Assembly (NCBI GenBank): GCA_006438735.1
Contig: RCZF01000001.1
Location: forward strand, 62,001-126,000
Reading direction: 5' to 3'
From: Sphingomonas koreensis
GTDB taxonomy: Bacteria; Pseudomonadota; Alphaproteobacteria; Sphingomonadales; Sphingomonadaceae
Length of the DNA: 64,000 bases
Both the position numbers and the translations under genes were made by a program. Of this stretch, positions 1 through 64,000 are shown piece after piece (within the stretch, counting starts at the first letter, position 1; every line of letters begins with the position of its first letter). A model generated the notes under the pieces. That model did no database searches, was not told the DNA's origin, and saw only the letters and a list, made by a program, of their open reading frames with translations.

Positions 1-524
1 GCGGTGAGGATGTTGATCACGCCGGCGGTTGCCGATTTGCCGAACAGCGTGCCTTGCGGGCCCTTCAGCACCTCGACCCGATCGAGATTGCCGAGATCGC
101 CGAAGCCGACGCCGTTGCGCGAGCGATAGACGCCGTCGACGACGATGCCGACCGACGATTCGAGCCCGGCGTTGTCGCCGACCGTGCCGATGCCGCGGAT
201 GCGCGCGGTGGTCGAGGCCTCGCTGGTCGTCGAGGTGACGAGCAGCCCCGGCGCGAGAATCGCCAGATCCTTGATGTCCTTGATGCCGGTATCCTGCAGC
301 AGCTGCTGGTTGACCGTCGTCACCACGATCGGCACGTCCTGGAGGTTCTGGCTGCGCTTCTGCGCGGTGACGATGATGTCATCGACCGAATTCGCCTGTC
401 CTGACGGCTGCGCGGCAACAGGCGTGGCCTGGTCGGCGGTCTGGGCGAGCGCTGGCACGGCCTGGCACAACACGGTCAACGCGCCGGCAGAGCCCAGCAG
501 ACGACGCTTGGCGATGACGTTCAT
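1..524 (-). CDS. TonB-dependent receptor, 5' part only
   Basis: This outer-membrane receptor gene begins at 524 and runs off the left edge, so only about 174 N-terminal residues are visible. The protein starts MNVIAKRRLLGSAG with a signal peptide ending near ALAQ. A TonB-box-like stretch follows (DDIIVTAQKR), then the start of the plug domain with the family motifs RIRGIGT, VVDGVYRSR, and VEVLKGPQGTLFGKS. The start is supported by GAGAGGA about 5 nt upstream. The plug pattern is typical of the large sphingomonad receptor paralogues that import siderophores, glycans or aromatic compounds. The substrate cannot be read from this fragment, and no partner gene is visible. Confidence 0.93.
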   Translation of the reverse strand, partial: MNVIAKRRLLGSAGALTVLCQAVPALAQTADQATPVAAQPSGQANSVDDIIVTAQKRSQNLQDVPIVVTTVNQQLLQDTGIKDIKDLAILAPGLLVTSTTSEASTTARIRGIGTVGDNAGLESSVGIVVDGVYRSRNGVGFGDLGNLDRVEVLKGPQGTLFGKSATAGVINILT

Positions 525-715
525 GGCGATCCTCTCAATTTTTTTGGTTTCGGTTCGCTACTTTCATAGGCGAACACGGCACGAGAGGGGAGTTTTATTC
601 CGCCTTCGAATACCGAGTATGTATCGTTCTTTGATGTGTGTCACTAAATTGCAACGGTTGGGATGAGCGAGCGGATTGGAGCTTGGAAAGCGCGACGCTA
701 ACGGAAATGCCGCTT

Positions 716-799
716 CGTCATTGCGAGCGAAGCGAAGCAATCCAGCTTACGGGCGGTAAAACTGGACTGCCACGTCGCTTCGCTCCTCGCAGAGACGAG
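716..799. repeat. Imperfect palindromic intergenic repeat
   Basis: Two arms rich in GCGAAGCGAAGC and its complement (GCTTCGCTCC) flank a short centre containing CCAGCTTAC and ACTGGACTG. The element lies in the 313-base gap between the receptor start at 524 and tRNA-Gly. No gene is seen in that gap; the rest of it should hold the receptor promoter, for which I could not identify convincing hexamers. Confidence 0.6.
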
Positions 800-837
800 G
801 TCGGGTGAAAAGATTGCGCTTATGGTTTGGGAATGGT

Positions 838-911
838 TGGAGCGGGTGAAGGGAATCGAACCCTCGTCGTAAGCTTGGGAAGCTTCTGCTCTGCCATTGA
901 GCTACACCCGC
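838..911 (-). tRNA. tRNA-Gly (anticodon CCC), CCA encoded
   Basis: Read on the minus strand, GCGGGTG (905-911) pairs with CACCCGC (842-848) as a 7-bp acceptor stem. The D arm is GCTC..GAGC and the T arm contains GGTTCGATTCC. The anticodon loop TTCCCAA gives anticodon CCC, which reads GGG. The outermost anticodon-stem pair is a G-A mismatch. The discriminator U is at 841 and CCA is encoded at 838-840. A perfect 7-bp hairpin (CCGTCGC/GCGACGG, 969-987) lies between this tRNA and the upstream alkyltransferase gene. Confidence 0.95.
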
Positions 912-1063
912 AAGGCACTGATCGCCGTGGTTGTTGGCGATCCTTGGCTTGCCGTTCCGACCAATCGACCGTCGCTAATTGCGACGGCTCGAGCAGCTGG
1001 ACCGGTTGCGCATTATCGCGCGGCGCGGCTGGCGGCAAGCGCCTTGGCGGGGGGCGATCGTCC

Positions 1064-1552
1064 TTAGCTGGCGGTGCGCCGTTCCAACCCCAGCAGATGC
1101 TCCTTCGCCGCGAGGCCGCCGGCGAAGCCGGTCAGCTTGCCGGTCGATCCGATCACGCGGTGGCACGGCGCGATGATCGATATCGGGTTGCGGCCATTGG
1201 CGGCGCCGACCGCGCGCGCGGCGCCCGGCCGGCCGATCTGGCGGGCGATCTCGCCGTAGCTGCGCGTATCGCCGAACGGGATCGTCAACAACGCCGCCCA
1301 CACGCTGCGCTGGAACGGTGTGCCGCGAAAATCGAGTGGGACGCTGAACGCATTGCGCGACCCGGCGAAATAGGCGCCCAATTGGCGTTCGGTTTCGCAC
1401 AGGATCGGATGATCGGGTTGTTCGTCGAGCGGCCCGAGCGGGACGCGCGCGGGATCGTCATCCTCCCACAGGATCGCGATGAGCCCGCGATCGCTGGCGA
1501 CCAGCGTCAGGGCACCGACCGGGGACGGTATCGTCTTGCTGGCATGGGCCAT
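1064..1552 (-). CDS. ogt: Methylated-DNA--protein-cysteine S-methyltransferase
   Basis: A suicide repair protein of 162 aa that transfers the alkyl group from O6-alkylguanine (or O4-alkylthymine) in DNA to its own cysteine. The active-site motif PCHRV is present with the acceptor at Cys130. The helix-turn-helix part carries the usual GTPFQRSVW and SYGEIA motifs and the conserved RAVGAANGRNPI segment. The start at 1552 (MAHASK) is preferred over an in-frame ATG 27 nt upstream because GAGGAGAG lies just before it. There is no Ada-type N-terminal domain, so it resembles Ogt/MGMT rather than Ada. Confidence 0.95.
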   Translation of the reverse strand: MAHASKTIPSPVGALTLVASDRGLIAILWEDDDPARVPLGPLDEQPDHPILCETERQLGAYFAGSRNAFSVPLDFRGTPFQRSVWAALLTIPFGDTRSYGEIARQIGRPGAARAVGAANGRNPISIIAPCHRVIGSTGKLTGFAGGLAAKEHLLGLERRTAS

Positions 1553-1655
1553 GTCGTTCTCTCCTCGGCCGCGGCGCACTTGGCCCGCTTATGCCAACGC
1601 TATCGACGCGTGCGCGCCGCACCGCATCCCGCCGCTTGCGGTCAATCTCGTCGAG

Positions 1656-1988
1656 CTAGGTGTCGGTTTCGCCGCCCGAGGGGCCCCAGAAGATCACCCA
1701 GGCGGCGAAATCGTCGGTGAAATCCTCGAATCGGTGCGCGGCGCCGGCTTCGACGAACAGCGCGTCCTGCGGGCCGACCGCGACGCGATCGCCGTTCTTG
1801 ACGAAGCTGCCGCGGCCCGAGACGATGATGTAAAGCTCGTCCTGCCGGTGCGGCGCCTGCGGGTCTTCGCCGCGCGGCGCATAGAGCCCGATCTTCATCG
1901 AACCGTGGCGCAGCGCATAATGAAAGCGATCGTCGCCGATCCGCGCGGCGACCGCCTCGACCGGGAAGTGCCAGCCGGCCGCGCTCAA
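1656..1988 (-). CDS. Small cupin-domain protein
   Basis: A single-domain cupin of 110 aa. The first cupin motif reads PHRQDELYIIVSGRG and the second is around AGAAHRFEDF, so the metal-binding His/Glu/His set appears intact. The gene overlaps the end of the response-regulator gene. The best start is TTG at 1986-1988, whose last two bases belong to the regulator's TGA stop, which implies translational coupling; no upstream ATG exists in this frame before the regulator's coding region. Ligand and reaction are unknown. Its place as last gene of a two-component operon suggests a sensory or downstream role, which is inference. Confidence 0.75.
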   Translation of the reverse strand: MSAAGWHFPVEAVAARIGDDRFHYALRHGSMKIGLYAPRGEDPQAPHRQDELYIIVSGRGSFVKNGDRVAVGPQDALFVEAGAAHRFEDFTDDFAAWVIFWGPSGGETDT

Positions 1989-2782
1989 TGGACGAAGCGC
2001 GCCACCACGTCGCGGTAGCTGCGGCTGACCTTCACCTGCGCGCCCGAGCCGAGCACCAGAAAGCATTCGCCATTGGTATGCGGCTTCACTTCGCGGACGA
2101 GATCGAGGTTGACGATGGTCGAGCGGTGGACGCGCTGGAAACGACGCGGATCGAGGCGCTTTTCGAGGTCCTTCATCGTCTCGCGCAGGATCAGCGTGTT
2201 GTCGCCGGTGTAGATGCACATATAGTCGCCGGCGGCATCGATCCGCTCGATCGTATCGACATCGACGCGGAAGATCTGGCCGCGATCCTTGATGTTGATG
2301 AGCTTTTCGAAGCGGTTGGACGCCATTTCGCCGGCGTCCGCCATATTCTCGGCGGCATCGGGCGCGACTTCGGCGAGCACTTCCTTGAGCTTCTCGATCT
2401 CCTCGACGCCGCGCTTTTCGGTCAGCCGCTGGCGCACGCGATCGAGCGTATCGGCGAGGCGGCTCTCCTCGACCGGCTTCATCAGATAATCCATCGCCTG
2501 CGCTTCGAACGCGCGGATGGCATGATCCGAATAAGCGGTGACGAAGACGAACAGCGGCGGCTCGACCTCCATCAGACCCTGCACGACCGAAAAGCCGTCG
2601 AAGCCGGGCATCTGGATATCGAGGAAGACGAGATCGGGCTTGTGCGTCTTGATCGCGCGGATCGCCTCGCGCCCGTTGGTGCATTTGTCGATGATCTCGA
2701 CGTCGTCGTGATGTTGCAGGCGGAGCTCGAGACCCTGGATCGCCAGGGGTTCGTCATCCACCAAGATGGTGCGGATCGTCAT
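1985..2782 (-). CDS. LytTR-family response regulator
   Basis: A 265-aa regulator of the LytR/AlgR type. The receiver domain (about 1-120) has the acidic pair at D9-D10, the phospho-acceptor D55 in LVFLDIQMPG, and the conserved Lys in YLMKPVEE. The C-terminal LytTR DNA-binding domain (about 160-265) contains RVHRSTIVNLD and the ending VKVSRSYRDVVARFVH. The ATG overlaps the kinase gene's stop as ATGA (2779-2782). It is the cognate partner of the adjacent LytS-type kinase. The target genes are not identifiable, but the co-transcribed cupin gene may be functionally linked. Confidence 0.95.
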   Translation of the reverse strand: MTIRTILVDDEPLAIQGLELRLQHHDDVEIIDKCTNGREAIRAIKTHKPDLVFLDIQMPGFDGFSVVQGLMEVEPPLFVFVTAYSDHAIRAFEAQAMDYLMKPVEESRLADTLDRVRQRLTEKRGVEEIEKLKEVLAEVAPDAAENMADAGEMASNRFEKLINIKDRGQIFRVDVDTIERIDAAGDYMCIYTGDNTLILRETMKDLEKRLDPRRFQRVHRSTIVNLDLVREVKPHTNGECFLVLGSGAQVKVSRSYRDVVARFVH

Positions 2783-3918
2783 GCGGCCTCTCTATTCGGT
2801 TCATCGAGCTGAAACGGTATCTCGATTTCAACACCGAACCCGCCCCCGCGGTTCGATCGGGTTTCAAAACGGTGGTCGGGCCCGAAAGCCTGCGCCAGCC
2901 TGTCCCTGATATTGGCAAGCCCGACCCCGGTTGAAAGGCTTGGCCGTAGTTTCGCGCCGTGGATACCGGGTCCGGTGTCGGATACGGCGATCTGCACCCT
3001 GTCTCCGGCGAGCCGCGCGCTCACCGCGATTTCCGCGCCTTCCTCCTTCGGCGTCACCGCATATTTGATGGCGTTTTCGACCAGCGGTTGCAACAGCAGC
3101 GACGGCAAACGCGCCTTGGCGACGCGCGGATCGATGTCGAAGCGCGGCCGCAGGCGGTCCTCGAAGCGCATCTTTTCGATCTCGAGATAGAGTTTCAGCG
3201 TCTCGACCTCCTGCGCGATCGTCACATTGGCGGTGGCTTCGTTGGCGAGCGTGTAGCGCAGGAACGACGACAGCCGGCTGAGCATCGCATTGGCGCGCTC
3301 GGTCTGCTTCAGCAGGACCAGCGTGGAGATCGAATTGAGCGTGTTGAACAGGAAATGCGGGTTGAGCTGATAGCGCAGCATCGCCAGCTGCGCGGACGAC
3401 GCCTGCGTTTCCAGCCGGCGCATCTGATCGATCTGATCCTCGACGATCAGATAGTAATTGATCCCGTAATAAAGCGCCGACCAGCCCGCGAGCACGATGA
3501 ACGCGACGTAGAGCGCGCCGAACACGAGATGGACGGTGACGCCCGGCGTGCTGGTGTTGATCAACGAGAAGGTGAAGGCGTCCAGCACCGCGAACAGGAA
3601 GGTCGCCGCGGCAAGCGTCGCGATCGACAGCAGGATGCCCGAAAGCTGCGGCAGGCGCCGGCGGTAATAACCGTAAAGCGCCGAGAGCAGCAGCGTGATG
3701 CAATAGCCGATGATCGATTCGATCACGAAGCCGATCACCCCGGCGAGCGACAGATTGGTGATACCGGAGACGCTGCGCAGCAACAGATAACCGGTCCAGC
3801 CGGCCGCCTGCAGCATCCAGAACGCGCGGTTCTTGTCCTCGAAGAACGGTCGCGCGAAGATGCCGGGCCGCAGCACTGGCTCGGGCGGGCCGGCATTGGT
3901 GAGGCGAAGCGCGCGCAT
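2779..3918 (-). CDS. LytS-type sensor histidine kinase (His_kinase/HATPase_c)
   Basis: A membrane sensor kinase of 379 aa. The N-terminal half has about four transmembrane segments (roughly 35-50, 60-83, 93-115, 128-152). The phospho-acceptor box RYQLNPHFLFNTLNSI places the His at about residue 188. The ATPase domain shows the N box (VENAIKYA), the G1 box (DTGPGI), and GVGLANIRDRL. No recognisable extracellular sensor domain is present. I chose the start at 3918 (MRALRL), preceded by AAGG; in-frame ATGs at 3966 and 3978 are possible but reach into the upstream region of the divergent HD gene. Confidence 0.93.
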   Translation of the reverse strand: MRALRLTNAGPPEPVLRPGIFARPFFEDKNRAFWMLQAAGWTGYLLLRSVSGITNLSLAGVIGFVIESIIGYCITLLLSALYGYYRRRLPQLSGILLSIATLAAATFLFAVLDAFTFSLINTSTPGVTVHLVFGALYVAFIVLAGWSALYYGINYYLIVEDQIDQMRRLETQASSAQLAMLRYQLNPHFLFNTLNSISTLVLLKQTERANAMLSRLSSFLRYTLANEATANVTIAQEVETLKLYLEIEKMRFEDRLRPRFDIDPRVAKARLPSLLLQPLVENAIKYAVTPKEEGAEIAVSARLAGDRVQIAVSDTGPGIHGAKLRPSLSTGVGLANIRDRLAQAFGPDHRFETRSNRGGGFGVEIEIPFQLDEPNREAA

Positions 3919-3992
3919 AGCCTTGTCATATAGCGGTTGGCGAGCGCGCGGGAAGGGGCGTAGCATAGCGCCGCACACAGGAGAGAGCGGCG

Positions 3993-4610
3993 ATGACCGA
4001 CAGCATGACGATGGCGCCCGATCAGGCGCAATTCACCGCGATGACCGAAGGCACACAGGAGGATTGGGCGACGATCGCGACGCATTTCCGCGATTTCGCC
4101 AAGGGCCTGCCCGATCGCGTGCTGACGCATCTCAAGCTGCTCGACGGCGATTATGGCGGCTTTCCGGTCGATCGGCTCGAGCATTCGCTGCAGACCGCGA
4201 CGCGCGCGCACCGAGACGGGCGCGACGAGGCCTATGTCGTCACCGCGCTACTCCACGACATCGGCGACACGTTGGGCAGCTTCAACCATCCCGAGATCGC
4301 CGCGGCGATGCTGCGCCCGTTCGTTTCCGAAGAGCTTCACTGGATCGCCAACACGCACGGTGTGTTCCAGGGCTATTACTATTTCCATTATCTCGGCATG
4401 GACCGCGACCTGCGCGAACAATATCGCGGCCATCCGCATTTCGAGGCGTGCGCGGAATTTTGCGAGAAATACGATCAGGCGGCATTCGACCCGGCGTATG
4501 AGAGCGCGCCGCTGAGCTTCTTCGAGCCGATGGTCCGCCGCGTGTTCGCTCGGCCGATCAACAGTATCTACGCCAAGGCAGTGGGCGAGGGCGCGAAGGA
4601 CGCGGCTTGA
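3993..4610 (+). CDS. HD-domain protein resembling HD-type diiron oxygenases
   Basis: A 205-aa single HD-domain protein with candidate metal ligands His64 (RLEHSLQ), His88-Asp89 (ALLHDIGD), His99, His116, His122 and Asp161 (EKYDQAAFDP). The segment from Tyr54 through LEHSLQ to LLHDIG, and the late KYDQ..FDP motif, look like the PhnZ/TmpB group of mixed-valent diiron oxygenases rather than classical HD phosphohydrolases. The 24-residue spacing between His64 and His88 equals that between His34 and His58 of PhnZ, from memory of that family. The Glu that accompanies the Tyr in PhnZ is Phe57 here. No phosphonate genes are nearby, so the substrate is unknown. The gene is divergent from the LytS kinase. 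Confidence 0.8.
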   Translation: MTDSMTMAPDQAQFTAMTEGTQEDWATIATHFRDFAKGLPDRVLTHLKLLDGDYGGFPVDRLEHSLQTATRAHRDGRDEAYVVTALLHDIGDTLGSFNHPEIAAAMLRPFVSEELHWIANTHGVFQGYYYFHYLGMDRDLREQYRGHPHFEACAEFCEKYDQAAFDPAYESAPLSFFEPMVRRVFARPINSIYAKAVGEGAKDAA

Positions 4611-4656
4611 GGGTGAAGGGTTGAGGCGTTTATGCCTCAGCCCCGCAGGCCGTTTT

Positions 4657-4726
4657 CGTCATCCTCGCGAAGGCGGGAACCCATCTCGTACGGCAAATGA
4701 TGGTCCCCGCTTTCGAAGGGATGACG
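4657..4726. repeat. Palindromic intergenic repeat, family A
   Basis: Begins CGTCATCCTCGCGAAGGCGG and ends with the inverted form CCCCGCTTTCGAAGGGATGACG. The same arm sequences recur at 9627, 13394, 34841 and 35527 in this window. It lies in the tail-to-tail gap between the HD-domain gene and the TonB receptor gene. A small hairpin TGAGGC/GCCTCA (4622-4639) just upstream may help end the HD transcript. Confidence 0.8.
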
Positions 4727-4765
4727 GTGGAACGTGTCCTGATCGGTCCGACCGTCACCTCAAAT

Positions 4766-4806
4766 AACAAAACGCCGCCCCCGGTTGATCCGGCGACGGC
4801 GCTTTG
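4766..4806 (-). terminator. Rho-independent terminator of the TonB receptor gene
   Basis: On the minus strand CGCCGTCGCCGG, loop ATCAA, then CCGGGGGCGGCG form a 12-position stem with one mismatch and one G-T pair. It is followed by TTTTG, about 20 nt after the receptor stop codon. Confidence 0.75.
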
Positions 4807-4826
4807 ATTGAGTATTAAGTTGTGGA

Positions 4827-7328
4827 TCAGAACGCGACGTTGAGCGTCGCCGAGACCGTCCGCGGAGCACCGATGTAGGTGAACGGATCGTTCGACGCCG
4901 CCAGCGCGCCGCCGAAGCTGCCCGGATAGACCACGTCGAACAGGTTGGTGACGTTGAGCTGGACATAGGTCTTGTCGTTGAGGCCGGCCCAGCTCATGTT
5001 CAACCGAGCATCGGCGTTGACCACCGTATAGGCGGGCGACGTTGCGCCAAGGTTGACCGGATCGCCACCACCATAAGGCGTGTAGATCAAATCGACATTC
5101 TGGTCGTTCAGATAGCGCTTGCCGGTGCGCTTCGCCTCAACGCCGATCTGAATCGGATTGATGTTGAGCTCGGCGCGGCCGCCGAAGGTGTAAACCGGCG
5201 AGCCCGATTCACGCTTGCCTTTGGTCAGCGCATAGACCGGGTTCCCGTCCGCGTCGGTGTCGGTCTGCACGTTGGTTTGGATTTCCGACTTCAGATACGA
5301 ACCGAATACATAAAGCGAAAGCTCGCGAACCGGTTGATAGGCGATGCTGCCGTCCACGCCGTACTTATGCACGGCGCCGAGGTTGCGATAGGTGGTGATG
5401 TCCGTCAGCGGATCGTAGGACGAGGCCAGCCGGTTCTTGAAGATGGTCAGCCACGGGCCGACGTACGCTTGGATTTTGCTCGTCGTATAGCGGACGCCGG
5501 CGTCGAAGTTATCCGTGGTTTCCGGGGTCGGATTGGTGAAATCTGGCGTGTTGGCGTAATATAGCGCTTGATACAGATTGTCGGTGCCCGGAATCTGCAC
5601 GCCCTTCGAATAGCTTCCATAAATTTGGAAGGCCGATGTGACGTTGTAAGTGACGTTAGCTGACGGGAGGAACTCGTGATAGCTGAGCGACTTGTCCAGC
5701 GGAGCAACCGAATTCGGATGTGATAGCTGGTACGTTGCGTAATCCGCATCGTCGCCCGCAACGCAATCGACAAAACCGTTAGCACCGCTGGTGAAACAAT
5801 ATTGATGCAGGTTGCGCTTTTCGTTGACGTAGCTGCCGCCGACATCAAGCGTCAGCTTATCGTCGAAGAATTTGCCGCGATATTCAAGACCGACCTTGTC
5901 GAGGATCGCAAATGACTTGCGGTTACGCTTCTCGACGGGCTCACCGTTGGCGGCGAGGATCGGGTCGTTGATCGGGAAGGGATCCGCAGCCTGCCCGTTG
6001 GCGAGCAGATAGCCGACCGGGCCATCCTGCCGGTGGCGACCGTAATCATGCGCGTAAGCGACGCGGATCGACTGGCCTTCGGCAATGTTCCACTGAAGCG
6101 AGCTGGTCAGCGTGTAACGATGCGTGACGGTCTGGCTGGGGGCGTAGAGCTTCACGCCACCCGGGATCGTCTTGCCGGTGACCGGATCGACGGTGTTGTG
6201 ATCCAGAGTATCGCCGTCGCCGTTAAGGTCTTCGCCGAAATAGTAGCTGTTGCCAATATAGCCGAGCAGCCCATCCGGACTGGCGCTTTCTTGCGCCGTG
6301 ATCGCGCCAGAGCCACCATTCGCCTTGACGTATTGGAAGCTGGGATCGACCGTCAGGATCAGATTGTCGGTGAGATGAAACAACGAGGTGAAGCGGATGC
6401 TGCCCGTGTTCGAGGGGTTCTGGCCCTCGGCATAATTGGTGCCGCATGAATTAGGATTGTCCTGAACGCCTGCCTGCGCAACATCGATCTGGCAGCGGTC
6501 GAGCTGAAGATCGCGGCTATCCTTGCTGATCGGGAATTCGTCGTAATAAACGTCAGCCGTATTGTTGTTGCGGTTGACGTTGTAATTGCCGGCGAGTGCG
6601 ATGAAGTCGCCGTTGTTGCCGATCGGCTGGTAGATCTTGGCGTTATACGCGCCTTTGCGGATCTTGCCCTTCGGATTGTAAACCGTGCGGTAATCCTGAT
6701 GGCTGGCCGAAACCCAGGCCTTGGTGCCGAACGACGTCAGCACGCCGGTGTTGAACAGGCCGAACACGCGGAACATGTTCTGATCGCCGATCGAGCCGGA
6801 CATCCGTCCGCCGATCTCGTCGGTCGGGACGATCGTGGTGTAAGCGACGGTCGAACCCGAGGCCGACGCCGACGGGCTGTCGATATCGACCGAGCCGAGC
6901 GTGACGTTGACCTGATCGATCAGCTCGGGATCGATCTGCTGGTTCGAATAGATCGCATAGTTGCCGGTGTCGTTGAGCGGCAAGCCGTCGACCGTCTGCA
7001 GAATGCGGCTGGCGTCGAAGCCGCGGATCGAGAGCGAGCCGCCCGAAGAACCGTAACCGTCGTAGCTGTTGAAGCTGACGCCCGGCAACAGGTTGATCAT
7101 TTCGTCGACCGACTGGCCGGCGGTTTCGTGGCTGAGAAACTTCTGGGTGAGCTGGACGCGGGTTTTGCCAGTGTCCGGGATCTTGGTGCCGGCGACATCG
7201 GTGTTACGCGCGCCGGTGACGACGATGTCGCCCTGCTCGAATTCGGTCGTTCCGGTCGACTGGGCGAAGGCCGCGCCCGGAATCATCAGCGCGGCAAGCG
7301 CCACGCCAGCATAAAGCTTGATTTGCAT
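4827..7328 (-). CDS. TonB-dependent receptor
   Basis: A complete outer-membrane receptor of 833 aa. It has a signal peptide (MQIKLYAGVALAALMIPGAAFAQ), a plug domain with SIRGFD, TVDGLPLNDTGNY and the LGSVDIDSPS segment, and a long beta-barrel ending in the canonical C-terminal Phe (TLNVAF). The start at 7328 is chosen for the clean signal peptide and AGGGGA about 10 nt upstream; the frame stays open further upstream without sense. The gene is monocistronic by its position, 159 bp downstream of ligA and with its own terminator. Substrate unknown; no hydrolase, TonB or sigma/anti-sigma genes are adjacent. Confidence 0.95.
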   Translation of the reverse strand: MQIKLYAGVALAALMIPGAAFAQSTGTTEFEQGDIVVTGARNTDVAGTKIPDTGKTRVQLTQKFLSHETAGQSVDEMINLLPGVSFNSYDGYGSSGGSLSIRGFDASRILQTVDGLPLNDTGNYAIYSNQQIDPELIDQVNVTLGSVDIDSPSASASGSTVAYTTIVPTDEIGGRMSGSIGDQNMFRVFGLFNTGVLTSFGTKAWVSASHQDYRTVYNPKGKIRKGAYNAKIYQPIGNNGDFIALAGNYNVNRNNNTADVYYDEFPISKDSRDLQLDRCQIDVAQAGVQDNPNSCGTNYAEGQNPSNTGSIRFTSLFHLTDNLILTVDPSFQYVKANGGSGAITAQESASPDGLLGYIGNSYYFGEDLNGDGDTLDHNTVDPVTGKTIPGGVKLYAPSQTVTHRYTLTSSLQWNIAEGQSIRVAYAHDYGRHRQDGPVGYLLANGQAADPFPINDPILAANGEPVEKRNRKSFAILDKVGLEYRGKFFDDKLTLDVGGSYVNEKRNLHQYCFTSGANGFVDCVAGDDADYATYQLSHPNSVAPLDKSLSYHEFLPSANVTYNVTSAFQIYGSYSKGVQIPGTDNLYQALYYANTPDFTNPTPETTDNFDAGVRYTTSKIQAYVGPWLTIFKNRLASSYDPLTDITTYRNLGAVHKYGVDGSIAYQPVRELSLYVFGSYLKSEIQTNVQTDTDADGNPVYALTKGKRESGSPVYTFGGRAELNINPIQIGVEAKRTGKRYLNDQNVDLIYTPYGGGDPVNLGATSPAYTVVNADARLNMSWAGLNDKTYVQLNVTNLFDVVYPGSFGGALAASNDPFTYIGAPRTVSATLNVAF

Positions 7329-7487
7329 GAGTGTATTTCCCCTGAGGAACCAAGTGGTGCGTCTTCTGTGAGGGCTCTGGCCCCGCACCGCAGCCCGCCT
7401 CTGCCCCCCAAATATTTCCTTTGGATGACAGTCAATCAACTTGGACGCAGATGCAGCATTCGAGTCGATCGGCGTTGCAAAAAAGCA

Positions 7488-9569
<2,082 letters not shown>

Positions 9570-9626
9570 CTACGGCAAGCGAAGCGTGCTCGGCAAGATG
9601 TCGCGGCCATACGCTTGCCGCTCTCC

Positions 9627-9694
9627 CGTCATCCCCGCGGAGGCGGGGACCCATCTCCTGCCGTCCGAGACGGGTCCCCGCCCGCGGGGATAAC
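9627..9694. repeat. Palindromic intergenic repeat, family A
   Basis: CGTCATCCCCGCGGAGGCGG followed by GACCCATC, a centre containing CCTGCCGTCCGAGA, and the inverted arm GGGTCCCCGCCCGCGGGGAT. It fills most of the gap between ligA and recN. The centre is nearly the same as in the copy at 13394. Confidence 0.85.
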
Positions 9695-9717
9695 AATGCG
9701 ACGGTGTCGGCATGCGG

Positions 9718-11382
9718 TTACGCCGCCTCGAGCAGCCGCTCCGCTTGCGCGCGCGCTTCGTCGGTGACGGTGGCGCCGGACAGCATCCGGGCGATCTCCT
9801 CGCGGCGATCGGCCTCGTCGAGCGATACCACGCCGGTGCGCGTGACCACGCCGTCGTTGCGCTTGGCGATCAGCAAATGGTGTCGCCCGCGGGCCGCGAC
9901 CTGCGGGCTGTGCGTGACCACCAGCACTTGCGCGGTGTTGGCAAGCCGAGCGAGGCGCTCGCCGATCGCGCTCGCCACCGCACCGCCGACGCCGCGATCG
10001 ATCTCGTCGAAGATCATCGTCGCCGCCGCGCCTTGCTCGGCCAGCGCGACCTTGAGCGCGAGGATGAAGCGCGACAGCTCGCCGCCCGACGCGATCTTGG
10101 CGAGCGGGCCGAACGGCGCGCCGGGATTGGTGGCGATTTCGAACGCCACCCGGTCCTGGCCGGCAGGCGACCATTGGTCTTCGCCCAGCGCGTCGATCAC
10201 CGTGCGGAAACGCGCGGCATCGAGCTTGAGCGGTGCGAGTTCGGCGGCGACGGCGGCGTCGAGCTTAGCTGCGGCGTCCCGGCGCGCGGCCGTCACCGTC
10301 GCGGCGGCGTCGAGATAGGCGGTGCGCATGGCGTCGCGTTGCCGCTCGAGCGCGGCGACGCCGGCGCCGCCGCCGGTGATGCGATCGAGCCGCGCGCTCA
10401 GCTCGGCAGCAAGCGCGGCGAGATCGTCGGGCTGGATGCGGTGCTTGCGCGCGACGGCGCGAAGCTCGAACAGCCGCGTCTCATCGGCTTCGAGCCGGGC
10501 GGGGTCGAATGCGAGAGCGCCCGCCGCCGCATCGATATTGTCCTGTGCCTGAGCCCCTTCGATGATCGCGCGGTCGATCGCCGCCAGCGCCTCGGCAAGC
10601 GCGGGGTGGTCGGCCGCGACGCGTTCGAGCACGCGCGCCGCCTGGCGTAGCCGCGCGAGCCCACCGTCCGATCCGTCGAGCAGATCGGCGATGGTCTGAA
10701 GATCGCCGGCGATCTTCTCGCCGCGTTGCATGGCGGCGCGGCGATCGGCGAGCTCGGCTTCCTCGCCGGGTTCGGGGCCGAGCGCGGCAAGCTCGGCGAC
10801 GGCGTGCTCCAGCCAGTCCTGATCGCGCTGCGCATCGTCCTGCTCGGCGCGCGCGGCGGCGAGCGCCTCTTCGGCGGCGCGCCAATCGCGGTGCGCGGCG
10901 GCCAGCGGCTCCTTGTCGAGCCTGGCGAACGCATCGAGCAAGGCGCGGTGGCCGCGCGGGTTGAGCAGCCCGCGATCGTCATGCTGGCCGTGGATCTCGA
11001 TCAGCGCGCCGGCAAGATCGCGCAGCAAGCCGGCCGACGCCGGCTGGTCGTTGACGAACGCGCGGCTGCCGCCGTCGGCTTTGACGATGCGGCGGATCAT
11101 CAGCGGTTCGCCGGGATCGATGTCGAAGCCGTTGTCGGCGAGCAGCGTTGCAACCGCGCCATCTGTTGCAGGGGCGGCAAAGCTCGCGGTGACGACGGCC
11201 TGCGCGGCACCGCTGCGCACCAGCGCGCTGTCGCCGCGTGCACCGAGCGCGAGCCCGAGCGAATCGAGCAGGATGGATTTGCCCGCGCCGGTCTCACCCG
11301 TCAGCACGCCGAGCCCGGGGCCGAATTCAAGGTCGAGCGCCTCGATCAGCACGACGTCACGGATGGCGAGCGCGTTCAGCAT
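9718..11382 (-). CDS. recN: DNA repair protein RecN
   Basis: An SMC-like ATPase of 554 aa acting in double-strand break repair. The N terminus has the Walker A motif GETGAGKS within the RecN-typical segment GVLTGETGAGKSILLDSLGL. A long coiled-coil middle follows, rich in Ala, Glu and Arg (about 160-370). The C-terminal head has the signature region (KIASGGELSRF) and Walker B (TMIFDEIDRGVGG), followed by the H-loop region VVTHSPQVAA. It lies 39 bp downstream of bamD on the same strand, an order usual in this group of bacteria. Confidence 0.97.
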   Translation of the reverse strand: MLNALAIRDVVLIEALDLEFGPGLGVLTGETGAGKSILLDSLGLALGARGDSALVRSGAAQAVVTASFAAPATDGAVATLLADNGFDIDPGEPLMIRRIVKADGGSRAFVNDQPASAGLLRDLAGALIEIHGQHDDRGLLNPRGHRALLDAFARLDKEPLAAAHRDWRAAEEALAAARAEQDDAQRDQDWLEHAVAELAALGPEPGEEAELADRRAAMQRGEKIAGDLQTIADLLDGSDGGLARLRQAARVLERVAADHPALAEALAAIDRAIIEGAQAQDNIDAAAGALAFDPARLEADETRLFELRAVARKHRIQPDDLAALAAELSARLDRITGGGAGVAALERQRDAMRTAYLDAAATVTAARRDAAAKLDAAVAAELAPLKLDAARFRTVIDALGEDQWSPAGQDRVAFEIATNPGAPFGPLAKIASGGELSRFILALKVALAEQGAAATMIFDEIDRGVGGAVASAIGERLARLANTAQVLVVTHSPQVAARGRHHLLIAKRNDGVVTRTGVVSLDEADRREEIARMLSGATVTDEARAQAERLLEAA

Positions 11383-11421
11383 GTCCCTCGCACTTCTAGG
11401 GGCAAAAACGCCGCGAGGGAA

Positions 11422-12399
11422 TCAGTTCGCGGGCGGATCGCCGCCGGGGCTGGTGGGATTGGCCCCGCCGGTGATGTCGACCGGCGCCGGCGTCGAGCTC
11501 GCGCCGATGTCGGTCATGCCCTTGCCCTTGACCGGCACGCTCATATTGCCCTGCGTCGCCGCTTCGCCGCGGGTAACGATCGAGGCGCCCGAGTCCGCTG
11601 TCTTGCTCTGCTCCACACCCTGCTTCGGCGGATGATCGCCGATCAGCTTGTAGGCGCGGCCATACCACGGCGTGCCGGGATAATTGGCGCCGAGCACCGC
11701 GGCCGATTGCTTGGCCTGTTCAGGCACGCCGAGCGCCAGATAGGTCTCGGTGAGCCGCATCAGCGCCTCGGGCACATGCGTGGTGGTTTGATAGTTATCG
11801 ACGACGCGGCGGAAGCGCAGCGTGGCGGCGAGCCACTGGCCGCGCGTCTCGTAGAAGCGGCCGATCTCCATTTCCTTGCCGGCCAAGTGATCGCGCACGA
11901 GATCGACCTTGAGACGCGCGTCCTGCGCATAGCGCGAATCGGGGTAACGCCGGATCAGCTCGTTGAGCGAATCGAGCGCCTGCTGGGTAATCTTCTGATC
12001 GCGCGTCACGTCGGCGATCTGCTGATAGTAATCGAGCGCGGTCAGATAATAAGCGTAAGGCGCGTCGGGGCTGCCGGGGTGAACCGAGATGTAGCGCTGC
12101 GCCGACTGGATCGACTTGGTGTAATCGCCCGCGACATAATAGCTGAATGCGGCCATCAATTCGGCCCGGCGTGCCCAGATCGAATAGGGATGCTGGCGCT
12201 CGACCTCGTCGAACAACGCGGCGGCGAGCTTATAGTCGCCTTGATCGAGCCGCTGCTTGGCGGCGCTGTACAGCGTGCCGACGTCGCGCGCGACATAGGG
12301 CAGCTCGCCCTTGGTGCGGTTGCGCGCGCAGCCGGCGATGGACAGCGAGCACGCGGCAATCAGCATGAGCGTGAGCGGACGGGACGGGGTGATACGCAT
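11422..12399 (-). CDS. bamD: Outer membrane assembly lipoprotein BamD
   Basis: A lipoprotein of the BAM complex that inserts beta-barrel proteins, 325 aa. The signal peptide ends in a lipobox (SIAG-Cys24). Tetratricopeptide repeats follow: YSAAKQRLDQGDYKLAAALF, then the conserved HPYSIWARRAELM segment and further helical repeats to about residue 255. The last roughly 70 residues are a Gly/Ser/Pro-rich tail not found in the compact BamD of enterobacteria. The start at 12399 (MRITPS) is chosen because it gives the signal peptide directly. Confidence 0.95.
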   Translation of the reverse strand: MRITPSRPLTLMLIAACSLSIAGCARNRTKGELPYVARDVGTLYSAAKQRLDQGDYKLAAALFDEVERQHPYSIWARRAELMAAFSYYVAGDYTKSIQSAQRYISVHPGSPDAPYAYYLTALDYYQQIADVTRDQKITQQALDSLNELIRRYPDSRYAQDARLKVDLVRDHLAGKEMEIGRFYETRGQWLAATLRFRRVVDNYQTTTHVPEALMRLTETYLALGVPEQAKQSAAVLGANYPGTPWYGRAYKLIGDHPPKQGVEQSKTADSGASIVTRGEAATQGNMSVPVKGKGMTDIGASSTPAPVDITGGANPTSPGGDPPAN

Positions 12400-12538
12400 G
12401 GGCGAGGTCTTTAGCCGAGTGGTTGGGCCGCGAACAATCCCCATTCGTCGGTGAGCGAAGGCTGAATGGCGCGGATCGGCTGGCGATGTTCGCACGTTGA
12501 CGATATGCGCCACGCCAAATCACCGAAGGATCATGCCG

Positions 12539-13366
12539 ATGACCGCCACGTTGCTTGCCACTCGCCGCGTCGAAAAGCCGTGGGGCCGCCACGATCTGTG
12601 GCCCGGCTTCGCCAATCCGGCGCCCGACGGCGAGGCGATCGGCGAAGTGTGGTTCCAGACGCCGGGCGAGGGCAATCCCGATCTGCTCGTCAAATATCTG
12701 TTCACCAGCGAAAAGCTGTCGGTGCAGGTCCACCCGGCCGACGCCGAGGCACGTGCGGCGGGCTATCCGCGCGGCAAGGACGAGGCATGGCTGATCCTTG
12801 CCGCCGAGCCCGATGCGACGATCGCGCTCGGCACGCTCGAGCCGATCAGCAAGGATCAGCTGCGCGCCGCCGCGCTCGACGGCTCGATCGAGCAGTTGCT
12901 CGACTGGAAGCCGGTGAAGGCCGGCGAATTCTATTATTCACGCGCCGGCACGATCCACGCGATCGGCGCCGGGATCACGGTGATCGAGATTCAGCAGAAC
13001 GTCGATCTCACCTATCGGCTGTTCGATTACGGCAGCGACCGCGAGCTTCATCTCGACGCCGGTGTCGCGGTGTCCGATCCGGTGCCGTTCGTGCCGCTGC
13101 CGACGCCGCCGCAGCCGAGCGACGGCGACCGCACGATCCTGGCCGAGGGGCCGAAGTTCGTGATCGAGCGCTGGCCCGCCGGCAAGCGCCATGTCGCGCT
13201 GCCGGAGGACATGACCGGCTGGCTGGTGCCGGTCAGCGGCGAGGGGACGATCGGCGGCGTCGCCTGGCGTGCCGGCGAATGTGTGACGGTGACGGGTGCG
13301 GCCGAGCTGGTGGCGGAAGCGGGAAGCGACCTGTTGTTCGCTTATCCGGGCGACAAGCGGATTTGA
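12539..13366 (+). CDS. manA: Class I mannose-6-phosphate isomerase
   Basis: A zinc enzyme interconverting mannose 6-phosphate and fructose 6-phosphate for GDP-sugar and polysaccharide synthesis, 275 aa. The zinc-site motifs are visible: SVQVHPAD, KDEAWLIL and GTIHAIGAG. The N-terminal RRVEKPWGRHDLW is typical. It belongs to the short form of the family, lacking part of the C-terminal domain of the roughly 390-residue enzymes. The start at 12539 is favoured because GAAGGA lies at the right distance; the ATG at 12533 is too close to it. The gene is divergent from bamD. Confidence 0.92.
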   Translation: MTATLLATRRVEKPWGRHDLWPGFANPAPDGEAIGEVWFQTPGEGNPDLLVKYLFTSEKLSVQVHPADAEARAAGYPRGKDEAWLILAAEPDATIALGTLEPISKDQLRAAALDGSIEQLLDWKPVKAGEFYYSRAGTIHAIGAGITVIEIQQNVDLTYRLFDYGSDRELHLDAGVAVSDPVPFVPLPTPPQPSDGDRTILAEGPKFVIERWPAGKRHVALPEDMTGWLVPVSGEGTIGGVAWRAGECVTVTGAAELVAEAGSDLLFAYPGDKRI

Positions 13367-13393
13367 TCGCACGGCACGCGCCAAACCAATCTT

Positions 13394-13463
13394 GTCATCC
13401 CCGCGAAGGCGGGGACCCATCACCTGCCGTCCGAGATGGGTCCCCGCCATCGCGGGGATGACG
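13394..13463. repeat. Palindromic intergenic repeat, family A
   Basis: GTCATCCCCGCGAAGGCGG, GACCCATCACCTGCCGTCC, then GAGATGGGTCCCCGCC and CGCGGGGATGACG. This is the most regular copy in the window. It sits in the convergent gap between manA and the prephenate dehydratase gene, where such an element could also act as a bidirectional transcription end (inference). Confidence 0.88.
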
Positions 13464-13491
13464 GAAAAGCACGCGTATCCAGAACGCGCGA

Positions 13492-14382
13492 TCAGCCGCG
13501 TTCGCGGGCCTGGCGATAGGTGCCGAGCAGGCGGACCCATTTCGAATGGAAACCGAGCTCGTCGAGTGCGCGATCGACGGCGGGATCGCCGGGCTTGCCG
13601 GTGATATCCGCGTAGAATTCGGTCGCCGCGAAACTGCCGCCGCGCTGATAGCTTTCCAGCTTGGTCATGTTGACGCCGTTGGTGGCGAAACCGCCCATCG
13701 CCTTGTAGAGCGCGGCGGGCACATTCTTCACCTCGAAGATCAGCGTCGTGACGAACGGGCCTTCGCCGCTCGGCGCGCTGCCGGCGCGGGCGAGCACGAC
13801 GAAGCGCGTGGTATTGTGCTCGGCGTCGGCAATGCCGTCGGCGAGCAGCTCGAGCCCGTAAATCTGCGCGGCGGCGGGCGGCGCGAGCGCGGCGATGCGG
13901 CGATCGCCAAGCTCGGCGACCATCGCCGCGGCGCCCGCCGTATCGGGATAGGAAACCGGCTGGATGCCGCGGGCCTTGAGCCAGTGGCGGCACTGGCCAA
14001 GCGCTTGCGGGTGGCTCATCGCCTCGCGCACGTTGTCGATCGCGCCAAGCCCCATCAGCGCATAATGGATCGGCAGGAAATGTTCGCCGGTGATCACCAG
14101 CCCCGATTCGGGCAGCAGGAAATGCATGTCGGCGACGCGGCCGTGGAGCGAATTCTCGATCGGGATGATCGCGCAATCGGCGCGTCCTTCGCGCACCGCA
14201 TCGATCGCGTCGGCGAAATCGAAGCACGGCAGCGGTCGGCAATCGGGAAACGCCTCGAGTGCGGCGATGTGCGAATTGGCGCCCGGCGCGCCCTGAAAAG
14301 CGACGGCGCGCGCCGGGTCACGCGCGGCGTCTTCCATCATCTGCGCCACGATCGGGCGCGCGGGGGCGGCAAAAGTCTCCAT
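13492..14382 (-). CDS. pheA: Prephenate dehydratase
   Basis: Converts prephenate to phenylpyruvate in phenylalanine biosynthesis, 296 aa. The catalytic domain (about 25-205) has AFQGAPGANSHIAA, the PIENSLHGRVADMH motif, and the active-site Thr region NTTRFVVL. The C-terminal ACT domain (about 215-290) includes the ESYQRGG..FYADITG segment used for feedback binding of phenylalanine. It lacks a chorismate mutase domain, as is normal in alphaproteobacteria. The downstream cytochrome c gene is divergent. Confidence 0.96.
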   Translation of the reverse strand: METFAAPARPIVAQMMEDAARDPARAVAFQGAPGANSHIAALEAFPDCRPLPCFDFADAIDAVREGRADCAIIPIENSLHGRVADMHFLLPESGLVITGEHFLPIHYALMGLGAIDNVREAMSHPQALGQCRHWLKARGIQPVSYPDTAGAAAMVAELGDRRIAALAPPAAAQIYGLELLADGIADAEHNTTRFVVLARAGSAPSGEGPFVTTLIFEVKNVPAALYKAMGGFATNGVNMTKLESYQRGGSFAATEFYADITGKPGDPAVDRALDELGFHSKWVRLLGTYRQARERG

Positions 14383-14526
14383 CGGCGACAGCGCGCCTAG
14401 CCGCCTCGCCCGAGCCGAGCAAGCGCGGCTTGCGGTGTCGGCATCGCGATTCTAAAGGGAGGCACCTTTTCGCTATGGACGGCCGGCAACCGGGGGCCCG
14501 TCTTTTCAACAGGACATGACGCACAG

Positions 14527-15234
14527 ATGGACAATCGCACCAATACGATCGCGGGCTGGACGCTGGCTGGATTGGCATCGGCGCTGGCGTTGTCGATCGT
14601 CGGCGGCATGGTGCTTCATTCGGAGCGTCCCGAAAAGATGGGCTATCCGATCGAGGGCGTCGAGGAAGCGGGCGGCGACGCCGCCGCCGCGGCGATCACG
14701 CCGATCGCCAACCGCCTCGCCACGGCCGATCCGGCCAAGGGCGCCGAGACGTTCAAGAAGTGCGCGGCGTGCCACACGATCAATCAGGGCGGGCCGAACG
14801 GGCAGGGGCCCAATCTCTACGCCACCGTCGGCGAGGCGATCGCGCAGGGCAAGAACGGTTTCGCCTTCTCCGATGCGCTCAAGTCGATCGGCGGAACCTG
14901 GACGTTCGATGCGCTCGACAAATGGCTGACCAGCCCGCGCAAGTTCGCCAACGGCACCAAGATGACCTTCGCCGGCCTGTCCGATCCGCAGGACCGCGCC
15001 AACGTCATCGCCTATCTGAACGCGCAAGGATCGAACCTGCCGTTGCCCAAGCCCGAGGCGGCCCCAGCCGCCGCCGCCGGCGCTGCGCCGGACAATGCCG
15101 CTGCACCGGCCAGCGAGAATGCCGCGGAAGCCAATGTGACGTCATCGACCGATGTGACCAATCAGGCGACGCCGGCCCCCGGCGCGCCCTCGGTCGATCC
15201 CAACGCCGCGAAACAGGCGGCCAAGCAGGACTGA
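14527..15234 (+). CDS. Membrane-anchored c-type cytochrome (CycM-like)
   Basis: An electron carrier of 235 aa. An uncleaved N-terminal transmembrane anchor spans about residues 10-30, with the haem domain in the periplasm. The haem-binding motif CAACH has Cys79, Cys82 and His83, and the axial Met is probably Met146 (GTKMTFAGL). This layout matches the class I cytochromes such as CycM/cyt c552 that shuttle electrons to terminal oxidases. After the haem domain comes an Ala/Pro/Asn-rich tail of about 65 residues that is probably disordered. The start follows from the anchor; the ribosome binding site is weak. Confidence 0.93.
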   Translation: MDNRTNTIAGWTLAGLASALALSIVGGMVLHSERPEKMGYPIEGVEEAGGDAAAAAITPIANRLATADPAKGAETFKKCAACHTINQGGPNGQGPNLYATVGEAIAQGKNGFAFSDALKSIGGTWTFDALDKWLTSPRKFANGTKMTFAGLSDPQDRANVIAYLNAQGSNLPLPKPEAAPAAAAGAAPDNAAAPASENAAEANVTSSTDVTNQATPAPGAPSVDPNAAKQAAKQD

Positions 15235-15268
15235 GGCGATTCACGCTGCGGCCGGAATGCCGCGGCGG

Positions 15269-16291
15269 TTAGCTGTGAAGGATCGACACGCGGGTGCCGG
15301 GGTGCGCGCTCGTTATGTTGACCGTCGCGCCGAGTTGCCGCGATAGCGCCTCGATGATTCCCGAGCCGAGGCCGCGCTTGGCGACTTCATGGTCGCCCGG
15401 CATGCCGACGCCGTCGTCGCCGACGATCAGCGCCCATTTGTTGATGTCGCAATGGTAATATTCCACGCTGATCTTGCCGGTCTGGGCGCGTCCGGGAAAG
15501 GCATGCTTCAGCGCGTTGATGACAAGTTCGGTGACGATCAGGCCGAGGCTGACCGAAACGTCGGCGCTCGCTACGCTGTCGTCGATCGTTGTGGTCAGCG
15601 AGACGCGCTCGGGGTCGGAGATCATCGACGCGGCGATGCTGCTGCACAGATCGGTGAAATACTGTCGAAGCACGACGTCGCCGGCGTTGGTCGCGGCGAG
15701 ATGGCGCTGTAGCGTCGCGATCGACATGACGCGGTGGTGCGCGTCGCGCAGATGGACGCGGATTTCCTCCGATTGGACCTTGCGCGCGCTCTGCATCAGC
15801 ACGCTGGCGATGATCTGGAGGCTGTTGGCGACGCGGTGTTGCAGCTCCTGAAACATGATCTGCTGCTGGCCGATCATTTCCTGCTTGAGCTTCTCCGCGA
15901 GGCGCGCCGCCGTCACATCGGTAATCGCAAGCACGATCAGCGGCTCGGTCGACCCGGCATAATCTAGCTTGTGCGCGTTGAGCACGAGCCGGCATGGCGG
16001 ATGATCCTGGCGCACGAGATCGATTTCATAAGCATCGATCGCGGCCTTGCCCGATACCGTGGCGTCGAGCAGCGACCGGAGCTGCGGGATGTCCCACTCG
16101 CCATCGCCCAAGGCGAAGATACTGACGTCCACCACCCTAGCCGGATCGAGAGCGAACGTGCCGCAGAACGACCTGCTCGCCGCCCGCACGACGAGATGTT
16201 CGTCGAGCAGGACCAGCGGCGCGTTGGACGAGAGGACGAGCGCGATAGCCAAGCCGCTCGCCGTCTCGCGGCGCAGGGGCGCACCTTCCAT
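15269..16291 (-). CDS. Sensor histidine kinase, HisKA_2 family
   Basis: A soluble kinase of about 340 aa with no transmembrane segment. An N-terminal PAS-like domain spans about residues 10-125 and ends in the DVTAARLAEK linker. The phospho-acceptor box FQELQHRVANSLQ (His152) is typical of HisKA_2/HWE-related kinases, and the ATPase domain shows LIVTELVINALKHA and GDDGVGMP. Such kinases often feed the alphaproteobacterial general stress response through PhyR-type regulators, but no PhyR/NepR/EcfG gene is nearby. The start at 16291 (MEGAPL) is chosen at the PAS border; an upstream ATG at 16366 is possible. Confidence 0.9.
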   Translation of the reverse strand: MEGAPLRRETASGLAIALVLSSNAPLVLLDEHLVVRAASRSFCGTFALDPARVVDVSIFALGDGEWDIPQLRSLLDATVSGKAAIDAYEIDLVRQDHPPCRLVLNAHKLDYAGSTEPLIVLAITDVTAARLAEKLKQEMIGQQQIMFQELQHRVANSLQIIASVLMQSARKVQSEEIRVHLRDAHHRVMSIATLQRHLAATNAGDVVLRQYFTDLCSSIAASMISDPERVSLTTTIDDSVASADVSVSLGLIVTELVINALKHAFPGRAQTGKISVEYYHCDINKWALIVGDDGVGMPGDHEVAKRGLGSGIIEALSRQLGATVNITSAHPGTRVSILHS

Positions 16292-16464
16292 GGCCGACGC
16301 CTTTCGGCAAACCGGAGGGTTTCGGTACGAAAACCGTGCCCGGCTAGGTCGGCGACTCTCCGCCAAAGCGCATGTTCGGCTGCGGCGTAAGGCTCGCCGC
16401 TACGGCTTTATCACGTACAGCTGCAAAGCCCGCACGATAAACGCCGCGCCGCAGCCGCTGGGAT

Positions 16465-17412
16465 TCAGCTTCGGCGATCATCCATCGGCGCCTGCGCTTC
16501 ATGTTGTTCGCGGGCATGCTCGCTGGCGGTTTCCTGGGCGGCTTCGCCTTCGCGGCGGGCGCGGTAGAAGTCCTTGACCACGGCCCAGCCTTCCTCGGCG
16601 GTCTCGACGATCGTGAAGATATCGAGATCGCGGCGGCTGATCACGCCTTCGTCGCACAAGGCGTCGAAATTGACGACGCGACTCCAGAAATCGCGGCCGT
16701 AGAGCAGCACCGGGATCGGATCGATCTTGCCGGTCTGGATCAGCGTCAGCAATTCGAACAGCTCGTCGAACGTGCCGAACCCGCCCGGGAAGGCCGCCAG
16801 CGCGCGGGCGTGGAGCAGGAAGTGCATCTTCCTGAGCGCGAAATAGTGGAACTGCATGCTAAGCGAGGGCGTCACATAGGGGTTGGGCGCTTGTTCGTGC
16901 GGCAGCACGATATTGAGCCCGACCGATTCCTCGCCGACATCGCACGCGCCGCGATTGGCCGCTTCCATGATCGACGGGCCGCCGCCCGAGCAGACGACGA
17001 ACTGGCGCTTGCCTTCCTCGTCACGCGGCAACTGGCTGACCATGCGGGCGAGCTCGCGCGCGACATCGTAATAATGCGACTTGTCGACCAGGCTCTGCGC
17101 GACCTTTTTGGCCTGTTCGCCCTGTGCGGCGTCAAGCATCGCCTGCGCCTTGGACGGCTCGGGGATGCGCGCCGATCCGTAGAAGACGAATGTCGAGCCG
17201 ATATTGGCTTCGTCGAGCAGCAATTGCGGCTTCAGCAGCTCGAGCTGAAAGCGCACCGGACGCAGGTCTTCGCGCAGCAGGAAATCCATGTCCTGAAAGG
17301 CGAGCCGGTAAGCCGGGTTCTCGGTCTGCGGGGTGGAGATGCCGGACTTGACCGTCTCGGCTTCTTGCTTGGCCCCGCGAAAGACGCGGGACGGTACATG
17401 TGTATCGCTCAT
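16465..17412 (-). CDS. LOG-family (TIGR00730-type) Rossmann-fold protein
   Basis: A 315-aa protein of the family once called lysine decarboxylase. Most characterised members are cytokinin riboside 5'-monophosphate phosphoribohydrolases or nucleotide 5'-monophosphate nucleosidases. The two signature motifs are CSGGGPSIMEAANRGA and PGGFGTFDELFE. The N terminus is about 100 residues longer than in minimal LOG proteins, and the charged C-terminal tail is rich in Glu and Ala. The start at 17412 (MSDTH) is chosen; the frame stays open upstream but only opposite and into the next gene. The physiological substrate is not known. Confidence 0.88.
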   Translation of the reverse strand: MSDTHVPSRVFRGAKQEAETVKSGISTPQTENPAYRLAFQDMDFLLREDLRPVRFQLELLKPQLLLDEANIGSTFVFYGSARIPEPSKAQAMLDAAQGEQAKKVAQSLVDKSHYYDVARELARMVSQLPRDEEGKRQFVVCSGGGPSIMEAANRGACDVGEESVGLNIVLPHEQAPNPYVTPSLSMQFHYFALRKMHFLLHARALAAFPGGFGTFDELFELLTLIQTGKIDPIPVLLYGRDFWSRVVNFDALCDEGVISRRDLDIFTIVETAEEGWAVVKDFYRARREGEAAQETASEHAREQHEAQAPMDDRRS

Positions 17413-17452
17413 TGGCGTGGCCTTTAAGGGAAAGCGGCAGCCTTGCCAATCA

Positions 17453-18106
17453 TCAGCGGCAGAAGCTGGCGTGATCGTCTTCGAGGTGGAGATGATTACG
17501 GTGCGCGCTGTTATAATCCGGGCTGAGCACGGTGCCGAACCGTTTGCAGGCCGAGCTGTGGATCGTGCTGAGAAACGCGCGAACTTGCGGGCTGGAGGAG
17601 CGCCAGTCGCCCAGGATGCTGATGCGTCGTCCATCGGCGAGATCGAACGCCGATACGTCGACGGCATTGGCGATGGCGTGGCCCGAAAGGCGCGCCGACG
17701 CGGTGCCGACGGTATTGCGGCAGGCATAGGTGCCGAACGTCTCGACCTTGACCAGCTGACTGCCGAGCATCTGATAGGCGGCCGGCGCGACGGCGTTGCG
17801 CACCCAGCCGGCATAGGCCTCGGCCAGGCCGCAGCGCATCGCGCCGAGATTGGTCGTCGGCACGCCGACATCGAGCAATTGCACCGTGCCGATCGTCGAA
17901 CACGCCCTGCCGCGCTCGCGATCGGGCAGCGGATTATAGGCGACGCCGATCCGGCGCAAATCGGCATAACACTGCCGCGTCTCATCCCTGCTCGGCGCAT
18001 AGGCCATGGTGCGACCGTGCGCGGTCGTCGGCGCCTCGCGGCGGCTGCCGCAGCCGACGAGCGCAACCAGTGGCACGAGCAGCAGGAGAACGAACCGGAT
18101 TTTCAT
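17453..18106 (-). CDS. Extensin-like family lipoprotein
   Basis: A 217-aa exported protein of the extensin-like C-terminal family (Pfam 06904), which is related in fold to M15-type D,D/L,D-peptidases. The signal peptide ends in a lipobox (ALVG-Cys19). The likely metal-site motifs are SGHAIANAVDVSAF and AHRNHLHLE. A role in cell-wall peptide trimming is plausible but not shown for most members. The start at 18106 (MKIRF) is chosen for the signal peptide. Confidence 0.87.
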   Translation of the reverse strand: MKIRFVLLLLVPLVALVGCGSRREAPTTAHGRTMAYAPSRDETRQCYADLRRIGVAYNPLPDRERGRACSTIGTVQLLDVGVPTTNLGAMRCGLAEAYAGWVRNAVAPAAYQMLGSQLVKVETFGTYACRNTVGTASARLSGHAIANAVDVSAFDLADGRRISILGDWRSSSPQVRAFLSTIHSSACKRFGTVLSPDYNSAHRNHLHLEDDHASFCR

Positions 18107-18217
18107 CGTTATACCCTGCACGCGACGATCGATGTCCCTCCCTATGGTCTTGCCGGCGAGATTGACAGCCGTGCGCGAAACGCCAAGCATATCTCAGACA
18201 AATAGGGGGAGGCGACG

Positions 18218-19087
18218 ATGAACAAATGGCTTGGCATGGGTGCCGCGATCCTGGCGATGCTGGCGAGCGCGGCGTCCGCCCAGCAGCGCTATCCGCTCTG
18301 GGCACACGGCGCGCCCGGTTTCGAAGACCGCGCGGCGATTCCTGAACTGTCGCAGGATTACTGGACGAAACACGTCAACAATCCGAGCATCACCGCCTAT
18401 CTGCCCGATCCGCACAATGCGACCGGAACGGCGATCGTGATCGTGCCGGGCGGCGGGCATGAATTGCTGGTGACGACCACCGAAGGCGACGATGTCGCTC
18501 ACTGGCTGGCCGATCGCGGCGTGGCGGCGTTCGTCGTGCGCTATCGCTTGTTCCGCGAGAAAGGCTCGCCGTATACGCTCGAAGACGCGCGTGCCGATGT
18601 CGAGCGCGCGATGCGCACGGTGCGCGCTCGGACCGCCAAGTTTCATATCGATCCGCACCGGATCGGCGTGTGGGGCTTTTCGGCGGGCGGCGAGCTGGCA
18701 CGGATGGTGACGCTCAGCCCGCCCGTGGCGCCGCGTGGGACCGCGGATGCGATCGACGCGGTGTCGGAAAAGCCCGATTTCGCGATCCTCGAATTTCCTG
18801 GCCCGCTCCATGCCGCCGAATATGTCACTGCGGCGTCGCCGCCGGTGCTGCTCACCGCGGCCAATGACGATCAGTGCTGTTCCGGGCCGACGGTCGACGT
18901 GCTCAACGAATATCGCAAGGCGCATGCCTCGGTCGAAATGCACCTTTATGCGGCTGGCGGCCATGCTTTCAATCTCGGCGAGGATACGCCGCTGGCGAGC
19001 CTGCAACATTGGCCGCAGCGCGTGCTCGATTGGCTGTCCGATCGCGGATTGCTCGGGCGGCCGGCGCCGGTGTTCGTTCCGAAATAA
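18218..19087 (+). CDS. Secreted alpha/beta-hydrolase (esterase)
   Basis: A 289-aa hydrolase with a cleavable signal peptide (ending ASAASAQQ). The nucleophile elbow GFSAGG places the catalytic Ser at about 155. The oxyanion region is IVIVPGGGHE, with an acid near TAANDDQCC and the catalytic His in AGGHAFNLG. The fold type is that of acetyl-xylan esterase and BD-FAE-like enzymes that deacetylate carbohydrates or cleave small esters. No polysaccharide locus is nearby, so the substrate is open. GGGGGAGG about 6 nt upstream supports the start. Confidence 0.88.
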   Translation: MNKWLGMGAAILAMLASAASAQQRYPLWAHGAPGFEDRAAIPELSQDYWTKHVNNPSITAYLPDPHNATGTAIVIVPGGGHELLVTTTEGDDVAHWLADRGVAAFVVRYRLFREKGSPYTLEDARADVERAMRTVRARTAKFHIDPHRIGVWGFSAGGELARMVTLSPPVAPRGTADAIDAVSEKPDFAILEFPGPLHAAEYVTAASPPVLLTAANDDQCCSGPTVDVLNEYRKAHASVEMHLYAAGGHAFNLGEDTPLASLQHWPQRVLDWLSDRGLLGRPAPVFVPK

Positions 19088-19107
19088 CGATCAGATCACC
19101 TGCTCGC

Positions 19108-19135
19108 TTGACTCCGCCCCGGACATCTCTAGGGC
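19108..19135 (+). promoter_or_regulatory. Candidate sigma-70 promoter of serC
   Basis: TTGACT at 19108-19113, a 16-base spacer, and TAGGGC at 19130-19135. Transcription would start just before the structured leader. The -35 element and spacer length match the candidate rplJ promoter in this window. Confidence 0.6.
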
Positions 19136-19140
19136 GGCCG

Positions 19141-19192
19141 ACGGGCCACGCGGTCCCAACGCCGCGCGTGCTCTCTGCAAGGAGAGACTGAC
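19141..19192 (+). ncRNA. Candidate serC leader RNA
   Basis: The short leader contains GGGCC, ACGC, GGTCC (19143-19156), a 5-bp hairpin with one G-U pair, followed by CTCTC-TGCAAG-GAGAG (19171-19186), which encloses the Shine-Dalgarno sequence of serC. A conserved leader called the serC motif is known upstream of serC in alphaproteobacteria (Rfam serC). Position, size and the ribosome-site hairpin fit, but I assign it by context, not by a covariance search. Confidence 0.6.
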
Positions 19193-20365
19193 ATGACTGA
19201 TACGACCGTTGCCGACGCCACAGCTGCGTCCGCCAAACCCCAGACCAAGCCGAAACGCCCGTTTTTCTCGTCGGGTCCGTGCGCCAAGCCACCGGGCTGG
19301 GACGCATCGAAACTCGCCACCGATGTTCTCGGCCGCTCGCATCGGTCTAAGATCGGCAAGAGCCGGTTGCAGCACGCCATCGACCTGACGCGCGCAATTC
19401 TCGGCGTGCCCGACACGCACCGGATCGGCATCGTGCCGGCGTCGGATACCGGCGCGGTCGAAATGGCGATGTGGTCGCTGCTCGGGCCCAAGCCGGTGCA
19501 GGTGCTCGCTTGGGAGAGCTTCGGCGAGGGTTGGGTGACCGATGCGGTCAAGCAATTGAAGATCGAGCCCGAAGTGCTCAAGGCGCCGTATGGCGAGATC
19601 GTCGACCTGACGTTGGCCAAGCCCGATGCAGACGTGATCTTCACCTGGAACGGCACGACCTCGGGCGTGCGCGTGCCGAACGGCGAGTGGATCGCCGACG
19701 ATCGCACCGGTCTGACGATCGCCGACGCCACCTCCGCCGTGTTCGCGATGGACATGCCGTGGGACAAGCTCGATGTGACGACATTTTCCTGGCAGAAGGT
19801 GATGGGCGGGGAGGCGGCGCACGGCGTGATCATCCTCGGGCCCCGCGCGGTCGAGCGACTGGAAAGCTACACGCCGGCCTGGCCGCTGCCGAAGATTTTC
19901 CGGCTGACCAAGAGCGGCAAGCTGATCGAAGGAATCTTCAAGGGCGAGACGATCAACACGCCGTCGATGCTCGCGGTCGAGGATTACATCTTTGCGCTCG
20001 AATGGGCGCAATCGATCGGCGGGCTCAATGCGCTGATTTCGCGCTCGACCGCCAATGCCACCGCGCTCGGCCGGATCGTCGAAGCGCGCGACTGGCTCGA
20101 TCATCTGCCGGCCGATCACGCGGTGCGATCGAACACCAGCGTGTGCCTGAAGCTCGTCACCGACAAGGATGCCGAGGCGCAAGCCGCGATGGTCAAGAAG
20201 ATCGCGTCGCTGCTCGAGGCGGAGGACGCAGCGTATGACATCGCCGGCTACCGCGATGCGCCGCCGGGGCTGCGCATCTGGTGCGGCGCGACGGTCGACA
20301 CCGCCGATATCGAGGCGCTCGGCCCGTGGCTCGACTGGGCCTGGGCGCAGGTTTCGGCTGCCTAA
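19193..20365 (+). CDS. serC: Phosphoserine aminotransferase
   Basis: A PLP enzyme of 390 aa converting 3-phosphohydroxypyruvate and glutamate to phosphoserine; it also serves pyridoxine synthesis. The PLP lysine is Lys202 in [12 protein letters not shown], and the N-terminal [11 protein letters not shown] motif is typical of the alphaproteobacterial subtype. The first roughly 20 residues are an extra Thr/Ala/Lys-rich stretch. It forms a two-step pathway unit with serA, 126 bp downstream, and is likely controlled by the leader hairpin that covers its ribosome binding site. Confidence 0.97.
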
Positions 20366-20367
20366 AG

Positions 20368-20482
20368 CCCTCTCCCCTTCAGGGGAGAGGGTTGGGAGAG
20401 GGGCAGTCCGATCATTCACATTACAGGGCCGGGATCGAGAGACTGCCCCTCTCCCCGGCCCTCTCCCCTGAAGGGGAGAGGG
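20368..20482. repeat. Large palindromic repeat between serC and serA
   Basis: The left arm is built from CCCTCTCCCCTTCAGGGGAG followed by GGTTGGGAGAGGGGCAGTC. The right arm is its inverse: GACTGCCCCTCTCCCCGGCC followed by CTCTCCCCTGAAGGGGAG and AGGG. Each arm also contains its own hairpin around TTCA or TGAA. The right arm ends 9 nt before the serA ATG and carries the only purine-rich ribosome-site candidate for serA. Confidence 0.85.
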
Positions 20483-20491
20483 AGAATCACC

Positions 20492-22069
20492 ATGCCCAAA
20501 GTGCTCATTTCCGACAAAATGGATCCCAAGGCCGCCGAGATCTTCCGCGCGCGCGGCGTCGAGGTCGACGAGATCACCGGCAAGACGCCCGACGAATTGA
20601 AGGCGATCATCGGCCAATATGATGGCCTTGCGATCCGTTCCTCGACCAAGGTGACCAAAGACATCCTCGATTCCGCGACCAACCTGAAGGTCGTCGGTCG
20701 CGCCGGCATCGGGGTCGATAACGTGGATATTCCCGCAGCGAGCGCCAAGGGCGTCGTCGTGATGAACACGCCGTTCGGCAATTCGATCACCACTGCCGAA
20801 CACGCCATCGCGTTGATGTTCGCGCTCGCCCGGCAACTTCCGGAAGCGGATGCTTCGACGCAGGCGGGCAAGTGGGAAAAGAACCGCTTCATGGGCGTCG
20901 AATTGACCAGCAAGACATTGGGGCTGATCGGCGCGGGCAATATCGGCTCGATCGTCGCCGAGCGCGCGCTGGGGCTGCGCATGAAGGTGATCGCCTATGA
21001 TCCCTTCCTTACCCCCGAGCGCGCAATCGAGATGGGCGTCGAAAAGGTCGATCTCGATACGCTGCTGGCGCGTGCCGATTTCATCACGCTGCACACGCCG
21101 CTGACCGATCAGACGCGCAATATCCTGTCGAAGGAAAACCTCGCCAAGACCAAACAGGGCGTGCGGATCATCAATTGCGCGCGCGGCGGGCTGATCGACG
21201 AAGCGGCGCTCAAGGACGGGCTCGATTCGGGGCAGATCGCGGGCGCCGCGCTCGACGTGTTCCAGACCGAGCCGGCCAAGGAGTCGCCGCTATTCGGCAC
21301 GCCGGGCTTCGTCTCGACCCCGCACCTCGGCGCATCGACGACCGAGGCGCAGGTCAACGTCGCGATCCAGGTTGCCGAGCAGATGGCCGATTTCCTTGTG
21401 TCGGGCGGTGTCACCAACGCGCTCAACATGCCGAGTTTGACGGCGGAGGAAGCGCCCAAGCTCAAGCCGTATATGGCGCTGGCGGAAAAGCTCGGTTCGC
21501 TGATCGGCCAGCTTGCGCACGGCGCGCTGTCGGGGATTTCGGTCGAGATCGAGGGCGCGGCCGCGTCGCTCAACCCGAAGCCGATCACCGGCGCGGTGCT
21601 CGCCGGGCTGATGCGGGTGCATTCGGACACCGTCAACATGGTCAACGCGCCGTATCTCGCCAAGGAACGCGGGCTCGACGTGCGCGAAGTGCGGCATGAC
21701 CGCGAGGGCGATTACCACACGCTGGTGCGCGTCACGGTGAAGACCGAGGCCGGCGATCGATCGGTGGCGGGCACGCTGTTCGGAGACGCCGCGCCGCGGC
21801 TGGTCGAGCTGTTCGGAATCAAGGTCGAGGCCGATCTGGTCGGCAACATGCTCTATGTCGTCAACGAGGACGCGCCGGGCTTCATCGGCCGGATCGGCAC
21901 GACGCTGGGCGAGGCCGGGGTCAATATCGGTACCTTCCACCTCGGCCGCCGGTCGGCGGGCGGCGAGGCGGTACTGCTGCTGTCGGTCGACGAGCCCGTC
22001 ACACCGGCGCTGATCACACAAGTCCGCGCGCTGCCCGGCGTCAAGACCGCGATGGCGCTGGCGTTCTAA
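20492..22069 (+). CDS. serA: D-3-phosphoglycerate dehydrogenase
   Basis: The first enzyme of serine biosynthesis, 525 aa, NAD-dependent. The nucleotide-binding motif is GLIGAGNIGSIVAERALG. Catalytic residues lie in INCARGGLIDE (Arg), the following Glu region, and STPHLGAST (His). The long form is present, with an intervening ASB-type domain (about 320-450) and a C-terminal ACT domain (YVVNEDAPGFIGRIGTTLGE) for serine feedback. It is followed after 18 nt by hisZ, probably in the same transcript. Confidence 0.98.
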   Translation: MPKVLISDKMDPKAAEIFRARGVEVDEITGKTPDELKAIIGQYDGLAIRSSTKVTKDILDSATNLKVVGRAGIGVDNVDIPAASAKGVVVMNTPFGNSITTAEHAIALMFALARQLPEADASTQAGKWEKNRFMGVELTSKTLGLIGAGNIGSIVAERALGLRMKVIAYDPFLTPERAIEMGVEKVDLDTLLARADFITLHTPLTDQTRNILSKENLAKTKQGVRIINCARGGLIDEAALKDGLDSGQIAGAALDVFQTEPAKESPLFGTPGFVSTPHLGASTTEAQVNVAIQVAEQMADFLVSGGVTNALNMPSLTAEEAPKLKPYMALAEKLGSLIGQLAHGALSGISVEIEGAAASLNPKPITGAVLAGLMRVHSDTVNMVNAPYLAKERGLDVREVRHDREGDYHTLVRVTVKTEAGDRSVAGTLFGDAAPRLVELFGIKVEADLVGNMLYVVNEDAPGFIGRIGTTLGEAGVNIGTFHLGRRSAGGEAVLLLSVDEPVTPALITQVRALPGVKTAMALAF

Positions 22070-22087
22070 ATCGCTAAAGGAGCGGGC

Positions 22088-23182
22088 ATGACCTCCGCCC
22101 TTCTGCCCGCCGGTTTCCACGACCGCTTGCCGCCGCATGCCGATGCGGCGGCGCGGCTGGAGGCGACCGTGCTCGGCGCGGCGTTCGCGCATGGCTATGA
22201 GCGCGTCGATCCGGCGCTGGCCGAGTTCGAGGAGGGGCTGTCCGGGCGGCTCAAATCGGCGCGGCCGCAGGATGTCGTGCGCTTCGTCGATCCAGTGTCG
22301 CAGAAGAGCCTGGCGATCCGGCCCGACATCACCGCGCAGGTCGGCCGCATCGCCGCGACGCGGATGGCGCACCATCCGCGCCCGGTGCGGCTGAGCTATG
22401 CCGGGCCGGTGCTCAAGCTGCGCGCCGGCGAGCTCGCGCCCGAGCGCGAGATGCGGCAGGTCGGCTGCGAGTTGATCGGCGCGGACAGCGTGGCCGCTGC
22501 GCGAGAAGTGGTTGAGGTCGCGGTCGAGGCGCTCAAGACGGCCGGGATCGAGGGCGTGTCGATCGACTTCACCTTGCCCGATCTGGTCGATGTGCTCGCC
22601 GCCGGCCCGCTGCCGGTCGCAGTCGAGCGGATCGATGCGCTGCGCGATCGGCTCGACGCCAAGGATGCGGGCGGCGTGGCGGAGATCGCGCCCGATTATC
22701 TGCCGTTGATCGAAGCGGCCGGGCCCTTCGACGCCGCTGTCGCGCGGCTGCGCGGGTTCGACGGCGCGCTGGCGTCACGGCTCGACGGGTTGGCGGCGCT
22801 CGCCGAGGGGCTCGATGTCACGCTGACGCTCGATCCCACCGAACGGCATGGCTTCGAATATCAGAGCTGGCTGGGGTTCTCGATCTTCGCACGCGGCGTG
22901 CGCGGCGAGATCGGGCGCGGCGGGAGTTACACCGTGATGCGCGAGGACGGCGAGGAGCCGGCGGTCGGATTCTCGCTGTTCGTCGATGCGATCGTCGAAG
23001 CCGGCGCGGGCGTCGCCGATCGGCGGCGGTTGTTCCTGCCGCACGGCACCCACTCGCACGAGGCAGCGCGGTTGCGCGCCGCCGGCTGGGTCACGGTCGC
23101 CGCGCTCGAACCCGGCGATAGTGCCGAGGCGCAATTGTGCACGCATGTTTACGTCGATGGAGAGGCGCGCACTCTCGACTGA
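22088..23182 (+). CDS. hisZ: ATP phosphoribosyltransferase regulatory subunit
   Basis: A histidyl-tRNA synthetase paralogue of 364 aa that activates the short HisG in the first step of histidine synthesis. Class II core motifs are present: SQKSLAIRPDITAQVGRIAATR (motif 2-like) and RGEIGRGGSYTVM. It lacks the anticodon-binding domain of true HisRS. AAGGAG 7 nt upstream supports the start. hisG is not in the window; the pairing with downstream purA links histidine and purine synthesis, which share intermediates. Confidence 0.93.
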   Translation: MTSALLPAGFHDRLPPHADAAARLEATVLGAAFAHGYERVDPALAEFEEGLSGRLKSARPQDVVRFVDPVSQKSLAIRPDITAQVGRIAATRMAHHPRPVRLSYAGPVLKLRAGELAPEREMRQVGCELIGADSVAAAREVVEVAVEALKTAGIEGVSIDFTLPDLVDVLAAGPLPVAVERIDALRDRLDAKDAGGVAEIAPDYLPLIEAAGPFDAAVARLRGFDGALASRLDGLAALAEGLDVTLTLDPTERHGFEYQSWLGFSIFARGVRGEIGRGGSYTVMREDGEEPAVGFSLFVDAIVEAGAGVADRRRLFLPHGTHSHEAARLRAAGWVTVAALEPGDSAEAQLCTHVYVDGEARTLD

Positions 23183-23190
23183 TCCTCAAC

Positions 23191-23281
23191 CCGTCACCCC
23201 GGACTTGTTCCGGGGTCCACCATGCCGCAAGCTGTGGCGCGCGTTTGGATGAGTGGATGCCGGAACAAGTTCGGCATGACG
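23191..23281. repeat. Intergenic repeat with two hairpins
   Basis: CGTCACCCCGGACTTGTTCC..GGGGTCC forms one stem-loop, and TGCCGGAACAAGTTCGGCATGACG forms a second. Elements built on ACTTGTTCCGGG/GGAACAAGT are common between genes in sphingomonads. It lies between hisZ and purA; the purA ribosome site (AAGGA) is just outside it. Confidence 0.75.
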
Positions 23282-23305
23282 ACCTTGACCTAAGGACTTG
23301 AAGTA

Positions 23306-24595
23306 ATGGCCAATGTGGCAGTCATCGGCGCTCAATGGGGCGATGAGGGCAAGGGCAAGATCGTCGATTGGCTCGCCGAGCGCGCCGATGTGGTGGTGCG
23401 TTTTCAGGGCGGCCACAACGCCGGGCATACGCTCGTCGTCGGCGACGCAGTCTACAAGCTCTCGCTGCTGCCGTCGGGCATCGTCCGAGGCACGCCGAGC
23501 GTTATCGGCAACGGCGTGGTGCTCGATCCCTGGGCCTTGAAGGCCGAGGTCGAGAAACTGCGCGGGCAGGGCGTTACGATCTCGCCGGACACGCTGATGA
23601 TCGCCGACAATTGCGCGCTGATTTTGCCGTTCCACCGCGATCTCGACGGGCTTCGCGAGGATGCGTCGGGCGCCGGCAAGATCGGCACGACGCGGCGCGG
23701 CATCGGCCCGGCCTATGAAGACAAGATCGGTCGGCGCGCGATCCGGCTTTGCGATCTGGCGCATCTCGACGATCTCGGCTCGCAGCTCGACCGGCTGACC
23801 GCGCATCACGATGCGCTGCGCGCCGGCTTCGGCGAGCCGCCGATCGACCGTGAGGCGCTGATCGCCGAACTGCGCGCGATCGCTGATTTCGTGCTGCCAT
23901 ATGCTCGGCCTGTGTGGCGCGATCTCAATCAGGCGCGTAGCGGCGGCAAGCGTATCCTGTTCGAAGGCGCACAGGGCGTTTTGCTCGACGTCGATCACGG
24001 CACCTATCCGTTCGTTACCTCGTCGAACACGATCGCGGGAACCGCGGCGGGCGGATCGGGGCTGGGGCCGAGTGCGGTCGGCTTCGTGCTGGGGATCGCC
24101 AAGGCTTACACGACGCGCGTCGGCTCAGGCCCGTTTCCGACCGAATTGGAAGACGAAATCGGCACGCGGCTCGGCGAACGTGGGCACGAGTTCGGCACCG
24201 TCACCGGGCGCAAACGGCGTTGCGGCTGGTTCGATGCGGTGCTGGTCCGGCAATCGGCGGCGGTCGGCGGCATCACCGGCATCGCGCTGACCAAGATCGA
24301 CGTGCTCGACGGCATGGATGAAGTGAAGATCTGCACCGGTTACCGGCTCGGCGATCAGGTGCTCGATTATTTCCCGTCGCATTATGCCGATCAGGCGGCG
24401 GTCGAGCCGATCTACGAAAGCATCGAGGGCTGGCATGATTCGACCGCCGGAGCCCGCTCCTGGGCGGACCTGCCGGCGGCCGCGATCAAATATATCCGGC
24501 GCATCGAGGAGCTGATCAACTGCCCGGTGGCGCTGGTTTCGACCAGCCCGGAACGAGCCGACACCATCCTGGTGCGCGACCCGTTCGCGGACTGA
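23306..24595 (+). CDS. purA: Adenylosuccinate synthetase
   Basis: GTP-dependent ligation of IMP and aspartate in AMP synthesis, 429 aa. The N terminus has the catalytic loop [16 protein letters not shown] and the GGHNAGHT motif. Further signatures are [21 protein letters not shown], the [23 protein letters not shown] segment, and the C-terminal [15 protein letters not shown]. Length and motifs are normal. AAGGA with 9-nt spacing precedes the ATG. Confidence 0.98.
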
Positions 24596-24610
24596 CCTCG
24601 CGACGAAGGC

Positions 24611-24964
24611 TTAACCGCCGGTCGATCCGCCCATCGTGCCGGTCGAGCCGCCCGATGGGGGAGCCATCGTGCCGGTCGTGCCACTGTCCGGCGTCATCGT
24701 GCCGGAATCGGGTGACGTGGTCGTGTCCGGCGTCGTAGTGGTCGACGAATCCGGCGCCATGCCGTTGTCCGGCGTCGTGGAATTATCAGGCGTCATCGAA
24801 TTGTCCGGCGACATCGTGCCGTCGTCAGGGGCCGTCTGCCCGGTCGTCGTTTGACCACCGGTGGTGGTTTGTCCGCCGGTCGTAGTCTGAGGGGCGGCGA
24901 TCGACGCAACCGCAACCGTCGACATTCCGAGGGCGGCTGTACCGAGAAGCATGGCAATACGCAT
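24611..24964 (-). CDS. Low-complexity Thr/Pro/Asp/Gly-rich secreted protein
   Basis: A 117-aa protein with a signal peptide (MRIAMLLGTAALGMSTVAVAS) followed by a body made almost wholly of short degenerate repeats: QTTTGG three times, then units of the type M(T/S)PDNS and TPDSG, and a Gly/Ser/Met tail. The start at 24964 is chosen because the signal peptide begins there. No domain is recognised. Such proteins are predicted to be disordered in the periplasm or outside the cell. It is convergent with purA, 15 nt apart, so expression must come from the 25 kb side. Confidence 0.7.
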   Translation of the reverse strand: MRIAMLLGTAALGMSTVAVASIAAPQTTTGGQTTTGGQTTTGQTAPDDGTMSPDNSMTPDNSTTPDNGMAPDSSTTTTPDTTTSPDSGTMTPDSGTTGTMAPPSGGSTGTMGGSTGG

Positions 24965-25200
24965 CTGTTCTCTCCTGATGGTCTGTTTAACCGAATTGGT
25001 AATAGACCAACGGCCCATCCGCCCTAAATGCGCCATGATTCGTCGCCGCTCATCGTGCAGACAGGGCTGTTAGCCGATTTCGGTGTATTAAGCCCGATGA
25101 ATGGCGAAGCTGACGAGCCCTTGGTCAAGAACTTGCAGAGAGAGAATTGATCTTGATCATGTAACGGCGGATGCACTTGGATAAGCGTGGCAGCGCTATC
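24965..25200. other. Intergenic region, no gene seen
   Basis: This 236-base gap lies between the start of the secreted repeat protein and the stop of aroC. It is somewhat AT-richer than its surroundings. It must contain the promoter of the secreted protein (minus strand) and the end of the aroC transcript. No strong hairpin with a T run and no convincing promoter hexamers were found. Confidence 0.5.
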
Positions 25201-26268
25201 TCAGCCGCACTGGGCTCGATTAAGTAGTTTTTGATCGGCAAGAACCAAGGCCATCATCGCTTCGACCACAGGCGCGCCTCGGATGCCGACACATGGGTCG
25301 TGACGCCCTTTCGTAACAATTTCGGTCGCTTCGCCGTTGCGGGTGACGGTTTCTACCGGCGTCAGAATCGAGCTGGTCGGTTTGAACGCGACGCGGACGC
25401 GGATCGGCTGGCCGGTCGAGATGCCGCCGGCGATACCGCCGGCGTGGTTGGCGAGGAAGGCGGGGCCGTCATCCCCGGGGCGCATGGCATCGGCATTCTG
25501 TTCGCCCGACAAGGCAGCTGCGGCGAAGCCGTCGCCGATCTCGACGCCCTTGACCGCGTTGATCGACATGCATGCCGACGCCAGTTCGCTGTCGAGCTTG
25601 GCGTAGATCGGTGCACCCCAGCCGGCCGGCACGCCAGTCGCCTCGCAGGCGATCACCGCGCCGAGTGACGAACCCGCCTTGCGCGCGGCGTCGATCTGCG
25701 TCTCCCAGCGCGCCGCGGTCTCGGCGTCGGGACAGAAGAAGGGGTTGCGGTCGATTTCGTCCTTGTCGAACCGGTCGTAGTCGATTGCATCGCCGCCGAT
25801 CGCCTCGACCCAGGCGCGGATCGATACCTCGGGGACGACGAGCCGTGCAACGCCGCCGGCCGCAACTCGCGCTGCCGTCTCGCGCGCCGAGGAGCGTCCG
25901 CCGCCGCGGTAATCGCGAAAGCCGTATTTGGCGTCATAGGCGTAATCGGCATGGCCGGGGCGATAGGCCGTGGCGACGTCCGAATAATCCTTCGAACGTT
26001 GATCGACATTCTCGATCATCAGGCTGATCGGCGTGCCGGTGGTGCGGCCCTCGAACACCCCCGATAGAATCCGGACGGCATCGGGCTCCCGGCGCTGCGT
26101 CGTGAAGCGCGAGGTGCCGGGCCGGCGCTTGTCGAGGAACGGCTGGATGTCAGCTTCGGAGAGGTCCAGCCCCGGCGGACAGCCATCGACGATGGCGCCG
26201 AGCGCCGGGCCATGCGATTCGCCCCAGGTAGTGAACCGGAACACGCGACCGAAGGTGTTGTAGCTCAT
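25201..26268 (-). CDS. aroC: Chorismate synthase
   Basis: The last shikimate-pathway enzyme, making chorismate from EPSP with reduced FMN, 355 aa. Signature motifs are visible: [36 protein letters not shown] with [18 protein letters not shown], and the late [20 protein letters not shown] and [17 protein letters not shown]. Its ATG overlaps the stop of the upstream DUF2442 gene (ATGA, 26265-26268), so its translation is probably coupled to that gene. Confidence 0.98.
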
Positions 26269-26519
26269 GCGGCGCTACGGTTTGCCTGGGTCATGTCCCC
26301 GCGGCCCGCGATCAAGCCTTCGATCGAGATATCCTCGTCGAGTTCGTCCCAATGCAGGCCGCTCGGGCTGATCCACACCTTGCCGCGATCGGCGGGGGAT
26401 CCCTGGAGCAGCCGTGGATACCAGGCCAACGGGATGCCCAGCGTGCGCCCGTCGTCAAGCCGCACCCACATCTGATCTTCGTCGAATTCAACGCTCGTCG
26501 CGCGTACCGAAATGCTCAT
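26265..26519 (-). CDS. DUF2442 family protein
   Basis: An 84-aa protein matching the DUF2442 pattern, with the core [19 protein letters not shown] and [14 protein letters not shown]. Function is not established. DUF2442 genes are commonly found next to DUF4160 genes, as here, and the pair is often discussed as toxin-antitoxin-like. It overlaps the upstream DUF4160 gene by 32 nt and the downstream aroC by 4 nt, so all three are likely translated from one message. Confidence 0.88.
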
Positions 26520-26748
26520 GCCATGCGCTCACGATCTCTTGCCGGCGAAGACTCGCCTGCTCGCTGATCCATCGCAGCGCGCGGGCGTCCAAGCCGTGAT
26601 TATAGGCGATCGCAACGTCCGGATAAAGCCAGAGCTTCGCATCGCCCTCGCCGCGTTTCGCGACGTGGATATGGACCGGCTCGCGGGGATCGCCTTCGCT
26701 CGAGTAGAAGTGAAAACGATACCCGCGATCGACGAAGACGACGGGCAT
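26488..26748 (-). CDS. DUF4160 family protein
   Basis: An 86-aa protein with the family hallmark at its N terminus: a GYRFHFYSSEGDPREPVHIHV segment rich in His and aromatic residues, then WLYPDVAIAYNHG. The His/Glu-rich motif suggests a metal or nucleotide site, but no activity is established. It starts 7 nt after the fabI stop and overlaps DUF2442, so the pair is wedged between fabI and aroC within one transcription unit. Confidence 0.88.
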   Translation of the reverse strand: MPVVFVDRGYRFHFYSSEGDPREPVHIHVAKRGEGDAKLWLYPDVAIAYNHGLDARALRWISEQASLRRQEIVSAWHEHFGTRDER

Positions 26749-26755
26749 GTCTCGA

Positions 26756-27559
26756 TCACGCCAGCGCGATATCCGGCGCGTCTTCGGCTTTCATGCCGAT
26801 GACGTTGTAGCCGGCGTCGACATGGTGCGTTTCGCCGGTGACGCCGCTCGCAAGGTCGCTGAGCAAATAGAGCCCCGCACCGCCAACATCCTCGATCGTC
26901 ACATTGCGCTTGAGCGGCGAGTTGAGCTCGTTCCACTTGAGGATCAGGCGGAAATCGCCGATCCCGCTCGCCGCCAGCGTCTTGATCGGGCCGGCCGAGA
27001 TCGCATTGACGCGAATGTTGTCCCGCCCGAGGTCGACCGCGAGATATTGCACGCTGGTCTCCAGCGCCGCCTTGGCAACGCCCATCACATTATAATGCGG
27101 GATGACCTTTTCGGCGCCGTAATAGCTCAGCGTCAGCAGGCTGCCGCCGTCGGGCATCATCTTGGCGGCGCGCTGCGCTACAGCGACGAACGAATAGACG
27201 CTGATATTCATCGTCGTCAGGAAATTGTCGAGGCTGGTGTCCATGAAGCGGCCGCGCAGCTCGTTCTTGTCGGAAAAGCCGATCGCGTGGACGACGAAAT
27301 CGATTGTCGGCCACTCCGTCGCCAGTGCCGCAAACGTCCCGTCGAGCGCCGCCATGTCGGAGACGTCGCAATCGAACAGCCTTGCCATGCCGAGCTGCTC
27401 GGCGAGCGGGCGCACGCGCTTCTCCATCGCCTCGCCCTGATAGGAAAAGGCGAGTTCGGCACCGTGCTCGCTGAGCTTCTGGGCGATTCCCCAGGCGAGC
27501 GAGCGATCGTTGGCGAGACCCATGATCAGCCCGCGCTTGCCTTGCATCAATCCGGTCAC
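26756..27559 (-). CDS. fabI: Enoyl-[acyl-carrier-protein] reductase (NADH)
   Basis: An SDR-fold enzyme of 267 aa that completes each fatty-acid elongation cycle. It has the FabI-type nucleotide motif GLANDRSLAWGIA and the catalytic pair Tyr156 and Lys163 (HYNVMGVAKAALE), with Tyr146 as the second family tyrosine. GPIKTLAASGI forms the substrate-binding loop. FabI is the triclosan and isoniazid-class target in many bacteria. Its start overlaps the stop of the upstream BrkB gene (ATGA, 27556-27559). Confidence 0.97.
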   Translation of the reverse strand: MTGLMQGKRGLIMGLANDRSLAWGIAQKLSEHGAELAFSYQGEAMEKRVRPLAEQLGMARLFDCDVSDMAALDGTFAALATEWPTIDFVVHAIGFSDKNELRGRFMDTSLDNFLTTMNISVYSFVAVAQRAAKMMPDGGSLLTLSYYGAEKVIPHYNVMGVAKAALETSVQYLAVDLGRDNIRVNAISAGPIKTLAASGIGDFRLILKWNELNSPLKRNVTIEDVGGAGLYLLSDLASGVTGETHHVDAGYNVIGMKAEDAPDIALA

Positions 27560-28530
27560 GCTGCCGCTACCTCCTTGTTATCACCCGCGGGCGTTGCCTC
27601 TAGACCGTCATCGGGGTCTTCTGCTAGCGCCGCGTTCAAATGCGCGCCCATGACGATGCCGAGCCCGACCATGTAGAAGAAAATCAGCGCGATCATCACG
27701 CCGGCCAGGCTGCCATAGGTAAGGTCGTAACTGCCGAGCAGCGACAGCACCGGCGGCAGCAGCGCCGTGACGATCAGCCACCACGCCGCCGTCAACACCG
27801 CGCCGGGCCATTTGGGGCATTGGCTGTAGCGATATTTGCTCGGCGTCAGCGAATAGAACAGCAGGTAGAGCGCGACGATCAGCGCGATCGGCGGGGCGAT
27901 GCGGCTCAGCGAGACGAGCTGGGTGACATCCTGCGACACCGGCAGCAACCGCGCGATCAGCTCCGCCACGCCGACCAGCAGCACCTGCGCGCCGAAGGCG
28001 ATCAACGTGAGCACCACCGACGCGATGATGAGGCCGATCGACGTGAAGCGATATTGCCAGAACGATCGGGTCGATTTGACGCCGTAGGCGCGGCGCAGAA
28101 TGTCACGGATCGTCTCGACGAAGCTTGCCGTGGTCCACAGCCCGACGAGCGCGCCGAGCCACAGCAGCGAGCCCGATCGCGCCGCCAGCACATCCGCGAT
28201 CGGCTTGGCGAGCACCACGGCGACGCTGGGCGGCAGCGTGTGCAGGAAGACATCGACGGCATGCGCGCCGGCGCCGCTCTGCCCGAAAAAGCGCGCCACT
28301 GCGGCAGCGACGATGAAGAACGGGAAGAGCGTCAGCAGTGACAGATAAGCGAGGTTGCCGGCGTGGATGAAGCCATCCGAATAAGTGCCAACGAGGACGC
28401 GCTTGGTCAGTTCGAACGCATAGCTGCCAGGGCGGACCTTGGCGAGATGACGATCGAGCCTGATCCGCGTCTTGCCGCCGCGCTTGCGCCGCTCCTCGGG
28501 CGAAACCGGCGAGACATCCTCGGTCGGCAA
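27556..28530 (-). CDS. YihY/BrkB-family integral membrane protein
   Basis: A 324-aa inner-membrane protein with about six transmembrane segments and charged N- and C-terminal tails. The conserved region GNLAYLSLLTLFPFFIVAAAVA and the later TYGSLAGVMIALIFFYMVGLGIVMGA are typical. The family was once annotated as ribonuclease BN, which proved wrong; its real role is unclear. It starts one base after the stop of the J-domain gene and overlaps fabI, so it sits inside a coupled operon. Confidence 0.9.
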   Translation of the reverse strand: MPTEDVSPVSPEERRKRGGKTRIRLDRHLAKVRPGSYAFELTKRVLVGTYSDGFIHAGNLAYLSLLTLFPFFIVAAAVARFFGQSGAGAHAVDVFLHTLPPSVAVVLAKPIADVLAARSGSLLWLGALVGLWTTASFVETIRDILRRAYGVKSTRSFWQYRFTSIGLIIASVVLTLIAFGAQVLLVGVAELIARLLPVSQDVTQLVSLSRIAPPIALIVALYLLFYSLTPSKYRYSQCPKWPGAVLTAAWWLIVTALLPPVLSLLGSYDLTYGSLAGVMIALIFFYMVGLGIVMGAHLNAALAEDPDDGLEATPAGDNKEVAAA

Positions 28531-28531
28531 G

Positions 28532-29473
28532 TCAGACGCCCAGGCGGCTGCGTGGATTGTGCGTGTCCCGGCCCGGCCAGCTTTCGACGAACTCGGTAAG
28601 CGCGGTGTCGTTCGCCGGCAGGTCGATCATCAGCGTGACGAGCTGATCGCCGCGTCCGCTGCCTTTCTTGTGAAAGCCCTTGCCCTTGAGGCGGAGCACC
28701 TTGCCCGAACTCGATCCCTTGGCGATCGTCAGATTGACCGCACCGTCGACGGTCGGTGCGCGCACCGCGCCGCCGAGCACGGCCTCCGCCAGCGTGATCG
28801 GGAGATCGAGCCGCACGTCGTCGCCGTCGCGCGTGAAGAAGCGGTGCGGCTGCACCTCGATCGTGACGATCGCGTCGCCATTGCCCCCGGGCCCGGCCTG
28901 GCCCTTGCCGGCGAGCCGCATCTGCGTGCCGCTCTCGACCCCGGCGGGCAGCTTCAGATCGATCGCGCCATCGGCCAGCACGATGCGCTGCGGCTTGAGC
29001 GCGGCGGCGTCGACGAACGGCACCTGCAGGCGATAGGCGACATTGGCGCCCTTGGGCTTGGGGCCGCGATTGAAGCCGAAGCCGCTCGAAAAACCGCCGC
29101 CGCCGCGCTGCGTGCGCTGACCGAACAGACCTTCGAAAATGTCTTCCATGCCGGCGGTGTCGCCGCCGAAATCGAACTGCGAGGAATTGGGGCGGAAGCC
29201 TGCGGACCCGCCGCCGCCACCGCCGCCGCCGAAACCGAACGGTGCGGTGGGATTGCCGTCACCGTCGATCTCACCGCGATCGAACCGCGCGCGCTTATCC
29301 TTGTCGGTCAACAGATCATAGGCGTTGGTCACCTGGCTGAACCGCTCGGACGCCTTGGGATTGTCCTTGTTGCGATCGGGGTGGAGCTCCTTGGCGAGCT
29401 TGCGATACGCCTTCTTGATGTCCGCTTCGCTCGCGCCCCGCGCTACGCCCAGCGTTGCATATGGATCGGCCAT
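28532..29473 (-). CDS. J-domain co-chaperone (CbpA-like)
   Basis: A 313-aa DnaJ-family protein. The N-terminal J domain (about 1-70) carries His31-Pro32-Asp33 for stimulating DnaK. A Gly/Phe-rich linker follows ([11 protein letters not shown]) and then two C-terminal beta domains, with no cysteine-rich zinc finger. The class is therefore CbpA-like (type B) rather than DnaJ proper. The position at the head of the BrkB-fabI-aroC group suggests co-expression. Confidence 0.93.
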
Positions 29474-29554
29474 GTTGGTCCCTGTCGGTGTGTTAGCCGC
29501 CTATGTGGGCGATCGGCGGGCGTTGCGCAAATGGTGTGAGCGCCAAATCGGCGA

Positions 29555-30445
29555 TCACGACGCCATTTCGGTGAGCGGCGCGACATCGACCGAGACGGTC
29601 ATCTTCTGCGCGCCCGATCCCAGCACGATGCCGTCGATCGGCGCGATTTCGGCATAGTCGCGGCCGATCGCCATGATGATGTGATCGCCCGCCATCCAGA
29701 TGCCGTTGGTCGGATCGACGCCGATCCAGCCGAGCGCCTCGCCACACCACAGCAGCACCCACGCATGCGTCGCATCGGCGCCGACCAGCCGGTCTTCGCC
29801 GGGCGGCGGGATCGTGCGGATGTAGCCCGAGGCGTAAGCGGCGGGCAGCCCGGCGGCGCGCAGGCCGGTGATCATGATCTGGGCGAAATCCTGGCACACG
29901 CCGCCGCGGCGCATGAACGCCTCGCGCGGCGGCGTATCGACCAGCGTGGCGGTGGGATCGAAGGCGAACTCGGCCTGGATGCGCCGCGCCAGGCCGATCG
30001 CTGCCTCGAGCGCGGGGCGATCGGGATCGAGTTCCTGGGCGCACCAGGCGGCGATATCGGGATCGAGCGGGATCAACGGCGAGGGATAGAGATAGGCGCT
30101 CGGCCCCGCCGGCGACGCATCGCGGCTGGCGCGCGCCGCCCCGGCGATCTCGCCGAGCGTGGGATCGCCGGCGGACGGCACCGGCACCAGCCGATCGACC
30201 GTCACGCGCGCGACGCTGTCGATCGTCAGGTGGCGGACCGGCTCGTCGATCACCAGCCGCATGACGTTGGCGAGCCCGGCCTCGGCGCGCGCCGGCGCGG
30301 TGCGGCCGCTCGGCTCGATCGTCAGCGTGTAATCGTCGAGCGTCTGGCCCGACCACAGGATCGGCTTCAGCCGCAAATTGCACCGTGCGAAGCGGACGCG
30401 CGCGCCGTAATCGAAACGGGTGACGTGGCGGATGTTATAGATCAC
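29555..30445 (-). CDS. Transglutaminase-like cysteine protease family protein
   Basis: A 296-aa protein with an N-terminal bacterial transglutaminase-like domain (starting MIYNIRHVTRFDYGARV) and a papain-like transglutaminase core. The catalytic Cys is in RRGGVCQDFAQIM, His in DATHAWVLLW, and Asp in IGVDPTNG. No signal peptide is evident, so it is likely cytoplasmic. It overlaps the ATP-grasp gene by ATGA (30442-30445). Comparative work on this gene association predicts a peptide-ligation and modification system, with this enzyme trimming or cross-linking the product. Confidence 0.92.
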   Translation of the reverse strand: MIYNIRHVTRFDYGARVRFARCNLRLKPILWSGQTLDDYTLTIEPSGRTAPARAEAGLANVMRLVIDEPVRHLTIDSVARVTVDRLVPVPSAGDPTLGEIAGAARASRDASPAGPSAYLYPSPLIPLDPDIAAWCAQELDPDRPALEAAIGLARRIQAEFAFDPTATLVDTPPREAFMRRGGVCQDFAQIMITGLRAAGLPAAYASGYIRTIPPPGEDRLVGADATHAWVLLWCGEALGWIGVDPTNGIWMAGDHIIMAIGRDYAEIAPIDGIVLGSGAQKMTVSVDVAPLTEMAS

Positions 30446-32925
30446 GCCAGCGTCAGCCCGGCCGCGCGCAGCGGCTCTGCGCCTTGCAGAAAATAACGGT
30501 GCGCGATCGCTTCGGACAAGGCGCCGAGCCGTCGTTCGACATCGCCGAGCGCGTCGGCGTCGAGCCCCGCGGCGGTCGCGGTAGTGACGATCGCGGCGAG
30601 CCCGCTCGCCTCGGCCTGCTGGTCTTCCGCCATGCCGTCATCGGTCAGCACCGGCAGCGCCGCGAGATGCGCGCCGATACACTCGATCTGGAACGCCAGC
30701 GCACGCGGATTGCCGGGATCGAGCGCGATTAGATCGATCACCGGCACGCGCGCGATCCCGGTGAGGTAGCGCTGGCGGTAGCTGATCTGGCTGTCGGCGA
30801 GATCGAGCAGGGTCGTCAGATCGTCGATCCCAGCGCCGGTCATGCCGAACAGCCGCGTGGCGCGCGTGACGCTCAGCGCGCGTTCAATACGGCGGCCGAG
30901 ATCATGAAAGCGCCAGGCGTCGGTGCGGCCCATATGCTCGGCGGAGAGCCCCGAAAGCGCGGCATAGCGGCGCTGCAGCGATCCGGCGCGATCGAGGATG
31001 CCGCCGCGCGTCGGGAACGGCGCATCGAGCAGCCGCACCATATCCGCCGACAGCCGGTCGCGCGATCCCTGGCCGATCGATCGCGCGCGGCGATTGATGA
31101 TCCGCACGCTTTGCCAGCGCTCGTCGCCGCCCTCGATCGCGGCGCGCGCGAAGGCGGTGAGATCGGCGCGGCGCAGCGCGGCTGGATGCGGTGCGGCGCC
31201 GGCGGCGACGAGCAGCCCGACCAGCCGTCCGATCGTCTCACGCGCGAGCGACGCGCCGGCATCGGCGTCGATCGAATTGCCGAGCATCACGCGCACCACG
31301 CCGAGCAGTGCCTCGCCGCGTTCGAGATAGCGGCCGAGCCAGAAGAAATTGTCGGCAACGCGGCTCGGCAAGGTCCCCGGATTGCGGCGGATGTGAACCG
31401 AATCGCTCGCTGGCAGCAAGGTGATCGGCGCGACCGGCGCAGCGCCGTGGACGATCACATCGGCCGACCAGCTGCCCTCGCCCATCACCGAAGCGCGGGG
31501 ATCGGGATGCTCGCCGATCCGCGCAAAGCCGCCGGGCAGCACGACCCAGCCGCCGTCGCCGCCGCGCGCCGCGAAGACGCGCAGCGTGAAGGGGCGGGGG
31601 GTGAGCCCGCCGTCGGCGACCACCGGCATGGTCGACAGCCGGACGATCTCCTGGCCGACATAATCCTGCGGCCGGCGCGCCAGATCGGCGATCAGCGCGT
31701 CGCGCGCCGCCCCCTGGATCGCGCTACCCAGCGTCGCGCCGCCGCCGGGCAGGCCGAGCGGGGCAGGGCCGAAGGCGGGGCCGATCACCAGCGACTCGAG
31801 ATCCTCGATCACCTGATCACGCTCGCGCGGCTGGCCGCACCACCAGGTTGCGATGTTGGGCAGCTTCAGATCCTCGCCGAGCAGGCGGCGGGCGAGCTGC
31901 GGCAGGAATGCGGCGAAGGCCGGCGGCTCGATCGCGCCCGCGCCCGGCGCGTTGGCGACGACGACATTCCCTGCCGCCATCGCGTCGATCAGCCCGGCGA
32001 CGCCGATCTGAGAGTGCGAATCGAACGCCAGCGGATCGAGCAGCCGCGGATCGACCCGCCGCCACAGCGCGTCGATGCGCTTGAGCCCGGCGATCGTGCG
32101 AACGTAGAGCTTGTCCTCGAGCACGGTAAGGTCGGCGCCTTCGACCAGCAGCAGCCCAAGATAGCGCGCGAGATGCGCCTGCTCGGCATAGCTCGGGTTC
32201 CAGCGACCCGGCGTCAGCAGGCCGATGCGCGGTTCGACCCGGCGGCAGGCGGCGGCGAGCCCGTCGCGAAACGCGGCGAAGAACGGCGCATGGCGCAGGA
32301 TGTTCAGCCGGTTCTGCAGCCCGCCGAGCGTTCGCGCGATCGCCAGCCGGTTTTCCAGCGCATAGCCCGCGCCCGCCGGGCTGCGCAGATGATCGGCGAG
32401 CACGCGCCACTCGCCGGTCGGGCCGCGGCCGAGATCGACCGCGATGAAATTGAGGTGATAGCCGCCCGGCGGCGTCATCCCGACCAGCGGGCGCAGGAAA
32501 TAGGGGCTGCCGTTGACGAGGGCAGCGGGCAGATGGCCGTTGCGCACCAGCCGCGCCTCGCCATAGAGATCGCTGATCACCGCCTCGATCAACTCGGCGC
32601 GCTGGACGATGCCGGCCTCGATCGCCGACCATTCGCGCGCCTCGATCAGCAGCGGCACCGGCGACAACGGCCAGCGCCGCTCGTCGCTTTCGCCGGCGAT
32701 GCGGTACCCGGTGCCGATATCCTCCGCCTGGCGCTGCGCGCGATCCCGCGCATGGCCGAGATCGTCGCCCGATGCGGCCGCCAGCTCTTCCAGCGTCGCC
32801 TGCCAGGCGGGATCGTCGGCGCCTGCGCAAAGCACGTCGCCGCGCCGCTGCGGCCCGCAATAATCGGCGATCCACCGCGCGGCATGGGTGGCGGGATCGA
32901 GCAAGGGCGTGGCGGCGCTGGCCAT
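30442..32925 (-). CDS. Circularly permuted ATP-grasp / alpha-E domain fusion protein
   Basis: An 827-aa two-part protein. The first part (about 80-470) is a circularly permuted type 2 ATP-grasp with family motifs such as GMTPPGGYHLNFIAVDLGR, LTPGRWNPSYAEQAHLARYLGLLLVEGADL, and LPNIATWWCGQ. The second part (about 510-820) is the helical alpha-E domain (DUF403), starting near RVADNFFWLGRYLERGEAL. In many bacteria these are two genes; here they are fused. The family is predicted to make peptide-like bonds, but product and substrate are unknown. Confidence 0.93.
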   Translation of the reverse strand: MASAATPLLDPATHAARWIADYCGPQRRGDVLCAGADDPAWQATLEELAAASGDDLGHARDRAQRQAEDIGTGYRIAGESDERRWPLSPVPLLIEAREWSAIEAGIVQRAELIEAVISDLYGEARLVRNGHLPAALVNGSPYFLRPLVGMTPPGGYHLNFIAVDLGRGPTGEWRVLADHLRSPAGAGYALENRLAIARTLGGLQNRLNILRHAPFFAAFRDGLAAACRRVEPRIGLLTPGRWNPSYAEQAHLARYLGLLLVEGADLTVLEDKLYVRTIAGLKRIDALWRRVDPRLLDPLAFDSHSQIGVAGLIDAMAAGNVVVANAPGAGAIEPPAFAAFLPQLARRLLGEDLKLPNIATWWCGQPRERDQVIEDLESLVIGPAFGPAPLGLPGGGATLGSAIQGAARDALIADLARRPQDYVGQEIVRLSTMPVVADGGLTPRPFTLRVFAARGGDGGWVVLPGGFARIGEHPDPRASVMGEGSWSADVIVHGAAPVAPITLLPASDSVHIRRNPGTLPSRVADNFFWLGRYLERGEALLGVVRVMLGNSIDADAGASLARETIGRLVGLLVAAGAAPHPAALRRADLTAFARAAIEGGDERWQSVRIINRRARSIGQGSRDRLSADMVRLLDAPFPTRGGILDRAGSLQRRYAALSGLSAEHMGRTDAWRFHDLGRRIERALSVTRATRLFGMTGAGIDDLTTLLDLADSQISYRQRYLTGIARVPVIDLIALDPGNPRALAFQIECIGAHLAALPVLTDDGMAEDQQAEASGLAAIVTTATAAGLDADALGDVERRLGALSEAIAHRYFLQGAEPLRAAGLTLA

Positions 32926-33035
32926 CAGCGTGGCGCTCCGGCGGTGGTTTGGTTGGCGACGATGGCGATCACTGATTTCCCGCAGCGCTAGGCTGGCGAG
33001 GAGTCACCACAATCCTTGCTGCTGTGCAACAGAGA

Positions 33036-35516
33036 TCACAGATCGGGCAGCACCTGCGCCGATACGCCCCAGCCGGCGAGCGAGCGATCATTGGCGCGCT
33101 CGATCAGCGTTTCGGCGTCGGTGACGTGAAAGCGCGCGGCGGTATCGAGATCGCGCAGCTCGTTCCACGAAACCGGCGCGGCCACCGGCGCGCCGGAGCG
33201 CGCGCGCGCCGAATAGGGCAGGATCGCGGTGGCGCCGCGCTGGTTGCGCAGCCAATCGATGAAAATCTTGCCCTTGCGCTTGGCCTTGGACATCGTCGCG
33301 ACGAAGCGATCGGGCTCGGCGGCGGCGAGCGCGCGGCTGAAGCGATCGGCGAAATCCTTGACCGCCGGCCACTCGGCCTCGGGCTTCAGCGGCACGACGA
33401 CGTGGACGCCCTTGCCGCCCGACAGCATCGCGAAGCTGACGAGGCCCATTTCGGCGAGGTGATTCTTCAAATCCTCGGCCGCCTTCTTCACCGCGTCGAA
33501 CCCCAATCCTTCGTCGGGATCGAGATCGAACACCAGCCGATCGGGCTTTTCCAGCGCATCGACCGACGACCCCCAGCCGTGGAACTCGATCGATCCCATC
33601 TGCACGCAGGCGACGAGGCCGTCGGCGTCCTCGATATAGAGATAGGGCTCGGTCGATCCGTCTTTTTCGCGAATGTCGACATGGTGGACATAGTCGCCGA
33701 AGCTGCCGGCGTCGTGCTTCTGGAAGAAGCATTTCTTGCCGCGGCCTTGTGGGCAGCGGACGAGGCTGACGGGACGGTTGGCGGTCCATGGCAGCATGAT
33801 CGGCGCCAACTCAGCATAATAAGCGGCGAGATCGCCCTTGGTCACCTTGCTGTCGGGGAAGATCAGCCGGTCGGCGCTCGATACCTTGACGTGGATCGCT
33901 GGCGCGGCGGGCGTGGGCGCGGGCGCTTCGGGCACGACATCCTCCGCGGGCTTGTCCTCGCGCAGGCCGAGATAGCTCGGGTGGCGCAGCACGCCGTCAG
34001 GCGTGAATTCGGTGAAGGCGATCTCGGCGACGAGCTTGGGGCTGATCCACGACGCCCCGCGCGCGGCGACGCGCGGCACCTCGGCCGGCGGAGTCTTGCG
34101 CGCGAGGCGATCGAACTTGCCAGCGAGATCGTCCATCGCGTCGCGATCGAAACCGGTGCCGACCTTGCCCGAATAGACCAGCGCGCCGTCGCGATACTGC
34201 CCGAGCAGCAAGGAACTGAACGGCCGGCCCTTGGCGGTGCTTTTCGACCAGCCGATCAGCACGAATTCCTGCCGCCGCGTGCATTTGATCTTGAGCCAGG
34301 ATTTGCTGCGGGTGCCGCGATAAGGCGCGTCGGCGCGCTTCGAGACGATCCCTTCATAGCCTTCGCGGCACATCGCCTCGAACAGCTTTTCGCCGGCGCC
34401 GGTGATATGTTCGGCGAACTGGACGCGCTCGTCGGCGCCGTCGATCAGCGGGCGCAGCCGCTCTTTGCGCTGGACGTTGGGGAGAGCGGTGAGGTCTTCG
34501 CCGTCGAGCGACAGGATGTCGAAGGCGAACAGCGTCATGTCGCCGCCGTTCGAGATCGCGTCCTTGAGCGTCGAGAAATCGGGCTTGCCGGCCTTGAACG
34601 CGACGATCTCTCCATCGATCAGCGCCGAGGAAACGGGAAGGGCGGTGGCGGCTTCGGCGATGCCGGGGAATTTGTCGGTCCAGTCGTGGCCATTGCGGGT
34701 AAATACCTTTGCGGCGCCGCCCGCGACGGCGACAAGCGTGCGGTAGCCATCGTATTTGACCTCGTGAATCCAGCCGCTTCCAGTCGGCACGTCATCGACC
34801 AGGGTGCAGAGCTGGAGGTCGTGGAAGGCCGGCAGCTTGCCGTCAGTCCTGCGAAGGCGGGAACCCATCGCCCGCGCTTTGGGCTTGGGTGAACCTTTGG
34901 AGATGGGCCCCCGCTTTCGCGGGGGTGACGGTTCCGCCTTCTTTCCCTCGGCAATCTCCTGCATCGTCCGCCCGGTCTTGACGCTGGTCAGCCCGGTCTC
35001 GACGAGATCGTCCGATCCCCCCGCATCGGCGTCGTCGATCTTGCGCAGCAGCCAGTTCTCGCGCTTCTCCTTGCCGCGCGGCTTCAATCGGATCAGCAGC
35101 CATTCGCCCTTCATGCGCTCGCCTTGGAGGATGAAGTGGAGGTGGCCCTTTTCGATGTCCTTGGCGCTCTTGCCCTTGATCGGCGACCAGGTGCCTTCGT
35201 CCCACAGCATCACCGTGCCGCCGCCATATTCCTTCTCGGGGATCGTCCCTTCGAAGGTCGCATAGCTCAGCGGGTGGTCCTCGGTGCGGACCGCGAGGCG
35301 TTTGTCGTCGGGATTGATGCTCGGTCCCCGCGTCACCGCCCAGCTCTTGAGCACACCGTCCATTTCCAGCCGGAAATCCCAGTGGAGCCGCGTCGCGTCA
35401 TGTTTCTGGACGATGAAGCGGTTGCCGTGGCGCTTGGCGAGCGTGCCGGCCGGCTCCGCGGTCTTCGCGAAGTCGCGCTTGGCGTTGTAGAGCGCGAGGG
35501 GGTCATTCGCCGCCAT
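33036..35516 (-). CDS. ligD: Multifunctional DNA ligase D (NHEJ)
   Basis: The end-processing and sealing enzyme of bacterial non-homologous end joining, 826 aa, in the order phosphoesterase, ligase, polymerase. The phosphoesterase (about 30-190) keeps His39, His45, Asp47, Arg49 and His81. The ligase has the adenylation lysine Lys254 in HEVKYDGYR and the later motifs IDGEIVAF and EGIVSKR. The polymerase (about 545-820) has Asp664 and Asp666 (FDLDPDEG) and Asp754. Residues about 196-226, in the linker before the ligase, are encoded by a palindromic intergenic repeat. It lies 109 bp downstream of ku on the same strand. Confidence 0.97.
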   Translation of the reverse strand: MAANDPLALYNAKRDFAKTAEPAGTLAKRHGNRFIVQKHDATRLHWDFRLEMDGVLKSWAVTRGPSINPDDKRLAVRTEDHPLSYATFEGTIPEKEYGGGTVMLWDEGTWSPIKGKSAKDIEKGHLHFILQGERMKGEWLLIRLKPRGKEKRENWLLRKIDDADAGGSDDLVETGLTSVKTGRTMQEIAEGKKAEPSPPRKRGPISKGSPKPKARAMGSRLRRTDGKLPAFHDLQLCTLVDDVPTGSGWIHEVKYDGYRTLVAVAGGAAKVFTRNGHDWTDKFPGIAEAATALPVSSALIDGEIVAFKAGKPDFSTLKDAISNGGDMTLFAFDILSLDGEDLTALPNVQRKERLRPLIDGADERVQFAEHITGAGEKLFEAMCREGYEGIVSKRADAPYRGTRSKSWLKIKCTRRQEFVLIGWSKSTAKGRPFSSLLLGQYRDGALVYSGKVGTGFDRDAMDDLAGKFDRLARKTPPAEVPRVAARGASWISPKLVAEIAFTEFTPDGVLRHPSYLGLREDKPAEDVVPEAPAPTPAAPAIHVKVSSADRLIFPDSKVTKGDLAAYYAELAPIMLPWTANRPVSLVRCPQGRGKKCFFQKHDAGSFGDYVHHVDIREKDGSTEPYLYIEDADGLVACVQMGSIEFHGWGSSVDALEKPDRLVFDLDPDEGLGFDAVKKAAEDLKNHLAEMGLVSFAMLSGGKGVHVVVPLKPEAEWPAVKDFADRFSRALAAAEPDRFVATMSKAKRKGKIFIDWLRNQRGATAILPYSARARSGAPVAAPVSWNELRDLDTAARFHVTDAETLIERANDRSLAGWGVSAQVLPDL
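34841..34930. repeat. Family A palindromic repeat inside the ligD coding region
   Basis: CGTCAGTCCTGCGAAGGCGG, AACCCATC at one end and GAGATGGGCCCCCGCTTTCG, GGGGGTGACG at the other match the arms of the intergenic copies, with a different centre. The element is 90 nt, exactly 30 codons, and reads through without a stop as PSPPRKRGPISKG..MGSRLRRTDG in the linker between the phosphoesterase and ligase domains. Confidence 0.85.
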
Positions 35517-35526
35517 CGCCTAGTCT

Positions 35527-35615
35527 GTCATTCCCGCGGAAGCGGGAACCCATCTCCCGCCCGTCGCGCTTGATGCAGCCATACGAGATGGGTTCCCGCT
35601 TTCGCGGGGATGACG
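35527..35615. repeat. Palindromic intergenic repeat, family A
   Basis: GTCATTCCCGCGGAAGCGGG, AACCCATCTC, a centre of about 30 bases, then GAGATGGGTTCCCGCTTTCG, CGGGGATGACG. It fills the gap between ku and ligD, 11 nt ahead of the ligD ATG on the transcribed side, so the ku-ligD message would contain it. A second copy sits within ligD 600 bp away. Confidence 0.87.
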
Positions 35616-35625
35616 AGTAAGGCGC

Positions 35626-36483
35626 TCAAGCACGTTTCTTCGCCGCGGGCTTCTTCGCGGGCGCCTTTTTCGCCGGGGCCGCCTTGGCCGCGGGTTTGTC
35701 GAGCGACTTCTTCAGCGCCGCCATCAGATCGACGACGTTCGATCCGCCACGCCCGCTGCCGTCATCCTTGTCCTCGATGATCTTCTTGCCGGTCTTCGAC
35801 TTGCGCTTGCGCTCGATCAGGCCTTTCAGCGCGTCGACGTAGCGATCGTGGAATTCCTGCGGGTGGAATGGTCCGGTCTTCTTGTCGATCAACGTCTCGG
35901 CGAGCTCAAGCAGATCGGCATCGGGCTTATCGTCGGGAATATCGCGGAAATAGCCCTGCGCCTTGTTGACCTCGTCGGCATAGCGCAAGGTCTCGAGCAC
36001 CATGCCGCGTCCGCACGGCTTCAGGCTGACGACATATTCGCGCCCCCGCATGGCGAGTTGGCCAAGGCCGACCTTCTTGGTTTTCCTGAGCGCCTCGCGC
36101 AGCACGATGAACGCTTCCTCGGCGAGATCGTCGGCTGGCACGACGAAATACGGCTTTTCGTAATAGAGCACGTCGATCTCGCTGGCGTCGACGAACTGCG
36201 TCAGCTCAAGCGTCTTTTTCGATTCGAGCTTCACCGCGTCGATCTCGTCCTGATCGAGCAGCACATAGCTGCCCTTTTCATATTCATAGCCCTTCATGAT
36301 CTCATCGGCATCGACCGGGCCGACGCCGGTGACGACCTTTTCGTAATGGATCGGCTTGCCCGACGGCTCGTGAATCTGCCGGAACGAGACGTTCGCGCCC
36401 GATTTGGTCGCGGTGTAGATCTCGACCGGGATCGAGACCAAGGCGAGCCTGATTTGTCCCTGCCAATAAGCGCGCGCGGCCAT
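35626..36483 (-). CDS. ku: Non-homologous end-joining protein Ku
   Basis: A homodimeric DNA-end-binding protein of 285 aa that recruits LigD. The N terminus MAARAYWQGQIRLALVSIPVEIYTAT-type sequence and FRQIHEPSGKPIHYEKV are typical of bacterial Ku. The core ends near residue 225 and is followed by a Lys/Ala/Pro-rich tail (AAPAKKAPAKKPAAKKRA), which in other Ku proteins adds DNA affinity. The start at 36483 is chosen by homology; the frame is open further upstream but would run into the divergent pdxH promoter region. Confidence 0.97.
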   Translation of the reverse strand: MAARAYWQGQIRLALVSIPVEIYTATKSGANVSFRQIHEPSGKPIHYEKVVTGVGPVDADEIMKGYEYEKGSYVLLDQDEIDAVKLESKKTLELTQFVDASEIDVLYYEKPYFVVPADDLAEEAFIVLREALRKTKKVGLGQLAMRGREYVVSLKPCGRGMVLETLRYADEVNKAQGYFRDIPDDKPDADLLELAETLIDKKTGPFHPQEFHDRYVDALKGLIERKRKSKTGKKIIEDKDDGSGRGGSNVVDLMAALKKSLDKPAAKAAPAKKAPAKKPAAKKRA

Positions 36484-36574
36484 GCGGTTGGTTCCTCGTT
36501 GCGAAACCGATTCAATCCCCAGATGCGGGAGTCGTTCCTCGACACCGCGCGGCGCGGCAATTAAAGCGCGGGAC

Positions 36575-37150
36575 ATGGTCACCGATCCCCTCGCGCTGTT
36601 CGACGCCTGGTTTGCCGAAGCCAAGGCAAGCGAGCCCAACGATCCCAACGCTGTGGCGCTGGCGACGGCCGACGCCGCAGGGCAGCCGGCGGTGCGGATG
36701 GTGCTGCTCAAGGGCCACGGGGCGGACGGCTTCGTGTTCTACACCAACCAGCAGAGCCGCAAGGCCGATGACATCGCCGCCGATCCCAAGGCCGCGCTGC
36801 TGTTCCACTGGAAGTCGCTGCGCCGGCAGATCCGCATCGAAGGGCCGGTGACGACGGTAAGCGACGCCGAGGCCGATGCCTATTTCGCTTCCCGCGGCCG
36901 CGATTCGCAGCTCGGGGCGTGGGCGTCGGACCAATCTCGCCCGCTCGATCACCGAGAAACGTTCGAGGATCGTTTCGCCGCAATGCAGGCGCGTTTTCCC
37001 GGGGATGTGCCGCGCCCGCCGCACTGGTCGGGTTATCGTGTCGCGCCGCAGCGGATCGAATTCTGGCAGGACCGCGCGCACCGCCTCCATGAACGCCGGC
37101 TGTTCACCCGCACCGATGACGGGTGGACCGAGGGGCTGCTCTACCCATGA
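36575..37150 (+). CDS. pdxH: Pyridoxamine 5'-phosphate oxidase
   Basis: An FMN enzyme of 191 aa that oxidises PNP or PMP to pyridoxal phosphate. The FMN-site motif RMVLLKGHGADGFVFYTNQQSRK is clear, with LLFHWKSLRRQIRIEG and the C-terminal WSGYRVAPQRIEFWQDRAHRLHER family signature. The start at 36575 (MVTDPL) fits the family length. Its stop overlaps the next gene's start (ATGA). PLP made here is used by SerC encoded elsewhere in the window. Confidence 0.96.
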   Translation: MVTDPLALFDAWFAEAKASEPNDPNAVALATADAAGQPAVRMVLLKGHGADGFVFYTNQQSRKADDIAADPKAALLFHWKSLRRQIRIEGPVTTVSDAEADAYFASRGRDSQLGAWASDQSRPLDHRETFEDRFAAMQARFPGDVPRPPHWSGYRVAPQRIEFWQDRAHRLHERRLFTRTDDGWTEGLLYP

Positions 37151-38103
37151 GCCCGGCCGACAAGGAACGCGTCAAGCGCGCCTTGCCGCTGGCGACGCGC
37201 GCCGCGCTGGCCAGCGTCGGCACCGCCTGCGTGCTGATCGTCGCCAAGGCGGTCGCCGCCTGGCTGACCGGATCGATCGCGATGCTCGGGTCGCTTGCTG
37301 ATTCGGGGCTCGATCTGCTTGCGTCATTGGTGACGCTGTACGGCGTGTGGCTGGCGGCGCAGCCGGCCGATCACGATCACCGCTTCGGCCATGGCAAGGC
37401 CGAGGCGTTAGCGGCGCTGTTCCAGGTCGCGCTGATCACGGCGTCGGCGATCGCGATTGCCTGGCGCGCGGTGGTGCGGTTCGGGAACCCGGCGCCGACC
37501 TCGGACGCGGCGTTCGGCATCGGCGTTTCGGTCGTCGCGATCGCCGTCACCGCGCTGCTGCTTGCCTATCAGCGGCGGATCATTCGCGAGACCGGCTCGG
37601 TCGCGATCCGCGCCGACAACGTCCATTATCAAAGCGACGTGCTGCTCAACGTGTCGGTGATCGTCGCGATGGTGCTCGATCAATATTTCGGGCTGCGCGC
37701 GGCCGATCCGGTGCTCGGCATCCTGATCGCCTTGTGGCTCGCCTGGGGCGCGTTCCAGGCTTCCAGCCAGGCGATCGACCAGTTGATGGACAAGGAGTGG
37801 CCCGAGGAGGAGCGCGCGCGCTTCCTGGAGGTGGCGGCGAGCCATCCGGAACTTCGCGGCATACACGATTTCCGCACGCGGCGATCGGGCGCGCACGATT
37901 TCGCGCAATTCCACATGTATGTCGCGCGCGACATGACGGTGGAGGATGCGCACGTTGTGATGGATGCCGTCGAGGACAAGATCCGCGTCGCCTTTCCGAA
38001 GGCCGAGGTGCTGATCCATCTCGATCCCGAAGGCCATGTCGATACCGATAATCCGCTGATCGAGGCCGACGTGACGCCGCATTGGTTCGGCAAGCGTTTG
38101 TAG
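37147..38103 (+). CDS. Cation diffusion facilitator family transporter
   Basis: A proton-coupled divalent metal exporter of 318 aa (FieF/CzcD-like). It has about six transmembrane segments, the metal-site Asp in LADSGLDLLASL (TM2), a matching site in TM5, the HDHRFGHGKAEALAAL signature, and a C-terminal cytoplasmic domain (about 215-315) with the family's HDFRTRRSG and HLDPEGHVD. Metal specificity (Zn, Fe, Mn, Co) cannot be read. It is translationally coupled to pdxH by a 4-nt overlap. Confidence 0.93.
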   Translation: MSPADKERVKRALPLATRAALASVGTACVLIVAKAVAAWLTGSIAMLGSLADSGLDLLASLVTLYGVWLAAQPADHDHRFGHGKAEALAALFQVALITASAIAIAWRAVVRFGNPAPTSDAAFGIGVSVVAIAVTALLLAYQRRIIRETGSVAIRADNVHYQSDVLLNVSVIVAMVLDQYFGLRAADPVLGILIALWLAWGAFQASSQAIDQLMDKEWPEEERARFLEVAASHPELRGIHDFRTRRSGAHDFAQFHMYVARDMTVEDAHVVMDAVEDKIRVAFPKAEVLIHLDPEGHVDTDNPLIEADVTPHWFGKRL

Positions 38104-38131
38104 GCCTCCGCAACTCTCGAAAGACCGCCCC

Positions 38132-38947
38132 ATGAGAATCGACTTCGCGCAGATCGACGCTTTCGCCACCGCGCCGTTCACCGGCAATCCGGCGGCGGTG
38201 ATGCCGCTGCACGCCTGGCTCGACGATGAGGTGCTGCAGAACATCGCGGCGGAGAACAATCTCAGCGAAACCGCCTTCCTGGTGCCGATCGCCGACAGCG
38301 ACGACGATGCCGGCGACGGACCCGATTTCGAGCTGCGCTGGTTCACGCCCGTCTCGGAAGTCGTGCTGTGCGGCCATGCGACGCTGGCGAGCGGGCATTA
38401 TGTGCTGTCGTCCGATCCGGAGCGTGATCGCGTGCGGTTCCGGACGCGGCAATCGGGCGTGCTCGAAGTCGCGCGGAAGGACGGCGGCGGCTATGCGATG
38501 GCGCTGCCCGCGTGGCGCGCCGAGGCCAAGCCGCTGCCCGAACTGGTCGCCGCGCTCGGCCTGTCGGGCGATCTGCCGACCTTCTGGCATCCGCATCGCT
38601 ATGGCTTGATCGTGGTGCAAAGCGCCGATCAGGTACGCGCGCTCGATCCCGATTTCCGCCGGATGGCGAAAGAGGGTGACGTGCTGACGATCGTCACCGC
38701 GCCGGGTGAGGATAGCGACGTCATCAGCCGCGCCTTCGCGCCCGGCGCGGGTATCGACGAGGATCCGGTGACCGGATCGGCGCACGCGGTGCTGGTGCCC
38801 TATTGGACCGAGCGCCTCGGGCGGGATAGCTTCACCGCGTTCCAGGCGAGCAAGCGCGGCGGCTATCTCGATTGCCGCGCCGATGGCGACCGCGTGATCC
38901 TAGGGGGCGAGTGCGTGACGGTGATCGAGGGGACGTTTTCGATCTGA
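38132..38947 (+). CDS. PhzF-family isomerase-like protein
   Basis: A 271-aa protein of the PhzF / diaminopimelate-epimerase fold. The N-terminal motif QIDAFATAPFTGNPAAVM and the catalytic-Glu motif NLSETAFLV are present, with LCGHATLASGHYVL and GIDEDPVTGSAHAVL lining the active site. Only PhzF itself is known to act in phenazine synthesis; most homologues have no assigned substrate, and no phenazine genes are present here. It follows the CDF gene by 28 nt, probably in the same transcript. Confidence 0.92.
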   Translation: MRIDFAQIDAFATAPFTGNPAAVMPLHAWLDDEVLQNIAAENNLSETAFLVPIADSDDDAGDGPDFELRWFTPVSEVVLCGHATLASGHYVLSSDPERDRVRFRTRQSGVLEVARKDGGGYAMALPAWRAEAKPLPELVAALGLSGDLPTFWHPHRYGLIVVQSADQVRALDPDFRRMAKEGDVLTIVTAPGEDSDVISRAFAPGAGIDEDPVTGSAHAVLVPYWTERLGRDSFTAFQASKRGGYLDCRADGDRVILGGECVTVIEGTFSI

Positions 38948-38961
38948 CGTAACGAAGCGCG

Positions 38962-40038
38962 CTACTGGATCAGCGTTCCCACGACGTCGCCGAGTTCGCG
39001 TCTCACCGGATCGAGCGGCGGCCCGTCCTGCGTCTTGCCGAGCCGGACGAGCACGATCCGGTGGGTCATGCTCGGCGACCCAGGGCTGCGGCCCTTGCCG
39101 GCGATGACATATTGGCCGAGGTGGCCGACCATCGATACGACGTTTTGCGGCCCGTGCCCCGGGAACAGCGTCGGCGGCCCGCCGAGACCACCGGGGCGAT
39201 TGAGCCAGACCTGCGCGCCATATTCGGGATTGAGCGGTGAGGGCGCCTTCATGAACGCCAGCCAATCGGGCGCGATCACCTGCGCGCCGCTTTCCGCCTT
39301 GCCGTCGATCAGCAGCGTGCCCATTCGGCCCCAGTCGTCGAGCGTCATGTAAATCAGCGAACCGCCGATCTGCGTGCCCGCGCCGTCGAACTCCAGGAAC
39401 GCGCTGGTGACGCCGGCGGGGCCGAACAACCGGTCGTGCGCGAATCGGCGATAGGCCGCGGCGCGCGTTCGCGGATCGTGGCTGGTGGTCAGCGTGCGGG
39501 TGATGATTTCCGCCAGGATGATCGTCGTCAGCGAGCTATATTCGAATTTGCTCCCGGGCTTGGCTTCGAGCGGCTGGCCGATCGCCCGTGCGGCCATGTC
39601 TTGGGTGCCGCCGACGAACAGCACCTGATTGGTATCGGAATGCTCGATCGGCTCGCCGACCTCGGTATGATCGAGGCCCGAGCGCATTTGCAGCAGCATG
39701 CGCAGCGTAATCGCCGCGCGCGGATCGCCAGGCTTATGCCATTCGGCGACCGGCGCGGGCGCATCAAGCCGGAGCTTACCGTCCTTGACCAGCGCGCCGA
39801 TCAGGAAGCCGGTGATCGTCTTGGCCATCGACCAGCTGATAAAGCGATTGGCGTCCGAAAAGCCGGGCGCATAGCGTTTCGCAGCAACCTGTCCGTCCTC
39901 GATCAGCAGCACCGCACGCGTGCCCTGATCGGCGGCGAACAGTGGCGCGACGAGCGTCGCCGCCGGGACACGCGCCGAACCGCCCGTTACGAGCAACGCG
40001 GCGATCAGCGGCGCAGCGAGAAGGGATTGCATCCGCAT
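38962..40038 (-). CDS. Serine hydrolase of the beta-lactamase / class C PBP family
   Basis: A 358-aa exported hydrolase with an N-terminal signal peptide. The nucleophile motif is SMAK (Ser70, Lys73), with a Tyr region KFEYSS and a late HGPQNVVSMVGHLGQ stretch in place of the KTG triad. It resembles 6-aminohexanoate-dimer hydrolase and esterase EstB-type members rather than true beta-lactamases. The start codon is only 24 nt from the divergent start of the Cys-rich gene, and 22 of these bases form a perfect palindrome; a second in-frame ATG is at 40032. Confidence 0.88.
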   Translation of the reverse strand: MRMQSLLAAPLIAALLVTGGSARVPAATLVAPLFAADQGTRAVLLIEDGQVAAKRYAPGFSDANRFISWSMAKTITGFLIGALVKDGKLRLDAPAPVAEWHKPGDPRAAITLRMLLQMRSGLDHTEVGEPIEHSDTNQVLFVGGTQDMAARAIGQPLEAKPGSKFEYSSLTTIILAEIITRTLTTSHDPRTRAAAYRRFAHDRLFGPAGVTSAFLEFDGAGTQIGGSLIYMTLDDWGRMGTLLIDGKAESGAQVIAPDWLAFMKAPSPLNPEYGAQVWLNRPGGLGGPPTLFPGHGPQNVVSMVGHLGQYVIAGKGRSPGSPSMTHRIVLVRLGKTQDGPPLDPVRRELGDVVGTLIQ

Positions 40039-40060
40039 CGATCCAGCCTAGGCTGGATCG
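40039..40060. promoter_or_regulatory. Perfect 22-bp palindrome between divergent start codons
   Basis: Two 10-base arms, CGATCCAGCC and GGCTGGATCG, flank a TA centre with full dyad symmetry. It lies directly between the ATG of the serine hydrolase (40036-40038, minus) and the ATG at 40063 (plus). There is no space for a promoter between the two genes. It may be an operator, or a hairpin in either message. Confidence 0.7.
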
Positions 40061-40062
40061 CG

Positions 40063-40392
40063 ATGAACGCAAGCCGCCGCAACGCCCTGATCTGGATCCC
40101 GATCGCGATTCTGGCGGTGCTGCTTATTGCCGGTTACGCCTATGCGCAGTCGCAAAAGCCCAAGCTTGAGTTGGGCGTCGGTTATGGCGCACGCGTGGCG
40201 TGCGGCTGCCGCTATATCGAGGGCCGCCCGCTCGACAGTTGCTACAAGGATTTCGAGCCGGGGATGGAGGTCATCCATCTCGCCGACGATCCGCACACCA
40301 AGACCGTGACGGCGTCGGTGCCGTTGCTCGCGAGCCGGTCGGTGCGGTTCGATGCCGAGCTCGGCTGCCAACCCGCGCCGTATAAGGACTGA
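40063..40392 (+). CDS. Small Cys-rich single-span membrane or secreted protein
   Basis: A 109-aa protein of unknown function. A hydrophobic segment (about 9-28, ending AYAQS) is a signal peptide or anchor. The exported part has four cysteines, two in the tight motif ACGCRYIEGRPLDSC and one near the end (LGCQP), so disulfides are likely. The ATG at 40063 is chosen; the frame is open upstream only as the complement of the serine hydrolase gene. No domain is recognised. Divergent pairing with the hydrolase suggests shared control. Confidence 0.72.
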   Translation: MNASRRNALIWIPIAILAVLLIAGYAYAQSQKPKLELGVGYGARVACGCRYIEGRPLDSCYKDFEPGMEVIHLADDPHTKTVTASVPLLASRSVRFDAELGCQPAPYKD

Positions 40393-40405
40393 CTGCCTTG
40401 CTCTT

Positions 40406-40503
40406 CCTCGGCGAAGGCCGGGGCCCAGTTGGTGAGGTTTCAGTAATTGAGCGAAGCGTTCGGTGATGATCGGCCCGATGCTGGACCCCGGCCTTCGCCG
40501 GGG
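40406..40503. repeat. Intergenic inverted repeat
   Basis: CGGCGAAGGCCGGGGCCCAG at the left and CTGGACCCCGGCCTTCGCCG at the right are near-perfect inverse arms separated by about 50 bases. The element lies in the convergent gap between the Cys-rich gene and mnmA and may end both transcripts. Confidence 0.8.
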
Positions 40504-40524
40504 ATTGGCGCCCTCACTGATTAT

Positions 40525-41637
40525 TCAAGCTGCCAGCGCCGATTCCGCGCGCTCGGTGGCCGCGATCCAGCCGCCGCCGAGCACGCGGTCGCCGGCATAG
40601 AGCACCGTCGCCTGGCCCGGCGCGACGCCATATTCGGGCGCGTCGAACAAGACGCAGTCGTCTTCCAGCCGTGCCGGCACGGGCTTGGCCAGCGAGCGGA
40701 CCTTGGCGGTCAGCGGGCCGGCATGATCGCCGCCGATCCAGTTGATGTCGGTCAGCCGCGCCGCGCCGACCGCGAGCGCTCGTCGCGGCCCGACGACGAC
40801 GCGCCGTGTCTCCGGTTCGAGCCGGATCACGTAAAGCGGATCGGCCTGGCCGCCGATTTCGAGCCCGCGGCGCTGGCCGACGGTGAAGTGGATCAGCCCC
40901 TTGTGCGCGCCCAATGTGCGGCCGGCCTCGTCGACGATCTCGCCCCCTGCGTCCGCCTCAGGCCGCAGCTTCTTGACCAGCGTGGCGTAATCGCCGTCGG
41001 GCACGAAGCAGATGTCCTGGCTGTCGGGCTTCGCGGCAACGCCCAGGCCGAGCTCGGCGGCGATTTCGCGGACCCGGGGCTTGGGCAAGCCGCCGAGCGG
41101 GAAGCGCAGATAATCGAGCTGCGCGCCGGTCGTCGCGAACAGGAAATAGCTCTGGTCGCGGGCCGGATCGATCGCCCGGTGGAGCTCCGGCCCGGCCGTG
41201 CCATCGACGCGGCGGACATAATGGCCCGTCGCGAGGCAATCCGCACCGAGCTCGCGCGCCAAACCGAACAGGTCGGTGAATTTGGGGCCCATGTTGCATT
41301 TCACGCAGGGGATCGGCGTGCGTCCGGCGAGATATTCGTCGGCGAAGTCGTCGATCACCGTTTCGCGGAAACTGCTTTCGTGGTCGAACACATAATGCGC
41401 GATGCCGAGCCGATCGCACACGGCGCGCGCGTCCCGAATGTCGCGGCCGGCGCAGCACGATCCGGCGCGGCCGGTCGCTTCGCCATGATCGTATAGCTGC
41501 AAGGTCACGCCGATCGTCTCGGCTCCCGTCGCCTGGGCGAGTGCGGCCACCACCGAGCTGTCGACGCCGCCCGACATGGCGACGACGATGCGTTTGGTCG
41601 CAGGGTTCGGCCCGAGCTGGAAATCGCCTTCGATCAT
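40525..41637 (-). CDS. mnmA: tRNA-specific 2-thiouridylase MnmA
   Basis: Makes s2U34 in the tRNAs for Lys, Glu and Gln, 370 aa. It has the PP-loop [14 protein letters not shown], the catalytic cysteine pair in [14 protein letters not shown] and later [11 protein letters not shown], and the tRNA-interaction region ATGHYVRR. The C-terminal beta-barrel ends near [13 protein letters not shown]. The start at 41637 (MIEGDF) is chosen over an ATG 36 nt upstream to fit the family. Confidence 0.96.
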
Positions 41638-41760
41638 CGCCGCGCAGATAGGCGCAACGCCCCGACAACGCAAAGGGGCGGACCTTTACAGCTTCTTGCC
41701 GGCGGCTTTACCGGACGTTGAGGATGCGCCGCTAACACTCGGCTTTCAACGAGTCGTAGC

Positions 41761-42027
41761 GTGAAGGCCGGTATCCGCGTGAACCTGAATTTCCCCCCGA
41801 TTGGCAAAGACGCCCGCGTCACGCCGCTGCCTGTGGAATTTTCGGTCATGCTGGTTGGCGTCACCGCCCGTCAGGCGTCGAGCCCGACGGCGCTGTTTCA
41901 CGCTCGCGTGGCGGCCAACCCTTATGAAGCGTGTCTGTTGTCGCCGCTCCACGGCGCTTTCAACCAGGCGATGGCGCTGTCGATCAAGCGCTGGAAAGAG
42001 GCCGGAATGCGGTGGGTCGAGCGATGA
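41761..42027 (+). CDS. Possible small protein of unknown function
   Basis: A GTG-started open frame of 88 codons in the 486-base gap between mnmA and sciP. Codon third positions are GC-rich as in neighbouring genes, and the product (MKAGIRVNLNFPP..GMRWVER) has a normal composition, with one moderately hydrophobic stretch (FSVMLVGV). No Shine-Dalgarno sequence stands out and no family is recognised. It may be a real orphan gene or chance; the GTG start is only the longest option. Confidence 0.35.
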   Translation: MKAGIRVNLNFPPIGKDARVTPLPVEFSVMLVGVTARQASSPTALFHARVAANPYEACLLSPLHGAFNQAMALSIKRWKEAGMRWVER

Positions 42028-42123
42028 ACGCGATATTTACCGTGCCATTTTAGGCGATGTTCAAGACATCCGGTTTATTCGTTGCTGCCGGAATTGAGGG
42101 GCCCCCGCCCAATTGAGGACCGA

Positions 42124-42423
42124 ATGATCGAAAACCAGAAAATCCGTCCCGCCAAGGTTATTGGCCCGCTCGGAGAACCGCTGACGCTCGATACGCTGCC
42201 GCCGCCGGATACGACGCGCTGGGTGGTGCGACGCAAGGCGGAGGTTGTCGCTGCGGTCAACGGCGGCCTGCTCAGCGTCGACGACGTGTGCGATCGCTAC
42301 AGCCTGACGGTTGAGGAATTCGCCAGCTGGCAACGCGCGATCGATCGTTCGGGCATGCCCGGGCTGCGCGTTACGCGGATCCAGCATTATCGCTCGCTTT
42401 ACGAGCGCCAGCAGAAATTTTGA
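42124..42423 (+). CDS. sciP: CtrA inhibitor SciP (DUF1153)
   Basis: A 99-aa helix-turn-helix protein of the alphaproteobacterial DUF1153 family. In Caulobacter SciP binds CtrA and blocks its activation of cell-cycle and motility promoters. The core LPPPDTTRWVVRRKAEVVAAVNGGLLS, the helix YSLTVEEFASWQRAIDR, and GLRVTRIQHYR align closely with SciP. The start at 42124 (MIENQK) fits the family length. No CtrA box (TTAA-N7-TTAA) is evident upstream. Confidence 0.92.
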   Translation: MIENQKIRPAKVIGPLGEPLTLDTLPPPDTTRWVVRRKAEVVAAVNGGLLSVDDVCDRYSLTVEEFASWQRAIDRSGMPGLRVTRIQHYRSLYERQQKF

Positions 42424-42456
42424 TCGCCGCCGCACGGCGTTGATCGAAACGCCAGC

Positions 42457-42481
42457 GGAACCATCTGGCGCGTCGCGCGTC
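42457..42481 (+). promoter_or_regulatory. Candidate EcfG-type stress promoter
   Basis: GGAAC at 42457-42461, 16 bases, then CGTC at 42478-42481. This approximates the GGAAC-N16/17-CGTT consensus of the alphaproteobacterial general-stress sigma factor EcfG, 47 nt before the GlsB/YeaQ gene. The -10 part is imperfect. Confidence 0.4.
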
Positions 42482-42527
42482 CTTCCGGCAGCCCCGCTCA
42501 AGCGGGAAGTAACGGAGGGAAGTACAC

Positions 42528-42782
42528 ATGATCGGTATCATCGTTTGGCTCGTAATCGGCGGCGTCGTGGGCTGGCTCGCCAGCCTGGTGATGCGGACGG
42601 ACGGCCAGCAGGGCATCCTGCTTAACATCGTCGTCGGCATCGTCGGTGCATTCATTGCCGGCCTGATCTTCGGCGGCGGCATCAATCAGGCGATTACCGT
42701 CACCACCTTCATCACCTCGCTGATCGGCGCGATCATCCTGCTCGCGATCGTCAACCTGATCCGGCGCGGCTCGGTCCGCTAA
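42528..42782 (+). CDS. GlsB/YeaQ/YmgE-family stress membrane protein
   Basis: An 84-aa, very hydrophobic inner-membrane protein with three predicted transmembrane segments and the Gly-rich family pattern (IGGVVGWLASLVMR, GIVGAFIAGLIFGGG). The family, formerly called transglycosylase-associated, is stress-induced in several bacteria, but its mechanism is unknown. GGAGG 9 nt upstream supports the start, and a strong terminator follows, so the gene is transcribed alone. Confidence 0.93.
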   Translation: MIGIIVWLVIGGVVGWLASLVMRTDGQQGILLNIVVGIVGAFIAGLIFGGGINQAITVTTFITSLIGAIILLAIVNLIRRGSVR

Positions 42783-42806
42783 CGCGGACTTGAGACCATG
42801 AATTGA

Positions 42807-42838
42807 GGGGCCGTCCGGCACGCCGGGCGGCCCCTTTT
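42807..42838 (+). terminator. Rho-independent terminator after the GlsB/YeaQ gene
   Basis: GGGGCCGTCCGG and CCGGGCGGCCCC form a 12-bp stem with one G-U pair around a tight loop, followed by TTTT at 42835-42838. It lies 24 nt after the stop codon. Confidence 0.92.
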
Positions 42839-42840
42839 CG

Positions 42841-43563
42841 TTATTTGAGTAGAAAACGCACCGCCAAGTCGACGGTCACGTCGGTCTCCCCCGGTTCGAT
42901 CTCGGTCTTGGCCATCGCCGCATCGGCCCGCGCGAACATCATCGGCCGTGGCGGCGGGCTCCCCGCATTCTGGCCGTTCTCGCTGATCGACAGGATTCGC
43001 GACACGCTCAGCCCCGCCGCCTTGGCATAGAGATCGGCACGGGCGCGGGCGCGCTGGACGGCATCGGTCCGCGCCTCGTCGAGCGCGGCGTCGGGCTGTG
43101 ACAGCGACAGGTTCGGCCCATCGATCTGATTGGCACCTTGTTGCACCAGAACGTCGAGGATCGCACCGCTCTTGGCGATGTCGCGGAATTTGACGGAAAC
43201 GGTGTTGGTCGCCTGATAGCCGGTGATCGCCGGCGGCTGGTTGTCGGCATAGCGATATTGCGGGGCGAGTCGCACCGTCGAGGTCGAGATGTCGCGGGTC
43301 TGCACGCCGGCCGCCCGGAGCGCGGCGAGCACCTTGTCCATCCGCGTAGCATTATCGCTGAGCGCCGCCGCCGCAGTCGCCGATTGCGTGACGACGCCGG
43401 CATCGATCGTCGCCAAGTCGGGCACGCGCGTCGTTTTTCCCTGGGCGGCGACTTCGAGGATCGTGCCGTCGGGCAGGATCGTCGGGTTCGTAACCTGCGC
43501 CACGGCGGCGCTGGCGAAGACGGGTAACGCCGCGCATGCGGCCAGCGCCAGAATGTATCGCAT
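42841..43563 (-). CDS. SIMPL-domain (DUF541) periplasmic protein
   Basis: A 240-aa exported protein with a signal peptide (ending FASAAVAQV). The SIMPL domain shows the family motifs EVAAQGKTTRVPDLATIDAGV, YQATNTVSVKFRD, and DAVQRARARADLYAKAAGLSV. Members such as E. coli YggE form oligomers and reduce oxidative stress by an unknown mechanism. It is convergent with the GlsB/YeaQ gene. Confidence 0.92.
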   Translation of the reverse strand: MRYILALAACAALPVFASAAVAQVTNPTILPDGTILEVAAQGKTTRVPDLATIDAGVVTQSATAAAALSDNATRMDKVLAALRAAGVQTRDISTSTVRLAPQYRYADNQPPAITGYQATNTVSVKFRDIAKSGAILDVLVQQGANQIDGPNLSLSQPDAALDEARTDAVQRARARADLYAKAAGLSVSRILSISENGQNAGSPPPRPMMFARADAAMAKTEIEPGETDVTVDLAVRFLLK

Positions 43564-43874
43564 CGATCAATCCCCTCGATCAGTTTCGGCCATCGGTGTC
43601 GATCATGCTGTAATGCGATACAACCCTGGATGAACGAGCCTGGCCGCGCGGCGACCAATGGCCGCACGCGCGGTTTACCGATGATTCCGGGTCATAATGG
43701 CGCGATCTGAATATTTTCCCGGCCGTTCCTTAGTCGTAATGACCTACGTCACTCTTGCGATCCGCCCGGAAAACAGGCACAGGACCGCTGCCCGAAAGAC
43801 CGCTTGAGATCGGTGCTATATTTCTATAATACACCAGGTGCATCAGCGGCGACGACTGCCGGAACGGGAAAGAA
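43564..43874. other. Divergent intergenic region with one promoter candidate
   Basis: These 311 bases separate the starts of the SIMPL gene (minus) and the RND adaptor gene (plus). No gene is seen. The region is less GC-rich towards the adaptor gene, where a promoter candidate is listed separately. The SIMPL promoter must be in the left part, but no clear hexamers were found. Confidence 0.5.
43802..43830 (+). promoter_or_regulatory. Candidate sigma-70 promoter of the RND efflux operon
   Basis: A perfect TATAAT at 43825-43830 with GCTTGA at 43802-43807 and a 17-base spacer. It is 45 nt upstream of the adaptor ATG. A consensus -10 is rare in this GC-rich genome. No repressor gene is adjacent. 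Confidence 0.6.
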
Positions 43875-45065
43875 ATGCGGATGAATTACGAACCGGGGCA
43901 GATCGGCGGAGAAGAGCGGCTGGCGCTGCCGGATTACGAGGACCGCGCGCCGGGCAAGCGGCGCTGGATCATCGGCATTGTCGTCGTGCTCGCGCTGCTG
44001 ATCGGCGGCTACTTATTGTTCGGGTCGCACGGCAAGAAGGCGGCGGCGCCCGCCGCGGCGTCGCTCGACCAGATCCCGACCGTCAGCGTTATCGTGCCGG
44101 GGCGGCAGACGATCGCCCACATCGTCTCGGCGACCGGCTCGCTCGCTGCGCGGCGCGAAATGCCGATCGGCGTCGCCGGCGAAGGCGGGCTGATCACGCG
44201 TGTGCTCGTCAATCCCGGCGATTGGGTGAAGGTTGGCCAGGTGCTGGCGACGGTCGATCGCTCGGTACAGACCGAGACGGCGGCGTCGCTCGCCGCGCAG
44301 GTTAAGGTCGCGCAATCCGACGCGCGGCTGGCGCAGGCCAATTTCGATCGGGCGCAGCAATTGGTCGGGCACGGCTTCATCTCGAAGGCCGATATCGATC
44401 AGCTCGCCGCGACGCGCGATTCGGCCAACGCCAAGGTCCGCGTCGCCGAGGCCACGCTGGCTGAAACGCAGGCGCGCAACCACCAGCTCGATATTCGCGC
44501 GCCCGCCGCCGGCCTGGTGCTGACGCGCGGCGCCGAGCCCGGTCAGATCGTCAGCCAGAATAGCGGCGTGTTGTTCCGCATGGCCAAGGACGGCGAAATG
44601 GAGCTCGACGCGCAGTTGAGCGAAGCCGATATCGCGCGGTTGTCGGTCGGCGTGCCGGCGACGGTCACCCCGGTCGGCACCACCGAAAATTACAAGGGTG
44701 AGGTCTGGGAGATCGAGCCGGTGATCGATCCGCAGTCGCGCCAGGGCATCGCCAAGATCGCGGTGCCCTATCACGCCGATCTGCGCCCCGGCGGATTCGC
44801 TTCGGCTTCGATCCAGGCGGGCGCGAGCCAGGCGCCGCTGCTGCCGCAATCGGCGGTGCAGAGCGACGAGCAGGGCAATTACGTGTATGTCGTCGGCAAC
44901 GACAACAAGGTGGTGCGCCGCAACGTGACGACCGGTGTCGTTTCCGATCAGGGCGTCGCGATCGCCACCGGCCTGAACGGCAGCGAGCATGTCGTCGTAT
45001 CGGCCGGCGCGTTCCTCAATCCCGGGCAGAAGATCATTCCGACGCTCGTGAAACCGCAAGGCTGA
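43875..45065 (+). CDS. RND efflux periplasmic adaptor (membrane fusion protein)
   Basis: A 396-aa adaptor that links an inner-membrane RND pump to an outer-membrane channel. A single N-terminal transmembrane segment (about 31-50) anchors it; there is no lipobox. Then come the lipoyl halves (GEGGLITRVLVNPGDWVKVGQVLATVD and the later IRAPAAGLVLTRGAEPGQIV), a coiled-coil hairpin between them (about 130-205), and a beta-barrel domain. It is followed by the pump gene after 7 nt. No outer-membrane factor gene is adjacent, so a shared TolC-like channel is expected. Confidence 0.94.
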   Translation: MRMNYEPGQIGGEERLALPDYEDRAPGKRRWIIGIVVVLALLIGGYLLFGSHGKKAAAPAAASLDQIPTVSVIVPGRQTIAHIVSATGSLAARREMPIGVAGEGGLITRVLVNPGDWVKVGQVLATVDRSVQTETAASLAAQVKVAQSDARLAQANFDRAQQLVGHGFISKADIDQLAATRDSANAKVRVAEATLAETQARNHQLDIRAPAAGLVLTRGAEPGQIVSQNSGVLFRMAKDGEMELDAQLSEADIARLSVGVPATVTPVGTTENYKGEVWEIEPVIDPQSRQGIAKIAVPYHADLRPGGFASASIQAGASQAPLLPQSAVQSDEQGNYVYVVGNDNKVVRRNVTTGVVSDQGVAIATGLNGSEHVVVSAGAFLNPGQKIIPTLVKPQG

Positions 45066-45072
45066 TGCGACC

Positions 45073-48000
45073 ATGAGCTTCCGCAACATCTCCGCCTGGT
45101 CGATCCGCAATCCGGTGCCGTCGATCGTCCTGTTCATCGCGCTGACGCTGGCGGGCATCGTCAGCTTCATGCGGATGGACGTCGATAATCAGCCCGACAT
45201 CGATTTTCCGATCGTGTGGATCGACATCAGCCAGCCCGGCGCGGCGCCGGCGGAGATGGAAACGCAAGTCACCCAGCGCGTCGAGGCGGCGGTGCGCAGT
45301 TTGCAGGGCATCGATCAGTTGACCTCGACGGTCACCGAGGGCGACTCCCAGACGATCGTGCAATTGCAGATCGGCACGCCGATCGATCGTGCGGTCGAGG
45401 ATGTGCGCAGCGCGATGCAGCAGATTCGCGGCAATCTGCCCGAGGGCATTCTCGAACCGCAGGTCGGCCGCGCCAACACCACCGACAACGATCTCGCCAG
45501 CTATTCGGCGGTCGCCACCGACATGACGCTCGAGGATCTGAGCTGGTATGTCGATAACAATGTCACCAAGTCGCTCCTGTCCGTGCCCGGCATGTCCGCG
45601 GTCAACCGCAACGGCGGGGTAACGCGCGAGATTCGCGTCATCCTCGATCCGATGAAATTGCAGGCGCAGGGGCTCACCGCCGACGCGGTCAATCAGCAGC
45701 TTCGCCTCGTCAACATGAACGCCGCCGGCGGCAAGGCGGAGATCGCCGGATCCGAACAGTCGGTGCGCGTGCTCGGCAACGCCTCGAGCGCTTATGCGCT
45801 GGGCCAATCGCAGATTTCGGTCGGTGGCGGCCGCACCGTGCGGCTGTCCGACATCGCGACGGTTAAGGACCTCTATGCCGAGCCGACCTCGACCTCGGCG
45901 ATCAACGAGCATCCCGTCGTCAGCTTCGATTTCCAGCGCGCCAAGGGCTTTTCCGACGTGTCGGTTTTCCACGGCGCGCAGGAAAAGTTGAAGGAACTCG
46001 AAAAGACCAATCCCAAGGTTCATTTCGAGATACTCAACAACAACGTCAAATATGCCGAGCAACAGTATAAGAGCGCGATCGACGCGATGATCGAGGGCGC
46101 GATCCTCGCCGTGGTCGTCGTGTTCCTGTTCCTGCGCGATTGGCGCGCGACGGTGATCTCGTCGCTGGCGATCCCGCTGTCGGCGATCCCGACCTTCTGG
46201 TTCATGGATCTGATGGGCTTCACGCTCAATCAGATGACGCTGCTCGCGCTCAGCCTTGTCGCCGGCGTGCTGGTCGATGACGCGATCGTCGAGATCGAGA
46301 ACATCGTGCGCCACATGCGGATGGGCAAATCGGCCTATCAGGCGGCGATCGACGCCGCCGACGAGATCGGCCTGGCGGTGCTGGCGACGACCATGTCGAT
46401 CGTCGCGGTGTTCCTGCCGGTCGGCCTGATGCCCGGAATCACCGGGCAGTTTTTCAAGAATTTCGGCCTCACCGTCGTCGCCGCGGTGCTGATGAGCCTT
46501 GCCGTCGCGCGTCTGGTTACGCCGATGATCGCGGCCTATTTCCTTAAGTCGTTCGGCCACGCCAAGCACGGCGAGGGGCGGATGATGGATTGGTATATGT
46601 CCACGCTGCGCTGGACGCTGAAGCACCGCTGGGTGCCGATCGTCGCCGCGGTCGGCGCGATGGTCGCCACGGTCGGCTGTTTCATGATGCTGCCGATGAC
46701 CTTTCAGCCCGATCAGGACGAAGACACCGTCCGCGCCAATATCCTGATGGTGCCGGGCACCACGCTCGAACAAACCCAAGTGGTGGTCGCCAAGGTCGCG
46801 CGCATCCTCGAGGCGCAGAAGCCCGAAGTGACCAAGGTCTATCAGCGCGCGTTCGTCGGCAACGGCAAGGTCGATGCGACGCTGGCCGACGATCGCACAA
46901 TGACGAGCGTCCAGTTTCAGCGCGCACTGGCCCCGAAACTCAACGCCATCGCCGATGCACAGGTATCGTTCAATTCGCAGGGTGGCTGGGGCTCGAGCGG
47001 CCGCGATCTGACGATCGTGCTCGGCGGCGACGATCCCAAGACGCTCAACGACACCGCGGTCAAATTGATCAACCAGATGGGCAAGCTGCCCACCGTCGTC
47101 GCGCCGCGGATCACTGGCGATCTGCAGCGGCCCGAAATCCAGATCAAGCCGCGGATGGATCTCGCCGCCAATCTGGGCGTGACGACCGAGGCGCTTTCGA
47201 GCGCGATCCGCATCGCCACGATCGGCGACATCGAGCAGAACAGCGCGCGCTTCTCGCTGAGCGATCGCCAGATACCGATCATTGTGTCGCTGTCCGAAAA
47301 TGCGCGGGAGAAGCTGTCGAACATTCAGAACCTTCCGGTCGCGACGGCGTCGGGCGGATCGGTGCCGCTCAGCCTGATCGCCGACATCACCTTCGGCGCC
47401 GGGCCGACGCAGATCGACCGGCTCAATCAGGAGCGTCAGTTGACCGTCGGCGCCGATCTCGCGCCGGGGGTCGTCAGCGGCGTGGCGATGAAAGCGATTC
47501 ACGCCTTGCCGATTATGCAGAACCTACCGCTCGGCGTGCATGAGATGCAGGTCGGGCAAGCCAAGTGGCAGGCCGAGATGGTCACCAACTTCATCGTCGC
47601 GGTGATCTCCGGCACGTTCCTGGTGTTCGCCGTGCTGGTGCTGCTGTACCGCCGTTTCCTGGCGCCGTTCGTCAACATGGGCTCGCTGTTGCTTGCGCCG
47701 CTCGGCGGGTTGCTCGCGTTGATGGCATTCCACGATCCGGTGTCGATGCCGGTGTTCATCGGCCTCCTCATGCTGCTGGGGATCGTTGCCAAGAATTCGA
47801 TCCTGCTGATCGATTTCGCGCTCGAAGAGATGAACAAGGGCGTCGAAAAGAGCGTCGCGATCATCGACGCCGGGCATAAGCGCGCGCAGCCGATCGTGAT
47901 GACGACGGTGGCGATGGTCGCCGGCATGGTCCCGACGGCGATCTCGCTTTCGGGCGACTCCTCATGGCGCGCGCCGATGGGCATCACCGTGATCGGTGGC

Positions 48001-48210
48001 CTGACGCTCTCGACGGTTCTGACGCTGTTGATCGTGCCCGCGGCGTTCAGCCTCGCGATCGGCGCCGAGCGCTGGATCGGGCCACGGCTGGGCCGCCGCC
48101 TTCTGAGCTATCAGCCGGGTGACGACGGTATGCCGGTGATCGACCAGCGCCCCGGGCCGCGGCCGATCGGCTATCATGGCGGCGACGAAGAGCCGCAGCC
48201 GGCCGAATGA
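45073..48210 (+). CDS. RND efflux pump permease (HAE1/AcrB-type)
   Basis: A proton-driven exporter of 1045 aa with the usual 12 transmembrane segments and two large periplasmic loops. The proton-relay aspartates are in [14 protein letters not shown] (TM4), within the family motif [21 protein letters not shown]. The N-terminal [23 protein letters not shown] and the late [22 protein letters not shown] are typical. Substrate range is unknown; with only an adaptor alongside it could export drugs, solvents or metabolites. The C terminus is a Pro/Gly-rich tail. Confidence 0.96.
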
Positions 48211-48223
48211 CATGACGCGGGTG

Positions 48224-48250
48224 AACAATCCCCGGTTTCGGGGATTGTTT
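48224..48250 (+). terminator. Perfect 10-bp hairpin with short T run
   Basis: AACAATCCCC, loop GGTTTC, GGGGATTGTT with a following T. It lies 14 nt after the RND pump stop and ends 6 nt before the next ATG, so it can act as terminator for the pump or as an attenuator in a read-through message. Confidence 0.7.
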
Positions 48251-48255
48251 CGGCG

Positions 48256-49518
48256 ATGAACCTTTTCACCTTGCCCGTTCGCGCCGTCGAACCGCCGCCG
48301 CCGGGCTTGCGGCAAATGCGTTTGGTGGCGACCGGGCTGCTTGTCGTGATGGCGGTGCTCTATGTCGTCGCCCGCGCGCTCGATGCGCGACATCCGGCGT
48401 TTGGCTATCTGCGCAGCTTCGCCGAAGCGGCGATGGTCGGCGGGCTGGCCGACTGGTTCGCCGTCACCGCGCTGTTCCGCCATCCGCTCGGCCTGCCGAT
48501 TCCGCACACCGCGATCGTGCCTCGCAACAAGGATCGCATCGGCGAAACGCTCGCCGCGTTTCTCCGTGACAATTTCCTGATTCCCCCCGTCGTCGCGCGG
48601 CGGATGCGGCGCGTCGATGTCGCTGCGGCGATCGGCCGATTCATGTCGGCGCCGCCCGAGCAAGGCCGGCTGTGGCGCGGCGCTTCGCGGCTGATCGCCG
48701 ACATGCTCGAATCGCTCGATCAGGAGCGGCTGGGCGGCATGGTCAAGGCGGCGCTCGCGGGGCGGCTGCGCGAGATGGACATCGCACCGATGCTCGGCCA
48801 GGCGCTCCGCGCGGCGATGGCGCAGCAGCGCCACGTGCCGCTGCTCGACGGCGTGATCCGTTGGGCGCATGGCGCGCTGGCGGCGAACGAGCATCTGATC
48901 CGCGAGATGGTCCATGATCGCGCCGGCTCGCTGATGCGCTGGACCGGGCTCGATGAGACGCTGGCCAACAAGATCATCGACGGGCTCGACAAGCTGGCCG
49001 CCGACATGGCCGACAACCCCGCGCATCCGATCCGCGCCAAGGCCGAAGAGGCGCTCGAGCTGCTCGCCTATGATCTGCAGCACGATCTGCGGATGCGTGC
49101 GCGGGTGATGACGATGAAGGCCGCAATCCTCGACAATCCGGCGATCGAGCATTGGTGGGTCGGCATCTGGGAACAGGCCCGCGCCGGGTTGCTCAAGATG
49201 GTCCGCCGCCCCGATGCCGCGATGGCCGGCCAGTTCGGCGATGCGCTGCGCCAGCTCGGCGAGACGCTGCAGAGCGATCCGCGGCTGCGCGCGACGATCA
49301 ATCGCTTCGTGCGCCGCGCCGCCGTCGGCATGGCGGCGGATTACGGCGACGGCATCGTCCGGCTGGTTTCGGAAACGGTGCGCGGCTGGGATGCGCGGAC
49401 CGTCACCCGTCGGCTGGAGAATGCCGTCGGCCGCGATCTGCAATATATCCGCGTCAACGGCACGATCGTCGGTGGCCTCGTCGGCCTCGTGATCCACGCC
49501 GTGGACGTGCTCGCCTGA
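48256..49518 (+). CDS. DUF445-family membrane protein
   Basis: A 420-aa protein of the DUF445 family (YjiN-like). An N-terminal hydrophobic segment (about 22-43), the signature FAEAAMVGGLADWFAVTALFRHPLGLPIPHTAIVP, and a C-terminal segment (TIVGGLVGLVIHAVDVL) frame a long helical middle. Function is unknown. The ATG is 6 nt after a perfect hairpin and has no clear Shine-Dalgarno sequence of its own. It is convergent with the HAD phosphatase gene. Confidence 0.9.
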   Translation: MNLFTLPVRAVEPPPPGLRQMRLVATGLLVVMAVLYVVARALDARHPAFGYLRSFAEAAMVGGLADWFAVTALFRHPLGLPIPHTAIVPRNKDRIGETLAAFLRDNFLIPPVVARRMRRVDVAAAIGRFMSAPPEQGRLWRGASRLIADMLESLDQERLGGMVKAALAGRLREMDIAPMLGQALRAAMAQQRHVPLLDGVIRWAHGALAANEHLIREMVHDRAGSLMRWTGLDETLANKIIDGLDKLAADMADNPAHPIRAKAEEALELLAYDLQHDLRMRARVMTMKAAILDNPAIEHWWVGIWEQARAGLLKMVRRPDAAMAGQFGDALRQLGETLQSDPRLRATINRFVRRAAVGMAADYGDGIVRLVSETVRGWDARTVTRRLENAVGRDLQYIRVNGTIVGGLVGLVIHAVDVLA

Positions 49519-49532
49519 CCCGGGGGCGGCGC

Positions 49533-50207
49533 TTAGCGCTCCCAATCGATAATCGGCCAGCCGCGCGTTTTCGCTAGCATCCGCAGCGGCCCGTGCGCGT
49601 TGACCGCGAACGCCTCGTCGGCCCAATCGAGCACCGGCGCGTCGGAGACATGATCCGAATAGAAGCGGATGTGGGCATCGCCGCGGTCGATCCGGTGATC
49701 GGCCATCCACGCCTCGATCGCGCGGAGCTTCGCCGGGCCATACACATTGTCGCCGGCCATTTTGGCGCTAAGCCAGCCGCGATCGTCGATCGTCGATTCG
49801 GTCGCGATCACATCGTCGAAGCCGAGCCGCTCGGCGATTTCGCCGGCGTAGAAGCGATAGGAGGCGGTCGCCATCACCAGCCGGTAGCCGGCGGCGCGAT
49901 CGGCCGCGATCCGCGCGCGCGCGCCGGCGAAGATGCCGGTGGCGACGATACGCTCGGCGAACCCCTTCGCCGCCAGGTCGACCGCTTCCGGGGCCAAGCT
50001 GCCGCCGAGCAGCAGGCGCTGCATCGTCTGCTTCAATCGTGCGCGGTCGATCAGCTTGGCGGTATAGCCCAGCGCGGCGAAAGCGACCGCCGGCAGCAGC
50101 AGCAGTCGCCAAGGCGCATGGCGGCGCGCGGAGCCGAGCAGAAACGGCGTCCAGGTCGGCGCATGCGTCAGCGTGCGGTCCATGTCGTAAATCGCGAGAC
50201 GAGTCAT
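49533..50207 (-). CDS. HAD-IB family phosphatase
   Basis: A 224-aa hydrolase of the phosphoserine-phosphatase-like HAD subclass. Motif I is YDMDRTLT (nucleophile Asp8, acid Asp10), motif II is MATASYRFY, motif III has the Lys in NVYGPAKLRAIE, and motif IV is FYSDHVSDAPVLDWADEAFAVN. A hydrophobic stretch at about 32-50 suggests membrane association. The substrate is unknown; related enzymes act on phospholipid or phosphoserine-type substrates, and it is divergent from a lipid-transport operon. Confidence 0.9.
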   Translation of the reverse strand: MTRLAIYDMDRTLTHAPTWTPFLLGSARRHAPWRLLLLPAVAFAALGYTAKLIDRARLKQTMQRLLLGGSLAPEAVDLAAKGFAERIVATGIFAGARARIAADRAAGYRLVMATASYRFYAGEIAERLGFDDVIATESTIDDRGWLSAKMAGDNVYGPAKLRAIEAWMADHRIDRGDAHIRFYSDHVSDAPVLDWADEAFAVNAHGPLRMLAKTRGWPIIDWER

Positions 50208-50269
50208 TTGCTCGCCTTAGAACGCTATCGTCTTGCCGATCCAGAAACTTTGCACCAAGGATGGCGACG

Positions 50270-51373
50270 ATGAGCGCGATGGCCGATTTCAGTGAGCGGG
50301 AGGGGGGTGGCGCACTGCGTTTCACCGGCAACCTGACGCTTGCGCAGCTCGGCAATCTTCCCGAGCGGCTGCGCGATTATGGCGGCGCGGTGGAGGCGCT
50401 CGATCTTGGTGAGATCGAGCGAATCGATACCGTCGGCGCCTGGGTGTTGCACCGCTTCGCCAAGGAGCATGATGCGCGAATCGAGGGGCTGAGCGAGGAT
50501 AGCAAGAATCTCCTCGCCCAGGTCGGCGACGCCGATCAGCAAGTCGCGATGCGGCCCGATTACGGCAGCGCCTTTGAACGCGTGCTCGGCGAGATCGGTG
50601 ACGCCGTGACGGAATCCGGCCGAACGCTCTACGGATTGCTCGGCTTTCTCGGCGCGACGGTGATCGCGTTCGGCACCGTCATTCGCCATCCCTCGCGGTT
50701 CCGGTTCAACGCCACGGTGCACCGCTTCGAGGTCGTCGGCGTCTCGTCGCTCTGGATCATCGGGCTGATGAGCTTCCTGATAGGCATCGTCATCGCGCAG
50801 CAGGGCGCCGTGCAGCTGCGCCAGTTCGGTGCTGAGGCCTTCACCATCAATCTCGTCGGGCGCATCACCCTGCGCGAACTCGGCGTGCTGATGACCGCGA
50901 TCATGGTCGCCGGCCGCTCGGGATCGGCGTTCGCGGCGCAGCTCGGGACGATGAAGCTGACCGAGGAAATCGATGCGATGCGCACGATCGGCGTGTCGCC
51001 GATGGAGGCGCTGGTGGTGCCGCGCACGCTGGCGGCCGTGGTGTTGATGCCGCTGCTCGGCTTCTACGCTTCGATCATCGCGATCTTCGGCGGCTGCTTG
51101 CTGTGCTGGGTGTCGCTGGGCATCCCGCCGGTGACGTTTATCCAGCGCATCCGCGAGGTCGTGCCGATCACCGATCTTTATGTCGGGCTGGTCAAAGCGC
51201 CGGTGTTCGGCGCGATCATCGGTATTGCCGGCTGCTTCCAGGGCATGCTGGTGGAAGGCGACGCCGAACAGGTCGGCACGCGCACCACTGCGGCGGTGGT
51301 GCAGGCGATCTTCCTGGTGATCGTGCTCGATGCGTTCTTTGCTGTGTTCTTCACCTGGGTCGGCTGGATCTGA
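50270..51373 (+). CDS. mlaE: MlaE-type lipid ABC transporter permease with STAS domain
   Basis: The inner-membrane subunit of an Mla-type phospholipid transporter, 367 aa. An N-terminal STAS-like domain (about 1-100) is fused to the permease (about 110-365), which has five to six transmembrane segments and the family motif FGAEAFTINLVGRITLRELGVLMTAIMVAGRSGSAFAAQLG. In E. coli the STAS protein (MlaB) is separate, so this is the fused form. The start at 50270 is chosen because AAGGA lies 8 nt upstream; ATGs at 50261 and 50279 are alternatives. Confidence 0.93.
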   Translation: MSAMADFSEREGGGALRFTGNLTLAQLGNLPERLRDYGGAVEALDLGEIERIDTVGAWVLHRFAKEHDARIEGLSEDSKNLLAQVGDADQQVAMRPDYGSAFERVLGEIGDAVTESGRTLYGLLGFLGATVIAFGTVIRHPSRFRFNATVHRFEVVGVSSLWIIGLMSFLIGIVIAQQGAVQLRQFGAEAFTINLVGRITLRELGVLMTAIMVAGRSGSAFAAQLGTMKLTEEIDAMRTIGVSPMEALVVPRTLAAVVLMPLLGFYASIIAIFGGCLLCWVSLGIPPVTFIQRIREVVPITDLYVGLVKAPVFGAIIGIAGCFQGMLVEGDAEQVGTRTTAAVVQAIFLVIVLDAFFAVFFTWVGWI

Positions 51374-52191
51374 TGGCCGGGCAAGACGAGGAGCCGATCA
51401 TCTGCGTGCGCGGGCTGAAGACCAGCTTCGGCGATCAGGTGGTGCACGAAAATCTCGATCTCGACGTGCGTCGCGGCGAAATTCTCGGCGTGGTCGGCGG
51501 CTCGGGCACCGGCAAATCGGTGCTGATGCGCGCGATCGTCGGCTTGCAGACGCCGGACGCCGGTGAGATCACCGTGTTCGGCGAGCCGACGATCGGCCGC
51601 GAGGAAACCGAGGCGATCGAAATTCGCAAGCGCTGGGGCGTGCTGTTCCAGGGCGGCGCGTTGTTCTCGACGCTGACGGTGGCGGAGAATGTGCAGGTGC
51701 CGCTGCGCGAATTCTATCCCGAGCTCGATCAGGGTCTGCTCGACGAGGTCGCGTCCTACAAGGTGGTGATGAGCGGCTTGCCGGCCGACGCAGGCCCTAA
51801 ATTCCCGTCGGAACTTTCGGGCGGCATGAAGAAGCGCGCCGGGCTCGCCCGCGCGCTCGCGCTCGATCCCGAATTGCTGTTCCTCGACGAGCCGACCGCG
51901 GGGCTCGATCCGATCGGCGCCGCCGCGTTCGACGAATTGATCGAATCGCTGCAGCATACCCTGGGATTGACGGTGTTTCTCATCACCCACGATCTCGATA
52001 CGCTATATGCGATCTGTGATCGTGTCGCGGTGCTGGCCGACAAGAAGGTGATCGGCGTCGGCACGATCGACGAATTGCTGGCGATGGATCATCCGTGGAT
52101 CCAGGAATATTTCAACGGCCCACGCGGCCGCGCCGCCACCGCCACGTTGGAGCGGCAGCGGGCACGTGAGAGGGCAGGGGCGAAAGACTGA
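51373..52191 (+). CDS. mlaF: Mla-type ABC transporter ATP-binding protein
   Basis: The ATPase of the lipid transporter, 272 aa. It has Walker A (GGSGTGKSV), the Q loop (LFQGGALFSTLTVAENV), the ABC signature in the MlaF form LSGGMKKRAGLARAL, Walker B (LLFLDEPTAGLDP), and the H-loop His in LITHDLDTL. Its ATG overlaps the permease stop by one base (TGATG). Direction of lipid movement (to or from the outer membrane) is not settled in general. Confidence 0.95.
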   Translation: MAGQDEEPIICVRGLKTSFGDQVVHENLDLDVRRGEILGVVGGSGTGKSVLMRAIVGLQTPDAGEITVFGEPTIGREETEAIEIRKRWGVLFQGGALFSTLTVAENVQVPLREFYPELDQGLLDEVASYKVVMSGLPADAGPKFPSELSGGMKKRAGLARALALDPELLFLDEPTAGLDPIGAAAFDELIESLQHTLGLTVFLITHDLDTLYAICDRVAVLADKKVIGVGTIDELLAMDHPWIQEYFNGPRGRAATATLERQRARERAGAKD

Positions 52192-53156
52192 TGGAAACGC
52201 GATCGAATCATGTTCTGGTCGGCGCCGTGGTGCTGATCCTCCTGCTCGTGCTGGCACTGTTCACGGTGTGGCTGGCGCGGCTCGGCACCGCGCAGGAGAA
52301 GGAGTATGACATCTTCTTCAAACAGTCGGTCGATGGCCTCGCCAAGGGTTCGGCGGTGTCCTATTCGGGCGTGCCGTCGGGCCAAGTGAAGCTGATTCAG
52401 CTGTGGAAGCCCGATCCCCAATATGTCCGCGTTCGCGTCACCCTCGATCCCGATACGCCGGTGCTCGAAGGCACCACCGCGACGATCCAGGGCAGCTTCA
52501 CCGGCACCAGCACGATCCAGCTCGACGGCGCCGCCAAGGGATCGCCGCCGATCGGCTGCCCCGAGGTCAATCCCGAGCATCTCTGCCCGTATGGCGTGCC
52601 GGTGATCCCGACCAAGCAGGGCGGCCTTGGCGCGTTGCTCAACTCGGCGCCGCAATTGCTCGAGCGCATCTCGACGCTGACCGAGCGGCTGACCGATTTG
52701 CTGTCCGACAAGAACCAGGCGTCGATCGCCGGCATTCTGGCCAACACCAACCGCTTGTCCGATGCGCTGGCTGATCGCGGGCCGGAAATCGCCGCTACGC
52801 TGGCGCAGACCCGCGTTGCCATCAAACAGGCCGGCGATGCCGCCGAGCAGATCGGCAATCTTGCACAGACCACCAACGGCGTGCTCAGCGACGACGTGAA
52901 GCCGGCGATGGCCAATCTCAACGAAGCGATCAAATCGGCCAAGGCCAGCGCCGATACGCTCAACGGCACGATCGGCGATGCGCGGCCCGGCCTCCAGGCG
53001 TTCTCGAAGCAGACGGTGCCGGAAATCAACGAGCTCGTCCGCAACCTGCGCGAAATGACCGAATCGCTGTCGTCGGTCGCCCAGAAGGTCGATCAGGGCG
53101 GCGCCGGCGCGATCCTCGGCCCGCAGAAGCTTCCCGACTATAAGGCCAAGAAATGA
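52191..53156 (+). CDS. mlaD: MlaD-type MCE-domain protein
   Basis: A 321-aa lipid-binding subunit anchored by an N-terminal transmembrane segment (about 8-28). One MCE domain follows (about 40-115: YDIFFKQSVDGLAKGSAVSYSGVPSGQVKLIQL), then a long helical stretch with heptad-like repeats (about 150-310) that may form a periplasmic tunnel, longer than in E. coli MlaD. It overlaps mlaF by one base. Confidence 0.94.
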   Translation: METRSNHVLVGAVVLILLLVLALFTVWLARLGTAQEKEYDIFFKQSVDGLAKGSAVSYSGVPSGQVKLIQLWKPDPQYVRVRVTLDPDTPVLEGTTATIQGSFTGTSTIQLDGAAKGSPPIGCPEVNPEHLCPYGVPVIPTKQGGLGALLNSAPQLLERISTLTERLTDLLSDKNQASIAGILANTNRLSDALADRGPEIAATLAQTRVAIKQAGDAAEQIGNLAQTTNGVLSDDVKPAMANLNEAIKSAKASADTLNGTIGDARPGLQAFSKQTVPEINELVRNLREMTESLSSVAQKVDQGGAGAILGPQKLPDYKAKK

Positions 53157-53167
53157 GGCGCGGTCCC

Positions 53168-53761
53168 ATGAAGAAATCGCTCGTCCTGCTCGCTTTGCTG
53201 CCGCTGTCGGCAACGCTGTCCGGCTGCCTGAGCTTCGGCGCCAAGCCGCCGGCATCGCTGCTGACGCTGACTGCGACCGCGCCCGCGCCGATCGGCCAGA
53301 GCGAAACCGCGACGCCCGATCACACGCTGACGGTCAACGTCCCCGCTGTGCCGCAGGAACTGGCGGTGCAGCGCGTGCCGGTGCAGGCCAGCGACACGTC
53401 GGTGGCCTATGTGAAGGACGCCTTGTGGGTCGAGCCGCCGGCGCGGCTATTCGCGCGGCTGGTGTCCGATACGATCACCGCCAAGACCGATTGGGTGGTG
53501 CTCGGCAACCAGCAGGCGCGCGTCGATCCCGGCACGCAATTGTCGGGCGAATTGCGCAATTTCGGCGTCGATGCCGGCACCAGCGAAGCGGTCGTCACTT
53601 ATGACGCGGCGTTGCTCCGCGTCGGCCAGACCAACGTCGAGAAGCGCCGCTTCGAGGCACGCGTGCCGATCGCCGCGGTCGAGGCCGGCGCGGTTGGCGT
53701 GGCGATCAATCAGGCAGCCAATCAGGTCGCCGGGGAAATCGCCGATTGGGTCGGCAAATAA
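53168..53761 (+). CDS. ABC-type transport auxiliary lipoprotein
   Basis: A 197-aa lipoprotein of the ABC-transport-auxiliary family (PqiC-like), found with MCE systems and thought to sit at the outer membrane end. The signal peptide ends in a lipobox (TLSG-Cys20). The body has the typical YVKDALWVEPPARLFARLVSDTI segment. The start at 53168 is preferred because GAGG is 9 nt upstream; an ATG at 53153 overlapping the mlaD stop would add five residues before the signal peptide. Confidence 0.9.
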   Translation: MKKSLVLLALLPLSATLSGCLSFGAKPPASLLTLTATAPAPIGQSETATPDHTLTVNVPAVPQELAVQRVPVQASDTSVAYVKDALWVEPPARLFARLVSDTITAKTDWVVLGNQQARVDPGTQLSGELRNFGVDAGTSEAVVTYDAALLRVGQTNVEKRRFEARVPIAAVEAGAVGVAINQAANQVAGEIADWVGK

Positions 53762-53764
53762 GCC

Positions 53765-54616
53765 TTATTGCGGGGTGCGGCGCGTCGCCAGCGGCACGTC
53801 GCAAACGTCGGCGCCGCCAAGCCCGATCGTCGGCGGCTTGGGATTTTCCCTGAGCGCGATCATCGCGGCGAAGCGCGGATTGTCCGCCGCGCGATACTGA
53901 TAATGCGGCCGCTCGGCAGCGGGAATCTCGCTCGCCAGCCGCACCGAGACGATCGGCGTCCGCTCGCCTTCGGTCGCATACATGCCCATCTCAGCCTGGC
54001 TGCGCGGCATCGCCGAGAGATAGTCCATCCCCTCGATCACGCGCCCGACGATCGTATAGTTTCGATCGAGCCGCCGCGCCGATTGCCCGATCGGCGTGAA
54101 CAACTCCGCGCCGCTGCCAGTATCGGGCAGCGTATCGCGCGCGACCCCGACGGTGCCGTAACAATGCGCCAGCCACGCTGCCGAGCCGTCGGTCGCCACC
54201 GGCCAGCCATCGGCGGTGATGCCCGATGCGGTCGAATAAGCGTCGCTGCGGCTCATCCGCGCCGCCGGCTGGAAGCTGGCGATGTCGAATTCGCGCGCGG
54301 CGGGGGAGGGCGAAACGCCGGCGGGCAGCGGCTTCTTCTCGGTGGCGTCGCCCCACTGCGTCACCCAGTTTTCCTGCACGCGGTACACGCTGGTCCCGTC
54401 CCACCAATGCGCCGCCGCGAGCTTGTCGACATTGCCGACATGCTGCGGCGCGTAATCGGGCGCCAGCCGGATGATAACGGTGCGGTTGCCGGCGAGCGTC
54501 ATCACCAGCAATTGATCGTCGGGGATGGCGCGCCAATCGGCGGCGATCGGATCGGCCGGGCTGGGCACGGCGGCGGCTTGTGCGGCGGCGACAAGGGCGA
54601 GGAGCGAGATCAGCAT
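53765..54616 (-). CDS. Cyclophilin-type peptidylprolyl isomerase, exported
   Basis: A 283-aa protein with a signal peptide (MLISLLALVAAAQAAA) and a cyclophilin-like domain (about 38-215): VIIRLAPDYAPQHVGNVDKLAAAHWWDGTSVYRV corresponds to the N-terminal strand and loop, and YTIVGRVIEGMDYLSAMPR to the C-terminal one. Large loop insertions distinguish it from compact PpiA, and several catalytic-site residues are hard to place, so isomerase activity is not assured. It is convergent with the lipid-transport operon, 3 nt after its last stop. Confidence 0.82.
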   Translation of the reverse strand: MLISLLALVAAAQAAAVPSPADPIAADWRAIPDDQLLVMTLAGNRTVIIRLAPDYAPQHVGNVDKLAAAHWWDGTSVYRVQENWVTQWGDATEKKPLPAGVSPSPAAREFDIASFQPAARMSRSDAYSTASGITADGWPVATDGSAAWLAHCYGTVGVARDTLPDTGSGAELFTPIGQSARRLDRNYTIVGRVIEGMDYLSAMPRSQAEMGMYATEGERTPIVSVRLASEIPAAERPHYQYRAADNPRFAAMIALRENPKPPTIGLGGADVCDVPLATRRTPQ

Positions 54617-54660
54617 GGCAGCAGTTTGGCAGGCGTTTGCCCGCCGCGCAATCGTCGCGC

Positions 54661-54689
54661 TTGCCGTAACCGCGCGCAACCGCTAGTCG
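54661..54689 (+). promoter_or_regulatory. Candidate promoter of tRNA-Ser
   Basis: TTGCCG at 54661-54666, a 17-base spacer and TAGTCG at 54684-54689, 20 nt before the mature 5' end. Confidence 0.5.
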
Positions 54690-54708
54690 GCGCGCTTCCA
54701 GCGATAGC

Positions 54709-54799
54709 GGAGCGGTGGCCGAGTGGTCGAAGGCGCTCGCCTGGAAAGTGAGTATACGTCAAAAGCGTATCGTGGGTTCGAATCCCACCCGCTCCGCCA
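54709..54799 (+). tRNA. tRNA-Ser (anticodon GGA), CCA encoded
   Basis: Acceptor GGAGCGG (54709-54715) pairs with CCGCTCC (54789-54795); discriminator G, then CCA at 54797-54799. The anticodon region CCTGGAAAG gives GGA, reading UCC/UCU. A long variable arm (ACGTCAAAAGCGT) marks it as a serine class II tRNA, and the T arm has GGTTCGAATCC. The 3' end shows no duplicated attachment site in this window. Confidence 0.97.
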
Positions 54800-54957
54800 G
54801 CACCGCTCAAGGCGCCCACACACGCGCCAGCGGGCGTCGGTTTCGCCCCAGTTGCGGACATTTTGCTATTCCAGCTATAAGCATTGATGTTATCATCGGT
54901 TCGGTTGATTTGCGCCTCGCTGTGTGGCGGATACAATCCGCAATTGGGGGCAACCGC

Positions 54958-55176
54958 ATGCTCGCGTTTCTGAAGTCAATGACCGGGCGGGAGGTGGTTT
55001 CCTTCTGCTGTCTTCTGACTATGGCGATGTACGCCTACATGGTTAACGTGACACCTGCCAATGCGGGCATATCTTCGTCTCTCGCTTCTTGCGCAATGGC
55101 CATCCTGACAGCGGGAGCTGTCGTGAAAGTCGCGAGGGCGCTACCGAGTTTCGGGCGAGAGTCGGACCGCAGCTAA
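54958..55176 (+). CDS. Small hypothetical membrane protein
   Basis: A 72-aa product starting MLAFLKSMTGREVVSF. Two hydrophobic segments are visible: about 14-28 (VSFCCLLTMAMYAYM) and about 39-60 (SSSLASCAMAILTAGAVV). No family is recognised. The surrounding 0.5 kb after tRNA-Ser is AT-richer and has different codon use from the neighbours, hinting at later acquisition. The start is the only reasonable ATG; the ribosome site (GGGGGCAACCGC) is weak. Confidence 0.5.
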   Translation: MLAFLKSMTGREVVSFCCLLTMAMYAYMVNVTPANAGISSSLASCAMAILTAGAVVKVARALPSFGRESDRS

Positions 55177-55380
55177 CCACCAATCCTCCCAATGCAACGA
55201 TCGGTGAAAATGATCGTGCTAGAGCGCAAGCGGCACCGACGTCGCCATCAGACGTGACCCGTCATCGTGCCAAATGCATCTTCCGGGCAGCGCTCGATTG
55301 CCGCGCCACTCCGGGCGATGCCCTAAAAATGACATGGCGGGGGGGCAGGCGCCGGGCGGGGCGTGTTTGGCGGGAATATT
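55177..55380. other. Intergenic region, no gene seen
   Basis: These 204 bases between the small membrane gene and the large secreted orphan contain a G-rich run (about 55338-55365) just before the next start. No hairpin terminator, RNA gene or clear promoter is recognised. Confidence 0.4.
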
Positions 55381-57792
55381 ATGTTGAAGATTTCACGTCT
55401 GTTTTCTGGCTTTGTTTTGGCGATGGCGCTGCCGCCCGCGGCGGTTGAAGCGGCCCCCGCCGCGTTCGATCTCGCGGGGCCGGGTTTGCGCGTTTCGGTG
55501 ACGCACGACGGCGCGACGCTGCCGATCGCGGAGGTGCCCAATCTTGCGGTCGGCGACAGCATTTCGATCGCGGCCGATCTGCCGCCCGATCAGGGCGCGC
55601 GCTATCTGCTGGTGGCGAGCTTCCTGCGCGATGCGACCAATCCGCCGCCCAAGAAGTGGTTCTTCCAGGCCGAAACCTGGCAACGCAAGAAGAACAGTCT
55701 GTCGATCACCGTGCCCGAAGGCGCGCGGCAGCTGATCGTGTTCCTGATGCCGAAAGACGGCGGCGATTTCGATGCGATCGTCAACAGCGTGCGCAAACAG
55801 CCCGGCACCTTTGTGCGCGCGTCGCAGGAGCTCAACCAGGCGTCGCTCGATCGCGCCCGGCTCGATGCCTTTCTGGCCGCGGTGCGGTCGCTGGAACGCA
55901 GCCACCCCGAGCGGATCGCGGCCACCTCGCCGCTGCTGACGCGCAGCCTCTCGATCAAGCTCAAGGCCGAATGCCTCGATCAGTCGCCCGAAACGCAGGC
56001 CGCTTGCCTCACCGACGATCGCGAATCGTTGCTACTTGCCGATAGCCACAGCTCGTCGCTGGCCGAAACGCTGGTCGGTGCGCCGACCGATCTCGCCTTC
56101 CAGCTGAGCTCGACGGCGCAGGCCGGATACGGCGCCTACAGCCCGTATATCGGCGCGGTGCGCGATATTGCGCATATCTTCGGCGCGTTCGAGGCGACGC
56201 AGCTGCAATATATCCCGGCGCTGGGGCGCGCGCGCGACGATCGGGTGGGGTTGCTGCTCAACGCCGCGCCGTCGTTCGGCAAGCCGCTGTCGGTGATGGT
56301 TGAGGCGCTGCCCGCAATCGAAGCGCCGGCGCCGCCGCCGCTGCGCCGCACCGATCCCGAGCAGGCGTTTTGCGCCGCGCGCGCCGATCTCGTCCTGCCG
56401 GTCGAGGGCGCGCCGCTGATCTACGCCACGCATTACGCCCATGACATGGTGTTGCGCGTCACCAGGCCGGACGGCAGCGTGGCCGATCTGCCGGTCAGCG
56501 CCGACGCCGCACGCGGCGGCTATGTGCTGGCGGCGGGCGGGGCGGCGATGGCCGGGCTCGGCAGCGGGACGGATGCCCGCCTGCACGGCAAATGGGGTTT
56601 TGCCGCATTCGATGGCCCGCACTTTCGCCTGCAAAGCCCGCAGGCCGGCGGGTGGAAACCGGTCGACAGCGATCCGGCGGCGCTGGTGATCGGCCGCGAT
56701 AACGCTCTGACGTTGCAGGGCGCGGCGCCAAGCTGCATCGACGACGTCTCGCTGCAACAGCCGTCAGGCGCGGTCCAGCCGGTTGCCTGGAAACAGACCG
56801 GCAACGATCGCATCGCCGTCACGCTGCCGCTCGCCAAGGCGTCGCCAGGCAAGATGACGTTGCTGATCCGCCAGCACGGCGCCGGCGACCCCGTCAGCGT
56901 GCCGCTCACCGCGCTGGCCGAGGCGGGGCGGATCGACGGCTTCACGCTCCACGCCGGCGACGCCAGCGGCGCGCTGACCGGCACAAGGCTCGATACCGTT
57001 GCCTCGCTGATGATCGACAAACTGGTGTTCAAGCCGGGCAAGCTCGAACGGATCGGCGACACCGATCACCTCACGATGCTTGCGAGCGATCAGGCCGCGG
57101 CGGCCGCGCTGACGGCGGGCCACGCCGAGAAGGCGAAGGCGGTGCTCGCCGACGGCCGATCGCGCGCGGTGTCGTTCGTCGTGGCGCCCGCTCGGCCGAG
57201 CGCGAGCCTGGTCAGCCAGAGTGTCGTTCGGGCGGCGTCGAGCGTGCCGTATGCGATCACGCTCGGCGATCCCACCGCGGTGACGGCGGATGCGCGGCTG
57301 ACGTTTTCGATCCGGGCCGAGGGCGCGACGCGCTTCGCCGGCAGCGAGAGCGTCGAGATCGCCACCGCCGACGGCCGCGCCGCCACCAGCATCACCGCGG
57401 CCAACGGCTTCACCATCCAGAACGATCAGATCGCGGTGATCTCGCTCGAGCCGGCAAAGGCGCTGGGCGTCAGCGCGTTCGGGCCGCTGCGCTTCCGCGT
57501 CGTCCAGAACGGCGTCGCCGGCGATTGGGCGCCGCTGACGACGCTGGTGCGTTTGCCGCGGCTCACCGGCATCAGCTGCAAGCAAGCTGGCGCGTGCACG
57601 CTGAGCGGCGCGGATCTGTTCCTGCTCGACGCCGTCGCCGGCAACCCCGCTTACACCGATGCCGCGGCCGTTCCCGAAGGGTTCACCGGCGCGAGCCTAT
57701 CCGTGCCCAAGCCGACCGACGGCAGATTGTATCTGCGGCTGCGCGATGCGCCCGCGCTCAAGGCGAGCGTCGCGGTGGGTCAGGGAGGCTAG
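55381..57792 (+). CDS. Large secreted protein of unknown function
   Basis: An 803-aa protein with a signal peptide (MLKISRLFSGFVLAMALPPAAVEA) and no transmembrane segment after it. The first third has a mixed alpha/beta look with a helical stretch (about 140-230); the rest reads as repeated beta-sandwich-like segments (for example ITLGDPTAVTADARLTFSIRAEGATRF), perhaps Ig-like. Cysteines are few. No domain is recognised with confidence. The start at 55381 is favoured by the signal peptide and GGGAA upstream. It is convergent with rplL across a terminator. Confidence 0.82.
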   Translation: MLKISRLFSGFVLAMALPPAAVEAAPAAFDLAGPGLRVSVTHDGATLPIAEVPNLAVGDSISIAADLPPDQGARYLLVASFLRDATNPPPKKWFFQAETWQRKKNSLSITVPEGARQLIVFLMPKDGGDFDAIVNSVRKQPGTFVRASQELNQASLDRARLDAFLAAVRSLERSHPERIAATSPLLTRSLSIKLKAECLDQSPETQAACLTDDRESLLLADSHSSSLAETLVGAPTDLAFQLSSTAQAGYGAYSPYIGAVRDIAHIFGAFEATQLQYIPALGRARDDRVGLLLNAAPSFGKPLSVMVEALPAIEAPAPPPLRRTDPEQAFCAARADLVLPVEGAPLIYATHYAHDMVLRVTRPDGSVADLPVSADAARGGYVLAAGGAAMAGLGSGTDARLHGKWGFAAFDGPHFRLQSPQAGGWKPVDSDPAALVIGRDNALTLQGAAPSCIDDVSLQQPSGAVQPVAWKQTGNDRIAVTLPLAKASPGKMTLLIRQHGAGDPVSVPLTALAEAGRIDGFTLHAGDASGALTGTRLDTVASLMIDKLVFKPGKLERIGDTDHLTMLASDQAAAAALTAGHAEKAKAVLADGRSRAVSFVVAPARPSASLVSQSVVRAASSVPYAITLGDPTAVTADARLTFSIRAEGATRFAGSESVEIATADGRAATSITAANGFTIQNDQIAVISLEPAKALGVSAFGPLRFRVVQNGVAGDWAPLTTLVRLPRLTGISCKQAGACTLSGADLFLLDAVAGNPAYTDAAAVPEGFTGASLSVPKPTDGRLYLRLRDAPALKASVAVGQGG

Positions 57793-57836
57793 CGCGTTCA
57801 TCCCCGCATCGGCGATCGTCGAAAACGAAGCGCACG

Positions 57837-57867
57837 AAAAAGGGCGGCCCCGCGATGGCGCCGCCCT
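57837..57867 (-). terminator. Rho-independent terminator of the rplJ-rplL operon
   Basis: Minus-strand AGGGCGGC and GCCGCCCT (57841-57848 and 57860-57867) form a perfect 8-bp stem followed by TTTT, about 40 nt after the rplL stop. Transcription of rplL probably ends here. Confidence 0.9.
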
Positions 57868-57906
57868 TCTTCATTTCTGGAAGCAATATCAGCCCGAAGG
57901 CCGAGA

Positions 57907-58284
57907 TTACTTGACCTCGACGGTCGCGCCGGCGGCTTCGAGCTGGGCCTTGATCTTCTCGGCCTCTTCCTTGTTGACGCCTTCCTTGACGGCCTTCGGC
58001 GCGCCTTCGACGAGCGCCTTGGCTTCGGTCAGGCCGAGCGCGGTGATCGCGCGGACTTCCTTGATGACGTTGATCTTCTTGCCACCGTCGCCGGTGAGGA
58101 TCACGTCGAACTCGGTCTTCTCTTCGGCAGCCGGGGCACCGGCAGCAGCGCCGCCAGCAGCCGGAGCGGCAACCGCCGCCGCAGCCGAAACGCCCCACTT
58201 CTCTTCGAGCAGCTTCGAAAGGTCGGCCGCCTCGAGGACGGTCAGTTCGGAAAGCTGGTCAACCAGCTTGTTCAGATCAGCCAT
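57907..58284 (-). CDS. rplL: 50S ribosomal protein L7/L12
   Basis: The multicopy stalk protein that recruits translation factors, 125 aa. The N-terminal dimerisation domain ([30 protein letters not shown]) is joined by an Ala/Gly-rich hinge (about 33-55) to the globular C-terminal domain ([39 protein letters not shown]). All features are normal. It lies 68 nt downstream of rplJ. Confidence 0.99.
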
Positions 58285-58352
58285 GTTTAGTCTCCATGCG
58301 TGGGGCGAACGCGCCCCGATTGGTTCAGTTGGTCAAAAACCTGCCTAAAAGA

Positions 58353-58868
58353 TCAGGCCGCTTCCTTCTCGGCATAAGCCGACAGCACGCGAGCGAGCTG
58401 AGCAGCCGGCGCCTGAGCGATCGTGGCGATCTTCGTCGCCGGGGCAACGATGAGGCCGACGATCTTGGCCCTGAGCTCATCGAGCGAGGGCAGCGTCGCA
58501 AGCGCATTCACGCCGGCGACGTCGAGCGGTGTTGCGCCCATCGCCCCACCCACGATTTCGAACTTGTCGTTCGTCTTCGCGAAATCGACCGCCACTTTCG
58601 CGGCGGCGACCGGGTCGGTCGAGGTGGCGAGACCGACCGGCCCGGTCAGCATATCGCCGATCGAGAGATAGTCGGTGCCGTCGAGCGCGATCTTGGCAAG
58701 CTTGTTCTTCGAGACCTTATAGGTCGCGCCGGCTTCGCGCATCTTCATCCGCAGCGCAGAAGACTGCGCGACGGTGAGGCCGAGATTGCGGGTGACGACC
58801 ACCACGCCGACCTCGGTGAAGGTGCGATTCAAGTCGGCGACGAACTCGGCCTTTTGAGCACGATCCAT
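58353..58868 (-). CDS. rplJ: 50S ribosomal protein L10
   Basis: The stalk base protein, 171 aa, binding 23S rRNA and the L7/L12 dimers through its C-terminal helix ([14 protein letters not shown]). The N-terminal RNA-binding domain contains [19 protein letters not shown] and [21 protein letters not shown]. The start at 58868 (MDRAQK) is chosen by homology; an in-frame ATG 30 nt upstream is unlikely. It is transcribed from its own promoter and leader. Confidence 0.98.
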
Positions 58869-59106
58869 GCCATTCTCCACGTTTGGGCGGACCCGCAAGC
58901 GAGCACGCCCGGTTCAAAACCACACAACGGCAAGCCGCGCGCGGGCAGTGTCCAACGATGGGGAAGGGCGCCGCAAGGGCAGGCCGGCACGCATCGAGCG
59001 GACCGGCGCGAAATCCATTTCCCCGCCTCGGCGGGAGATTAAGGCCCGAAGGCCACCCGCTGTCTCGGACGAGACCCGGCGCGCGAACGTGCCGGGGTCG
59101 ATCGCG
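58869..59106 (-). promoter_or_regulatory. rplJ leader region
   Basis: The untranslated leader between the candidate promoter and rplJ. Two stable hairpins are visible near its 5' end: GGCC-TTCG-GGCC (59043-59054) and CCCGCC-GA-GGCGGG (59022-59035). In many bacteria L10 binds its own leader to repress synthesis; this region is a candidate for that, but I did not match a specific consensus. Confidence 0.45.
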
Positions 59107-59134
59107 CTGTTAGCCGGATCACGGCAAAAGTCAA
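59107..59134 (-). promoter_or_regulatory. Candidate sigma-70 promoter of rplJ-rplL
   Basis: Minus strand TTGACT (59129-59134), 16-base spacer, TAACAG (59107-59112). It lies immediately after the rplA terminator, so rplJ-rplL is a separate transcription unit. Confidence 0.7.
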
Positions 59135-59144
59135 CGGCGCCATG

Positions 59145-59177
59145 AAAAAGGGGCCGGGAGATCGCGCTCCCGGCCCC
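59145..59177 (-). terminator. Rho-independent terminator after rplA
   Basis: Minus-strand GGGGCCGGGAG, loop CGCGAT, CTCCCGGCCCC form a perfect 11-bp stem followed by TTTTT (59145-59149), 28 nt after the rplA stop. Confidence 0.95.
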
Positions 59178-59204
59178 ATTGTTATTGGCCGAATGCCGGT
59201 CGGC

Positions 59205-59900
59205 TTAAGCGCCGACCACCTCGGCGGTATCGACCTTGATCCCTGGGCCCATCGACGAGCTGACGGCGATCTTCTTGACGTATTTGCCCTTGGCGCCGGC
59301 CGGCCTGGCCTTGACCACGGCATCGACGAGCGCGTCGAAATTGGCGCGCAGATCGGCCTCGGGGAAGCTCGCCTTGCCGATGCCCGAATGGATGATCCCG
59401 GCCTTTTCGACGCGGTATTCAACCTGGCCGCCCTTGGCCGCCTTCACCGCCGCGGCAACGTCCATCGTCACCGTGCCGAGCTTCGGGTTCGGCATCAGGC
59501 CCTTGGGCCCGAGCACCTTGCCGAGGCGACCGACGACGCCCATCATGTCGGGCGTGGCGATGCAGCGATCGAAATCGATCGTGCCGCCCTGAATCGTCTC
59601 CATCAGGTCTTCCGCCCCAACCACGTCGGCGCCGGCTTCGCGCGCCTCGTCGGCCTTTGCGCCCTTGGCGAACACGCCCACACGAACTGTCTTGCCGGTG
59701 CCCTTGGGCAGCGTCACCACGCCGCGGACCATCTGATCGGCGTGGCGCGGATCGACGCCGAGGTTGAGCGCGACTTCGATCGTCTCGTCGAACTTCGACG
59801 TGGCGTTGTCACGCGCCAGCTTGATCGCGGCGTCGATGCCGTGGAGCTGCTCGCGGTCGATGCCGGCGAGCGCCTTCTGCTTCTTGGTCTGCTTTGCCAT
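59205..59900 (-). CDS. rplA: 50S ribosomal protein L1
   Basis: The L1 stalk protein, 231 aa, binding 23S rRNA near the E site. Signature motifs are present: [24 protein letters not shown], the central [22 protein letters not shown], and the C-terminal [19 protein letters not shown]. It follows rplK by 4 nt in the same transcript. It lacks only the usual downstream continuity with rplJ, since a strong terminator intervenes. Confidence 0.99.
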
Positions 59901-59904
59901 GGTC

Positions 59905-60336
59905 TCAGCCCTCCACCACTTCGAGGCCCATTGCGCGGGCGCTGCCTTCGATGATGCGGGTCGCCGCCTCGATGTCGTTGGCGTTCAAGTCTTTCATCTT
60001 GGTCTCGGCGATCGTCGTCAGCGCCGAGCGCTTGATCTTGCCGGCGGAAACCTTGCCCGGCTCCTTCGAGCCCGACTTCAGGTTGGCGGCCTTCTTGATC
60101 AGATACGACGCCGGCGGCGTCTTCGTTTCGAACGAGAAGCTGCGATCGGCATAGACGGTGATCACGGTCGGGATCGGCGATCCCTTTTCGAGATCGCCCG
60201 TCGACGCATTGAACGCCTTGCAGAATTCCATGATGTTGACGCCGCGCTGACCCAGCGCCGGGCCGATCGGCGGCGACGGATTGGCAGCGCCGGCGGGCAC
60301 CTGCAGCTTGATATAGCCGGTAATTTTCTTAGCCAT
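59905..60336 (-). CDS. rplK: 50S ribosomal protein L11
   Basis: A 143-aa protein of the GTPase-associated centre, required for RelA stimulation. The N-terminal domain has [37 protein letters not shown] with the proline cluster, and the C-terminal RNA-binding domain has the [21 protein letters not shown] signature. GTGAGGAC just before the ATG is a good ribosome site. In most bacteria nusG precedes it directly; here a gene on the other strand intervenes. Confidence 0.99.
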
Positions 60337-60604
60337 TAGTCCTCACTCACTCTGTCGAGCGGCCCGCGGCGGAGCCGTCTCAAGTTTAGCGGTTCAAGCG
60401 GCAGCGAGCTGCCTCCCGCGGGATTTCCACAGACGATGCTTTGGAAGCCGCTGCCCCTAGCGAACTTCCCCCGAAACGGCAATAGTGAGCGCCCGCCGTT
60501 TTGCCGACACGCGCTGCCAAAAGGCGCGTGCTTGCATTTTTGATTTTTGTGCTCGCGCCTGGGCAACTGTGCTGCCGACCCGCCCGTGCCGTCTAAGCAC
60601 TATA
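60337..60604. other. Divergent region between rplK and the EEP-family gene
   Basis: These 268 bases must hold the rplK-rplA promoter and the 5' region of the exonuclease/phosphatase-like gene. A perfect 7-bp hairpin CACGCGC/GCGCGTG with a 9-base loop is at 60508-60530. T- and A-rich tracts follow it (60534-60550). No firm promoter hexamers were identified for either direction. Confidence 0.45.
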
Positions 60605-61709
60605 ATGAAGATCGTGTCGAAATCCGCTATGCTGTTCCCCGTGATTGCGGGGGCCGCACTGACACTGCTCGTCGCCGGAGGCGTAGCGCACTCGACGCAG
60701 CCTGCGCAAACGATCGTGCCGATGCCGGAGCCATTCGACGGATCGTTATCGGTGCTGACGTACAACATCCATGGTCTGCCTTGGCCTTTCGCGACCGGCA
60801 GACCCGAAGCGTTTCATAGGATTGCCGCCCGCCTCGCCACCCTGCATGCCAGCGGCACGGCGCCACAAATTGTCGTGATGCAGGAGGCTTTTACCAGCGC
60901 CGCCGAGCAGATTGGCCGGGACGCTGGCTATCGATATGTCGTCCGCGGTCCGGACGCACGTCAACACGGTGGTGACGCGGGGGGGCATGACGGATACGCA
61001 ATTCATGGCGCGCGCGCGTTGGAACCACGGGGAGACGGAGGGGCCGGTGCTCGACAGCGGGCTGGTCATCTTGTCCGATTATCCGATCGTGGCGACCGAT
61101 TTCGTCGTTTATCCGCGAGACGGGTGCGCCGGTTATGATTGTCTTGCCAACAAGGGCGCTGTCTTGGCCCGCGTGGCGATCCCTGGATTAGCCACACCCG
61201 TCGATATCATCACGACGCATCTTAATTGTCGTGAACGCACCGGCGTTTCGTTGACGCGCGCCGATGCCGCCTATCGACGCGAATTGGCGACGCTGGCCGC
61301 GTTCGTCGCGCGTGCGCATGATCCACGGTCGGCGCTGATTGTTGCCGGGGACTTCAACGTCGGGAGTTCGACCCAGCGTAAAGCAATGATCGCCGGGACG
61401 GTTGCCACGCTTCACGCGCAGCCGGCGCTGGCGACCGTGGTGGCCGACCAACCGGTGACGCCATCGGACGCCTTGCTGTCCTGGCGTAAAAACAAAGACC
61501 TGCAGCTCGCGATCTCATCGCCCGGCGCACGCCTATCGGTAAAAGCGATCTCCACGCCCTTCGGTCATGAGAGCGACGGCAGCATGTTGTCCGACCACGT
61601 CGGCTACGTCGCGCGATACTGGATCGATTCCTCGATCCGGGACGTACGACGACAAAAAGGGTTGCAGCGCGGCGCGCCGGTTGCAAATTCCCAACCGTAT
61701 CAACTCTGA
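60605..61709 (+). pseudogene. Endonuclease/exonuclease/phosphatase-family protein, frameshifted
   Basis: The first part (from ATG 60605) encodes a signal peptide (LFPVIAGAALTLLVAGGVAHS) and the EEP start with LTYNIHGLP and the catalytic Glu in VVMQEAF, then goes out of frame. The second part, in the +1 frame, carries the rest: DSGLVILSDYPI, HLNCRERTG, the catalytic GDFNVGSS and SDHVGYV. Removing one G from the seven-G run at 60979-60985 joins both parts into one 367-codon frame ending at 61709. It is either a recent mutation, a phase-variable tract or a sequence error. Known relatives include secreted nucleases and sphingomyelinase-like phosphodiesterases. Confidence 0.85.
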
Positions 61710-61778
61710 ACGCGTTCTGGCGATGTGAATGCGATCACTATCGAGCTTAACTCGCCCAATATCCGGCGGGCGCGTTAA

Positions 61779-62315
61779 TTACTTGCTGCGCTCGACCTGC
61801 TCGAAATCGAGTTCGACCGGCGTTGCGCGCCCGAAGATCGAGACGCTGACCTTGACCTTCGACTTGTCGAAATCGAGTTCCTCGACCACGCCGTTGAAGC
61901 TCGCGAACGGGCCGTCGAGCACTTTGACGGCGTCGCCGATCTCGTAATCGACCTTGATCTGGTGCTTCGGCGCGGCGGCGGCTTCTTCCTTCGAATTGAG
62001 CATCCGCGCGGCTTCGGCGTCGCTGATCGCCTGCGGCTTGCCCATCGAGCCGAGGAAGCCCGTCACCTTCGGCGTGTTCTTCACCAAGTGATAGACATCA
62101 TCGTTCATGTTGAGCTTGGCGAGCACATAGCCGGGCATGAACTTGCGTTCGACCTGAACCTTCTTGCCGCGGCGCGCCTCGGTGATCGTCTCGGTCGGCA
62201 CTTCGATCTGCTCGACCAGCTGATCGAGCCCCATGCGGGTCGCCTCGGACATGATGGCGTCGCGGACCTTGCCCTCGAAACCGGAATAAGCGTGAATGAT
62301 GTACCAGCGCGACAT
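61779..62315 (-). CDS. nusG: Transcription termination/antitermination factor NusG
   Basis: A 178-aa elongation factor linking RNA polymerase to Rho or the ribosome. The N-terminal NGN domain (MSRWYIIHAYSGFEGKVRDAI, PGYVLAKLNMNDDVYHLVKNTPKVTGFLG) is followed by the C-terminal KOW domain (DYEIGDAVKVLDGPFASFNGVVEELD). Normal in length and sequence. It follows secE by 14 nt on the same strand. Confidence 0.99.
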   Translation of the reverse strand: MSRWYIIHAYSGFEGKVRDAIMSEATRMGLDQLVEQIEVPTETITEARRGKKVQVERKFMPGYVLAKLNMNDDVYHLVKNTPKVTGFLGSMGKPQAISDAEAARMLNSKEEAAAAPKHQIKVDYEIGDAVKVLDGPFASFNGVVEELDFDKSKVKVSVSIFGRATPVELDFEQVERSK

Positions 62316-62329
62316 GGCGTTTCCTTATC

Positions 62330-62527
62330 TCAAGCCGCCAGCGACAGCAGAAAGTGAACGAGCGCCTCGAACACCGAATCGACGCTGACGAAGAACACCG
62401 CGAGCAGCGATGTCATGATCATCACCATCACCCCGGTCATGATCGTCTGCTTGCGGCTCGGCCACACGACCTTGCGCGTTTCGGCCTGGACCTCGCGGAT
62501 GAATTCGATCGGGCTCGTTCGTGCCAC
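62330..62527 (-). CDS. secE: Preprotein translocase subunit SecE
   Basis: The small essential translocon subunit, 65 aa, of the single-span type. The amphipathic helix EFIREVQAETRKVVWPSRKQ and the transmembrane segment (about 30-50, MTGVMVMIMTSLLAVFFVSV) are typical. The start is GTG at 62525-62527, chosen because GAGGA lies 7 nt upstream and no ATG fits; the frame further upstream is not coding. Confidence 0.95.
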   Translation of the reverse strand: MARTSPIEFIREVQAETRKVVWPSRKQTIMTGVMVMIMTSLLAVFFVSVDSVFEALVHFLLSLAA

Positions 62528-62624
62528 GGGGCTGTCCTCAAAAAAGTCGTGAAACCGGGCATGGGTCCGCTGCCCGGCCCTTGCTGGCCGGCGCTTCGTC
62601 ATCCTCGATTTCGGATTGATCCGG

Positions 62625-62653
62625 GAGATAGACCGTCGGGGGATGTTTGACAA
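62625..62653 (-). promoter_or_regulatory. Candidate sigma-70 promoter of secE-nusG
   Basis: Minus strand TTGTCA (62648-62653), a 17-base spacer, TATCTC (62625-62630), about 100 nt ahead of secE and just after tRNA-Trp. Confidence 0.6.
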
Positions 62654-62690
62654 GCGGCCGGTGTCGGTGAAGCGACGTGGCCGAAATGCC

Positions 62691-62767
62691 TGGCAGGGGA
62701 GCTCGGATTCGAACCGAGGGCCTTCGGTTTTGGAGACCGACGCTCTAACCAGCTGAGCTACACCCCT
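62691..62767 (-). tRNA. tRNA-Trp (anticodon CCA), CCA encoded
   Basis: Minus strand AGGGGTG (62761-62767) pairs with CTCCCCT, with one T-T mismatch in the acceptor stem. The anticodon loop CTCCAAA gives CCA for UGG. The T arm is CTCGG-TTCGAAT-CCGAG. Discriminator G and CCA are encoded at 62691-62694. tRNA-Trp directly before secE-nusG is a widely conserved arrangement. Confidence 0.97.
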
Positions 62768-62780
62768 CCAGGCGCGGCCG

Positions 62781-62809
62781 CATTTAGCGTCATGCGCCAA
62801 GGCGGGCAA
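62781..62809 (-). promoter_or_regulatory. Candidate promoter of tRNA-Trp
   Basis: Minus strand TTGCCC (62804-62809), a 17-base spacer, TAAATG (62781-62786), 13 nt upstream of the mature tRNA 5' end. Confidence 0.55.
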
Positions 62810-62831
62810 TAGCGGTGTGGCGTATTGCGCG

Positions 62832-64000
62832 TCACGCCGCTGCTGCGTCTCGGTGTCCGCGGTTGGCGATCGTGCGGGCTTCGTCGACGGGGAGCGGGCG
62901 GCCGAAATAATAGCCCTGCACCTTGGTGCAGCCGAGCCGCTGGACCATCTGGTGCTCGGCCTCGGTCTCGACGCCCTCGGCCGTGGTCGCCATGCCGAGG
63001 CTGTCGGCGAGCGCCACCACCGCGCGGATGATCGCGATCGCTTCCTTGGCGCCCTTCGACGCGCTCTGGACGAAGCTGCGATCGACCTTGATCGTCGAGA
63101 ACCGCGTGCGTGAGAGGTAGCCGAGCGACGAATAGCCGGTGCCGAAATCGTCGAGGCTGAGGCGAATGCCGAGATCGAGCAGCCGTTCGAGGACTTGGGT
63201 CGCGCAGGTGCCTTCGCGCATGAACAGGCTTTCGGTTACCTCGATTTCGAGACGTTCGGCGGAGAGCCCGCTCTGGCTGAGCGCCGATGTGACGGTGGTG
63301 ACGAAATTGGGATTGTAGAGCTGTTCGGCGGACACGTTGACGGCGATCCGCACGTGCGACGGCCAGCGCGCGGCTTCCTGGCACGCGGTGCGCAAGACCC
63401 ATTCGCCGATCGGCGCGATCAGCCGGGCTTCCTCGGCCAGCGGCACGAATTTGGCGGGCGAGACGGTGCCGAACTCGGGATGCGTCCAGCGCAGCAGCGC
63501 CTCGAAGCCGGACAACGCGCCGGTGTCGGCGGAAACGACCGGCTGATAGTGAAGGTGCATCTCGCCGTTCTCGAGCGCTTGGCGAAGCGCGATTTCGAGG
63601 ACGCGACGTTCTTCGGCCTTAACGTGGAGCTGCGGCTCATAATGGTGAAAGCCGCCGCCACCGGCGTCCTTCGAGCGATAGAGCGCCAGATCGGCGGAGC
63701 GGATCAGCATCTCCGCAGTGCGGCCGTCGCGCGGCCCCTGCGCGACGCCGACGCTGGCGCCGATGTAGAGCGTGTTCTGATCGACCTCGTAAGGCTTCGA
63801 CAGCGAGTCGATGATTTTCAGCGCGAGCTGCTCGACGCGCACGACATCGGTTGCATCGCGCACGACGACGGCGAACTCGTCGCCGCCCAGCCGCCCGACC
63901 ATCTCGTTGTCGCTGGCGAGATAGCGCAGCCGTTCCGACACGCGGCCGAGCAGCCGATCGCCGATCGGATGGCCGAGCGTGTCGTTGACCGCCTTGAAGC
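62832..64000 (-). CDS. GGDEF-EAL domain protein, 3' part
   Basis: The C-terminal 389 codons of a cyclic-di-GMP enzyme whose N terminus lies beyond the right edge. The GGDEF domain has an intact signature (GRLGGDEFAVVV), preceded by the FKAVNDTLGHPIGDRLL segment, where the usual DxDxFK stretch is just cut by the edge. The EAL domain (from about 62860 to 63620) has GFEALLRW, the metal and catalytic motifs NVSAEQL, EIEVTES, LDDFGTGYSSL, KVDRSFV and AEGVET. All EAL catalytic motifs look intact, so phosphodiesterase activity is likely, with the GGDEF active or allosteric. The sensor part is not visible. Confidence 0.95.
   Translation of the reverse strand, partial: FKAVNDTLGHPIGDRLLGRVSERLRYLASDNEMVGRLGGDEFAVVVRDATDVVRVEQLALKIIDSLSKPYEVDQNTLYIGASVGVAQGPRDGRTAEMLIRSADLALYRSKDAGGGGFHHYEPQLHVKAEERRVLEIALRQALENGEMHLHYQPVVSADTGALSGFEALLRWTHPEFGTVSPAKFVPLAEEARLIAPIGEWVLRTACQEAARWPSHVRIAVNVSAEQLYNPNFVTTVTSALSQSGLSAERLEIEVTESLFMREGTCATQVLERLLDLGIRLSLDDFGTGYSSLGYLSRTRFSTIKVDRSFVQSASKGAKEAIAIIRAVVALADSLGMATTAEGVETEAEHQMVQRLGCTKVQGYYFGRPLPVDEARTIANRGHRDAAAA

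Follow-up and report, generated by a model that had tools for sequence, protein, structure and literature searches.

We consider it probable that a CGTC-tagged REP dimer resident in the host genome has turned into codons for the disordered linker of LigD in Sphingomonas koreensis, and that this linker is one of several coding slots that tolerate repeats and whose contents are swapped by recombination. The element was found in a 64,000-nucleotide stretch of the genome (contig RCZF01000001.1, positions 62,001 to 126,000), which we refer to as the window. A broader reading, in which fixed coding slots of Sphingomonas are refilled repeatedly by unrelated palindromes, the reading frame used in LigD is selected for basicity, and the repeats are a continuing source of linkers, is put forward tentatively.

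The ligD element and its neighbors in the window

The ligD gene (33036 to 35516, minus strand) encodes a protein of 826 residues in which Pfam (LigD_N, DNA_ligase_A_M/A_C, and LigD_Prim-Pol) and NCBIfam models place a phosphoesterase domain at residues 37-143, a ligase domain at residues 246-411 and 430-522, and a polymerase domain at residues 559-810. The ku gene lies upstream of it (35626 to 36483, minus strand; Pfam Ku, 1.4e-48). The element occupies positions 34841 to 34930 on the minus strand, reads C-GTC...GAC-G, and is exactly 90 nt long. In agreement with the original prediction, it is read without a stop as about 30 codons of ligD (residues ~196-225), giving the peptide PSPPRKRGPISKGSPKPKARAMGSRLRRTDG in the linker between LigD_N and the ligase domain that begins at residue 246. 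An AlphaFold2 model based on a 30-row alignment gave pLDDT values below 50 for residues 196-224, the stretch encoded by the element, and the linker is thus predicted to be disordered.

Folding of the element's strand gave -56.5 kcal/mol as compared with a mean of -36.4 kcal/mol for shuffled sequences (z = -6.3), with none of 200 shuffles equaling it, and strong hairpins were obtained on both strands. Its inverted-repeat score of 17.6 is higher than that of all 2390 shuffled linkers (maximum 15.2). Matches of the arm HMM, which reach E values down to 1e-10, are confined within LigD to residues 196-225. They comprise arm 1 (34842 to 34869, minus strand; 27.5 bits), one degenerate REP unit at the 3' end of the coding copy, and arm 2 (34903 to 34930, minus strand; 31.2 bits), a REP unit of the form CGTC-ACCCCCGC-GAAA-GCGGGGGC-CCA, an anatomy whose parts were counted over the family. 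The ligD copy matches at 22 of the 28 arm positions, as compared with a family median of 24, and is therefore somewhat worn. Assignment of the element to a named RNA family was rejected, as its matches to microRNA models were weak and all fell below the gathering scores.

The arms of the element recur at 35527 to 35615, in the gap between ku and ligD, as established by sequence comparison, and at 4658 to 4725, 9628 to 9695, and 13394 to 13462, as established by arm sharing (all four unstranded). Both this relationship and the intergenic setting had been predicted; the copies at 4658 and 9628 do lie between long open reading frames. A distance of 10 nt separates the end of the copy directly upstream of ligD, likewise foreseen, from the start codon of that gene, a position from which translation of ligD or the ku-ligD transcript could be affected. 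A repeat is placed in the ku-ligD gap in the same way in L164, L286, L188, and L284, and an arm match lies no more than 300 nt upstream of the gene in 21 of 238 LigD genes. The upstream copy had been taken as a sign of local copying. Its identity to the ligD element is 78-80% (78% in register), and local copying is unsupported because the nearest kin of the ligD copy are elsewhere in the genome: L045 (84%) and L044 (82%) are closer than the upstream copy (80%), and the loop is also closest to that of L045. The window additionally contains a different inverted repeat at 20368 to 20482, CCCTCTCCCCTTCAGGGGAGAGGG, with 29-nt arms.

The element closely resembles CGTC-tagged REPs

Copies of the repeat family in the genome were collected from searches and from sequence stretches. 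When the genome that contains the window was searched, 78 matches were obtained, on both strands, and the arm HMM identified 42 elements, of which 41 have both arms. Sixty-three of the 82 arms begin exactly with CGTC, including both ends of the ligD copy. Among these 63 arms, 49 form seven of the eight stem pairs, 37 have a GAAA loop, and 57 have a CCA tail. Each element is made up of two REP units with their tags pointing outward, that is, a dimer.

CGTC-tagged REPs of Alphaproteobacteria have been described previously (Di Nocera et al. 2013, BMC Genomics 14:522, PMC3733652). Passages of that paper give the unit as a CGTC tag (with TGTC and CCTC variants), a stem of 8-9 bp with complementary AT at its first and second positions, a loop of 4-5 nt, and a CCA tail, and state that these REPs are present in many copies, largely intergenic, and frequently arranged as dimers. 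The ligD element is like them in its dimeric organization as well as in the tag, the CCA tail, and a loop of 4 nt. Inspection of our family consensus shows the outermost A opposite a C, so that the first AT pair given in the published consensus is generally absent. For this reason, membership judged from sequence is close but not perfect, and we regard the ligD element as a putative dimer of CGTC-tagged REPs.

Copies of the family are scattered over many intergenic locations that are unrelated to one another and differ in their flanks. Clear insertions in genes were seen, among the 41 paired copies, only in ligD, hrpB, truB, and a biotin carboxylase gene. The length of the ligD element, 90 nt, is the commonest in the family (13 of the 41 paired copies), and family lengths are distributed evenly modulo 3 (15/13/13), indicating that in-frame status is not automatic. 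No common direct repeat of the kind expected for a target-site duplication was seen by eye in the flanks of the 41 copies. The published survey, in the passages cited, did not find a dedicated transposase for CGTC REPs (PMC3733652).

Several kinds of palindrome occupy the LigD linker in other species

Two sets, one of 295 genomes of the genus and one of 84,980 genomes, were searched for LigD, and 239 genes were left for comparison once duplicates had been discarded. In each of these genes, the linker and the remainder were scored separately for inverted repeats. The top score outside the linker in any LigD gene was 16.2. This value was exceeded by 75 of the 239 linkers, a count that is descriptive because the threshold was taken from the same data. 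None of 2390 dinucleotide-shuffled linkers and none of the 239 remaining gene bodies reached the score of those 75 linkers. The original prediction had called a palindrome in a protein linker uncommon, a view at odds both with this proportion of strong palindromes in the LigD linker and with the intragenic REPs already published.

At least three unrelated kinds of palindrome, whose arm sequences are not common to them, occupy the linker. Kind A consists of CGTC REPs with the cores GCGAAAGC or GGCGAAAGCC, kind B is approximately 140 nt long and starts with TCCTCCCCGG, and kind C is CTCCCCTCCCGCTTGCGGGAGGGG. Labels assigned by hand, partly by eye, gave 41 linkers with A, 48 with B, 3 with C, and 101 with none; the hand-checked list was used in place of a regular expression for degenerate A-type elements, which produced many false matches in Lys/Ala-rich linkers. 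In the hosts tried, the genome contains a multicopy family of which the linker element is a member, be it A (G031, G047, and G059), B (G024, G053, G016, and G044), or C (G054). One query gave no copies in G004, where the resident element is different from that query. Many orthologues have a short linker with no trace of an element.

The reading frame across the linker is intact in 236 of the 239 LigD genes. Each of the three exceptions (L183, L186, and L188) contains an element or what remains of one, and each turned up as a broken or split gene or match. A short remnant of family B is present in L186 and L183.

Gain, loss, and exchange of linker elements

On a LigD tree built with the linker excluded and scored with the hand-checked labels, at least 51 state changes are needed (33 for presence or absence), a figure that overstates insertions because linker alleles exchanged by recombination inflate the changes on a gene tree. 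Different families are found in genes with 97-98% identity outside the linker, namely L022 (B) and L320 (A), and L066 (A) and L073 (B). In L022 and L320 the entire linker differs, and judging from their sequences, pairs of this type look like the product of linker-allele exchange by recombination and not of simple insertion. In L066 and L073 the flanks agree as far as a common junction on the left, and the agreement on the right is close.

The closest orthologue, L061 of Hephaestia mangrovi (genome G154, as matched by contig coordinates), is 85% identical outside the linker and has no element in LigD, and no copy of the repeat family was found in the G154 genome at E 1e-5. The original prediction had proposed a look for orthologues lacking exactly this segment. 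L061 does lack the element, but its linker is shorter by 17 codons, not 30, and no exact empty site for the window's element was found. In the next relative, G114, the family is present in many copies and LigD contains an A-type element. Because G114 branches outside the group formed by the window and H. mangrovi, gain and loss are both compatible with these data: the element may have been gained in the window's line, or it may have been inserted before the split and lost in H. mangrovi.

L282, sister to the window and H. mangrovi, carries an A-type element at nearly the same position as that of the window and with the same flanks, as would be expected if a single ancient insertion in LigD had been inherited and later overwritten through ectopic gene conversion with resident repeats. 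We consider such a history unlikely, since families A, B, and C have no common arm sequence to drive conversion, many orthologues have short linkers without a trace of an element, the elements use more than one reading frame, and L066 and L073 carry different families at a common junction.

Slots in truB, pccA, and hrpB

In-frame copies are also present in the window's genome in hrpB (L040), in a biotin carboxylase subunit gene (L144, here termed pccA), and in truB (L150), with gene identities taken from NCBIfam and Pfam. Among the 30 best-scoring genes for each, a strong palindrome was found in 24 truB, 14 pccA, and 13 hrpB genes, samples that are enriched for elements because the query contained one. 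Nearly always the palindromes lie at one site per gene, two being located elsewhere. In query residues, the truB slot (~134-192) separates the N-terminal from the C-terminal domain, and the hrpB slot (~471-517) separates the helicase domain from the connector region. The slot in pccA (~369-425) lies early within the biotin carboxylase C-terminal domain, indicating that an intradomain loop can also serve. When the truB site was compared in 60 genomes, approximately half of the matches were unbroken and approximately half were split there, as if empty. In L227, the pccA gene of G047, the slot contains roughly 50 non-repeat residues, DNDVEDDPSAHHVTGSELWREYQAEQEEAKETAFAEGSWAYGYTMSQ, and no strong palindrome. 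The repeat at 20368 to 20482 of the window resembles palindromes of the form CCCTCTCC..GGGAGAGGG that L256 and L257 carry in their hrpB slot.

We propose that the repeats insert or are copied widely, that insertions in folded domains or out of frame would be purged by selection, and that a few disordered slots, in the LigD linker, truB, biotin carboxylase, and hrpB, would tolerate them, with slot contents presumably being swapped between species via homologous recombination. By analogy, near-neutral tolerance is suggested as the default for in-frame elements, because a Rickettsia Gmk with an RPE is active, with altered substrate affinity, according to a passage of PMC2229807.

Reuse of a single site per gene by different families could also reflect recognition of a target sequence at these four spots, with tolerance playing only a minor part. 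This seems to us quite improbable given that the same spots are used by unrelated families, that copies of the family lie in varied intergenic flanks, and that the LigD site coincides with predicted disorder.

Reading frame and linker charge

In LigD, A-type elements are read in the RKRG or RRKPG frame in ~39 of 41 genes, in the PAKAG frame in 2, and in the RHPRESGDP frame in none (nine were read by eye). Of 14 A-type elements inspected by eye in truB, hrpB, and pccA, 9 use the RHPRESGDP frame. These frame counts are raw gene counts in which kinship is ignored. The RHPRESGGP frame of the window's element is also open, and it would carry a net charge of +5 versus +9 in the frame that is used. 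Linkers with an element have a mean net charge of +8.0 (A), +8.2 (B), or +8.7 (C) and are 47-55 residues long; linkers without one are Pro-rich and average +7.7 and 34 residues. The original prediction had the repeat creating the protein linker, a claim that is not supported, for element-free orthologues already have a basic linker there with a net charge of about +8. According to the same prediction, the element may alter flexibility between the domains or the affinity of the enzyme for DNA.

Because nearly all CGTC-type elements in LigD use a basic frame, selection on linker charge is suggested, such that LigD would need a basic linker and elements would be kept in the frame that supplies positive charge. 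With this frame nearly always retained, the encoded peptide would replace the charge of the native linker and add no new activity.

Alternatively, the element might be retained for an RNA or DNA hairpin, acting in mRNA stability or protein binding, with the peptide as a by-product, as both strands fold strongly and a second copy lies 10 nt before the ligD start, as it does in some other species. We hold this to be very unlikely. Unrelated palindromes substitute for one another and absence is frequent, which argues against a specific signal, and the frame bias in LigD favors selection at the level of the peptide. Finally, although native linkers are likewise basic and Pro-rich, we give practically no credence to the idea that GC-rich Pro/Arg/Lys codons seem palindromic by chance or composition, and we reject it on the scores of the shuffled linkers (0/2390) and gene bodies (0/239) relative to those of the 75 linkers and on HMM E values down to 1e-10.

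Relation to known intragenic repeats

In-frame palindromes in genes are already known, from Rickettsia RPEs and intragenic REPs, and the basic phenomenon is not new. Passages of PMC3733652 describe intragenic CGTC REPs contributing 20-30 amino acids in repair genes and in truB of S. alaskensis and E. litoralis, as well as a REP at about one common site in recB of two Xanthomonas species. The word ligD is absent from the main text of that paper, and its passages do not describe a single slot filled repeatedly by several unrelated families across an entire genus, as found here. Rickettsia RPEs (Ogata et al. 2000, in PMC2229807) are likewise in-frame palindromes tolerated in conserved genes, but they occur in other hosts and are 105-146 bp long, and their likeness to the ligD element is of kind only; filling of one slot by several families is not stated in the passages of PMC2229807 that deal with them. 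Enterobacterial RU-1/RU-2 and the Neisseria Correia elements (Delihas, PMC2229807) are also small non-autonomous repeats translated within genes. They differ in being MITE-like with TA ends, as described in passages of the same paper, and are unrelated in sequence as far as known.

What is new is the recurrence: a genus-wide slot, several unrelated families, and a gene-specific frame. In the open-licence literature we found no report of a genus-wide multi-family slot or of a palindrome in the LigD linker. Scattered cases of repeats in genes are thereby joined by a dense comparative set, with one slot, several families, and hundreds of species. The set opens a question that can be pursued from sequence alone, namely whether intragenic repeats are merely tolerated or shape proteins, and it also allows one to ask whether LigD needs linker length or linker charge. 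It carries a warning that some annotated sphingomonad protein linkers are repeat DNA. If the broader, tentative reading is true, selfish repeats keep supplying interdomain linkers to a repair enzyme.

Other LigD-like sequences in the genome

Two further LigD-like sequences are present in the window's own genome. One, L190 (G000:C3:278661-280996), is a lone LigD ligase-domain fragment of about 112 residues with 52% identity. The other, at G000:C1:491262-493115, is a second LigD-like gene that matches only residues 211-826, with 57% identity, and that apparently has no phosphoesterase part.

Follow-up and report, generated by a model that had tools for sequence, protein, structure and literature searches.

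A predicted bidirectional promoter, kept between two head-to-head genes of Sphingomonas and relatives, for two putatively leaderless messages

The stretch of Sphingomonas koreensis DNA analysed here (the window, 64,000 nucleotides) contains two divergent genes whose start codons are separated by a gap of 24 nt (40039-40062). On the minus strand, with its ATG at 40038-40036, lies the gene of a 358-aa serine hydrolase (38962-40038), which matches the Pfam Beta-lactamase family (PF00144, E 9e-27) and has a signal-peptide-like N terminus as judged by eye. On the plus strand, a gene starting from the ATG at 40063-40065 (40063-40392) encodes a 109-aa protein that falls in no Pfam family and has a long predicted N-terminal helix, a small strand region and four invariant cysteines. 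The structure model of this small protein is confident (mean pLDDT 89.3), and no fold match to it was found at E 0.001 or better. The pair is flanked on the outside by a PhzF-type isomerase gene and by mnmA. An inverted repeat of the GGCGAAGGCCGGGG / CCCCGGCCTTCGCC type, possibly a dispersed repeat or a terminator, is visible at 40409-40510, in the stretch that separates the 109-aa gene from mnmA.

The 109-aa protein was matched in 35 of 295 genomes of the genus. Among the best 80 of 102 named loci of the small gene, which span Sphingomonas, Stakelama, Hephaestia, Novosphingobium, Croceicoccus and others, the hydrolase is present at every one, and the head-to-head order was observed at the 49 for which the place of the hydrolase is given as well as at the 31 that carry the junction motif described below. 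In three genomes, G045 (L053), G049 (L054) and G196 (L055), ORFs of 473-523 aa bear a domain related to the 109-aa protein at the N-terminal side of a hydrolase of the same family. Such fusions suggest cooperation between the two proteins without proving it.

Nearly the whole gap (22 of its 24 nt) is occupied by an exact dyad at 40039-40060, which belongs to neither strand, reads CGATCCAGCCTAGGCTGGATCG and is fully self-complementary, with arms CGATCCAGCCT and AGGCTGGATCG. The initial annotation had described it correctly, and its 10-base arms around a TA centre amount to 11-base arms with no spacer. This is the only perfect dyad in the window with arms of at least 11 bp, three being present when arms of at least 8 bp are counted; the second longest, GAAGATCGCCGGCGATCTTC, lies at 10698-10717. 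Base composition alone would yield 0.04 perfect dyads with arms of at least 11 bp in a 64-kb window and 2.4 in a genome of 3.6 Mb, so that a dyad of this size somewhere in the genome is unremarkable and its length alone is weak evidence. The claim that the symmetry is very unlikely to be accidental thus fails for genome-wide occurrence and stands for position: the striking part is that the dyad exactly fills a divergent start-to-start gap.

To follow the junction through the clade, we used a main set of 33 genomes, the window's included, in which the small gene stands alone and scores high. These were drawn from the 35 of 295 genomes with matches, leaving out G045, G049 and the second match in G268, which are weak matches in long ORFs (shown to be fusions in G045 and G049). 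Adding six named loci (L127, L128, L133, L135, L144 and L151) gave 39 junctions, and adding four more that offer no motif to align (L139, L147, L150 and L152) gave 43; the 44 loci L154-L197, all devoid of the motif, lie outside both sets. The perfect dyad was found at 2 of the 33 junctions, those of the window's genome and of G044, and is missing from the other 31. What is conserved instead is ANNNTANNNT, which reads TANNNT on each strand with one central TA in common. It stands exactly 8 nt before the plus-strand ATG in 32 of 33 genomes (spacings of 6-10 nt were allowed and 8 was tried first, and only 8 was found), while the minus-strand TANNNT stands 6-7 nt before the hydrolase start codon in all 33 genomes and at all 39 junctions. 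Overlapping -10 elements on opposite strands, the mark of a bidirectional promoter, are hence present in strict form in 32 of 33 genomes, the remaining one (G215) lacking only the last T. In the window, both predicted -10 elements read TAGGCT: that of the 109-aa gene at 40049-40054 on the plus strand, 8 nt before its ATG, and that of the hydrolase at 40045-40050 on the minus strand, 6 nt before its ATG, with T40049 and A40050 common to the two.

Alignment of the 39 junctions showed the T, the A and the outer A to be invariant and the last T to be kept at 95%, whereas in the eight discriminator columns on the plus side the most frequent base reaches merely 41-72%. The lengths between boxes and start codons are kept and the sequence much less so, which is the pattern expected of promoters. 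The cores are of two kinds, AGCCTAGGCT-like and ACGATAGGGT-like, and many genomes have asymmetric ones; in the ACGATAGGGT-like cores the dyad is broken in its middle and TANNNT is nevertheless retained on both strands. A dimer operator would be expected to keep its symmetry, whereas a bidirectional promoter needs the two boxes only. Overall, the arrangement is kept at 39 of 43 orthologous junctions of the clade (37 strict, 2 one-letter variants, 4 lost), and the strict motif occurs at 31 of the best 80 of 102 named loci, all of them within the 36 best. In the window's genome, the pattern with spacings of 6-7 and 6-8 nt was found at three places, and the two other than this junction start no listed ORF of at least 60 aa, nor of at least 50 aa. 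Class-wide use of the arrangement was also considered and rejected, the TA pattern being rarer, not commoner, than an AT-swapped control in 101 genomes of the genus.

The initial annotation held that no promoter fits between the genes and that promoters must lie inside the opposite coding regions, unless the true starts are further in. Both -10 elements do fit in the gap, because the central TA is common to them, and the second half of the statement is borne out by both candidate -35 elements. For the plus-strand gene, a predicted TTGCAT with a 16-bp spacer lies at 40027-40032 (plus strand), within the first hydrolase codons; for the hydrolase, a predicted TTGCGT, also with a 16-bp spacer, lies at 40067-40072 (minus strand), over codons 2-4 of the 109-aa gene. 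The plus -35 is the weaker of the two, with TTG in just 20 of 33 genomes as compared with 33 of 33 for the minus -35. On the plus strand, CAAG at 40070-40073, whose complement CTTG belongs to the minus -35, is invariant, and all 33 genomes have [GA]CAAG across codons 3-4 of the small gene. The codons used are rare ones: all 30 arginines at codon 4 are encoded by AGA or AGG (14 of 250 in the remainder of these genes), all 29 alanines at codon 3 by GCA (35 of 429 in the remainder), and CAAG persists where the residue is threonine or serine instead. Among the sampled genes of this genome, codons 2-6 use AGR for 23 of 257 arginines and GCA for 49 of 351 alanines, and CAAG occupies the same place in 3 of 551 genes. 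Rare codons thus keep the putative minus -35 over codons 3-4 of the small gene. A scan for promoters of the E. coli consensus returned no site at the junction, which is no surprise for TANNNT boxes in DNA rich in GC.

We next considered where the two messages would begin. The predicted start of hydrolase transcription, the seventh base after its -10, is 40038 on the minus strand, the A of the ATG itself; that of the 109-aa gene would fall at 40061-40063 on the plus strand, within 0-2 nt before the ATG or at it, judging from the 8-nt spacing in 32 of 33 genomes. Shine-Dalgarno-like motifs occur at 6 of 39 junctions on the plus strand and 1 of 39 on the minus strand, compared with 201 of 551 first ATGs and 133 of 926 mid-gene ATGs, and are therefore at or below background, as looked for in leaderless genes. 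The other feature looked for in such genes, TANNNT some 12 bp ahead of the start codon, is present on both sides, the 8-nt spacing of the plus-strand gene being at the long end. The genome background comes from a sampled quarter of the genome, with genes called by codon-position GC and the first ATG taken as the start, and is rough. In this sample, the offset at which TANNNT most often precedes first ATGs is 6 nt (7 of 540 as against 1.89 per offset, Poisson 0.003), a modest signal, since one of the seven is the hydrolase studied here and since the peak weakens when GTG starts are added (6 versus 2.42, P 0.04). The 8-nt spacing is not favoured for leaderless genes in this genome (1 of 540 at that offset). 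Zymomonas mobilis belongs to the same order as the window's organism. Its sigmaA consensus is given as TTGNNN/TANNNN, with 6 bp as the commonest discriminator and 119 leaderless TSS-gene pairs, in the accessible part of the source (PMC7566282).

Taken together, these observations make it probable, with good though not full confidence, that a symmetric bidirectional promoter of sigma70 type and of the known 23-bp class has the dyad as its core and serves two leaderless or nearly leaderless mRNAs. The arrangement and its conservation are directly visible; promoter activity, the start sites, leaderless translation and mutual exclusion are what we infer from them. RNA polymerase would bind the junction in either orientation and in each would use the TANNNT -10 of the strand concerned. 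The common TA of AGCCTAGGCT is where the boxes overlap, and in each orientation a -35 would lie 16 bp upstream in the first codons of the opposite gene. The dyad would then cover positions -12 to -1 of both promoters. Transcription to the right would begin no more than about 2 nt from the ATG of the small gene, and to the left at the A of the hydrolase ATG; with both mRNAs leaderless or nearly so, translation would not need a Shine-Dalgarno sequence. Furthermore, the two orientations could not be occupied at once, so that the partners would share one polymerase site. The proposal that both genes are controlled from the gap is thereby supported, whereas GGATCG, put forward in the initial annotation as a weak ribosome site, would be promoter discriminator, given transcription that starts on the ATG or next to it.

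A bidirectional promoter might simply reflect chance symmetry of its -10 element. In the present case, retention at 39 of 43 junctions together with rare codons over the -35 is evidence of selection for two-way use. We lean, by a modest preference, towards the view that a single polymerase site has been selected across the clade as a two-way switch, with one TA, two leaderless messages and each -35 placed in the partner's first codons. The core regulatory DNA of this two-protein hydrolase system would then amount to the 46 bp of 40027-40072, roughly half of which is coding, and the junction would offer a compact natural system in which polymerase competition and leaderless translation can be studied together.

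A promoter alone does not require the six outer symmetric pairs seen in the window, and for these an addition to the promoter reading is worth weighing: a template-switch (quasipalindrome) mutation may have turned a half-symmetric core into a perfect dyad with no function beyond that of the promoter. The dyad of G044 has the same register and other arms, three arm positions differing from those of the window, each together with its partner. In the hydrolase tree, the window's genome and G044 (a partial row) are placed in different groups with good support, each closer to relatives that lack the dyad. Cross-pairing the arms of all 39 junctions gave an expectation of 0.06 perfect dyads, or 0.012 among the 9 with a symmetric core, where two were seen; since the window's genome was picked for its dyad, only G044 counts as independent, and two cases are few. 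Over the 33 junctions, outer pairing is in slight excess (2.52 versus 2.06 of 6 pairs, p 0.012 by a permutation control that ignores relatedness). Homogenisation of arms through template switching is described in the literature, in the portions accessible to us. We consider this addition tentative, with a chance of perhaps one in three, and it is the one that we prefer for the outer symmetry.

An operator for a dimeric regulator, lying over the shared -10 elements and controlling both genes, is unlikely in comparison. The second perfect 22-bp dyad of G044, in the same register elsewhere on the tree, could be read in its favour, and so could a precedent from Bradyrhizobium liaoningense, an Alphaproteobacterium. 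In its csoR-cueA divergon, the nearest experimental parallel that we found, the -10 elements partly overlap, an inverted repeat (the CsoR box) covers the overlap and one message, that of csoR, is mapped as leaderless, according to the accessible part of PMC5057107. As far as the same part of that source goes, the repeat there is the operator of CsoR, which the pair itself encodes, while cueA has a 42-nt leader; the pair studied here contains no regulator, and both of its messages are predicted to be leaderless. The two flanking genes that could be typed (PhzF-like and mnmA) are not regulators either, and the arms of the two dyads differ. No further copy of the dyad was found at up to three mismatches in the 3.6-Mb genome, a search that had been suggested at the outset and in which an operator with a regulon should have shown itself. 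Absence from the orthologous junction of relatives had been named from the start as a result that would speak against an operator, and the dyad is lacking in all but two of the pair-bearing genomes even as the overlapping TANNNT boxes are kept. As a conserved function the operator is accordingly not supported; a lineage-specific operator is possible.

The two other readings are very improbable. The first, in which the dyad folds into a hairpin where one message or both begin, would suit the minus strand, where a message begun upstream of the dyad folds well (71 nt, -30.5 kcal/mol, z -2.63), but the plus-strand fold is ordinary (z -1.41), the predicted starts leave the dyad outside both messages, and its lack of conservation argues against any conserved role of this kind. 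Equally improbable are true start codons further in, with the gap as an ordinary leader: a second in-frame hydrolase ATG lies 6 nt further in, but all 33 genomes have the start codons used here at a constant distance from the shared TA, signal-peptide-like N termini begin there (by eye), and there is no Shine-Dalgarno signal.

The symmetric bidirectional promoter that we favour can be compared with known systems. Warman, Grainger and colleagues reportedly founded the field of bacterial bidirectional promoters with a shared -10 region in a 2021 paper. Two -10 elements with only TA in common give 23 bp from start to start by simple arithmetic, and 23-25 bp is predicted here. In E. coli, bidirectional promoters with overlapping TANNNT on both strands commonly have start-to-start distances of 18, 10 or 23 bp, and the distance predicted for the junction matches the 23-bp class, to judge from the accessible part of PMC12825309; such promoters are also treated in Salmonella (PMC10268837, likewise seen in part). 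Unlike the cases in those parts of the two sources, which concern E. coli and Salmonella RNAs in general, the present junction has proteins as both products and predicted leaderless messages on both sides, and its arrangement is kept across a clade with the -35 elements written into the partner gene. Leaderless genes described elsewhere carry a TANNNT box some 12 bp ahead of the start, in the accessible portion of PMC3160421. Similarly, TANNNT begins 12-13 nt before the start codon of the hydrolase and 14 nt before that of the 109-aa gene, without a Shine-Dalgarno sequence; the difference from the genes in that portion is that here two back-to-back genes use the same TA. We found no report of a bidirectional promoter with both messages leaderless in the literature searched, which was largely without subscription journals and mostly covered at listing level. 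In the same literature, no paper dealing with leaderless messages and transcription start sites in Sphingomonas was found, and those touching on leaderless messages and promoters in Novosphingobium looked unrelated.

The head-to-head order outlasts the motif. The motif is missing from all 44 of the more distant loci L154-L197, where the genes still stand head to head. Among these, six loci of Novosphingobium type (L156, L157, L168, L178, L187 and L194) have another conserved gap sequence, around CCAGCTTTTCTCCAGATCGACCC, that does not contain the TANNNT pair. The shared -10 is likewise gone in the relatives L139, L147, L150 and L152, again with the genes still head to head, and their gap regions hold a short, dispersed-looking repeat made of CTTCGACAAGCTCAGCC-like units, in places in both orientations.
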